Shown here: positions 1 through 28,995 of the stretch, one piece after another
Layout: each line of letters begins with the position of its first letter
Position numbering within the stretch: the first letter of the stretch is position 1
From: a virus
Strand: one strand, 5' to 3'
DNA length: 28,995 bases
Virus record (IMG/VR): IMGVR_UViG_3300044718_000063
Location: 1-28,995 of that record
Notes under the pieces: model-generated
Told to the model about the DNA's origin: nothing
Seen by the model: only the letters and a program-made list of their open reading frames with translations
Database searches by the model: none
Program-made: the position numbers and the translations under genes

Positions 1-752
1 GATTCGTCATAGATTTTCTGAAGACGCGCGTTCAAAGAGTCTTTCAGCTTGTCGTTGGCTGAAATCTCGCTGTTGACGATATTGAGGTGCTCACGCGCCT
101 GGTCCATATTCTTGGGATTGAGGAACGTTCCTTTATTCGCCTGGAGCGTCTCATCGTTCAGCCGCTTCATCGCTTCGGTCATGCCGCCTGCGGCCTGGGC
201 TGCATTGGCGATGCCCTCGCCAACCTTCATAATCATGGGCACTGCCGCATCAATGATCGCAAGAGGGAATGCTGCCGCCATGATTGGGCCAAGGATAGAG
301 CTGCGTGAAATAACCTGGTTGAGTGCGCGATTCTGAAGTCCCAGTGTCTGTTCCAGTAGCCTGCCGGCGACGTTGGCCTTCGTCTGCTCATTGGTCATGC
401 CCATGAACGCGGTGGACGCGCTTCTTACCATGGGTACCCAACTTCCCGACATGACGGCTGCCGACTTCTGGGTAGCTGCAGTAGTGGCCGCCATCGCCGC
501 CATGTTCTCTTTAATGCGCGCGTTCACTTCAGCGATTGTCTTCTGCTCTTCTTCCCATTTGGCTGTGAGGACCGCAACGGCCGCTGCGCCCGTGAGTGTG
601 GCCTTGCTCTGGTTAGCAATAGCCGCAGCTGCCGCTTCAGAAGCAGTAACGACCTTCGATCCCATGGCATCGCCTGAAGACGAGATCTGCTGGAAGCCGG
701 TAACAGCTCCGTTCGAATCAACCGTGACCGTGATTTGTACTGGCGTCGCCAT
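1..752 (-). CDS. Tail tape measure protein, N-terminal part (cut by window edge)
   Basis: This open frame starts at an ATG whose A overlaps the TGA of the upstream gene (TGATG) and runs without a stop to the left edge, giving about 250 residues of an incomplete protein. It begins MATPVQITVTVDSNG, a beta-rich start, followed by long Ala-rich helical stretches with coiled-coil character (AAAAAIANQSKA, KWEEEQKTIAEVNARIKEN) and a hydrophobic segment around SILGPIMAAAFPLAIIDAA. Such composition, and a position directly after the tail-assembly genes, are typical of tape measure proteins, which set tail length and help DNA ejection. The family call rests on composition and context rather than on a catalytic motif. 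The rest of the gene and the baseplate/fibre genes should lie to the left. Confidence 0.8.
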   Translation of the reverse strand, partial: MATPVQITVTVDSNGAVTGFQQISSSGDAMGSKVVTASEAAAAAIANQSKATLTGAAAVAVLTAKWEEEQKTIAEVNARIKENMAAMAATTAATQKSAAVMSGSWVPMVRSASTAFMGMTNEQTKANVAGRLLEQTLGLQNRALNQVISRSSILGPIMAAAFPLAIIDAAVPMIMKVGEGIANAAQAAGGMTEAMKRLNDETLQANKGTFLNPKNMDQAREHLNIVNSEISANDKLKDSLNARLQKIYDE

Positions 753-1150
753 CAGCGTGACTTCCTGAAGTCCATGCCGCATCTGCTCTTGCGGCAGCGC
801 ATGGCGGTGCTGGAATATTGCCTCGTGCCGCATTGCGGGCACGCAGGATGAGAGCGCTCAAATTCCTGGCGGGCGGCCTCCAGCGCACGCAGGCCCTCGG
901 CTTCGTCCGCCATGATCGGGATCTCCACGTTCGAATCGATCAATCCGCGAATCCACAGGATGTAGCTGGCAAAGTCGTAAAAGCCGTCCGCCATGGTGCG
1001 CATAGGCATCACTTTGGCCAGCGTCTCTTCGTCGGCGTCCTGCGCGCGGAGATTATCGAGCTGCCGTTCCACGTCCTCCGCGTCCAGAGATTCCACCATC
1101 AGCTCAAGCGCTGCTTGTCGCACGCCGTCCATGTGTTGCGTCACGATCAC
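752..1150 (-). CDS. Putative tail assembly protein with C-terminal zinc ribbon
   Basis: This 132-residue protein lies directly before the tape measure gene, the slot usually held by tail assembly chaperones. The first ~95 residues are helical and acidic. The last ~30 carry CPQCG and later CRKSRCG, a four-cysteine zinc-ribbon-like end. The start is a GTG preceded by GGAGGGGG, which lies inside the last codons of the upstream gene. It is in the same frame as that gene, separated only by an amber codon and one further codon (TAG TCT GTG), so a readthrough fusion is possible as well as re-initiation. Its stop overlaps the tape measure start by one base. The chaperone role is inferred from position. 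Confidence 0.6.
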   Translation of the reverse strand: MIVTQHMDGVRQAALELMVESLDAEDVERQLDNLRAQDADEETLAKVMPMRTMADGFYDFASYILWIRGLIDSNVEIPIMADEAEGLRALEAARQEFERSHPACPQCGTRQYSSTAMRCRKSRCGMDFRKSR

Positions 1151-1153
1151 AGA

Positions 1154-1942
1154 CTAAGCCCCCTCCACAGCGCCCTCAGGCCGAGCTTCACCCGTGACGA
1201 AAAGCTGCGCCACTGCTTCCGCTTTGTGGTAGCCATCCATCTCGCGCCTGATCTGCTCGACGGATTCCAATGCCTTGCCGGCCACGCCATATCCATCGAC
1301 GGAAAGGATGAGCTGGTCATAGAGTTCCAGCAGCAGGCGGTTTCTGGTTGAGTAGACGGTAGTGCTGCCCTTGCGCAAGCCACCCACGCGGCTGACAGCG
1401 CCGCCGCGCATGTAGCGTCTCTTCTGCTCGATGGTGGGTGGCTTGAAGCGGTGAACCAACCCTTTATATGTGGTGTTGCTATTCGCCGGCGTTGTCTTTG
1501 ACCACATGGCGTCGATCCGCGCTTCCACGGAATCACAGTCGAACGGCTTGTCATCATCAATATCCGATCTGTAGACCTCACTCAGCAGCCCGGAAACCGG
1601 AACAGAGTGGCGCGGCAATATTTTTTTGAAATCTTCCAGTGTGGTCAGCTCGCGCGAATAGCCGACCACTTTTGTCAATGTGGATTCAAGCAGCTCGATG
1701 CCGGTCGTCTGAATATCAGTGGTGTTCGTCTGCGCCACGCCTTCTGTGCGGGAGGATATATAGAACCCGCTGAAATAACTCTCCCAGTCGGGCTGCAGGA
1801 TGCGCCGGAAGTAAAAGGTGTAATCGCGTTTGCCTTCGCGCAGCACGAGCACGCGAGGTTCGTCGAGCATGAGCAGTGCTGGAGGTGTCCAGGTTGCATT
1901 GCTGAGTTCGTTGCCGTTCTCTAAAACGTTTGCCGCTTCCAT
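1154..1942 (-). CDS. Putative tail assembly / minor tail protein
   Basis: This 262-residue protein has an ATG start with AGGAG ten bases upstream. I do not recognise a named family with certainty. The sequence is mixed alpha/beta, with acidic and basic patches, an SDIDDDKPFDCDSVEARID region in the middle and a basic RKGSTTVYSTRNR stretch towards the C-terminus. It is the second gene before the tape measure in a single-direction tail operon, which suggests a tail-assembly chaperone or a related tail component. It ends ...VEGA-TAG, and the frame stays open after the amber codon into the next gene. It is preceded by a 135-base gap that holds three tandem hairpins, so its translation could be controlled separately from the accessory genes upstream. 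Confidence 0.5.
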   Translation of the reverse strand: MEAANVLENGNELSNATWTPPALLMLDEPRVLVLREGKRDYTFYFRRILQPDWESYFSGFYISSRTEGVAQTNTTDIQTTGIELLESTLTKVVGYSRELTTLEDFKKILPRHSVPVSGLLSEVYRSDIDDDKPFDCDSVEARIDAMWSKTTPANSNTTYKGLVHRFKPPTIEQKRRYMRGGAVSRVGGLRKGSTTVYSTRNRLLLELYDQLILSVDGYGVAGKALESVEQIRREMDGYHKAEAVAQLFVTGEARPEGAVEGA

Positions 1943-2002
1943 AAATGGAGTTCTCCTGAAAAATTGACTTTGGATTTTGTGCTACGTGGAACGTTTCTCG
2001 GT

Positions 2003-2075
2003 GAGAGCGGCGAAGCGGTGCCGACTCTCAGAGCAGCGAAGCGGTGCTGCTCTCATCAGCGAAGCGATGCTGATG
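2003..2075 (-). repeat. Three tandem stem-loops with identical loop and different stems
   Basis: Three hairpins follow one another with no spacing. On the + strand: GAGAG-CGGC / GCCG-A-CTCTC (2003-2029), AGAGCAGC / GCTGCTCT (2030-2053, perfect 8 bp) and CATCAGC / GCTGATG (2054-2075, perfect 7 bp). The loops are GAAGCGGT, GAAGCGGT and GAAGCGAT; in the transcript (- strand) they read ACCGCTTC and ATCGCTTC. Stems differ in sequence but keep pairing, while the loops stay almost the same, which is the pattern of selected structure with loop recognition. They start two bases after the stop of the upstream gene and end about 60 bases before the next start. No U-tract follows, so a simple intrinsic terminator is unlikely. 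Confidence 0.75.
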
Positions 2076-2077
2076 TC

Positions 2078-2392
2078 TTACTGGACTTGCTTAAAAGCAT
2101 CCCTGATGAGGCGCAGACGTTCTTTACCAAACTCTGCACCCGTGGATGTTTCCCACCATCCTGACGGTTTATCAGTCTCTTGCCGGTCTATTCCGTCCAA
2201 TATTTGCTCAACCTCAGACTGGACCTGACCGACGAATTGGCCGTAATCGTCGTCGGCTTTTTTCTGGCACCAGCCCGGACGCTCCGGTGCCTCGCTAAGA
2301 TAAAGCGCGTACGCTGCAATCCAAGCAAGCTTCTGTTCCAAGGTGTGGTCCTCGGTTAGGAACGTGCTCCAATAATATTGTCCGATCATCAT
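2078..2392 (-). CDS. Hypothetical 104-residue accessory protein
   Basis: I do not recognise this protein. It starts at the first of two adjacent ATGs (MMIGQYYWSTFLTED); the open frame extends further upstream, but that part crosses a strong hairpin and the start of the extension overlaps the acb2-like gene. The protein is rich in aromatic residues (YYW, GWW, W at several places) and mostly helical, with an acidic middle (KKADDDYGQFVGQVQSEVE) and a basic C-terminus. It has no signal peptide or membrane segment. It lies between the Acb2-like gene and the three tandem hairpins, so it is probably part of the same accessory cassette inserted between the tail-tube and tail-assembly genes. Confidence 0.6.
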   Translation of the reverse strand: MMIGQYYWSTFLTEDHTLEQKLAWIAAYALYLSEAPERPGWCQKKADDDYGQFVGQVQSEVEQILDGIDRQETDKPSGWWETSTGAEFGKERLRLIRDAFKQVQ

Positions 2393-2421
2393 GGCTTTAT
2401 CTTTCTTACCACATCTATGGA

Positions 2422-2456
2422 CCGCAGGGCAGAGCTTTTTTTTCTCTACCCTGCGG
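2422..2456 (-). other. Strong hairpin just after the Acb2-like gene
   Basis: CCGCAGGG (2422-2429) and CCCTGCGG (2449-2456) are perfect inverted copies. They extend inwards through one mismatch to AGAG/CTCT, leaving a 9-base loop that is A-rich in the transcript. The hairpin begins ten bases after the stop of the Acb2-like gene. No run of U follows in the direction of transcription, so it may protect the 3' end of the upstream message or limit read-through rather than terminate. Confidence 0.6.
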
Positions 2457-2465
2457 CACTGCGCG

Positions 2466-2672
2466 CTAGAACCGTCCTTTGAGAGCAACCGACGCGTTGG
2501 CTGTCATCACGGCTTCGCGAATCTTGCGAATCGCGGCCGATTGGTCAGCTGATCGCGGAGTGTTCTCCAGGATGGTTTTGGCAAACTGTTTGGCTGCGGC
2601 TCTGATCGCTTCATACTTCGCGACTTGGTCAGCCTCAACCGGGTGATAACTAAAAAGGTCGTCCAGATCCAT
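2466..2672 (-). CDS. acb2: Acb2-family anti-CBASS cyclic-nucleotide sponge
   Basis: This 68-residue protein closely follows the pattern I know for the Acb2 family (the short helical-hairpin proteins that include T4 Vs.4): an aromatic-Tyr-His-Pro start (SYHP, residues 8-11), Gln then a Tyr-containing helix (KYEAIRAAAKQFAKTI), a PRSADQS turn, and a second helix ending in EAVMTANASVAL. Known Acb2 proteins form small oligomers in the cytoplasm that bind cyclic di- and trinucleotide signals, so the CBASS effector is not activated. The start has a strong SD (AAGGAG, 5 bases from ATG). The gene lies 12 bases after the tail-tube gene and would be made late, unlike many early anti-defence genes. The call is from sequence pattern only; cyclic-nucleotide specificity cannot be read. 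Confidence 0.82.
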   Translation of the reverse strand: MDLDDLFSYHPVEADQVAKYEAIRAAAKQFAKTILENTPRSADQSAAIRKIREAVMTANASVALKGRF

Positions 2673-2684
2673 GATTCTCCTTGT

Positions 2685-4097
2685 TTAAGCGCCCACTCCG
2701 TAGGCAGCCTGGTTATTGATCACGATGGCCTGAAACACTTCCTGCGGTCCGGGCTTGAGCACGGCGTTGTCGCCGGCATTCATCTGCCAGATCTGCTCAC
2801 GTCCGCTCTGCCCGATCTGGAATGTGTCCAGCATGGTGTAAGGAAACTGCAGGGTCATCTGTTGCGACGCGCCGGAGTTGGTGATGATCTGTAGTTCCTT
2901 CTGCGTGTCGTTCTCTGAAATCGTGCGCATATCGTCGGCACTGGTCGCTTTCACGTTGACCATCACGTTGGCGCGCTGTTTCAGCACCTTCATGAAGGTT
3001 GCCCAGAAGCCGCTGCCTGGAGCGAGATTGGGGACCATCTCGGCGGTGATATGGACCTGCCAGTCTGTCACGCGTTCCTTGATGCTGCTGAGCGCAGTGG
3101 TTGCCGTAGGCAGCGCCGCGCCCACAACAAAGCCCGTGCCCGGCTCGGTGAAGACGGCAGCAGCGGCGAATGGTCCACCAGCCTGTTTTGTTTCCGTCGC
3201 TGTGATAATCGCGGCATATACGAAAACACCTGTAACTCCGGGCGGCAGCGCCGCTGGCATCGTCGCTTTCGATACGCTGTTCGCCGGGACCAGAATTGAG
3301 ATCTCCTGGCTGCCGATGGTTTCACCAGCAGCGTTCGTATATGTGAATCTATAGAAGGCAGTGCGCTGCGCCTGCGCGCCGAGTACGCTTGTCGAAAGCA
3401 CGATCTGGAAGCGCGGATCGGTGAGGTCCGGCGCGGAAGGCCCAATTTTGATATCGGTGTCCGAACCAAAAAGGAATAGCGGCGCACTCAATGGCGGGAA
3501 CGTGACCGCTCCGTCCACCTTCTTACCGCTGCCCACCATCTTGAACTGCACCTGCAGCGGACCAGACTCTTTTCCGGAGATGACCAGGTCAAGAATCGCC
3601 ATGTCAGGCAGCTGGAAGATCACGTCGTTCGTTTCCTGGCACAGCAACGAGGTCACCGGCATCTGGTTGGTCGCCTGAAGGAACTTCATCGTGTGCACGA
3701 AGGGCCCAGCACCCGTGACGGTCTCATTGCCCAGGATGAAGAAAAGCACCCAGCCGGCGAGGAACGCGTCCAGGTCCATCGTGCCGTCAAAACTGCTCGC
3801 TTCCGCAATGCGCAGCTTCGTCGCAGCCCACTGATGGCCTTTGTTGGCCATTTGCTCATCAGTGTAATGGGACGGAGTATGGACCGCGTTGTAATTGCCG
3901 GCATTGCGCGGCCGCTGCGTGTAGCTCGCTGCAGCGACCGGCGTGAGAAAGTTGTTTTGCTTGTTGGGCGCAATGACCAGGTTGCGGATGTCGAGCACGT
4001 CCTGCGGCTCGAAGGCAAACCGCAGCACAATGCAGCGCAGCATCCAGTTGATAAAACGAATGCCCATATTAAAGAAGCCGTAACTTAACCTGATCAA
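2685..4097 (-). CDS. Major tail (tube) protein with inserted Ig/FN3-like domain
   Basis: This 470-residue protein is the only large structural gene between the head-completion genes and the tail-assembly genes, the expected place of a siphovirus tail tube. No sheath gene accompanies it. Residues ~40-235 and ~340-465 are beta-rich with small residues and fit a tube protein. Residues ~245-335 (FYRFTYTNAAGET, then VTGVFVYAAI) look like an Ig/FN3-type beta sandwich inserted in the middle, as in some decorated tails. The chosen start is TTG, preceded by AAGGAGGTGAGCGC and overlapping the upstream TGA; an ATG lies ten codons further in. The assignment is from context and composition. Confidence 0.65.
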   Translation of the reverse strand: MIRLSYGFFNMGIRFINWMLRCIVLRFAFEPQDVLDIRNLVIAPNKQNNFLTPVAAASYTQRPRNAGNYNAVHTPSHYTDEQMANKGHQWAATKLRIAEASSFDGTMDLDAFLAGWVLFFILGNETVTGAGPFVHTMKFLQATNQMPVTSLLCQETNDVIFQLPDMAILDLVISGKESGPLQVQFKMVGSGKKVDGAVTFPPLSAPLFLFGSDTDIKIGPSAPDLTDPRFQIVLSTSVLGAQAQRTAFYRFTYTNAAGETIGSQEISILVPANSVSKATMPAALPPGVTGVFVYAAIITATETKQAGGPFAAAAVFTEPGTGFVVGAALPTATTALSSIKERVTDWQVHITAEMVPNLAPGSGFWATFMKVLKQRANVMVNVKATSADDMRTISENDTQKELQIITNSGASQQMTLQFPYTMLDTFQIGQSGREQIWQMNAGDNAVLKPGPQEVFQAIVINNQAAYGVGA

Positions 4098-4411
4098 GCG
4101 CTCACCTCCTTGGTTTCCACCATGATGCCTTGCGGCGTAGCTGTAGCGTCGATGCCGAGATCCCGCAGCCCTTCAGCAGCCTGCTCTGGTGTCTCTTCTG
4201 ACGCGTCGGGCACGATCTCAAACAGAGCATGTCCATTGAAGTGCTCATTCTTGAGCACGCGCTCCCACTCGAACGCGCGCGTTACCATCTTCACTTCGCC
4301 AGGCTCAAAGACAAACGAGTGATTGCCGGCATGAACCTGAATGCGCGCGCCTGCAGCGCGCTCCTTGCCTAACTCTGTGAGCCTCACGTTGACAAAATCT
4401 TCTCTTGCCAT
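4094..4411 (-). CDS. Hypothetical head-tail region protein
   Basis: This 105-residue protein starts MAREDFVNVRL with GGGAGGAAGT directly upstream; the longer open frame to 4543 lacks such a site and overlaps the upstream gene. The sequence has a beta-rich first half (IQVHAGNHSFVFEPGEVKMV) and an acidic, probably flexible C-terminal part (DASEETPEQAAEG). It sits between a probable tail-terminator-type gene and the tail-tube gene and shares the overlap TTGA with the latter. This position suggests a small connector or tail component, but I recognise no specific family. Confidence 0.6.
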   Translation of the reverse strand: MAREDFVNVRLTELGKERAAGARIQVHAGNHSFVFEPGEVKMVTRAFEWERVLKNEHFNGHALFEIVPDASEETPEQAAEGLRDLGIDATATPQGIMVETKEVSA

Positions 4412-4422
4412 ACTTCCTCCCG

Positions 4423-4911
4423 TTACACCGATGTCGTATTGAATGGCCCATCCTCGGCCACAAAAAGCAGCTCCGCGTAATTGCAGAGAATTCCTTTGAA
4501 CATCACGAACGTGACCAGTCGCGCCGTCATGGGATCGCACCATCTAGCCTGGTGAACCTGCTGCGCGTCCGTCAATTTGCGATTGTTCTTAAACGCCGTG
4601 CGCATCGCTTCCACGTCGTCCTGAAAACTATCCTCTGTGACCGACGAAGCATCTGAGGCAAGGACCTTCGCGCTGCGGTACCACTTCAACAGAATGGTGT
4701 GACGGTCGCGATTGTCATTCGGGCCGCGATCCACGGACGCAGTGTTCTCCCGCGTGATCATGATCGTATTCAGTCGCCCCGCCGCATCCTGAAAGAGAGC
4801 AACGATGTCCGCGTCGTCAGTGCTCCACACCAGGTGTTTGTAGACCTTGCCGGAATTCGCCACGGCTGCAGCGATGACGGCCGTCTGATCGATGATTTTG
4901 CGGAGTGACAT
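4423..4911 (-). CDS. Putative tail terminator / head-tail joining protein
   Basis: This 162-residue protein starts at an ATG that overlaps the upstream stop by one base (TAATG). It contains an alpha-helical N-terminus (MSLRKIIDQTAVIAAAVANSGK), a middle with DDADIVALFQDAAGRLNTIMITRE, and a hydrophobic C-terminal part (MFKGILCNYAELLFVAEDG). Its size and place, after the gp10-like gene and two genes before the tail tube, match tail-terminator or neck proteins in siphophages. No diagnostic motif was seen, so the name rests on gene order. Confidence 0.5.
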   Translation of the reverse strand: MSLRKIIDQTAVIAAAVANSGKVYKHLVWSTDDADIVALFQDAAGRLNTIMITRENTASVDRGPNDNRDRHTILLKWYRSAKVLASDASSVTEDSFQDDVEAMRTAFKNNRKLTDAQQVHQARWCDPMTARLVTFVMFKGILCNYAELLFVAEDGPFNTTSV

Positions 4912-5456
4912 TAGTTCACGCCTCCGAAGCCTGCCAGAAGGTCAAAGCGCTGCCTACCCGCTTGCCACTCTTCAATGGCGACGGCGATCTCGCGTTCCAT
5001 GATTCCCGGCGCTTCCGCCTGCAGCTGCGCGAACGCCTGGTCAAACATGTGCTGTCCCTGCGTGCCGCGTTTCGCAATCGATCTGGAGATCGCAAAGGCG
5101 ACTGATAGCGCCTCTTTCTCATTCTCGATGTGCAGCTTCTTTTGCACCCACAGCAGGAGCGCCGATGGAGGCGGAAAGTGCGGGCGCGTGCCCAGTTCAA
5201 CAGGACCCGCATACATGTCAGCCGGAGGATGCACGCCGATGATCTCCTCCATGCGCGGTCCGTCCTGGTGAAACTCCGCGAAGACGCCGCCGAAAAGATT
5301 TCCCGTCGCGCCCACAGGTGTGTGGTCCTGCACCAGCGGAATACCACGCAGGCCGATCTTTTCCAATCCAATCGGGATGCCAGCCATCATCGCGGCGTGC
5401 AGCTCGGCTGGAGCTTCCAGCAGGCCGGTGATGGTGAGCTTTAATTCATTCGCCAT
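4911..5456 (-). CDS. HK97 gp10-like head-tail connector / tail completion protein
   Basis: This 181-residue protein starts MANELKLTITGLL at an ATG that overlaps the TGA of the upstream gene by one base; a longer frame to 5522 is open but would run through that gene. The sequence fits the HK97 gp10-like family: a helical first part ending in DHTPVGATGNLFGGVF (target residues of the 'D.(P)..TG.L' type), then a VHPPADMYAGPVELGTR region and FPPPSALLLWV. These proteins join head and tail in long-tailed phages. Placement among connector genes supports this. Confidence 0.68.
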   Translation of the reverse strand: MANELKLTITGLLEAPAELHAAMMAGIPIGLEKIGLRGIPLVQDHTPVGATGNLFGGVFAEFHQDGPRMEEIIGVHPPADMYAGPVELGTRPHFPPPSALLLWVQKKLHIENEKEALSVAFAISRSIAKRGTQGQHMFDQAFAQLQAEAPGIMEREIAVAIEEWQAGRQRFDLLAGFGGVN

Positions 5457-5647
5457 CAGCTGATCCCTATCACGTAGACAGAAAGGCCGATGAGCGCGAG
5501 CGCCATCACACCCAGCATCCACAACATCGCATTTGCCGTACGCACGTCCTGGTCAAACGACCATTTGTAAAATGCGTCCTGAGCAGCGGGCGGAAGCATC
5601 CGAACCCGCTGGAGGACTCTTTCTCGCTGTTTACGTGTCAGTGCCAT
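5456..5647 (-). CDS. Small single-span membrane protein
   Basis: This 63-residue protein has a basic N-terminal half (TRKQRERVLQRVRML) and one C-terminal membrane segment (about residues 40-61, MLWMLGVMALALIGLSVYVI). Both ends overlap neighbours by one base, so translation is coupled. A membrane protein within a connector-gene cluster is unusual, and I do not know its role. It may be a small accessory gene or help localise assembly. Confidence that it is a gene comes from the tight coupling at both ends. Confidence 0.65.
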   Translation of the reverse strand: MALTRKQRERVLQRVRMLPPAAQDAFYKWSFDQDVRTANAMLWMLGVMALALIGLSVYVIGIS

Positions 5648-6384
5648 CAGCGCGGCCTCCGGTGCGTGAGACGGTCCACGCCAGATCCCTGAGTGAGGTT
5701 CATATCGCCGATTGCTATCGCGCCGGCTGTGGGGCTGCCGCCCGACGATCCGCTCCCGCTCTCCTCAATCCCGATGTGGTCGTCATAGCGTTTTTTCAAT
5801 TGCTTGCCCAGCGACGCGTATTCCTGAGACTTGCTACGGTAGTTCACCGCGTCCGCCTGGATGCTGGAATCATTGGTGCGCGCGAATGCCGCCGAGAGTT
5901 TGTCGCAGCAGAAGGAAGCAGCCAGATCGCACACGGCTTCAAAGTCGGCGTCGGGAACCGTTGTTGCGACTGGGCTTTCTCCTGACGTGCCGGGGATGTG
6001 ACGCACGGTCCAGGTCACGCGAAGAGTGTCACTGGCCTGCGGAACCATGCTGGTGAGAGCGATCTTCAATCCCGCTGGTGTGCGATAGAGCAGCCAGTCT
6101 TCACCTTCAAGAAACGTGGGTGGCAGGTTGCCAACCGGGAATTCGATGCAGCGCACGATGGAGAATCCATCTTCGAAAGTTTCAGGAGGCGTGGCGGGTC
6201 CCGTGGGAAGAGCCAACAATGCATTGTTCGCGCCCACCAGGTCCGTCACCATCTCGCGTGGACGATCCTTGGAATAGCGCTTCACCGCCTGCGTGATCGC
6301 ATCGTCTCGATCCGACAGGCTGGTTTTGTTGGCGCTGTCCTGGATGCGCGATAATACTCCGGTTTCAAAGTCGGCGAGGTTCAT
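5647..6384 (-). CDS. Putative head-tail adaptor protein
   Basis: This 245-residue protein starts MNLADFETGVLSRIQD. Its first half looks like a helical adaptor (DRDDAITQAVKRYSKDRPRE), followed by a beta section containing LPTGPATPPETFEDGFS and PGTSGE, then a helical region (ADFEAVCDLAASFCCDKLSAAFA). The C-terminus is low-complexity and Gly/Ser-rich (ESGSGSSGGSPTAGA). It precedes the gp10-like gene, where gp6/gp15-type head completion proteins are found in long-tailed phages. The role is inferred from position and fold impression. Confidence 0.6.
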   Translation of the reverse strand: MNLADFETGVLSRIQDSANKTSLSDRDDAITQAVKRYSKDRPREMVTDLVGANNALLALPTGPATPPETFEDGFSIVRCIEFPVGNLPPTFLEGEDWLLYRTPAGLKIALTSMVPQASDTLRVTWTVRHIPGTSGESPVATTVPDADFEAVCDLAASFCCDKLSAAFARTNDSSIQADAVNYRSKSQEYASLGKQLKKRYDDHIGIEESGSGSSGGSPTAGAIAIGDMNLTQGSGVDRLTHRRPR

Positions 6385-6388
6385 AGGG

Positions 6389-6751
6389 CTAATTTTTCAC
6401 CACCAGGCGCAGGGTCGTGCTGGCGATTGCTGTACGACGTCTGCGCGCTGGCAATGGCTCTGACAATTCTCCGCGACCTCCTTTCCTCACCGTTTCGTAT
6501 TTACCACGCCGCTGCCTGCGCTGACTGATGCGCAAGCGATATTCACAAGTCATAATGTCGTCAAGCAGCTCATCTTCTTCCTCGGTCATGGCAGCGCCGC
6601 CCGCGCGCGCCAGGCGGTAGCTGGCTTCGCAGATCAAACGCGTGGCCATGCAATCTCTGCCTGTGTTCAGGCTGCCCATCATGAGCGAGATCTGCCGGTC
6701 CGAGAATCTAGCGAGCTTGATATCCATAAAAGAGCTGTTTACAGTTTCCAC
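6389..6751 (-). CDS. Hypothetical 120-residue basic protein
   Basis: The reading frame begins METVNSSFMDIKLARF and overlaps the end of the upstream gene by 13 bases; a start at the second Met (6727) is also possible. The protein is helical in the first two thirds (TRLICEASYRLARAGG, TEEEDELLDDIMTCEYRL) and strongly basic afterwards (RISQRRQRRGKYETVRKGGRG, PARRRRT). The basic tail could bind nucleic acid or be disordered. It lies between head and head-tail genes. I recognise no family. Confidence 0.55.
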   Translation of the reverse strand: METVNSSFMDIKLARFSDRQISLMMGSLNTGRDCMATRLICEASYRLARAGGAAMTEEEDELLDDIMTCEYRLRISQRRQRRGKYETVRKGGRGELSEPLPARRRRTAIASTTLRLVVKN

Positions 6752-6948
6752 TCTGCAGGTTCTAGATCAGCTATGAGATCAAATGTCTTCTCTGACGAAG
6801 AGCATTTGGGTACTGGCGGATGCTCCCATACCTTTCCCTCTGGTATCTCAACCTGCTTATCTTCATCAAAATATTTAGGTATTAACTCGATGTGGAGCGG
6901 CGCACCACATTCTGCGCATTCTGGGCATGATGTAAGAACCACTTTCAT
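6739..6948 (-). CDS. Small Cys-rich protein, zinc-ribbon-like
   Basis: This 69-residue protein starts MKVVLTSCPECAECGAPL, with AAAGGA about ten bases upstream. The longer open frame to 7266 is an antisense/overlap artefact across the preceding gene. Cysteines at 8, 11 and 14 plus a later PKCSSSEK suggest a metal-binding knuckle. The C-terminal half is acidic. It is one of several small Cys-rich proteins scattered over this phage. No function is known to me. Confidence 0.6.
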   Translation of the reverse strand: MKVVLTSCPECAECGAPLHIELIPKYFDEDKQVEIPEGKVWEHPPVPKCSSSEKTFDLIADLEPAEWKL

Positions 6949-6975
6949 GTGCGTTAATCCTTTCTGTTTCACAAA

Positions 6976-7010
6976 AGTCCCGGGCGGGTGTCCCCCTTCC
7001 AGCCCGGACT
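6976..7010 (-). terminator. GC-rich hairpin with short T run (weak terminator-like)
   Basis: On the transcribed strand AGTCCGGGC pairs with GCCCGGGACT with one bulged base, and TTTTG follows directly. It lies between the exported-protein gene and the small Cys-rich gene. The T run is short, so it may only attenuate. This is a sequence-based suggestion. Confidence 0.4.
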
Positions 7011-7061
7011 CTTGCCGACGCGCAGCGAGGAGATTGCGCCGCGCACCACCAACCTCTTTTT

Positions 7062-7553
7062 TTAAACGCTGGTCTTGAACTGTCCTCTGATCGTCATCGT
7101 GAAGGATGGCGACGTTCCCGTAATCACCGTTTGAATTGTGGAATACCGCGTGGTGTGGTCTACCTTGACAAAGAACACCCCAGTGGTCGTGATCGCCGTG
7201 GACGCGGTATGTATGCCGCAGTTCGCGTTCGCAGGAAACGTCGAAGATCCAGGAGGCGAGTCGCATCCCATGAAGTTCACCGTGAGCGAGGGCGTTGTGC
7301 CAGATACGGCCGTCACGTTGATGATGATTACCCCAACGTCATATCCGCCCACGTCAATCGGCACGATTGCGTTGTTGCTCGTCGTGTACGCGGCCGAAGG
7401 CAGGAACGTGGTTTCATTCAGGAATCCGCCCGTGGCGTCACGGTACGTCTTTATGGACTGCGCCGCAGCCGGCACAGGCGGCAGCACCATGCACACCACC
7501 AGCATCAGGACCAGCAGCACCTTTAGAAATTCAAATCGACTTGTTCTTTTCAC
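7062..7553 (-). CDS. Exported protein in the head operon (possible decoration-like protein)
   Basis: This 163-residue protein starts with GTG after GAGGTGAGAA. The first ~32 residues form a clear Sec signal peptide: basic MKRTSRFEF, hydrophobic LKVLLVLMLVVCMVL, then PPVPAAAQ with a likely cut after AAAQ. The mature part is Thr/Ser-rich and beta-like (VGVIIINVTAVSGTTPSLTVNF), with two cysteines (MGCDSP, ANCGIH) that could form a disulfide after export. It follows the capsid gene directly, the usual slot of a capsid decoration protein, yet a signal peptide would send it out of the cytoplasm. It may be a co-opted secreted protein, a surface-modifying factor, or a decoration protein with a misleading N-terminus. 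Confidence 0.65.
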   Translation of the reverse strand: MKRTSRFEFLKVLLVLMLVVCMVLPPVPAAAQSIKTYRDATGGFLNETTFLPSAAYTTSNNAIVPIDVGGYDVGVIIINVTAVSGTTPSLTVNFMGCDSPPGSSTFPANANCGIHTASTAITTTGVFFVKVDHTTRYSTIQTVITGTSPSFTMTIRGQFKTSV

Positions 7554-7578
7554 TTCTCACCTCGGTTTTTGATTTTGC

Positions 7579-7665
7579 AAACCGTTCCGTTCGCGGGAGC
7601 GGTTTGGAAAATCCCCTGGAGCTGGTTGACTCCAGGGAACCTTCAAACCGGCACCGGCTAACCAG
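7579..7665 (-). other. Cluster of hairpins after the capsid gene
   Basis: Three inverted repeats lie between the capsid gene and the exported-protein gene: AAACCG-TTCC / GGA-GCGGTTT (about 7580-7605, one imperfect pair), CCCTGGA / TCCAGGG (7614-7620 and 7631-7637) and GGCAC / GTGCC (about 7650-7668). None is followed by a U-tract in either direction. They could stabilise or process the abundant capsid message, or partly reduce downstream transcription. Confidence 0.45.
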
Positions 7666-7681
7666 TGCCAGCAGCCATTCG

Positions 7682-10195
7682 TTATGGCACCACCGATTTG
7701 CCAGCTCCACGGAAGTCCAGGATCGCCCCGCCGAAGGGGAACTTGGGCTTGTACTGGATCTGGTCGTTGGTGAACTGCGTGCCCTGCGTCTGCATGTCTG
7801 CCAGGTAGATCTGCGGAGTCGAGATGCCATCAATGTATCCGACTTCGAAGATTGGCACATCAGCAACGTCCACGCCGTAGTACCAGTCGTTCGTATCAGT
7901 CAGCAGTTCATTGACGATGATCCCCGGAGGCGCCTGCTTGCCTGTGCCCGGAGGTCCAAATCGCTGATAGAAAGGATTGGGCTCAAAGATGCCAGAGCCA
8001 GGGTTGTAGTTCTGGCTGTTGTTGGCCTTCCACGCCTGAGCAGCGAGATCCACGGGAACCATGACCCATGAGATCCGACGCGCGAGTCGGTTCCCGGAGT
8101 CCTTCTCCGTCTGTTTCATCTGGATCGCTTCCTGCGCGATCAAGGCGTCGATGCTAAAAGGAGACACTGCCAGGTTGTTGTGTCCGACGTTAAACCAGGC
8201 CACGCCGTCAGGCACATAATTGGGATTATTTATAAAGAAGTTGGTGACGAACGTTTTCAGCGTGTGCCGCCCGGAGCGCGCCAGACGCATGGGAAACTGC
8301 TTGATCTTTCCGAGATCGTCGGCGCGGATCGTTTCCTCCGAGATGGTCAGCAATCCGCCGCGCTTCTGCGGCGCGTAGGTGACCTTCTCGTCTGTGGGTT
8401 TCGTCAACTCCAGATAGGGTGCGCCTTCCGCGACGATTGGGAGATCGGACATATAGCCTTCACGGATACGGCTCTGCGTCCGGTAATCGGTCAATGCGGG
8501 ACCTTCCGTGATGAGCTGATCAAGACCGCTCATTCCCACTTCGCTGTAGTCCTGAATAAGCCGCTTAAACATGGAATCGAGCAAGATGTTCGGAAAATCC
8601 GTTGTGGCCACGGCCTCCGTCACCTTTGTGAATCCTCCCTCGCCATTGCGCCCGAAGCTGAAGTCACGGTCCCCCGTAATAAGTATGTAGGCTTCCTTGG
8701 GGCCGCGAAATGCCTTGATGCCCGCTTCGCCCGCGAGCAGCGTCACTTCTTTCCCAGCTTTCCCCATAACCTCGACGTATGCCTTCTGCCCAGACTCAGT
8801 TACTCCGAGCATCCGGTCCATCGCGAGCTGCGCTTTGTCGCGCGATTCCAGTCCCACTTCTGTGCGGCCTCCGCCGATGCGTCCGATGTTGGAGTAAGCC
8901 GCAAACGCGTCGCGGATCTGCTTGATCTTGTTATCAACCGCAGATTCAGCCACGATCAGCTGTTCGCCTTTGTCGTCAACAAAAGCCTGGCGCACCAACT
9001 GCATTGCCGGCGCGGGAAGTTTGGACGCGACCAATTTGGTTTCCACCAGGTTGGCGCTCTTTATCTTCTTCGCTTCATCCAGCGCGGCGCGGGATTCAGT
9101 GACGAGCGCGGTCATCTCTGTGTGAGTTGTCACCGTCTGCGAGGATTTCTCCGAAGCTTCAGTCACGGCCTCACTTACCGTCAACATGAAATCCGAGAGC
9201 TGCTCGTCTTTCACAGCTGCGAATTCCGTAGTGAGTGCAGTGGCGCGGCCGGCATCGTGCTTCCGGAGCGATTCAATCAACTTCTTAATGCGTTCCTTCA
9301 TCATTGCTCCTGTTTTTCTGGCCGCGCTGTCTGCGCTGCCGCTTTCGCTGGTTTTCACCAGCGATTCTTTTTGCATCTGCGAGATCTCGGCCAGGACCGC
9401 CTTCGATGCCGCATACTGCAGAAACTTTCCTCCCGCGCCAGCTTCTGCGCAGAGGTCAACACTGATCAATTTGCCCAGCCTCTTTGAGACCAGGCAGTCT
9501 TTCCCTTCGACCTTGCCGGCCTCGAACTGGATGTAGCCGAGCATCGAGACGCCGAAAAGGTCCAGCTTGCCGGAAGCTCTGGCTGCATAAAGCTTGGCCT
9601 GCAGCGCCGTTTCGTTTTTCAAAAGATGAACGTCGCCAACGGCTGCTTCACCGACGAGTTTGCCGTTCTCCATCCAGCCTGCGACGCGATTCGCATCTTC
9701 CGCGCCCGTGCCGTTCACCGGATGCATACGCCCAAACTTTGCGCCATTGACGGCGGCAGCGACTTCTGCCACGACCGCAGGCGTGAAGTAATGCGGCACG
9801 TTCTTCTGACCGGCCACAGCACCGTGTGCCCAGCCTGTCTGCATGACTTGCACCGGATAGACCCAATCATCCACGGCAACGCCGGCTTCAGCGGCCATGA
9901 ATATCCCGGACTGAGAGACAGGTACAAAAGCTGTCTCCACTTCCTGCGGATCTCCCAGCGTCGCTTCGCCCTGGTCATCAACCGAGTAAGAAAGCTGGAA
10001 TAGTTTGCCGCCCGGACCACGCGCGATCACGTAGTCCGGGAAAGCTTCAACCAAGATGTAAAGCGGCGAGCCGAACGCGTCGGTGCCGAACTTCTCCTGC
10101 AACTCTTCCTGAAGTTCACACTCCAGATCGTCGAAGGACATGTCTGCCTCCCTGGTGAGCAGGACGCGCGTGCCGTTTTTCTTTTTCGTTTTCAT
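7682..10195 (-). CDS. Prohead protease - scaffold - major capsid fusion
   Basis: One uninterrupted frame encodes 837 residues. Residues ~95-260 look like a prohead serine protease: GRMHPVNG (His158), RVAGWMENGKLVGEA, and FGVSML (Ser217), arranged as in S78/Mu gpI-type proteases. Residues ~265-450 are charged and helical (ERIKKLIESLRKH, AVTEASEKSSQ), as expected of a scaffold. From about 465 to the end the sequence fits a Mu gpT/HK97-type capsid protein (DLPIVAEGAPYLELT, GGLLTISEETIRADDLG). In Mu, protease/scaffold and capsid come from separate genes, so this is a fusion. The ATG has GAAAGGCTGAG upstream. A second start with strong SD lies at residues 298-299. Confidence 0.85.
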   Translation of the reverse strand: MKTKKKNGTRVLLTREADMSFDDLECELQEELQEKFGTDAFGSPLYILVEAFPDYVIARGPGGKLFQLSYSVDDQGEATLGDPQEVETAFVPVSQSGIFMAAEAGVAVDDWVYPVQVMQTGWAHGAVAGQKNVPHYFTPAVVAEVAAAVNGAKFGRMHPVNGTGAEDANRVAGWMENGKLVGEAAVGDVHLLKNETALQAKLYAARASGKLDLFGVSMLGYIQFEAGKVEGKDCLVSKRLGKLISVDLCAEAGAGGKFLQYAASKAVLAEISQMQKESLVKTSESGSADSAARKTGAMMKERIKKLIESLRKHDAGRATALTTEFAAVKDEQLSDFMLTVSEAVTEASEKSSQTVTTHTEMTALVTESRAALDEAKKIKSANLVETKLVASKLPAPAMQLVRQAFVDDKGEQLIVAESAVDNKIKQIRDAFAAYSNIGRIGGGRTEVGLESRDKAQLAMDRMLGVTESGQKAYVEVMGKAGKEVTLLAGEAGIKAFRGPKEAYILITGDRDFSFGRNGEGGFTKVTEAVATTDFPNILLDSMFKRLIQDYSEVGMSGLDQLITEGPALTDYRTQSRIREGYMSDLPIVAEGAPYLELTKPTDEKVTYAPQKRGGLLTISEETIRADDLGKIKQFPMRLARSGRHTLKTFVTNFFINNPNYVPDGVAWFNVGHNNLAVSPFSIDALIAQEAIQMKQTEKDSGNRLARRISWVMVPVDLAAQAWKANNSQNYNPGSGIFEPNPFYQRFGPPGTGKQAPPGIIVNELLTDTNDWYYGVDVADVPIFEVGYIDGISTPQIYLADMQTQGTQFTNDQIQYKPKFPFGGAILDFRGAGKSVVP
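9299..9312 (-). promoter_or_regulatory. Internal ribosome binding site and start codons within the fusion gene
   Basis: On the transcribed strand CAGGAGCA is followed directly by ATG ATG AAG, in the frame of the fusion gene at residues 298-299. AGGAG lies five bases from the second ATG. Initiation here would give a scaffold-capsid protein of about 539 residues lacking the protease, similar in principle to the internal scaffold start in lambda (Nu3) and Mu (Z). The site is seen; its use is inferred. Confidence 0.6.
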
Positions 10196-10229
10196 CTCAG
10201 CCTTTCAGCTTGGTTTTTAAAAAGCTGGG

Positions 10230-10649
10230 TTAAGCGCCTGTTGCCGCGCTGCCAGTACCTTCGCCGCCGCCATTGCCGTTTGCGTTTTGGGTGCCCTTCT
10301 TTTTGTCGTCGGTCTTGTCGTCAACCGGCTTCTGCGCCTTCGCCGGAATCGGGAGGTTGTATTTTTTTCCGTGACGCGTGACCACGCGCAGCGTCTTTCC
10401 GTCTTTGCTGGGCTCGCGCAGCAGGAAGTGAAAGTCCTCGATGTCCATCGCCTGGCTGTAGCTGGTGAGTTCCGGCGTCTTCAAGAGACGGTTTGCTTCA
10501 CGCAAAGCGAGCTGTCTTTGAGTGGTCAAATCATCGGGCGATTCTTCCTGGGCTTCTTTGAAAGCAGACTCGTAAGTCTGCTTCCACATCTTTTCCACCG
10601 CTGCCGGCAATCCTGCGGGTGCGTCTGGAATCTGGATTTTCTCTGCCAT
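10230..10649 (-). CDS. ChaB-like N-terminal domain protein
   Basis: This 139-residue protein has a helical N-terminal region (LPAAVEKMWKQTYESAFKEAQ ... QRQLALREANRLL) that resembles the ChaB fold, where a conserved Leu-Pro starts the domain. The second part is basic and beta-like (VVTRHGKKYNLPIPAKA) and the C-terminus is a low-complexity Asn/Gly/Lys tail (DKTDDKKKGTQNANGNGG). The start has AAGGAGAGCGAC upstream. ChaB-like genes occur beside portal and capsid genes in some phages, but their role is unclear. It lies between the minor head gene and the protease-capsid gene. Confidence 0.55.
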   Translation of the reverse strand: MAEKIQIPDAPAGLPAAVEKMWKQTYESAFKEAQEESPDDLTTQRQLALREANRLLKTPELTSYSQAMDIEDFHFLLREPSKDGKTLRVVTRHGKKYNLPIPAKAQKPVDDKTDDKKKGTQNANGNGGGEGTGSAATGA

Positions 10650-10667
10650 GTCGCTCTCCTTCTGCCG

Positions 10668-11552
10668 CTATGCGGCGCTGACTGAAATTCCCAAACTCTC
10701 CAACAAACCTTTTTGCGACGCCGTGGCCTTCAACACTTCAGGCGCGAAGTATGGCGCAGTCATACAGTGGCAATTGATCGTGTTCCCCGCCGATCCGCTG
10801 GGATCGCGCGGATACATCAACGCTTCGCCTTCCACGATGAAAAACTCTTTCACTCCCACCACCTGGCGGTCCGCAGCGATGTGTCCAGGCCTGGGCACGC
10901 GCGCCAGATTCAGGTGACGCCATTGCTTCTGCAGATCGGGTAGACGGCTGAATGCATCTTCCAGCCGCGCCTGCGCGGCGATGGACTGCACGCGCAGAAG
11001 TTCATTCAGCGCGATTGTGGTCACGCGCCGGCCGAGCGCGTCAAATATCCCGTTGAATTTGTCGCCGCCGATCGCGCGACCCATCTGCGCGATGATGTCC
11101 ATGATCTGCTGGCCGCCAAAGAAGGCGCGCGCGATCGCAGCATTTACTTTGGCCGCCGCATCCACAGATAAGCCAGAGACGAGGTCCGCCGTGTAAGCCT
11201 GGGCAATGGTGAGCGCCGACGTGGATATTTGCCCCAGCGATGGGGTGCCCAAGACAGTGATCGGCTGCACGATCATCTGCGACCCCAGGGTTAATTCCTG
11301 CGCCTCGTAGCTGTCGAGCAGCTTCGTCGCGTCGGCGCTGAATCTTTTAAAGAGCACATCGATCTGGCCCTTAAGCACAGCGAGCTGCGCGGCGCTGAAG
11401 CTGGACGTATTCATTCCCGCCAGGCGCACGACGATTTCTTTGCGCACGGTATCCAGCATCTCCAGCACCTTGCGGCGCGCCTCGAGAGAAAGGTTTGCGG
11501 ACTGCGCGATCATGTCGGCGATCTTGGCCGAGAACTGCTGCTGGAGGCTCAT
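10668..11552 (-). CDS. Minor head / head morphogenesis protein (SPP1 gp7 / Mu F family)
   Basis: This 294-residue protein has a long helical N-terminal region and the typical C-terminal signature of the family: a conserved RPGHIAADRQVV box, then EGEALMYPRDPSG, ending in NTINCHCMTAPY. In related phages this minor capsid protein binds the portal and takes part in head assembly and DNA delivery. It starts with ATG after CAGGAGCTGTGCA and overlaps the portal gene by four bases (ATGA), which fits the standard portal-minor head order of Mu-like phages. Confidence 0.85.
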   Translation of the reverse strand: MSLQQQFSAKIADMIAQSANLSLEARRKVLEMLDTVRKEIVVRLAGMNTSSFSAAQLAVLKGQIDVLFKRFSADATKLLDSYEAQELTLGSQMIVQPITVLGTPSLGQISTSALTIAQAYTADLVSGLSVDAAAKVNAAIARAFFGGQQIMDIIAQMGRAIGGDKFNGIFDALGRRVTTIALNELLRVQSIAAQARLEDAFSRLPDLQKQWRHLNLARVPRPGHIAADRQVVGVKEFFIVEGEALMYPRDPSGSAGNTINCHCMTAPYFAPEVLKATASQKGLLESLGISVSAA

Positions 11553-13033
11553 TGCACAGCTCCTGACGCTGGCTGGGCAGGCGTTTCGAGTTGCTGGAGA
11601 GCCTTACTTAAAACTGTTTGCTCCGGAATCAGATCAGCTTCGTGCGCCGCCTTTTCCTTTTGCGCCTGCTCGAACTCGTCAGCATCAACTTCAATCCCGA
11701 TCTGCGTGAGCACGACGTGGGACGCGCGCGCGGCCGTCTTCCTGGTGATAAAGAAGTTTTCAGCCATGATGGAAACCGAGTTCACCACCGCTGCCATTGT
11801 GGTAGCGGCTTTCTGCATGTCCTTGATCATCAGATCGGGGACTTGCAGCTTCACCGTTGTGTCTACTCCCTCAGCCAGTACTCCGTGGTAAATCGCCTGC
11901 TGCACCACGAATATGAGGATTTGCATCAACGCGCTCTTTAAATGATTCTGGCGGTCTGTGAGCTTCTTTCCTGTCGGCCCTGTCATCTCGTCGGCCGTGG
12001 AGCGGTTACTGTCAACGGGATCGGCGAAGAACCATGCCGGCAGTCCAGCACCGCCCAAACCATAGAGTTTGATGGAGCGCGTGGCTTCCGACATGTCCGC
12101 GCCGGCAAAGCTGGGAGTCTTCGCTTCGATAGTCACATTTTCATTCGTCGTCCACACGCTGCCCTGGCGCGGAGGGTTCTGTGTGACCTTCTTATTCCAT
12201 TTCTCCAGGTCAGGCTCGCTCGCGCCCTTAATGGAGTAGTGCCACACGAAAGCATTCAGGAAGCGCACACGGTCCGCGAAATCAAACATCATCTGGTCGA
12301 ACACGTCGATCCAGTCAGCCAGGCTGAATAATTCAGAGAGTCCGCGGCTGGCGCCCTTGGCTTTGTTGATCGCAAAATAGAAGCAATCGCCTTTAAGCTG
12401 ACCGAAGGTTTCAGAGTTCGGATCTTCGTCGACCCGCACGATCTCCAGACGCTGGCCCTCGGTCTCTGACTGCTTACGCTTCAGTCGCACAGCTACTGGA
12501 ATGAGAATCTGCTGCTGGCCGCTGGACGTTTCGATAGTTCCGTACTCCACGGATTCCAGTAGCAGCGGATCTATATAGCTAAGGCGCACTTTGCCGTTCA
12601 CTGGATTCACCGCGACAGGCAGGCACAACTCGCCGAACGTAGTGAGCTCATCACAGTAGTCTTTCAACGCCTGATCGATATTGTTGACCTGGTCATTCCA
12701 GAATTCCGTGATCACTTCCTGAACGGTCTCGTCAGTCGCGGACGGTTTAAATCCTTCACCAACCACGTAGCTGGTGATGACCTCAACAATGCGCTTGCCA
12801 AAAGGCGTCGTTGATTTCAGGTAGAAGCACACCGCCTGCATCCGCTCATGCATCAGCGGGTTAAGATCGCGGATCGTGTTGGGCGAGGTGATGCGGCGGA
12901 ACTTTGCATCTTCGCCATCAGCGGCGGTCAAACCGAAGAGGAACGGCGTCACGGCTTCAGCCACTTTTTTACCGAGCGCCTTTTTCACCGACGCGGACCA
13001 GGTCTGCACGGTCTTGACTAGCGAGAAGCCCAT
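11549..13033 (-). CDS. Portal protein (Mu gp29-like)
   Basis: This 494-residue protein fits phage portals: KFRRITSPNTIRDLNPLMHERMQ near the N-terminus, a helical stem region (MFDFADRVRFLNAFVWHY), and the typical GLGGAGLPAWFFADPVDSN / MTGPTGKKLTDRQ segment. The portal forms the dodecameric gate at one vertex through which the terminase packs DNA. The ATG is preceded by GCAGGAGGTCTCT and overlaps the terminase gene by 16 bases. Order (large terminase, portal, minor head protein) is that of Mu-like phages. Confidence 0.85.
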   Translation of the reverse strand: MGFSLVKTVQTWSASVKKALGKKVAEAVTPFLFGLTAADGEDAKFRRITSPNTIRDLNPLMHERMQAVCFYLKSTTPFGKRIVEVITSYVVGEGFKPSATDETVQEVITEFWNDQVNNIDQALKDYCDELTTFGELCLPVAVNPVNGKVRLSYIDPLLLESVEYGTIETSSGQQQILIPVAVRLKRKQSETEGQRLEIVRVDEDPNSETFGQLKGDCFYFAINKAKGASRGLSELFSLADWIDVFDQMMFDFADRVRFLNAFVWHYSIKGASEPDLEKWNKKVTQNPPRQGSVWTTNENVTIEAKTPSFAGADMSEATRSIKLYGLGGAGLPAWFFADPVDSNRSTADEMTGPTGKKLTDRQNHLKSALMQILIFVVQQAIYHGVLAEGVDTTVKLQVPDLMIKDMQKAATTMAAVVNSVSIMAENFFITRKTAARASHVVLTQIGIEVDADEFEQAQKEKAAHEADLIPEQTVLSKALQQLETPAQPASGAVQ

Positions 13034-14670
13034 AGAGACCTCCTGCCGCCAGACACTGCCGGCTGCGCGTCTTCATCCTGGCGATCCCGCCCGGAGATCT
13101 CCTGCGCCGTGCGCGTCATGATGCCGCGCTGCTGATTTGTGTACCAGTCGTCTTTAGCAACGATCATTCCCATTGCCGGCTTGAAGCTGCGGCTGCGCGC
13201 CAGGCTAACTGCCATCGTGAGCGCGTCGGCAAGATCGTCGTGCATCTTGCCCAGGAAAAGGAGCTGCGATATCAGCTTCTTTTGCGTGCCGTCCAGGCAG
13301 AATCGAATCGTGCCGTTTTCAACCAGCGGCGAGATCGCCGTGATGCGGCGGAACTTATCGGTGTCCGCCTGCAGTTCTACTACGGGAATATAGCGGCCAC
13401 TCTTGCGGCCTTCTTCGTCCAGATCCTGCTTGAGCGCCTTCTGGTATGCGACGGATTCCACGCCGATGGCGACGGGCTGTTCCTCGTCATAGCGATCAAA
13501 AACAAATTTCTTTTGCTCAGGGAAGCTGAGTTTCTTACCTTCGGCTCGCAGGACCAAAATGAATCCGTCAGGATCGATGCCGACCGTCACGCTGGCAAAG
13601 TCGTCGGCCTTTTCCTTCTTGCTGATCGCGGGATCGATGCCGGTGAGTTTCACCAGCGACATGCCTTCAATCGATGCGCGCGTGTAAGCGTGGCGAATGA
13701 TGTCGCTCTCTTTAAAACTCTGTGTGTCGGAGTTGATCGGACGGTTGCGAAATTCCTGATTGAACTCCGTTGGCCCGATATCCTCTTCCTTCGCCTTCAA
13801 ATCATCCAGTGACCACTTAGCCGGCCAGAGCACCGTCTCGGGAGTGAAATCATCGTCGACCGCCTGGAATAGCCGCTTAAAGAACTTTAGGTATTTGTCA
13901 GGGTCCAGCAGATGAGCCAGCAGAGAATCAAAATGCAGGATCGTGCCAACCACAAAGACCTGGCACGTCTTGCCCAGGTTGAGCACTACGTTTTTAAACC
14001 AGCGCTCAAGCTTCTTGCGCGACTCAGGGTTGTCGACGGTCTCGTCATTTTCCAGATCGTCGCCAATGACCAGGTCCGGGCGATACATCCGCTGGCGAAG
14101 TCCGCGCAGTGACTGTCCAGCGCCGCGCGCCACAACCCGAATTCCCGTTGTGGTGAGAATGTCTTCCTCTCCCCACTTCGCATCATTCACCAGATTGCCG
14201 AAGTCCTCAATCAGCGCGTCGTTACCTTCCAGCTCGACTTTGTTGGCGTTCAGCAGCAGTCGCGCCTGCGGCATCGTTTCGCTCAGGAGCACGATGAATC
14301 GGCGCAGCTTATAGCAGACGCAGTAAAGAACGAAGAAGAGCGATACCACGGTCGACTTCGCATGCTCGCGTGGAGCAGCAACAGCGCCGCGCTTGGTTGT
14401 GAGAAGAATCTGGTACAGCTCCTTGTGAAACTCGGCCGGCTCAACGGCGACCCCCGTGTCCTGGTCAACCATGTAGTGAGCCAGATACTTGCGCACGAAG
14501 CTCTCAATGTCCGAAGCGAGATCCCACGCCGCCTTCAAAACGGTCTGCGGACGGAAGCCCTTCGTGACTCCATCAGTTGCGGTACCGGCCTGAAAGATCG
14601 CGCGCAACTGAGCGCGCGAGTGTTCAAGCCGCTCCCGCTTCGATCTGTTTTGCGTACGCTTCAGCACCAT
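13018..14670 (-). CDS. terL: Terminase large subunit (Mu gp28-like)
   Basis: This 550-residue packaging motor has an ATPase domain with a Walker A-like APREHAKST (residues 99-107) and a Walker B LVIGDDLEND (about 200-209). The C-terminal nuclease domain starts at TGIDPA (Asp346), with GVESVAYQ (Glu405) and the late acidic pair MHDDLADAL (Asp478/479). Together these are the catalytic set of an RNase H-like terminase nuclease. AGGAA lies eight bases before the ATG. The gene overlaps the small terminase gene by 47 bases and the portal by 16. In a transposing phage the enzyme would pack by headful from the inserted genome, including host DNA. Confidence 0.92.
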   Translation of the reverse strand: MVLKRTQNRSKRERLEHSRAQLRAIFQAGTATDGVTKGFRPQTVLKAAWDLASDIESFVRKYLAHYMVDQDTGVAVEPAEFHKELYQILLTTKRGAVAAPREHAKSTVVSLFFVLYCVCYKLRRFIVLLSETMPQARLLLNANKVELEGNDALIEDFGNLVNDAKWGEEDILTTTGIRVVARGAGQSLRGLRQRMYRPDLVIGDDLENDETVDNPESRKKLERWFKNVVLNLGKTCQVFVVGTILHFDSLLAHLLDPDKYLKFFKRLFQAVDDDFTPETVLWPAKWSLDDLKAKEEDIGPTEFNQEFRNRPINSDTQSFKESDIIRHAYTRASIEGMSLVKLTGIDPAISKKEKADDFASVTVGIDPDGFILVLRAEGKKLSFPEQKKFVFDRYDEEQPVAIGVESVAYQKALKQDLDEEGRKSGRYIPVVELQADTDKFRRITAISPLVENGTIRFCLDGTQKKLISQLLFLGKMHDDLADALTMAVSLARSRSFKPAMGMIVAKDDWYTNQQRGIMTRTAQEISGRDRQDEDAQPAVSGGRRSLWASR

Positions 14671-15331
14671 AAGAAAATTCCTGAATCAACTCTTCTTTGA
14701 TCGGATCGATCACAGCCCGCACGTCTTTTCGTGTGCGTAGCTTCTTTAAAATTTCCTGGACGACACCCAGATACAGCTCGCGCGGATCTCCGAGTTCCTT
14801 CAGCCGGTTCTTTGCGGCTTCGAGCTTTTCTTCCTCTATGTCCAGCTTCCGCTGCGCAACTTTTGTGCGTTCAATACGCGAAATCATTAAGCCGAGAGAT
14901 CCCAGGCCCTGAATTGCCTTCGTCCTACTGCCGTCATCTGACGATTCCATGAGTATGAAAATCTGGTCTCGCAATGCATTCATCACCGCGTCAGGAAGTT
15001 CTTTAAACCCCTTCCCGGCAAACGACTGTGCAAATTCCCTTGCGCGATCCGCGCGTGCCATCACCTCACGCCTGACCTGGTCAACTCTCAGGTCGTACCA
15101 GCGCTGAAGAGAGCTGTGTGGCAAGCGCATATCTGGAAACAGTTCCAGAACTGGAGTTGGCAGCGACTCCCACTTAACAAACTTGGCCGATAGCTCCTCT
15201 ATCTCTATCCATGTTCTGCCTGCAGCGCGCAGCTTCTGAACTTCATCACGGACCTCAAGAGGCAGCTTGTCGATCTTGAGCGGCTGCCGCGTGCGCCGCT
15301 TTTCTCCGGTCTTTGGCTTTTTACTTGCCAT
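14624..15331 (-). CDS. DUF3486 family protein, probable small terminase (Mu gp27-like)
   Basis: This 235-residue protein begins with a basic tail, then KIDKLPLEVRDEVQKLRAAGRTWIEI, the typical DUF3486 helix-turn-helix start, and later LPHSSLQRWYDLRV. A long coiled-coil like section follows (RKLDIEEEKLEAAKNRLKEL). DUF3486 proteins stand before the large terminase in Mu-like phages and probably recognise DNA for packaging. The start overlaps the end of the small Cys-rich gene by 11 bases, with no clear own SD, so translation is likely coupled. Confidence 0.85.
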   Translation of the reverse strand: MASKKPKTGEKRRTRQPLKIDKLPLEVRDEVQKLRAAGRTWIEIEELSAKFVKWESLPTPVLELFPDMRLPHSSLQRWYDLRVDQVRREVMARADRAREFAQSFAGKGFKELPDAVMNALRDQIFILMESSDDGSRTKAIQGLGSLGLMISRIERTKVAQRKLDIEEEKLEAAKNRLKELGDPRELYLGVVQEILKKLRTRKDVRAVIDPIKEELIQEFSYGAEAYAKQIEAGAA

Positions 15332-15467
15332 TCGCGATTGAAATCACCTTCGTGTTCTCTTGCCGGCACTCCACGCAATTCAAATCCCGATGTCCCTTGT
15401 CCCTACACCCGTCACAGGTCAACGATCCATTCACGGTCAGCTTGGTGCACGCGTGACAGCTATTCAT
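15321..15467 (-). CDS. Very small zinc-finger protein (48 residues)
   Basis: This 48-residue frame starts MNSCHACTKLTVNG and contains three CxxC pairs (C4/C7, C18/C21, C31/C34), separated by 10 and 9 residues. This is enough for one or two zinc sites. It starts 12 bases after the stop of the upstream gene and overlaps the DUF3486 start by 11 bases, filling the gap exactly, which supports it as a real gene. Mu-family phages often have a short Cys-rich protein just before the small terminase. Function unknown; a DNA- or RNA-binding role is a guess. Confidence 0.7.
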   Translation of the reverse strand: MNSCHACTKLTVNGSLTCDGCRDKGHRDLNCVECRQENTKVISIANGK

Positions 15468-15478
15468 TGCGTCCGATC

Positions 15479-15799
15479 TCATAGCACCCGGACGAGTGGA
15501 TCTCTTTCTTCTTTTTCCACCAGGGCAATTCCGGAGCGGGTAGCCTCGATCTCCGAAATCCGGACTTCGTTGCTGGCGTCGTTGCGCGCCAGTTTGAATC
15601 GGAGATACTTCATTTCACAGAGCTGCTGCAGTAGCGTGCGCACATCGTTCTGGCCAACGTCGTGGCTGAGATCGCGCATCAGTCCCCAAAGAGTGAGATC
15701 GTCCAGGCGGCTCTCCTGCTTGGTGTGGCCGTCGTAAACGAGTTCGAGAATCACGCCGCGCCAGCGTTTTCTGAAGGCTGCGGCCTGTTGTGTGCTCAT
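15479..15799 (-). CDS. Winged-helix-like protein before the packaging genes
   Basis: This 106-residue protein (MSTQQAAAFRKRWRGVILEL) has the helix-strand pattern of a winged helix: LDDLTLWGLMRDLSHDV, VRTLLQQLCEMKYLRFKLA, then a strand region (EVRISEIEATRSGIALVEK). Similar small proteins occur in this slot in Mu-like phages. It overlaps the upstream gene by four bases (ATGA). DNA binding is inferred from the fold impression; it could modulate packaging or late transcription. Confidence 0.6.
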   Translation of the reverse strand: MSTQQAAAFRKRWRGVILELVYDGHTKQESRLDDLTLWGLMRDLSHDVGQNDVRTLLQQLCEMKYLRFKLARNDASNEVRISEIEATRSGIALVEKEERDPLVRVL

Positions 15800-16215
15800 G
15801 CGCTTGCTCCCCGCGATCTATTCCCCTGCTGTTTCAACTCATCAAGAGCCACCATGATTTTTTCCTGTTGGCTGCCCACAAAACTCAGCAGCCGGCGCTG
15901 CTCTTCTTTTTCGCGGTCGTCTTTATTCACCAGCGCCTGGACCGCGTCGGCCAGCTGCTGTTGCGAGGTTGCTGTTCTTTCTGTCGACACCAGCATCCTC
16001 TCGCCCAGGTCCAGCGCGCGGCCTACTACATGGCTCAACAACACCATTCCGACAAGCGCGAGAAATGACAGCGCGCCCCAGTGCTGAAAGGTTTCAATCA
16101 GCGCCTTCGGTTCTTTCTCAGCCAGCTCGTAGGCGATGGCCGCACCAGCGCCCATCCCGCCGCCCAGCAACAGGTGCGGGATTTTGGAGAGCAGATCTTT
16201 GGGGACCAGCGTCAC
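15796..16215 (-). CDS. Membrane-anchored coiled-coil protein (lysis/spanin-like or DUF2730-like)
   Basis: The chosen GTG start overlaps the upstream stop in GTGA and gives 139 residues; the much longer open frame to 16617 covers the holin-like gene and is not used. It has two hydrophobic segments (about residues 14-30, HLLLGGGMGAGAAIAY, and 47-65, ALSFLALVGMVLLSHVV), followed by a long charged coiled coil (ERMLVSTERTATSQQQLADA, KDDREKEEQRRLLSFV). Such proteins sit beside holins in Mu-like phages. Role not certain: lysis control or an inner-membrane spanin are options. Confidence 0.6.
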   Translation of the reverse strand: MTLVPKDLLSKIPHLLLGGGMGAGAAIAYELAEKEPKALIETFQHWGALSFLALVGMVLLSHVVGRALDLGERMLVSTERTATSQQQLADAVQALVNKDDREKEEQRRLLSFVGSQQEKIMVALDELKQQGNRSRGASA

Positions 16216-16601
16216 TTCGCTGCGCCCTCCGGTTTGTCTGCCGCAAGCGGCACAACATTGCTCACGGCCCCACCCGGCGTGCTGCGAACGAGTCCGCCGC
16301 CTGCGAACTGCGACATGATTTGCTTTGAGAGATCGGCAGTGAACTGCTTCACGTCGATCTTCTGTCCGACCGAGTCCTTCGCTTGCACCTGGCGAATATC
16401 GCGGAGAACAGTAAGGACCGCTTCGGCGTTCCGCTCCGACTTTGCACCCAGCCCGGCCGAGACGCCGGCGACGCCGAGAAGCGCGAGCGCTTTCGTATCG
16501 TCCAGGACGCCATACCACCAGCCGCAAACCGCGATCAGGGCGATTGCTGCCGCCGAGAGATACGTCTTTTTTCCCTGCAGAAATTCTTTGATCCGTTGCA
16601 T
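16212..16601 (-). CDS. Holin-like small membrane protein
   Basis: This 129-residue protein has a short basic N-terminus (MQRIKEFLQGKKTYL), two membrane segments close together (YLSAAAIALIAVCGWWYGVL and LALLGVAGVSAGLGA), and a soluble charged C-terminal half. This pattern is common in phage holins, which make the inner-membrane holes that release endolysin. GGAGGGAACG precedes the ATG. It is the first gene after the tandem palindromes, so it may lead a late transcript through packaging and head genes. Confidence 0.65.
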   Translation of the reverse strand: MQRIKEFLQGKKTYLSAAAIALIAVCGWWYGVLDDTKALALLGVAGVSAGLGAKSERNAEAVLTVLRDIRQVQAKDSVGQKIDVKQFTADLSKQIMSQFAGGGLVRSTPGGAVSNVVPLAADKPEGAAK

Positions 16602-16652
16602 CGTTCCCTCCGGGCATCCCTGCCCAGGTCAGACCATTGCCAGAAATACCCC

Positions 16653-16690
16653 TTGTGAAACGTCACAAGGCATGTTGTGACGTTTCACAC
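16653..16690 (-). promoter_or_regulatory. Two tandem palindromic operator-like sites, mirror images of each other
   Basis: TTGTGA-AACG-TCACAA (16653-16668) is a perfect palindrome around a 4-base spacer; TTGTGA-CGTT-TCACAC (16675-16690) is a second. Their centres are 22 bp apart, about two helical turns, and the two sites together form a perfect 15-bp inverted repeat with 6-base spacer. They lie 52-89 bp before the holin gene start, where an activator would stand for a late promoter. No good -35/-10 pair is seen downstream, which fits activator dependence. Confidence 0.65.
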
Positions 16691-16764
16691 ACTCCGGGAC
16701 GCCCTACGAGGTACCAGAGCCACTTTGCTAAGCCAAAAGCCTTAGTTCCGGGGAGTGAGGGTTT

Positions 16765-17553
16765 TTACGCGTAAAGCCACGCCTCGCGAATAGGGTTGGT
16801 TATCCCTCGGCGCTGAGACGCGAAAGGAACGCCTGAGTCCTGGTCACAGCCGCGTCGTTGATCTTGGCGGCAGCGTCCAGGAGCTGTTGATCGGTAAGAC
16901 CTCTTGATTGCTTGAGGCGCGTGAGAAATTCGAGCAGGTTCTCCACCGACTGAATTCCCAGGGCTATAAGTCCGGCTTCTTGTTCTGGTGTCAAGGTTCA
17001 CCTCCGTGAAATAAAAAGCTGCGCACGCACCGATGCACGGTCGCGTCGACGTGGCCACCGGAATTCCCATGGCATCTGCGATGATCTTGATTGCGCCCGG
17101 GATTGGAGCAAGCAGCGTCTGGATTTTCTGGCGCGCTTCCAGGTTCTTGATTCCCCCCACGCCGTTATTAATCAGGTCGTTCACACACGAAATGAGAGCG
17201 CCTGACCAACCGACCACCTGCGACCGATTTGAATCGTCGACCGTGATCAAAGACTTCAGTTGCGTGATGTAAGACTTTGCGCAGGATTGCCCGCCGAGAA
17301 ACATTTGCGTCACGGTCTTGGCATAGCCATCGTCTGAAACTCCAGGCAGGTTGGAGGCGTAAAGCGCCTCATACTCCTTCTCACCTGTATCCAGCGCGTT
17401 CGCGATTTCAAACGCGCTCGCACTCAACTTATCGAGCGTGGTTGCAGCCGGCGCGCCAGGCGTCACCGGTTTCTTTGCGCCGCAGCCGACCATCGCCAGC
17501 ACCACGACGAAACAAATAATTAAGAAACTAAGTGCCTTCATTACTCGTTGCAT
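16765..17553 (-). CDS. Lipoprotein of the lysis region (3' end uncertain)
   Basis: The start is an ATG after GGAGGAACA and encodes a lipoprotein signal: MQRVMKALSF, a hydrophobic stretch, and the lipobox VGCG with the modified Cys at about residue 24. The mature part is helical (LSASAFEIANALDTGEKEYEA) with scattered cysteines. The open frame gives 262 residues, but its last ~70 cross the following small gene (16800-16994), which has its own strong SD, and look like wrong-frame sequence (TRTRSRTYSPGNS). The natural end was probably near 17000, so a frameshift close to 17010-17060 or a sequencing error is likely. It may be an outer-membrane spanin or an exclusion lipoprotein. Confidence 0.6.
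   Translation of the reverse strand: MQRVMKALSFLIICFVVVLAMVGCGAKKPVTPGAPAATTLDKLSASAFEIANALDTGEKEYEALYASNLPGVSDDGYAKTVTQMFLGGQSCAKSYITQLKSLITVDDSNRSQVVGWSGALISCVNDLINNGVGGIKNLEARQKIQTLLAPIPGAIKIIADAMGIPVATSTRPCIGACAAFYFTEVNLDTRTRSRTYSPGNSVGGEPARISHAPQAIKRSYRSTAPGRCRQDQRRGCDQDSGVPFASQRRGITNPIREAWLYA
16800..16994 (-). CDS. Small helical protein (64 residues)
   Basis: The start is TTG with GGAGGTGAACC directly before it. The sequence is helical (EQEAGLIALGIQSVENLLEFL, then LTDQQLLDAAAKINDAA). No signal, membrane segment or cysteine. It lies between the lipoprotein and the palindromic sites. Its clear SD argues that it is translated even though the lipoprotein frame stays open across it. I recognise no family; similar short proteins are found in phage lysis cassettes. 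Confidence 0.6.
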   Translation of the reverse strand: MTPEQEAGLIALGIQSVENLLEFLTRLKQSRGLTDQQLLDAAAKINDAAVTRTQAFLSRLSAEG

Positions 17554-17573
17554 TGTTCCTCCTTCGAAACTTT

Positions 17574-17861
17574 TCACTGCTGCACCTTGCCGTCGCAGTA
17601 GACGACTTTGCGTTTCCTCTGCGCGTCCCACGTCACCAGAGGGTTGAGGCAGTCGCAGCCAACAAAGCCGGGCAGTTCGTGCGTGACCACGCAATGACGG
17701 AACGCCATTGGCTGCGCGGTGCGCGGACGCTGATGCGAGGCGCAGCCGGGCATTGATATTGCCGGAACCACCGCGAGGGCGGCGAACAGCATTGCTCGCC
17801 TCCATCCCTCGCGCGTGAACCGGGTACTACGCGTCGTCATTGGGGTATGTCGATTTTTCAT
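17574..17861 (-). CDS. Short lipoprotein after the muramidase (o-spanin candidate)
   Basis: This 95-residue protein starts at an ATG that overlaps the muramidase stop in ATGA. It has a basic N-terminus (MKNRHTPMTTRSTRFTREGW), one hydrophobic segment (AMLFAALAVVPAIS) and a lipobox-like MPGC at about residue 40, then four more cysteines (HCVV, GCDC, YCDG). A small lipoprotein coupled to the endolysin gene is typical of an outer-membrane spanin (Rz1-like), which helps fuse the membranes in the last step of lysis. The multiple cysteines are unusual for Rz1 and the lipobox is not ideal, so this remains tentative. Confidence 0.55.
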   Translation of the reverse strand: MKNRHTPMTTRSTRFTREGWRRAMLFAALAVVPAISMPGCASHQRPRTAQPMAFRHCVVTHELPGFVGCDCLNPLVTWDAQRKRKVVYCDGKVQQ

Positions 17862-18409
17862 GCGCTTGCTCCTAACGCGTGCGCGGGAATTGAAGAGGCG
17901 CGATTGAGCCAGCCTTCCAGGTCGCGTTCCTTCGCGGGATTCTTGGCAGCGCATTCACAAAAGAAAACCTTGGACAGGTTGCAGAGCGCTTCCACCAGAT
18001 TCTGCGGAGGGCACGCGTTCAGTGCAGCAATAGTGCGGTCGCCGATCTTGCCGTCGATGGCCGGCGCTTTGCGACTGCCACGCAGCAGACCATTCGCCAC
18101 GCGCTGTGCCAGGATCGCCGCTTCCTTGCGTCCCATGGGCACGCACATGTCGAAGATCTTTGAAGCCACGGCCTGGTCAACGATCTCGCCCAGGCGAGAT
18201 GCGTTCCAGTAGCTATGCTGGTAGATCGTCTCGGCAACACTGAGCGCTTCGGCAGGCGGGGAGGTCCAGAACGTTGCAGGCATCTCTTTGTGGAAGCGTT
18301 CGCAGATGCCGAAGCGAGTTCGGCCGTCGCCGTCATGCGTGACCTTGCCTTCACGCTTAGCGTCTTCGTTGTCCATCATGAATTTGAACGCTGGTGCGAA
18401 CTCGGCCAC
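17858..18409 (-). CDS. Endolysin: GH108 N-acetylmuramidase with peptidoglycan-binding C-terminus
   Basis: This 183-residue protein follows the GH108 pattern: FAPAFKFMMDNE with the probable catalytic Glu15, then GRTRFGICERFHKE, and SVAETIYQHSYWN, as in phage and secretion-linked muramidases. The second half (KIFDMCVPMGRKEAAILAQ, then IDGKIGDRTIAALNAC) matches the usual peptidoglycan-binding end of the family. It cuts the glycan strands of the cell wall at lysis. I chose a GTG with GGGAG six bases upstream; longer frames with TTG (18514) or ATG (18457) starts add a non-conserved tail. No signal peptide, so a holin is needed, and one lies downstream. Confidence 0.82.
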   Translation of the reverse strand: MAEFAPAFKFMMDNEDAKREGKVTHDGDGRTRFGICERFHKEMPATFWTSPPAEALSVAETIYQHSYWNASRLGEIVDQAVASKIFDMCVPMGRKEAAILAQRVANGLLRGSRKAPAIDGKIGDRTIAALNACPPQNLVEALCNLSKVFFCECAAKNPAKERDLEGWLNRASSIPAHALGASA

Positions 18410-18625
18410 GTTGCTCCCGCTCTCCACAAACACAGAAATGGACAGCAAGGGCTGCATATTCGCCCAATGCGGAAGAGGACCTTCCAAAAAGGTAGGAAGT
18501 CCCTCGCCGTCCAAATCTGTTTTCAGGTATGTCCGAGGGCGAGAGTACGGCAGAGTTGCTGAATGGCAATCGCAGTTGCGGGAACTTTCGTGGCTTGCGT
18601 AGTATGCGGAGTTTGCGGAGATTTT
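18410..18625 (-). other. Gap before the muramidase, probably with decayed methylase end
   Basis: About 216 bases hold no convincing gene. The Dam-like reading frame fails at the right edge of this gap, and the C-terminal part expected for such enzymes cannot be read in any frame here. The stretch may be decayed methylase sequence plus the leader of the muramidase gene. I see no clear promoter or terminator. Confidence 0.35.
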
Positions 18626-19328
18626 CTAGAAGAGGCTTACGGATAGCACCGTACCACGGCCACGATGGGCCGAGTCATCGAAGCTGAGCAGGAATTTTCC
18701 TTTGATGCCGGCAAAGTATCTGGAAGAGTTCGCGATTGCGTGCGCCCATCGGTTTGTAGCGGCCGTTGTCCTGAAAGTCAGTGTACGGTGGATCGCAGTA
18801 GAAAAAAGTATCGCGTGAATCATAGCGGCGAATGCAGTCGGCAAAGTCGCGGTTCTCCACCAGAACGCACCGGAGCCGCTCGGCGACGTCGGCAAGAAGT
18901 CCACGAACCCGGATGAGGGAGCGCTTTACAGGCACCTTCACCTTTGCCAGGTGTTTAATTTGCAGGCTGGCAAAACTCTCGCCCATGCTTCCGAAGGAGT
19001 ACCACGTTAAATATGCGAACCGCAGCGCGCGCTCAATTTCGCCGCCGTGAGCCTTCTCTTGTTTCAGTTCGGTGAAGCGGCCGGCCGCAATCAGATCGTG
19101 CTCCAGCCGCTCCGCCAGCTCGCTGGGACGGTGCTTGGCCACGCGGAAGAAGTTGACCAGGTCATCATTGATGTCGTTCAGGATTTCCCAGGGGCTGGGC
19201 GCTTTGGCAAACAGCAGCTTCGCCGATCCCGCGAACACTTCAACGTAGGCTTTGTGCTGCGGGATCGCGGCGAGCAGCGTCTTCTTTAGTCTTTGTTTTC
19301 CACCTGGCCAGCCGAAAGGAGACTCCAT
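18626..19328 (-). pseudogene. Dam-type adenine methylase with a frameshift (D12 class)
   Basis: The first 200 residues are a good D12-class DNA adenine methylase: the S-adenosylmethionine motif FGWPGGK near the N-terminus, YVEVFAGSAKLLF, NDINDDLVNFF, and the catalytic DPPY at about residue 178 (FFYCDPPYTDFQDNG). After ELFQIL the frame turns to unrelated residues and stops at 18675. A shift of one base at 18711-18716 (around a short A/T run) restores AGIKGKFLLSFDD, the conserved continuation of the family, but that frame ends at 18626, about 50 residues short of normal. The enzyme is therefore probably broken, or the sequence has an error. An intact copy would protect phage DNA from restriction. 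Confidence 0.75.
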
Positions 19329-19407
19329 GGAGCATGTTGTAACTCCGCTGGTCTCAATGCGTCTGTGGAAAAACTCCGGTGCTGGTAATCAGCTAGTGTC
19401 ACGTCGG

Positions 19408-19779
19408 TTATTCGCACAATATGAATTTCATGCGATTGTGGAGCTTGGTCTGATAGGTTCCCCACTCTTCAGAAGGCAGCCCGCGAATAGCACTTTCCGC
19501 CTCGACAACTTTCTCCGCCAGCACTTGGCTGCTGCCGCCGCATGCAGACACGGCTGCATCAATCGCGTGATCGGCCGCTGTGCGGGCTGCGTATTGTGAG
19601 TAGAAGTACAATCCGATTCCGCCGAGCAATAGAGAAATAATGAGAACGACAGCAATAGCTGGTCCATTACGTTTAGCTGGCTGCTGCAATGCGACGGCAG
19701 ATTTTGGATGCCCACAGAATGGGCAGAACGACCCTTCGGATGCAGTCGGCTTCCCGCAGTGAACACAATATGAGTTCAT
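19408..19779 (-). CDS. Zinc-ribbon single-span membrane protein
   Basis: This 123-residue protein starts with a double zinc-knuckle (YCVHCGKPTASEGSFCPFCG, four cysteines at about 5, 8, 19 and 22), followed by one membrane helix (about residues 40-60, AIAVVLIISLLLGGIGLYFY) and a helical region outside (VLAEKVVEAESAIRG). Such zinc-ribbon/TM proteins are common in bacteria as membrane sensors or partners of envelope complexes. AAGGA lies eight bases before the ATG. It is between the membrane-protein pair and the methylase, so it may be a cargo gene rather than a lysis gene. Confidence 0.7.
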   Translation of the reverse strand: MNSYCVHCGKPTASEGSFCPFCGHPKSAVALQQPAKRNGPAIAVVLIISLLLGGIGLYFYSQYAARTAADHAIDAAVSACGGSSQVLAEKVVEAESAIRGLPSEEWGTYQTKLHNRMKFILCE

Positions 19780-19879
19780 TCTTTCGTCCTTAACGGTTGC
19801 GGCTTTGGGTACACGGCCTTCTGACCACTCCCATGTCGACTACACCTGAACTATCCTTATCGCAGGAGGAACAGTCACC

Positions 19880-19990
19880 ATGCGGAAAATTGCTGCTCTC
19901 TTTGTCCTTGCGATGGCGCTCATCTGCCTTGGCGGGCCTACGCCGTGGCCGTGCCCGAATGGACCCTGCACCGTTTCACTGGCTCGCTAA
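19880..19990 (+). CDS. 36-residue exported peptide on the opposite strand
   Basis: A short frame on the + strand starts MRKIAALFVLAMALICLGG, an obvious signal sequence, and ends in a small Cys-containing tail (PWPCPNGPCTVSLAR). GCAGGAGGAACAG lies directly before the ATG, one of the best SD sequences in the window. It is antisense to the surrounding cargo region, in the 245-base gap between two - strand genes, so it needs its own promoter; I see no strong one. It could be a small toxin-like, lysis or signalling peptide, or a chance match. Confidence 0.5.
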   Translation: MRKIAALFVLAMALICLGGPTPWPCPNGPCTVSLAR

Positions 19991-20024
19991 ATCCAGTGCT
20001 GTGGGCGGCCCGTCTCATGGCTGC

Positions 20025-20630
20025 TCACAGCGCTGCTCTCACCTGGTCGTAATATTCGCCGCCACGCACAATCAATAATTCTCCAGCAGAGCTGGTCAAT
20101 GCTTCATAGGATTGCAGGAGGTCTTGTCCATATACTTCGCGCAGATCGGAGAGGCTGGGGCTTGGTAGGAACGGCCACAGCTGCACCAATGACGCGCGCC
20201 AGAAGCGCAGTTTCAATAATGCCCACCACGCTCCGCTCTTCACCTGCGCCGCCGCCTCGATCACGCTGACCAGCAGCGCATCGTTCGCATCAAACTGCGC
20301 GCGGCCTTTGTCCGCGATGGCGGCATATTCACCGTTCGCCCATACCAGCAGCACGCCGGCATTGTTGGCCAGGCGCCGGATCTGCTCGCACGCGCCAAGT
20401 ATTCTCTGGCGCTGCAATCGTCTGAATGCCCGTGTTGAAAGTTCTTTTCTGAGTCGCGCCTCTTCAGCGGGATCAAGAAGATTCTCCAGCAGCCGCAGGT
20501 CCACCCGGCGAAGGAAAAGGGCCATCCCCTCTGCGTCGACGCGAGTCGAAGTAAGTTTGTCGATCACCGCATGCGCAGCGGCCAGCGTTACCAGGGTGAG
20601 CGGAATCCAGACGGCAGGAGCGACGTTCAT
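20025..20630 (-). CDS. Unknown protein with N-terminal membrane anchor (cargo gene 2)
   Basis: This 201-residue protein has one N-terminal hydrophobic segment (about residues 5-23, APAVWIPLTLVTLAAAHAV), then a mostly helical soluble part (DLRLLENLLDPAEEARLRKE) and an alpha/beta region with VLLVWANGEYAAIADKG. I recognise no family. It overlaps the preceding membrane-protein gene by four bases (ATGA), so the pair is translated together. The anchored soluble domain could be the cytoplasmic or outer partner of the 7-TM protein. Confidence 0.65.
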   Translation of the reverse strand: MNVAPAVWIPLTLVTLAAAHAVIDKLTSTRVDAEGMALFLRRVDLRLLENLLDPAEEARLRKELSTRAFRRLQRQRILGACEQIRRLANNAGVLLVWANGEYAAIADKGRAQFDANDALLVSVIEAAAQVKSGAWWALLKLRFWRASLVQLWPFLPSPSLSDLREVYGQDLLQSYEALTSSAGELLIVRGGEYYDQVRAAL

Positions 20631-21376
20631 TTTCTAGCCTTCTTTAGAACCGAGCTGTATTGCGTCAACACTTGAATGGCCGATGCCGCCGTAACTTGCG
20701 GTCCAGCGGTACCCTTTTGTTTCTCATCCGCAACAGTGGTGATGAGCGAGGAAATCCAGACGCACAAAGCTGCGGAGTATCCCACGGGAGCAGCCCACGC
20801 GATCATAAGCCTGAAGTTTGTTCCAAATTCAGAACGCAGCACCGCAGCCAATAGCATTCCAACACTTGCAAGAAAAAAACCGAGAAGCACGTTGTACTGG
20901 AAACCGGAATTGCTGATCTTCACATAGCGTCGCGACGCGACATACAGGAAAAACACGCCAGCAATGAAATATCGTAGCCCGATCTCTAAGCCCACAACCA
21001 GCGCCGCCATGGTGCTGTTCAGCACGGGCGGATGAATCCAGGCTTTCCAGCCGGCGTAGATCGCAACGGTGACCGCCAGCGCTGGCAACAGCCAGCGGAA
21101 CCAGGCGAGCACAAAGAAGCCACGGAATGTGGTAATGAAACTTTCACAAGTCGCGGCGACGGCAAGCGCCACATCGCCCGCTTCGGTCAGCCAATAAACT
21201 GTGAAGTAAAGCTGCTGGTGTGAGACGCACGCCCATTGCAGAGCAGTGGCGGCGATGGAGTAGATGACGTAAGTGGAAAAGAAAGGCAGCTTCCGGTGCA
21301 CCCTGCGCCTGACGAGAATAATCGCCAGGACAATGGCGGCGGCGAACTGGATGCCGAGAATGGCAGTAGCGATCAC
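20627..21376 (-). CDS. Seven-span membrane protein (cargo gene 1, repressor operon)
   Basis: This 249-residue protein begins with GTG after GAAGGAAAGTGTAA. About seven hydrophobic segments cover most of it (for example IQFAAAIVLAIILV, WLLPALAVTVAIYAG, VLLGFFLASVGMLLAAVL), joined by short loops. It resembles unnamed polytopic proteins I associate with Acidobacteriota, but I know no function. The gene begins only 16 bases after the repressor stop, so it is probably read from the repressor promoter in lysogens. Such lysogenic cargo often blocks other phages or changes the cell surface. That role is inference. Confidence 0.68.
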   Translation of the reverse strand: MIATAILGIQFAAAIVLAIILVRRRVHRKLPFFSTYVIYSIAATALQWACVSHQQLYFTVYWLTEAGDVALAVAATCESFITTFRGFFVLAWFRWLLPALAVTVAIYAGWKAWIHPPVLNSTMAALVVGLEIGLRYFIAGVFFLYVASRRYVKISNSGFQYNVLLGFFLASVGMLLAAVLRSEFGTNFRLMIAWAAPVGYSAALCVWISSLITTVADEKQKGTAGPQVTAASAIQVLTQYSSVLKKARK

Positions 21377-21392
21377 TTACACTTTCCTTCTT

Positions 21393-22136
21393 TCAGCTCG
21401 GCATGCCGATCCACCACAACACGCGTCCCACAACTGCCCAGCCCGTTTCGTTCTCGTCGTCTCCGAATGAGAGCACGGCCGGCTGGTGACGTTTGCTGGT
21501 ATATTGCGGAAGCAACATCTCCTGCTTGCCCACCAGTCGCAGCCATTTGATCGTGACTCCGCCTTCGGGATCGCGCGCTGCAACCATCTGCCCGTGTAAT
21601 CGGGAGTGGTCCTTCTGAGCTGTGTCCACGGCGACAATGTAGCCATCCTCCAGGAGCGGACTCATGGAGTCGCCCTGCACCTTGATGCAGACCATCTCCT
21701 CCGGGTGAGGACAGAGCGATCCGGGAAGTGGGAGATAGTCTTCTATCTCTTCCTCGTTAACTTGTCTCGGAGTTCCCGTTGCTGCGGGGTCTTTTAGAAG
21801 TGGTAACTCTACGGCTTCGCTGGTGAGCTTGCCGAACTTTACGCGACGAGTGCCCGCCGCAGGCTTTCTCTTTCCTATCATTGGTTCGAACCCTGGTACC
21901 TGAAATGATCCCGAAATATCTGAGGCGCGCTTTAAGAGGAGAGGCATTTCCGGCGCATCAGGCCAAATCTTAGCCATACGAAAATACATCTCCGGCTTAG
22001 GCTCCTTCTTTCCGTTGAGCCAATTGGACACCGAACCCTGAGTAACGTTCATCTTGGCGGCAAGGGTTTGCTGCGTAAGCCTCTTACCCTTCATTAGTTT
22101 GCCGATGTGGACCGCCCACTCTGGCAGAGATGACAC
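21393..22136 (-). CDS. LexA/CI-type phage repressor (HTH + S24 peptidase)
   Basis: This 247-residue protein has an XRE-type helix-turn-helix at about residues 20-42 (LTQQTLAAKMNVTQGSVSNW) and a C-terminal S24 domain with GDSMSP (Ser157) and VTIKWL (Lys197), the catalytic pair of LexA/CI autoproteolysis. Thus the repressor can probably be cut after DNA damage, unlike the Mu repressor. I chose a GTG with GAGGAG upstream; the open frame to 22442 would cross the switch region and antisense the Cro-like gene. It should keep the early promoter silent in lysogens and drive the membrane-protein pair that follows. Confidence 0.85.
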   Translation of the reverse strand: MSSLPEWAVHIGKLMKGKRLTQQTLAAKMNVTQGSVSNWLNGKKEPKPEMYFRMAKIWPDAPEMPLLLKRASDISGSFQVPGFEPMIGKRKPAAGTRRVKFGKLTSEAVELPLLKDPAATGTPRQVNEEEIEDYLPLPGSLCPHPEEMVCIKVQGDSMSPLLEDGYIVAVDTAQKDHSRLHGQMVAARDPEGGVTIKWLRLVGKQEMLLPQYTSKRHQPAVLSFGDDENETGWAVVGRVLWWIGMPS

Positions 22137-22156
22137 CCCAGGCTCCTCTTTTCCCC

Positions 22157-22185
22157 TTGACTCGGTCTTATTACTGCGGTTATAT
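22157..22185 (+). promoter_or_regulatory. Early promoter, near sigma-70 consensus
   Basis: TTGACT (22157-22162), a 17-base spacer, then TTATAT (22180-22185). It points towards the Cro-like gene and transposase operon. The -10 box lies inside the inverted repeat described next, so a bound repressor would block it. Confidence 0.72.
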
Positions 22186-22196
22186 TTCTGCGGTAA
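22168..22196 (-). promoter_or_regulatory. Repressor promoter, overlapping the early promoter
   Basis: On the - strand TTACCG (22196-22191), a 17-base spacer and TAATAA (22173-22168) form a moderate promoter facing the repressor gene. It overlaps the early promoter head-on, so the two would interfere with each other, giving a bistable switch. Confidence 0.5.
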
Positions 22197-22199
22197 TAA
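22168..22199. promoter_or_regulatory. Operator: inverted repeat between repressor and early genes
   Basis: TTATTAC (22168-22174) and GTAATAA (22193-22199) are exact inverted copies around 18 bases. Inside are two direct copies of CTGCGGT (22174-22180 and 22188-22194), each followed by an A/T triplet. The repeat covers the early -10 box and the repressor -35/-10 region, so it is the obvious shared operator for repressor and Cro-like protein. Confidence 0.68.
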
Positions 22200-22226
22200 C
22201 TGGGCCGGAATTTGGCCCGCCGAATT

Positions 22227-22436
22227 ATGGCCAACAAAGATACCACGACCGACAAGGACCTCCGAAGGATCGCCCGGCAGACCGGAATCTTCAGCCGCGT
22301 CGCTAGGCAGCTGGGAGTTGATTCTTCCCACGTCCGTCGTGTCGCCCTGGGAGAGCGCAAATCGGCGAAGGTGGCGGCCGCCATTCGGAGAGAACTCAGA
22401 AGGATCGACAAAGAACTCTCGGGCGCGGCAGCGTGA
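22227..22436 (+). CDS. Cro/Ner-like small HTH regulator
   Basis: This small basic protein (69 residues from the ATG; a TTG five codons upstream is also possible) contains a helix-turn-helix, GIFSRVARQLGVDSSHVRRVA, followed by a basic helix (AAAIRRELRRIDKELSG). It is the first gene of the early operon and faces the repressor across a 90-base operator region, the position of Cro in lambda and Ner in Mu. It probably turns down both promoters once transposition starts. The sequence is not a close Ner match. No strong SD is seen; a GGGCC/GGCCC repeat lies in the leader. Confidence 0.68.
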   Translation: MANKDTTTDKDLRRIARQTGIFSRVARQLGVDSSHVRRVALGERKSAKVAAAIRRELRRIDKELSGAAA

Positions 22437-22480
22437 TTGCATGGCCCGGAGATTCTCAGGCCCAACAGTAAAAAAAGTCC

Positions 22481-22924
22481 ATGACTAATTTGACAGAAAA
22501 AATCGTCAGTGAGAAGGAAACGCAGGGCGATCCAGAGTTGTTGCCCGGAACCTTCAACGACGACGCTGTCACGCGCGGCCTGCTCGCCGAGGCAATCAAG
22601 AAGTCAGGCGAGAGCAGAGAACAGATTGCCGAGCGCATGGCATGGCTTCTTTCAACCAAGGTAACGGCGGACATGCTGAATAACTTCACTGCTGATGGCA
22701 AGGTCGCACACAGATTCCCGTTTGCCTGGTCGCGCGCCTTCTGCCAGTCCACAGGCGACTGGCGACTATTGCACTACATCGCCGAGCAAGCCAGCTTCCT
22801 GTTACTCGATAAGGAAAATGCCGATGTCGTCGCACTGGGTGAGCAGGTCATTGAGAGAGAGCGCGCGGAAACAGAAGTAAAGAAAATTGCGCGCAACATT
22901 ATCGACCGGAGGGCCAGCCGATGA
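22481..22924 (+). CDS. Putative early regulator (HTH/CII-like)
   Basis: This 147-residue protein contains a helical region of the type LLAEAIKKSGESREQIAERMAWLL followed by KVTADMLNNFT and HRFPFAWSRAFCQSTGDW, which resembles the fold of phage CII/Cox-like regulators. A helical C-terminus follows (EQVIERERAETEVKKIARNI). No clear SD precedes its ATG. It lies between the Cro-like gene and the transposase, where Mu-like phages often carry a second regulator. The next gene overlaps its stop by four bases. Confidence 0.6.
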   Translation: MTNLTEKIVSEKETQGDPELLPGTFNDDAVTRGLLAEAIKKSGESREQIAERMAWLLSTKVTADMLNNFTADGKVAHRFPFAWSRAFCQSTGDWRLLHYIAEQASFLLLDKENADVVALGEQVIERERAETEVKKIARNIIDRRASR

Positions 22925-23223
22925 TTAAGAAGATCATCCTGCCAGCAGCCTCTCCTTATCTAACCGTGCATCCGCAAACTCCGGCCGCGCGCGAAGCCGC
23001 TGCGGAAGTATTTCGCCATCTGATGGGAGCGGCTGGACGCAAGTGGAATTCGTTGAACAGCACGGAACGGTATGAGCTGCTGGAACAAGAGATGTATCCG
23101 TGCGACGCGCTTTCCAAATATTCTCTCCAGCGCTGGCAGCAGCTTCCACGCGGCACAAAGGTTCTAGTCATCGCTCTGCTGGCGCGTAAAGCGAAGGCCA
23201 ACAAAGCGGAGGCTCAGCAATGA
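22921..23223 (+). CDS. Hypothetical early protein (100 residues)
   Basis: Begins MIKKIILPAASPYLTV, overlaps the previous stop and the transposase start by four bases each. Helical (AREAAAEVFRHLMGAAGRKW), ending in a basic Lys/Ala-rich tail (ARKAKANKAEAQQ). I recognise no family. Tight coupling directly in front of the transposase suggests a helper role in transposition or its regulation, but nothing in the sequence shows this. Confidence 0.6.
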   Translation: MIKKIILPAASPYLTVHPQTPAAREAAAEVFRHLMGAAGRKWNSLNSTERYELLEQEMYPCDALSKYSLQRWQQLPRGTKVLVIALLARKAKANKAEAQQ

Positions 23224-25247
23224 CGCACTCCGTCTGGATCTCGCGCAGGGAAGTGGAGCAGCTCACCGGCTGGACCGAGCGCACGATCTTTCGCAAACAG
23301 CAGAGCGAAGAAATCAAAGCCCGTCCGACAAAAGAGATTGGACGCAATGGCAAGCCGGTTCTGGAGTATTCTGCCGCGTCTCTTCCCGCCGCTGCGCAGC
23401 TCAAGCTGATGGAACTGAAGATGGCGGCAAGCGCGCTGGTTCCGATCAAGCAGTCCATCACCGCTGTTGCCACATTGCCAGAGCCAAAGAGCGAACGCGT
23501 GGTCATGGCTATGGACGCGTTGGATGAAGAGTCGCGAGCGCTGGCCACACAGAGGCTGAAGGTCATCGCGCCGATGATCGACTTCGTTAATCGCACCAAT
23601 GGTCACAAACCGCTATTCCGCGCCGCAAGCGGTGAAGAGTTCACCACATTGAGCGCCATCGTTCAGCATCTTTCGACCGTCACGAAGTTCGCGGAGAGAA
23701 GCATCTGGGATTGGTGGAAGCGTTTCACCAAAGACGGTCCGGGCGCTCTCGCGGACCGCGAGCGTTCCGATGCTGGGACATCCCGCGTCTTCCGCGATCA
23801 TCCTGAGGCAGCGGCTTTCTGCCGCAACAAATATCTCAATGAGCGTCTGAGCGTGGCGCTGGTCCACCGCGCCCTGCTGCGTGAGTGGCATCGTTTCAGC
23901 AGCGCGAAGGCTCCAGACTACAAAACGCTGCGCGTCTACCTCGCGCGTGAGATTGCGCCGCTGGTCAAGATGATCGCGCGCGATGGCGACAAGGTTTACA
24001 AAGAGCAGGCCGCGCCCTACATCATCCGCGACATCTCGAAGATCCGCGTGAACCAGTACTGGATCTCCGATCACATGATCCACGACGTGTGGGTTCGCAA
24101 TGACAGGCGGGCGGACAACGGCCATCTGGTCTTTCCAGAACTGGCGGAGAACGAAGCGCTGCGTCCCTGGCTCACCTGCATCGTTGACATGCGTTCGCGC
24201 CGCGTGGTTGCTCCCACCTGGTGCGCGACGCCCAGCTCGCGCAGCATAGGCTCGGCGCTGTTGCTGGGCATGCGTCTCTTTGGCCGGCCAGAAGTTTTCT
24301 ACATCGACAACGGCAAGGATTACAACCGCCTTTCTGACGACCAGACCGGCGTGCTCATGCGGCTGGGCATTCAATCGCAACATTGTCTGCCGAAACATCC
24401 GCAGTCAAAGCAGATTGAGAGTTTCTTTGCCGGGCTGCATAAGCGCTTCGATGTTCTCTGGCGTCCCTTCTATTGCGGCACATCAGCCGCAACTCGCCCC
24501 GACGATTGCGCGGCTGTCTTGAACGATCACAAAAAGGCGATGAAGACTGGCGCGCCTTCGCCCCTTCGGGCAGCGTCTGAATTCATCCAGGGCGCAGCGT
24601 GCTGGCTCGATGAGTTCAATGAGACACCGCACAGAGGCCAGGGCATGAGCGGACGTTGTCCTGCCGACGTTTACGATGCCGAGCTTCCGCCAGCGCGCCG
24701 CAGCCCGGTCAATCCCGCAGACGTGGCGCAGCTCTTCTGGGAACGCGATACACGCGTGGTGTGCGAAGGCGGCGGAGTACGTCTGGATAAATTCCGCTTC
24801 GAGCCTGCGGACGCCGATTCATTTGCCGCGCTGATGCCTCTCGTTGGAGAGGGACCAGATGGCACGCCGAACAAAGTGATCATCGCGCGTGATCCAAGAA
24901 ACTTGAGTGAAGCCATCGCCCTGACCAATGAGCGTGAGCCAAAGTATCTTGGTCTATTGCGCTCGCAGGAGATGGCGGTCCACGGCGAAACGGACCGCGA
25001 CATGATCCGCCTGCGCATGCGTAAAGAAGGCGGCGTCCGCACGGCCGTAAAACAACTCCTTGCCGCCGAGGCGCGCCAGCGCGCGATTGCCGGCGATGTC
25101 ACCGAACTTGATGCACTCAGACGCCGCGCTGCCGCCAGCTCGGTTCAACCCAACATACACGCCTTGTCTGTCCCCAAGGCGGTCGGCGAGCGTGCGCTTC
25201 CGCGCATGCACGTCGATGACATTGCGGACAGCTACCAAGAGGAATAG
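23220..25247 (+). CDS. MuA-type DDE transposase
   Basis: This 675-residue protein begins with the winged-helix DNA-binding domain of Mu transposases (WISRREVEQLTGWTERTIF, residues ~5-65). The middle domain is the RNase H-like core with acidic triad Asp284 (WISDHM), Asp363 (FYIDNGKDY) and Glu400 (KQIESFFAGL). C-terminal to it lies the beta-barrel Mu C-domain and a basic helical tail that would contact the MuB-like partner. The enzyme cuts phage ends and joins them to target DNA for integration and replicative transposition. Length agrees with MuA (663). The gene overlaps its upstream neighbour (ATGA) and the ATPase follows three bases after its stop. Confidence 0.93.
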   Translation: MTHSVWISRREVEQLTGWTERTIFRKQQSEEIKARPTKEIGRNGKPVLEYSAASLPAAAQLKLMELKMAASALVPIKQSITAVATLPEPKSERVVMAMDALDEESRALATQRLKVIAPMIDFVNRTNGHKPLFRAASGEEFTTLSAIVQHLSTVTKFAERSIWDWWKRFTKDGPGALADRERSDAGTSRVFRDHPEAAAFCRNKYLNERLSVALVHRALLREWHRFSSAKAPDYKTLRVYLAREIAPLVKMIARDGDKVYKEQAAPYIIRDISKIRVNQYWISDHMIHDVWVRNDRRADNGHLVFPELAENEALRPWLTCIVDMRSRRVVAPTWCATPSSRSIGSALLLGMRLFGRPEVFYIDNGKDYNRLSDDQTGVLMRLGIQSQHCLPKHPQSKQIESFFAGLHKRFDVLWRPFYCGTSAATRPDDCAAVLNDHKKAMKTGAPSPLRAASEFIQGAACWLDEFNETPHRGQGMSGRCPADVYDAELPPARRSPVNPADVAQLFWERDTRVVCEGGGVRLDKFRFEPADADSFAALMPLVGEGPDGTPNKVIIARDPRNLSEAIALTNEREPKYLGLLRSQEMAVHGETDRDMIRLRMRKEGGVRTAVKQLLAAEARQRAIAGDVTELDALRRRAAASSVQPNIHALSVPKAVGERALPRMHVDDIADSYQEE

Positions 25248-25250
25248 CCA

Positions 25251-26231
25251 ATGCCTTTAACTCGTCAACAGAAAACAGACCTTCTTGTGGTCACGGCCAC
25301 GCGCCGGCGTGAAGTGATTCGCCGCGTGAAGCATTACATGGCCGTCACCGGGCTGAACACTTCCGATCTTGCTTCGCGCATCGGGTACGCGCGTCCCACG
25401 CTCAATCTCTTTTTAAATGATCGCTACCACCACGTTTCCGGCAACGACGCCGGCATCTGCGCCGCGCTGGTCGATTACATGGACCGCAATCCCGTGGAAC
25501 AGCCGACGCAGGCGCAGGGCTCGCTCTATGAGACGAGGAACGTCGAGCTGATTCGTCACTGCTTCATTCGCGCGCTGCACCAGCGCTGCGCTTATTACTT
25601 TCGCGGCGCGCCTGGCTGCCAGAAGACCTTCGTGCTGGAACATCTGATTGCGGAAGTCAACCGCGAGGAAGTCATTAAAGAAACACCAGATCGCCGGGCC
25701 TTCCTCATCCGCTGCCGCATCGGAATCAAGCCCTGCGACTTGCTCAAGCGGATCGCCATGGTGGTTGGCTCTCTTGCTGCCGGGAATACAGACCGGATCA
25801 TCAATAACCTGCGGCATGAGCTGCGCAAGGGCAAGGTGCTCCTGGTATTTGACGAGGCGCAGTTCCTCAGCATCGAGTGCCTGGAAACGCTGCGCGAGCT
25901 GCTCGACATCGGGCTCGTCGGTTTGTTGTTCGCCGGATCACATCAGCTGGAAGACATCTTTGATCGCCTGGATATGGGACAGTGGCGCTCGCGCATCCGC
26001 AAGGGCGAAGGATTGCCCGGCCTCGCCCTGGACGAGGCACAGGGCATCGTGAAGAGCGAGCTGCCAAAGATCTCCGCCAGCTCCATGGCGGACATGATCG
26101 CGAAATCCTCCGAAGTTGATTACTACCGTGGCGAGAAGCGCAAATACATCTCCGCTCGATATCTCTTCTGGGCCATCGACGAAGTGAAGCTGCGGAAGCA
26201 GGAAGCCGCGACGCCGGGCGGTGTGCAATGA
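25251..26231 (+). CDS. MuB-type AAA+ transposition target-capture ATPase
   Basis: This 326-residue protein has an N-terminal helix-turn-helix (LNTSDLASRIGYARPTLNLF, residues ~35-55), as in MuB, then an AAA+ domain with Walker A GAPGCQKT (119-126) and Walker B VLLVFDE (196-202). MuB-like proteins form filaments on target DNA, bring it to the transposase and give target immunity, so a phage does not insert into itself. It follows the transposase with three bases between them. The next gene overlaps by four bases. Confidence 0.9.
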   Translation: MPLTRQQKTDLLVVTATRRREVIRRVKHYMAVTGLNTSDLASRIGYARPTLNLFLNDRYHHVSGNDAGICAALVDYMDRNPVEQPTQAQGSLYETRNVELIRHCFIRALHQRCAYYFRGAPGCQKTFVLEHLIAEVNREEVIKETPDRRAFLIRCRIGIKPCDLLKRIAMVVGSLAAGNTDRIINNLRHELRKGKVLLVFDEAQFLSIECLETLRELLDIGLVGLLFAGSHQLEDIFDRLDMGQWRSRIRKGEGLPGLALDEAQGIVKSELPKISASSMADMIAKSSEVDYYRGEKRKYISARYLFWAIDEVKLRKQEAATPGGVQ

Positions 26232-26422
26232 CAAAGGTCGGATTGAAACCGCTGCGCAAGGTCCTCGCGGCCAAGGATTCCGGTTATCAGTGGCGCTTGA
26301 CTTTAGAGTGTGGCCACGTTGTCTACCAGGAGCATCCGGTCTACGGCGATCCCAAAAACCTGAAAACTCCTAAGAGCAAACGATGCTCGGATTGTTTCAC
26401 CGCGAATGGAGGAACAGCATGA
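26228..26422 (+). CDS. Small zinc-binding early protein (64 residues)
   Basis: This small basic protein carries CGH (about residue 28) and CSDC (about 53), a possible zinc knuckle (LECGHVVYQE, KSKRCSDCF). It overlaps both neighbours by ATGA. Lysine-rich, so nucleic acid binding is possible. I recognise no family. Confidence 0.62.
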   Translation: MTKVGLKPLRKVLAAKDSGYQWRLTLECGHVVYQEHPVYGDPKNLKTPKSKRCSDCFTANGGTA

Positions 26423-26547
26423 AGCCCATCTCTGAGCGAATCGCTGAAGTCGTCGTCGCCCTGGTCTTTATGTTTGCCGTCGTCTACTTCTCCGGGCACG
26501 TCGTCGCTGCATGGTTGCGCGGCGCGTTTCAGATGGTGAGCAAATGA
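26419..26547 (+). CDS. Very small membrane protein (42 residues)
   Basis: The frame starts MKPISERIAEVVV and has one membrane helix (about residues 10-33, VVVALVFMFAVVYFSG). It overlaps both neighbours by four bases, and GGAGGAACAGC precedes it. Short early membrane proteins in phages can block host division, toxin entry or superinfection. Its role here is unknown. Confidence 0.65.
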   Translation: MKPISERIAEVVVALVFMFAVVYFSGHVVAAWLRGAFQMVSK

Positions 26548-26792
26548 AAAAGCCTGACTCCTACTTTTGCGATATCTGCGGCATCGCCAAGGGCAGCACT
26601 AACCATTGGCGCGTGCTCGTCACCAGCTTCGACGGGCACAGCAACCTGCAAATAGCTGAGTGGGACCGCGAAGCGGCCGACGCGGATGGCGTGAAGCACG
26701 CCTGCGGCAATAGCTGCACGCAGAAGCTGGTGGAACGCTGGCTCGCGCTGAAGACATTGGAAGCGCCGCGCGTGGCTGGAGGCGCAGCATGA
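26544..26792 (+). CDS. Small Cys-rich early protein (82 residues)
   Basis: The start ATG overlaps the previous stop (ATGA). CDICG near the N-terminus and CGNSC near the middle (HACGNSCTQKLVERW) form a probable zinc site. A beta section lies between them (WRVLVTSFDGHSNLQIAEW). It could be a zinc-ribbon adaptor or DNA-binding protein. No family recognised. Confidence 0.62.
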   Translation: MKKPDSYFCDICGIAKGSTNHWRVLVTSFDGHSNLQIAEWDREAADADGVKHACGNSCTQKLVERWLALKTLEAPRVAGGAA

Positions 26793-26974
26793 GCAAGATT
26801 TCCGATGCTGATGTTTTTGAACTCATCTGGAACCAGATATGCGAGATCGACGGCGAGGGCGTCCTGGTCATCCCGAACGGCTGCGGCAAGGAGCGGTTTG
26901 AGCGAATTCTGAAAGAAGTCGAAGACGCGATGTCACCACGGTTCCCGAAACCCAAAGGGAGGAAGTCGGCATGA
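26789..26974 (+). CDS. Small early protein (61 residues)
   Basis: MSKISDADVFELIWNQICEI, then a central GEGVLVIPNGCGKERFERIL and a basic tail (PKPKGRKSA). Overlaps both neighbours by ATGA. I recognise no family; one alpha/beta unit with a basic end. Confidence 0.58.
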   Translation: MSKISDADVFELIWNQICEIDGEGVLVIPNGCGKERFERILKEVEDAMSPRFPKPKGRKSA

Positions 26975-27246
26975 TCACTTCCTGCACTTTCCTTCCGACG
27001 AACAACATTTACGACCTGCTTTGTGCGCTCTGGAGCGAGTACAGAGTCTGCGGGAACACCCGCGTATTTCTAATGGCGCTTCGCGCTGAACTTGGCCCGG
27101 AAGAGCACGCGCGCTTTGAGAGAGACCTGGTGCGGCTGATGGATCGTTGTTCCGCGTGCCGCGCTATTGAATTCATTTTGGCTGCGGCCATCCGCCGTCG
27201 TGCGGAAGCCGCAAAGCAACCCCGAACAATTTACCAGCCGGCTTAA
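26971..27246 (+). CDS. Early protein (91 residues), helical
   Basis: Begins MITSCTFLPTNNIYDLL and overlaps the previous gene by four bases. Two long helices (EYRVCGNTRVFLMALRAELG and EFILAAAIRRRAEAAKQ) joined by RCSACRA. Several cysteines, but not in an obvious zinc pattern. No family recognised. Confidence 0.58.
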   Translation: MITSCTFLPTNNIYDLLCALWSEYRVCGNTRVFLMALRAELGPEEHARFERDLVRLMDRCSACRAIEFILAAAIRRRAEAAKQPRTIYQPA

Positions 27247-27293
27247 GCCGAGCAGAGCCAGGCGGCGAGATAAGGCCGCACGAGGATATTGCA

Positions 27294-27779
27294 TTGACTG
27301 AAAAAACGGATTTCCCTCCCATCACCAATCAAGAGATCGATGCCCTCGCTGGTCTGTATGCCGACGCAAAAGAGAATCTCGCGAAAGCACAGGATCGCGT
27401 GGATATGCTCGGCGATGAACTGATCAAAATGACACAGCTCCACGGCGTGACGCCTCCAAAGGCTGAGAAGTCGCTGCGCATCGAAGGCGACGATTGGGAA
27501 GTCACGGTCAGCGAAGGCCAGAGCGTCAGTGTGAACAAAGCAGCCGCGGCTAAAGTCCTGGCGTCACTAAAACGCGCTGGCCTGATGGCGTTCTTCCGCA
27601 AGCTGTTCGTGGTGGAAGCGCAATACAAACTCGCGAAGGGCGCGCAGGCGCTCATCGCCCTGCCACTTCCAAAGGGCGCGCCGTCGAACCTGCGCAAGCT
27701 GCTGGCTCAGGCCGTGCAGATCAAAGACAAAGCGCCGCGCCTCACCGTGGAACCAAAGAACGAAGAGGCCAAGAAGTGA
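27294..27779 (+). CDS. Early protein with coiled-coil N-terminus (161 residues)
   Basis: The TTG start has GAGG about nine bases before it. The first ~55 residues form a coiled coil (DAKENLAKAQDRVDMLGDEL), then a small beta domain (WEVTVSEGQSVSVNKAAAAK) and a helical, basic C-terminal half (KGAQALIALPLPKGAPSNL). Position and general shape recall the DNA-protecting or replication helper proteins in the Mu early region (kil-gam area), but it is not a recognisable Gam. The gap before it (27247-27293) is the only break in coupling after the ATPase, so a second translation signal or promoter could lie there. Confidence 0.6.
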   Translation: MTEKTDFPPITNQEIDALAGLYADAKENLAKAQDRVDMLGDELIKMTQLHGVTPPKAEKSLRIEGDDWEVTVSEGQSVSVNKAAAAKVLASLKRAGLMAFFRKLFVVEAQYKLAKGAQALIALPLPKGAPSNLRKLLAQAVQIKDKAPRLTVEPKNEEAKK

Positions 27780-28003
27780 AACAGCCGTACGCCACTGCGA
27801 ACCGTGCGATCTGGCTGGCCTTCACTTTTATGAGGGCCACTCAATTCAGCCGCGACGGAATATTCCCGGCACACCTGGCGCAGAACTCGGGCATGACGCG
27901 GCTGGAGTCTGCTCTCGCGCTTCGTTGCCTGGAAAAAGATGACATGGCAGTGCGCCGCAAAGATGGAAGGTTTTTTCTCACTGAGAAAGGAAGGAATGCA
28001 TGA
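27776..28003 (+). CDS. Winged-helix-like early protein (75 residues)
   Basis: Overlaps both neighbours by four bases. The pattern SRDGIFPAHLAQNSGMTRL, ALALRCLEKDDMAVRRKDG, RFFLTEKGRNA is that of a MarR/winged-helix DNA-binding unit: two helices followed by a beta wing with a typical 'LTEKG' ending. It may regulate middle or late transcription. Inference from fold only. Confidence 0.62.
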   Translation: MKQPYATANRAIWLAFTFMRATQFSRDGIFPAHLAQNSGMTRLESALALRCLEKDDMAVRRKDGRFFLTEKGRNA

Positions 28004-28194
28004 AAGTCTCAGTCCCCAACCACAGCGATCTGGTCAAGAATCTCGGCCTGGCCGAAATCTACCTCGAGGACGGAGCGCCGGTAACGGCGCTCCAGCTCGT
28101 CCGCGAAGCCATGGAGATAGCCAACCCCTCGCTCGCCGCCGATGAAGACCTGGGCGACGTGAGTGACCACCTGCTGCAACGGGTGAGCTTATGA
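28000..28194 (+). CDS. Small acidic early protein (64 residues)
   Basis: MKVSVPNHSDLVKNLGLAE, then a helical acidic part (TALQLVREAMEIANPSLAAD, DLGDVSDHLL). Overlaps both neighbours by ATGA. An acidic, compact protein early in infection could mimic DNA or bind a host factor. No family recognised. Confidence 0.58.
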   Translation: MKVSVPNHSDLVKNLGLAEIYLEDGAPVTALQLVREAMEIANPSLAADEDLGDVSDHLLQRVSL

Positions 28195-28418
28195 AAACTT
28201 ATCCGGCAAATTGGACAACGCCGCAGCTCGCATTCTTTGCTGGGCTTTTGTCCGGGCACATCTCCATCGGCGAACTTAAAAAGATCATATTCCGGGTTCG
28301 GCAGATGTCTTCAAATGGAGATGTTTACTACACGTTGTTGGTCGACCAGCTGAAACCCGTGATTTCTTCGAGCCGTTGGTGCGGCATCGTGGAGAACTGC
28401 GAGAGGTTATTCGCATGA
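28191..28418 (+). CDS. Small early protein (75 residues)
   Basis: MKTYPANWTTPQLAFFAGLL, with GHISIGELKKIIFRVRQMSS and a beta/helix end (VYYTLLVDQLKPVIS). Overlaps the previous and next genes by four bases. No family recognised. Confidence 0.58.
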   Translation: MKTYPANWTTPQLAFFAGLLSGHISIGELKKIIFRVRQMSSNGDVYYTLLVDQLKPVISSSRWCGIVENCERLFA

Positions 28419-28786
28419 TCCGCGCAGCGCTTCCATACCTTCTCACCGCCATCGTCGCCATCATCCTGCGTGACGCGGAGGTGTTTCTTGCCGCGAAGCT
28501 CTTCTGCTGGCGCAAACGACGCCAGTCACAGCGCGAGGCCAAAGAAAACCGTGAGCTGCGCGCACTCCAAGCCCAATTCAACGCCAAGCAGGAGATGGAG
28601 AAGAGCGCGCGGATCGCGAAGGTGATGATAACCGCGACAAAGGTTCCTTACCCGCAGCTTCTCTCTGGTCCGCTCATTGTCAAGGCGCGCTGTGATCATG
28701 ACTTCCTGCTGATCACGAAGCAACTGCACAGGAACTTTGCCGCGCAAGGCAAACCCATCGTCGACAGCAACTTCGAGGAGAACTAG
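28415..28786 (+). CDS. Membrane-anchored coiled-coil early protein (123 residues)
   Basis: The ATG overlaps the previous stop (ATGA); a longer frame from 28376 runs across that gene and is not used. One N-terminal membrane segment (LPYLLTAIVAIILRDAEVFL), then a charged helix (QREAKENRELRALQAQF) and a small beta-like end (PYPQLLSGPLIVKARCDHDF). Membrane-bound early proteins may act in superinfection exclusion or host membrane changes. No family recognised. Confidence 0.6.
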   Translation: MIRAALPYLLTAIVAIILRDAEVFLAAKLFCWRKRRQSQREAKENRELRALQAQFNAKQEMEKSARIAKVMITATKVPYPQLLSGPLIVKARCDHDFLLITKQLHRNFAAQGKPIVDSNFEEN

Positions 28787-28995
28787 ATGATCAATTCCGG
28801 TACCAGCTCTTTTCTCTTTGACCGAGGCGCGGTCCTCGTCGTTTCCAGTGTGCCCGGCCGCTGCCAGTGCTCGCGCACTGCGTTCCTTTTCATCGGACGC
28901 AACGGCAGGACTCACTGCCTCTCGTGCGAGCACCTGATGGTCGCGCCCAGCGAGTGCGATCCAACCGACGACGGCTCGGAGGCCGGATCAGCGTT
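28787..28995 (+). CDS. Partial Cys-rich protein running off the right edge
   Basis: Starts directly after the previous stop (TAG ATG) and stays open to the window end (69 codons seen). Contains RCQCS (about residue 27) and CLSCE (about residue 44), a likely zinc ribbon, followed by an acidic region (ECDPTDDGSEAG). It continues the early run, so more early genes lie to the right. Confidence 0.62.
   Translation, partial: MINSGTSSFLFDRGAVLVVSSVPGRCQCSRTAFLFIGRNGRTHCLSCEHLMVAPSECDPTDDGSEAGSA

Follow-up and report, generated by a model that had tools for sequence, protein, structure and literature searches.

A three-hairpin array in Acidobacteriota phages that resembles a new RNA switch or landing pad controlling a tail-building gene

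Tail assembly chaperones are needed in the right ratio to the tail tube protein, and the classic form of control is frameshifting at the end of the gene, as in phage lambda, where the programmed frameshift of G/GT controls expression of the chaperone. The coat protein hairpin of phage MS2 is a translational operator. The leaders and small RNAs bound by CsrA/RsmA (CsrB and RsmZ among the latter) are made up of repeated hairpins in which the loop motif is constant and the stems vary; they are bound with avidity and often lie at the start site. The ANTAR-target RNAs consist of two tandem hairpins with hexanucleotide loops that carry A1 and G4 (PMC3369931). Here, we describe an array of three small hairpins in Acidobacteriota phages that resembles an RNA switch or landing pad of an undescribed kind and would control a gene for tail building.

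The window, the whole stretch of 28,995 nucleotides that was analysed, comes from an IMG/VR virus record and represents a Mu-like transposable phage with a transposase bearing an IS481-type match, its AAA partner, a terminase, a capsid, and a tail module that runs leftward. In the order of the message, which is the minus strand, the array is preceded by a tail tube gene, the gene for Acb2, and a small gene (likely 2078-2395), and is followed by the genes for p262 and p132 and a further gene running off the window (Table 1). We infer that the first of these genes encodes the major tail tube protein and lies upstream of an accessory slot. The original prediction had set the array between accessory and tail-assembly genes, and this placement is right. 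Elsewhere in the window, a perfect 14-bp inverted repeat with an 8-nt loop is found between genes at about 16654-16689 and is possibly a terminator, while the minus-strand frame at 18675-19328 matches the Dam family of adenine DNA methyltransferases (TIGR00571, E 2e-22, below the cut-off) and has a counterpart of 86% identity in the contig of the relative L137.

Table 1. The array and its flanking features in the window.
Feature	Position	Strand	Description	Basis
Putative major tail tube protein gene	2685-4028	-	likely ATG at 4028	gene order and conservation; no database family
Hairpin 1, first in the message	2054-2075	-	stem CATCAGC / GCTGATG, loop AUCGCUUC at 2061-2068	sequence, fold, compensatory changes in relatives
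Hairpin 2	2030-2053	-	stem AGAGCAGC / GCTGCTCT, loop ACCGCUUC at 2038-2045	sequence, fold, relatives
Hairpin 3, closest to p262	2003-2029	-	GAGAG[U]CGGC / loop ACCGCUUC at 2012-2019 / GCCGCTCTC, single bulged U	sequence, fold, relatives
Spacer between array and p262	1943-2002	-	60 nt, weakly structured, Shine-Dalgarno-like AGGAG at 1953-1957	sequence
p262 start	1933-1942	-	AUGGAAGCGG; GAAGCGG (1933-1939) exactly complements CCGCUUC of loops 2 and 3	
p262, gene downstream of array	1154-1942	-	predicted tail assembly chaperone	gene order; weak fold match
p132, next gene	752-1150	-	helical domain and C-terminal zinc ribbon	alignment, AF2 pLDDT 93

Direct reading of the window at 2003-2075 confirms three back-to-back stem-loops on the message strand, abutting with a linker of 0 nt and each with an 8-nt loop, and the minus-strand fold has a z of -3.71 that was equalled in 0/200 shuffles. 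On the plus strand, the region of hairpin 3 reads GAGAGCGGC-GAAGCGGT-GCCGACTCTC (9 pairs and one bulged base), that of hairpin 2 AGAGCAGC-GAAGCGGT-GCTGCTCT (8 pairs, all perfect), and that of hairpin 1 CATCAGC-GAAGCGAT-GCTGATG (7 pairs, all perfect). Lone 7-bp stems with an 8-nt loop are not rare, as there are 11 in the window against a mean of 2.6 and a maximum of 9 in 200 Markov-shuffled windows, but two adjacent hairpins with similar loops and stems of 7 or more pairs arose in 0/200 of those shuffled windows. Several familiar identities were tried and set aside: an intrinsic terminator, as there is no G+C-rich stem with a U run in 1850-2720; loop-loop kissing, as the loops lack self-complementarity; and mimicry of CRISPR repeats, as sequence differs between the hairpins of an array.

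Relatives were gathered with the tail protein, p262, and the loop patterns as queries, and their protein identity ranges from 100% down to about 30%; most are metagenomic contigs, and the hosts are taken from two Acidobacteriota genomes that hold prophage copies. The array is kept in 14 distinct relatives or prophage copies, Acidobacteriota genomes among them. It is present in the viral contigs L005, L007, L008, L009, L010, L076, L137, L138, L140, L153, L199, and L216, in L196 (an Acidobacteriaceae MAG), and twice in G053, a genome from the same taxonomic order (L207 and L208). Related phages, where the original prediction could have failed, carry the array at the same place (the window, the viral-contig relatives, L196, and L207 agree), with the stems still paired and the loops held. 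There is one array per phage, and in array-bearing phages the motif on a stem of at least 5 bp is confined to it.

Covarying stems had been claimed from a single sequence, from which they are not derivable, but the relatives bear the claim out. Across 11 distinct rows, in an alignment fitted to the structure, which favours pairing (the raw hairpins agree without that step), the covariation score reaches 0.489 where shuffles give 0.143, and both partners have changed at 13 pairs. In the same rows, 95.3% of stem cells are paired, compared with 75.5% in shuffles and 27-49% when the partners are slid. The phages are related by descent, and cross-phage counts such as these are not independent. A covariance model (R1) built from five sequences recovers L153, L010, L076, and L140, all outside the model building, at E-values of 1e-14 to 2e-7 against 0.086 for the best background match, values that are rough in a home-made model. 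With compensatory changes above controls and independent matches above background, the comparative evidence marks the array as a conserved structured RNA.

The loop is far more constant than the stems, reading A-N-Y-R-C-U-U-C on the message strand at a length of 8 nt in 40/40 canonical hairpins. Among 37 distinct hairpins, A1 and CUUC at positions 5-8 are invariant, position 2 is C, T, or A, position 3 is C or T, and position 4 is G in 27 and A in 10; the search pattern within arrays required the loop motif, and every array except L207 and L208 has three such hairpins. In L207 (1552-1578) and in the same element of L208 on the minus strand, the third hairpin keeps its stem GCCTGGAG/CTCCGGGC, and its loop is now ACTGACTGCTG. 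At L208 / L209 1-2000, the array lies in a degraded prophage before a different, 104-aa gene, and p262 and p132 look fused or deleted.

The pairs also tell the strands apart. Stems contain 23 G-U pairs when read in the message strand and 1 in the complement, and since G-U is tolerated in a working RNA, this bias indicates that the message-strand RNA is the selected, functional form. The original prediction had drawn attention to GCGAAGC on the other strand, a sequence known for unusually stable DNA mini-hairpins, and d(GCGAAGC) on the plus strand could in principle serve replication or recombination, for example the exchange of cargo in the adjoining slot. GCGAAGC is indeed present in 3/3 hairpins of the window, and the array borders a variable gene slot. 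It is not conserved among relatives, however, being destroyed by loops such as AUCACUUC, ACCACUUC, AACACUUC, and ACUACUUC and by A-U closing pairs in L153 and L207, and together with the G-U bias this largely refutes a DNA role, which we regard as very improbable.

Outside the phages already named, the array is scarce. In 397 order-level and 396 phylum-level Acidobacteriota genomes (overlapping sets), it was found in G001 and G053 only, and it adjoins phage tail genes in G001 and at 1/2 of the G053 sites. A host-genome repeat element was rejected as an explanation, and most of what the loop pattern matched in genome and viral collections was unrelated palindromes or chance. The more distant p262 relatives L221, L222, and L223 keep a single hairpin with the loop ACCACUUC or ACUACUUC, and the p262 relatives L154, L215, L219, L224, L225, and L227 have no array. 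Catalogued phages gave no DNA match to the window, 50,697 phage records contained no relative of the two proteins that flank the array, and a first scan of genome contigs with the tail protein gave no match. In Rfam 15, no family scored above its gathering score, with only Pyrobac-1 appearing at 23.8 bits (gathering 40, E 3.9), and a search of the open literature found no publication on such an element. The array is an element with strong comparative support that is absent from Rfam 15.

Gene content between the tail tube gene and the array is variable. This cargo slot holds Acb2 and another gene in the window, Acb2 alone in L007, L140, and L199, a LuxR-type helix-turn-helix frame in L137, and little or nothing in L005 and L138. 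The Acb2 frame of the window (2466-2672, minus strand) encodes a hairpin-domain protein of the Acb2/Tad1 family (PF24729, E 3e-14), of the anti-CBASS type, and likewise occupies the variable slot in L007, L140, L199, and L225c. The LuxR-type frames in or near the same slot lie at 5374-5640 in L137 and 3701-3960 in L219, and L008 has a tRNA-like stretch (GGTGGCGCAATGGTAGCGCAGC) at 7500-7590 in the slot directly upstream of the array. Exchange also reaches the head module, which is swapped in L009 and L010, both of which retain the tail module and the array; comparison of window 7682-14670 with L009c, L010c, L221c, and L222c left the capsid-region genes without a match and the tail genes matched. 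The array forms the border of a slot whose cargo includes anti-defence genes such as Acb2.

Against this turnover, the spacing between array and p262 start is nearly constant, at about 47-60 nt in most phages with a canonical array, while the distance to the upstream gene has no such constancy and shifts with the cargo. As the array is kept near p262 across relatives while the upstream genes vary, it travels with p262. Our main reading, to which we give a probability of roughly 0.5, is that the array would be a cis-acting leader RNA of p262 within the late mRNA, setting the dosage of p262, and perhaps of the coupled p132, relative to the abundant tail tube protein. That the array controls p262 post-transcriptionally can be proposed with fair confidence from the comparative sequence evidence. 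It is also conceivable, if unlikely, that the array is a generic block for mRNA stability or processing between the abundant tail tube mRNA and the p262 message, in which the loops matter little. The array does come after the tail tube gene, a further conserved hairpin follows that gene in relatives and in the window, and L221 and L222 have a terminator-like hairpin at that place. Such hairpins require no fixed loop, though, and here the loop is kept over wholly changed stems; the spacing, moreover, is held to p262 and not to the tail tube gene. This further hairpin lies at 2422-2456 in the window (minus strand) and reads CCGCAGGGTAGAG-AAAAAAAA-GCTCTGCCCTGCGG with an A-rich loop in the message, and L005, L007, L008, L009, and L216 have hairpins like it downstream of their tail tube gene.

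The protein that the p262 leader would regulate is probably a tail assembly chaperone. No sequence family was matched by p262, and its AF2 model (pLDDT 76) finds its best solved-structure match in 3fgx at Z 6.8 (4.3 A, 84 aligned); the HK97 tail assembly chaperone 2ob9 follows at Z 4.0 (5.5 A, 86 aligned), and such Z values can be chance. Weak viral fold matches include named tail assembly chaperones such as Mu FS-gp41, all with E > 0.01. The order tail tube, p262, p132, next gene fits a chaperone between tail tube and tape measure, both of these being themselves putative assignments. VIA-align placed no RNA-binding fold near the top of the p262 matches. The p132 protein is possibly RNA-binding, as its C-terminal CxxC...C zinc ribbon is faintly like that of the rRNA-binding ribosomal proteins eL37/eL40 (E 0.1 or worse, Z about 2); Foldseek gave no significant match. 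At the p132 position of L076, a retroviral-type CCHC knuckle pattern replaces the zinc ribbon.

The start of p262 offers one mode of action. AUGGAAGCGG is the start in most array-bearing phages, and codons 2-4 complement the loop in 10/14. GAAGCG stands at the p262 start in 10/14 array-bearing phages and in 0/8 without a full array, a comparison made after the pattern was noticed, and it lies within the first 15 nt of other genes in about 8/333. The codon choice is strict, with Glu2 always GAA (45% genome-wide) and Ala3 always GCG (39%), while the residues after these are hypervariable. The complementarity in 10/14 phages suggests pairing between loop and start. Control would then act on the translation of p262: an exposed loop, chiefly that of hairpin 3, would pair with codons 2-4 (CCGCUUC with GAAGCGG right after the AUG) and hinder 30S initiation, and the remaining loops would be spare copies or contacts for a bound protein. 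In its strictest form, which we put forward tentatively and with some doubt, the array would be a phage leader RNA of a new class, whose three hairpins offer the same 8-nt loop to pair with the chaperone start region, giving dosage control by RNA only.

In favour of pairing, L207 has lost the GAAG start along with the canonical loop of its third hairpin. On the other side, the starts of L140, L199, and L076 are GAAGAU or GAAGAG without a matching change in the loop, and full complementarity between loop and start is absent in these three and in L207. Against pairing, the loops with A4 (10/37 distinct hairpins) cannot pair fully with GAAGCGG. Against pairing alone, one such hairpin persists in L221, L222, and L223 with starts that are not complementary, and the rigidity of A1, C5, and C8 exceeds what pairing would require.

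Alternatively, the loops may dock an RNA-binding protein in contact with two or three hairpins simultaneously, in the way that ANTAR proteins engage two, with p132, p262, or a host factor as candidates, a possibility to be taken seriously at somewhat less than even odds. The docked protein would repress or license translation of p262, a form of autoregulation, or act on the passing RNA polymerase. The invariance of A1 and C5-U6-U7-C8 goes beyond the need of pairing, and the single hairpins of L221, L222, and L223 retain the same loop type where no complementary start exists. The outermost pairs are near-invariant in the 11 rows (C-G 11/11 in hairpin 1; A-U in 10 and G-U in 1 in hairpin 2; G-C 11/11 in hairpin 3), which suggests a fixed joint arrangement, and the resemblance of the p132 zinc ribbon to eL37/eL40 would fit as well. 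However, these ribbon matches are weak, p132 and p262 are also present in the array-free phages L154, L219, L224, and L225, and among the phages compared no phage protein co-occurs only with the array. The original prediction that a protein or RNA reads the loops had the right picture of loops that are read and stems that serve as scaffold, given the place, the covariation, and the conserved loops, but for the reader itself there are candidates only. We consider loop-start pairing and reading by a protein about equally likely as modes of action. Loops read by a protein would make this a compact new RNA-protein pair of the tandem-loop type, and loops that pair with the start region would make it a three-copy RNA switch.

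Several known systems share features with the array. Like lambda G/GT, it concerns expression of a predicted tail assembly chaperone, but it sits where the gene starts, whereas the frameshift acts at the gene's end. The frames of p262 and p132 showed no common relation (in the window a stop is followed by a GTG in the same frame, and several relatives have 4-nt overlaps), and a conserved RNA in front of such a gene is a candidate alternative to frameshift control of a chaperone. As with the MS2 operator, these are phage hairpins near a start codon, for which autoregulation is plausible, but there are three copies with 8-nt loops in the tail operon of a DNA phage. The array shares with CsrA/RsmA targets the repetition of a constant loop on variable stems; CsrA, however, needs GGA in the loop, and the array loops lack it. 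The ANTAR-target RNAs come closest, as tandem small leader hairpins with free stems and few fixed loop residues, A1 included, that are read jointly. The array differs in having three hairpins, almost no linker, a fixed CUUC, and no overlapping intrinsic terminator; its loops are 8 nt in 40/40 instead of hexanucleotides, and where ANTAR targets have A1 and G4, it has A1 in 37/37, G4 in 27, and A4 in 10. PF03861 (ANTAR) had 0 matches in 8 phage records and 2 host genomes, a search in which the control genomes gave no match either. Although loop length and position 4 place it outside the definition of that family, the array would, by analogy, work most like the ANTAR-target RNAs.

Follow-up and report, generated by a model that had tools for sequence, protein, structure and literature searches.

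In some phages, protease, scaffold and capsid protein are encoded by one tripartite gene. If a protease sat on each of the capsid subunits made from it, the prohead would be crowded with hundreds of proteases. How do phages with such a gene avoid this? No printed explanation was found in the open-access literature. We analyzed a gene of this kind in a virus record of 28,995 bases, which was examined at its full length (hereafter, the window). The original prediction for this gene had placed an internal start codon at residues 298-299, from which a shorter scaffold-capsid protein could be made beside the full fusion.

It had also implied that the fusion itself was new. This was wrong, since protease-scaffold-capsid genes are known from Gifsy-2, MD8 (gp5) and the curated families NF045540 and NF045541. 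The Gifsy-2 gene was reportedly called a "tripartite capsid gene" by Effantin et al. in 2010. According to the MD8 paper, a single gene seems to encode protease, scaffold and capsid; as far as the text was searched, the terms "internal", "start codon" and "Shine" are absent (PMC8508860).

Organization of the Gene and Its Surroundings

The features of the gene are as follows.

7682..10195, minus strand: full-length protease-scaffold-capsid gene (837 aa, ATG start, stop included)
9899..10195, minus strand: residues 1-99, N-terminal region ahead of the protease core (some relatives have an extra insertion)
9410..9898, minus strand: protease domain, residues 100-262, predicted T4 gp21/herpesvirus protease fold
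9722..9724, minus strand: His158, proposed catalytic residue (GRMHPVNG)
9545..9547, minus strand: Ser217, proposed nucleophile (FGVSML)
9455..9457, minus strand: Asp247, proposed third residue of the triad
9307..9311, minus strand: internal Shine-Dalgarno (SD) sequence AGGAG, conserved
9299..9301, minus strand: ATG299, likely internal start codon
8858..9301, minus strand: putative scaffold domain from residue 299 to about residue 446, all helices in the AlphaFold model being of this region or close to it
7685..8857, minus strand: capsid domain, residues about 447-837, predicted HK97 fold (Pfam, Foldseek and VIA-align)
7682..9301, minus strand: predicted second product, scaffold-capsid (539 aa, 59.1 kDa)

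The coordinates first proposed for the 837-residue gene were exact, and its strand had to be corrected: it is a minus-strand frame (10195 to 7682), and the plus-strand reading of the interval contains stops. Upstream, profile matches were found to the small and large subunits of terminase, to a portal of the SPP1 type and to a Mu F-like head protein. The fusion gene comes after the portal and Mu F-like genes, with one short frame between. This is where a head protease and a capsid protein are expected. Towards the other end of the window, a weak match to a Mu-type transposase (23220-25247, plus strand) is followed by an AAA ATPase (25251-26231, plus strand), and an S24-type repressor lies at 21393-22442 (minus strand); the virus is probably a transposable phage. 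Rfam and tRNA scans of the 28,995-base window gave no match.

A sequencing error that hides a stop between protease and capsid had been named as the finding that would overturn the fusion. Nothing in the window points to such an error, and the other full-length homologues examined have the same open frame, so that this explanation was excluded with hardly any doubt left. The sole broken frame among the homologues belongs to one duplicate pair of loci (L082 and L083), in which a frameshift within the scaffold separates the protease frame from the capsid frame (2374-3576 and 3393-4964 in L083). The shift may be programmed, or it may reflect an error or the decay of the gene.

Predicted Folds of the Three Parts

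Pfam recognizes the capsid part only (PF25209, Phage_capsid_4; residues 527-831, E 5.2e-30), with a score of 106 bits against a gathering cut-off of 27. PHROG 29592, to which no function is assigned, covers nearly the full length of the 837-aa protein. The AlphaFold model of the whole protein, built with 43 family members, has a mean pLDDT of 77. In the model, a beta-rich domain is followed by a low-confidence linker (residues 252-264 and 281-295), helices at 290-432 and an HK97 fold. For the capsid part, the VIA-align rows span residues 461-837, and Foldseek returns HK97 and other phage capsids.

The protease domain was also modeled alone (residues 100-262, 50 sequences), and the pLDDT was 92.5. 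Among solved structures, the closest is gp21, the head protease of T4 (5jbl_B; Z 9.6, rmsd 3.8, 133 of 164 residues aligned), and herpesvirus proteases rank next (Z 5 to 7.7). Foldseek matched the model to the gp21 fold with an E value of 4.4e-4 and a TM score of just 0.42. At E <= 1, no match was found with a profile of the protease domain searched against PDB sequences, and none to CLP_protease in the Pfam search of the 837-aa protein.

Since T4 gp21 has an H-S-D triad (PMC5694885), we propose His158, Ser217 and Asp247 as the catalytic triad of the putative protease. The histidine and the serine are at the residues given in the original prediction, which had missed the aspartate. Among the 50 sequences compared, Ser217 and Asp247 are invariant (50/50 each) and His158 is present in 44; the remaining six carry a histidine a few residues further on. 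The scaffold role of the helical domain is suggested by its position and its helical make-up, and its end was set from capsid-only relatives that begin near residue 450. Thus, on these models, one open frame encodes a gp21/herpesvirus-type protease, a putative scaffold made up of helices and a capsid protein with the HK97 fold, as expected of a tripartite gene. The proposed order of the domains, protease, scaffold and capsid, is strongly supported by structure prediction and comparative sequence.

Several relatives differ in layout. The capsid-only genes at L014/L015 (same contigs as L075/L076) and L092 encode about 380-400 aa from near window residue 450 onward. No protease or scaffold gene adjoins them; these parts may be elsewhere or missing. 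In L092, from an Acidobacteria MAG, transposase-like frames were seen by eye upstream on the other strand. Four loci (L003, L006, L007 and L011) have about 70-90 extra residues after the first residues, which are absent from the window gene and the other relatives. In L094 (Nocardioides MAG), the open frame at 3263-6340, of uncertain start, has a peptidoglycan-binding domain (PF01471) ahead of its protease.

Candidate Internal Start in the Window Gene

Residues 295-299 are encoded by ACA GGA GCA ATG ATG, with ATG298 at 9304 and ATG299 at 9301. The stretch AGGAGCA therefore stands directly before the two ATG codons, exactly as reported earlier. The spacing from AGGAG is 2 nt for ATG298 and 5 nt for ATG299, and the anti-SD energies are -3.4 and -6.6 kcal/mol, respectively. 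ATG298 was rejected because of its spacing, its weaker energy and its lack of conservation, and ATG299 is likely to be the internal start. The ATG of the full-length frame has a weak SD (-3.2 kcal/mol).

By its score, the ATG299 site ranks 6th of the 48 in-frame ATG and GTG codons of the window gene, and five score better. For the window gene alone, the site is thus unexceptional; judged from the sequences, it exceeds chance solely through its conservation. Two other candidates were discarded. A start at M19, behind GGGAGG, is strong in the window gene, and most relatives in the first alignment have Leu or Ile there; M1 is invariant in alignment A1. M459, at the scaffold/capsid boundary, is conserved in 45 of 63 genes and is not preceded by an SD (mean -2.6 kcal/mol; 5/45 at -5.4; z +2.2 in the column test described below).

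Conservation of the Junction Start Among Relatives

Relatives were collected as 14 loci from a first scan, then 94 relatives, of which 80 were kept, and three MAG loci (two from Acidobacteria). For the comparison of the junction, these 83 loci and the window were reduced to 67 genes by removing 17 duplicates; L016, which is identical to the window gene (100% identity), was retained. A start within four residues of the M299 column is present in 61 of the 67. The other six are a truncated gene (L066), two capsid-only genes (L075 and L092), a frameshifted and truncated gene (L082), L081, in which the start is displaced (M220, -7.9), and L094, in which the scaffold Met has no SD (-2.2). Leaving out L066, L075, L082 and L092 gave a set of 63 genes.

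At the junction, the best start attains an anti-SD energy of -5.4 kcal/mol or lower in all 63 of these fusions, the 14 distant ones among them. Stretches of the same length from the same genes do as well as the junction in 7.8% of cases on average. Among in-frame starts of 54 representatives, the mean fractional rank of the junction start is 0.054 (0.5 expected), and it ranks first in just 20 of the 54.

M299 is invariant in alignment A1, and an SD of at most -5.4 precedes it in 48 of the 48 sequences with a start in this column. At the other four conserved start columns, the corresponding counts are 5/45, 0/50, 7/39 and 1/50. The columns were also tested by random synonymous recoding with each gene's own codons. 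The M299 column gave a z of -5.9 and the other four columns -0.0 to +2.2, and per-sequence synonymous nulls for the window family gave a combined p of 1e-4; the sequences are related, so that z and p are inflated and have comparative meaning only, and the other start columns, which share this relatedness, serve as controls.

The codons point in the same direction. GGA codes for the Gly of the junction Gly-Ala pair in 34 of 35 distinct contexts (5.4 expected). The junction peptide varies (TGA, EGA, QGA, EEE, QKEE, QGDDA and EDQ), and a stretch resembling AGGAG followed by ATG or GTG still recurs. In L073, AGGAGC is kept in another codon frame and codes for Arg-Ser rather than Gly-Ala. An SD core, mostly at 5 to 10 nt, was found in 56 of 56 distinct contexts, 54 with ATG and two with GTG; both of the non-ATG junction starts are GTG. 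On this comparison, the internal start site is conserved at the DNA level in the window family, which strongly supports the start proposed at residues 298-299.

The Junction in the Known Fusion Families

Two curated families describe fused protease/capsid proteins: NF045540 (ClpP-type; Gifsy-2, MD8 gp5, Fels-1 and mEp460) and NF045541 ("prohead protease/major capsid protein fusion"; S1, RcKemmy and LPPA33). The window protein reaches 112.9 bits against NF045540 (cut-off 475) and 118.5 bits against NF045541 (cut-off 525), below the cut-off in both cases and through its capsid part only. Members of NF045540 resemble the window gene in having protease, scaffold and HK97-fold capsid in one frame. 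However, their protease is ClpP-like, whereas the window protease has no ClpP match and its model resembles T4 gp21. NF045541 has the same layout as the window gene, and weak similarity to Peptidase_S78 (E <= 0.01) was found in three of five phages checked (PY223, RcKemmy and MinM1).

ClpP-type family: The set comprised 61 of 80 loci, after near-duplicates had been left out by eye. The junction Met is invariant in the 61 genes, the junction start reaches -5.4 in 57 of them, and an ATG comes after the SD, mostly at 5-10 nt, in 40 of 40 distinct contexts. The first G of AGGA, which occupies the third base of a Glu, Gln or Lys codon, is G in 46 of 46 contexts (22.6 expected). The column test gave a z of -5.1 for the junction and -7.6 for the annotated N-terminal start of MD8-type proteins, the positive control. 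The per-sequence synonymous null, a weak test overall, was not significant in this family (p 0.11). Raw SD energy was rejected as the sole test here. A Met inside ClpP (column 226) has an SD-like stretch upstream in 57 of 58 sequences, and this stretch is forced by a protein motif; synonymous recoding separates it (z -0.1) from the junction. In Gifsy-2, GAGGAG stands ahead of M221 at the junction (-8.8). M186 of Gifsy-2 (-8.7) was discarded as a rival start: the corresponding family column (265, matched by motif) has no codon bias (z +0.5).

NF045541-type family: The set of 80 loci and five phages was reduced to 83 by leaving out a duplicate (L230), a broken frame (L268) and one without usable data. 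The junction start reaches -5.4 or lower in 74 and not in the other nine, and the best junction start is stronger than the recoded ones (z -3.2). Three exceptions (L221, L233 and L242) have a low GC content (37-44%), and SDs are mostly missing from their neighbouring genes too. An A/T-rich stretch precedes the junction ATG of L221 and may serve the same purpose in hosts in which SDs are not used.

Taken at the sequence level, a junction internal start is common to both curated families, whose proteases differ.

Split Genes and Exchange of the Protease

In the Faecalibacterium phage Epona (L106, 1282-3418), the protease gene is separate: it ends with a stop, and AGGAGG and the ATG of a scaffold-capsid gene follow. 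By sequence comparison, the predicted short product of the window gene is thus a gene of its own in Epona. The annotations of the Epona genes, "major head and protease protein" for the protease and "head maturation protease" for the capsid, were probably carried over from fused relatives. In the Methanoculleus virus Blf4 (L101, 855-1949), protease and scaffold share one gene with AGGAG-ATG at M198, and the capsid gene is separate. This is a layout like lambda C/Nu3 in an archaeal virus, and the protease residues resemble those of the window protease.

When ClpP-type proteins were compared with NF045541-type proteins by BLAST, similarity started at least seven residues past the junction on the ClpP side in 30 of 30 pairs; on the NF045541 side, a few pairs were already similar ahead of the junction, by at most 26 residues. 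The alignments place an exchange of the protease between the two families near the internal start.

Two readings of the junction do without a second product. In the first, only the full fusion is made, as a polyprotein cut by the protease after assembly, and the internal SD and ATG are a relic that was left when ancestral genes fused. Such a polyprotein is plausible, and modules that are kept apart in other phages, such as Epona, are indeed joined in the fusion. A relic would be expected to decay, yet the site persists at 26-34% identity, in linker peptides that share little else, and codon choice is biased toward keeping it. In addition, in a rough estimate with assumed values (T=7, 415 subunits, interior radius 19-22 nm), 415 copies of the 31.6-kDa protease part plus the scaffold would fill 54-84% of the interior, as against 23-36% if 60 subunits carry the protease. 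We regard this first reading as improbable.

In the second, the SD does not initiate translation; ribosomes pause at it, which gives the protease time to fold ahead of scaffold synthesis. SD-like stretches within genes have been proposed to slow ribosomes. Pausing requires no start codon, and a start codon follows the SD in 56/56 contexts of the window family and 40/40 of the ClpP-type family, a count driven in part by the search, which located sites by start codon or column. Moreover, the same place is a true gene start in Epona. A mere pause site thus seems very improbable.

Proposed Mechanism

With the anatomy of the gene, its predicted folds and the DNA-level conservation of the start site in hand, we consider it probable that two in-frame starts yield the full fusion and a scaffold-capsid protein, with the ratio of initiations setting the dose of protease. 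The upstream ATG, with its weak SD, would give the 91-kDa protease-scaffold-capsid fusion, and ATG299 behind AGGAG the 59-kDa scaffold-capsid protein. Both products would carry the same scaffold and capsid parts, and for this reason we infer that they co-assemble into one prohead. Most of its subunits would be protease-free, and a minority would bring the protease inside. After assembly, the protease would cut off itself and the scaffold. That both proteins are made, in a ratio in which the protease-free form dominates, is thus a prediction of the mechanism, as are their co-assembly and cleavage.

The short product could also be made for a purpose other than dosage, for example to initiate assembly, or so that the two forms occupy different places in the shell. 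The ratio is not fixed by anything in the sequence, and the SD strengths of the two starts vary between phages. Some ClpP-type phages have their stronger SD at the annotated start of the full-length protein (MD8 -9.3, mEp043 -11.6), and therefore the ratio cannot be read from SD strength; it was not used in this way, as the upstream starts given in annotations are not dependable and argue in both directions. On the other hand, T4, in which the genes are separate, has far fewer protease than capsid copies (about 100 of gp21 and 960 of gp23; PMC5694885). Thus, a lower dose of protease is the simplest reason for a short product, and a purpose other than dosage appears unlikely.

Relation to Known Systems

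Nested genes with an in-frame internal start at the protease/scaffold junction are known as lambda C/Nu3, Mu I/Z and herpesvirus UL26/UL26.5. Their nested product is the scaffold only, protease-free and with the same C-terminus, and the capsid protein is encoded separately. The window gene is similar in that an in-frame SD and start codon stand at the protease/scaffold junction. It differs in that no stop separates scaffold and capsid, and the predicted nested product carries the capsid protein instead of being the scaffold alone. In this respect, the predicted short product has the same layout as HK97 gp5, in which the scaffold (delta domain) is fused to the capsid protein. However, the HK97 protease gp4 is a separate gene, whereas the window protease is an N-terminal extension of the same frame.

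In the open-access literature, outside of which most subscription papers lie, no description of an internal start in such fusions was found. From the comparison of sequences, the new part is an internal start that is conserved in the window family and in both known fusion families. The junction start is probably general to the protease-scaffold-capsid fusions of tailed phages, and would have persisted, or arisen anew, in combination with two or more protease folds that are unrelated, among them the ClpP-like and the gp21/herpesvirus-like fold. Genes described as single protease/major capsid fusions would then be dual-product genes, which follow the nested logic of lambda, Mu and herpesviruses and use the initiation ratio to control the dose. 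If true, the conserved internal start answers the crowding of the prohead and predicts a second major product from genes that appear to encode a single fusion. It would also connect genes of the tripartite kind with the nested scaffold genes known from lambda, Mu and the herpesviruses.
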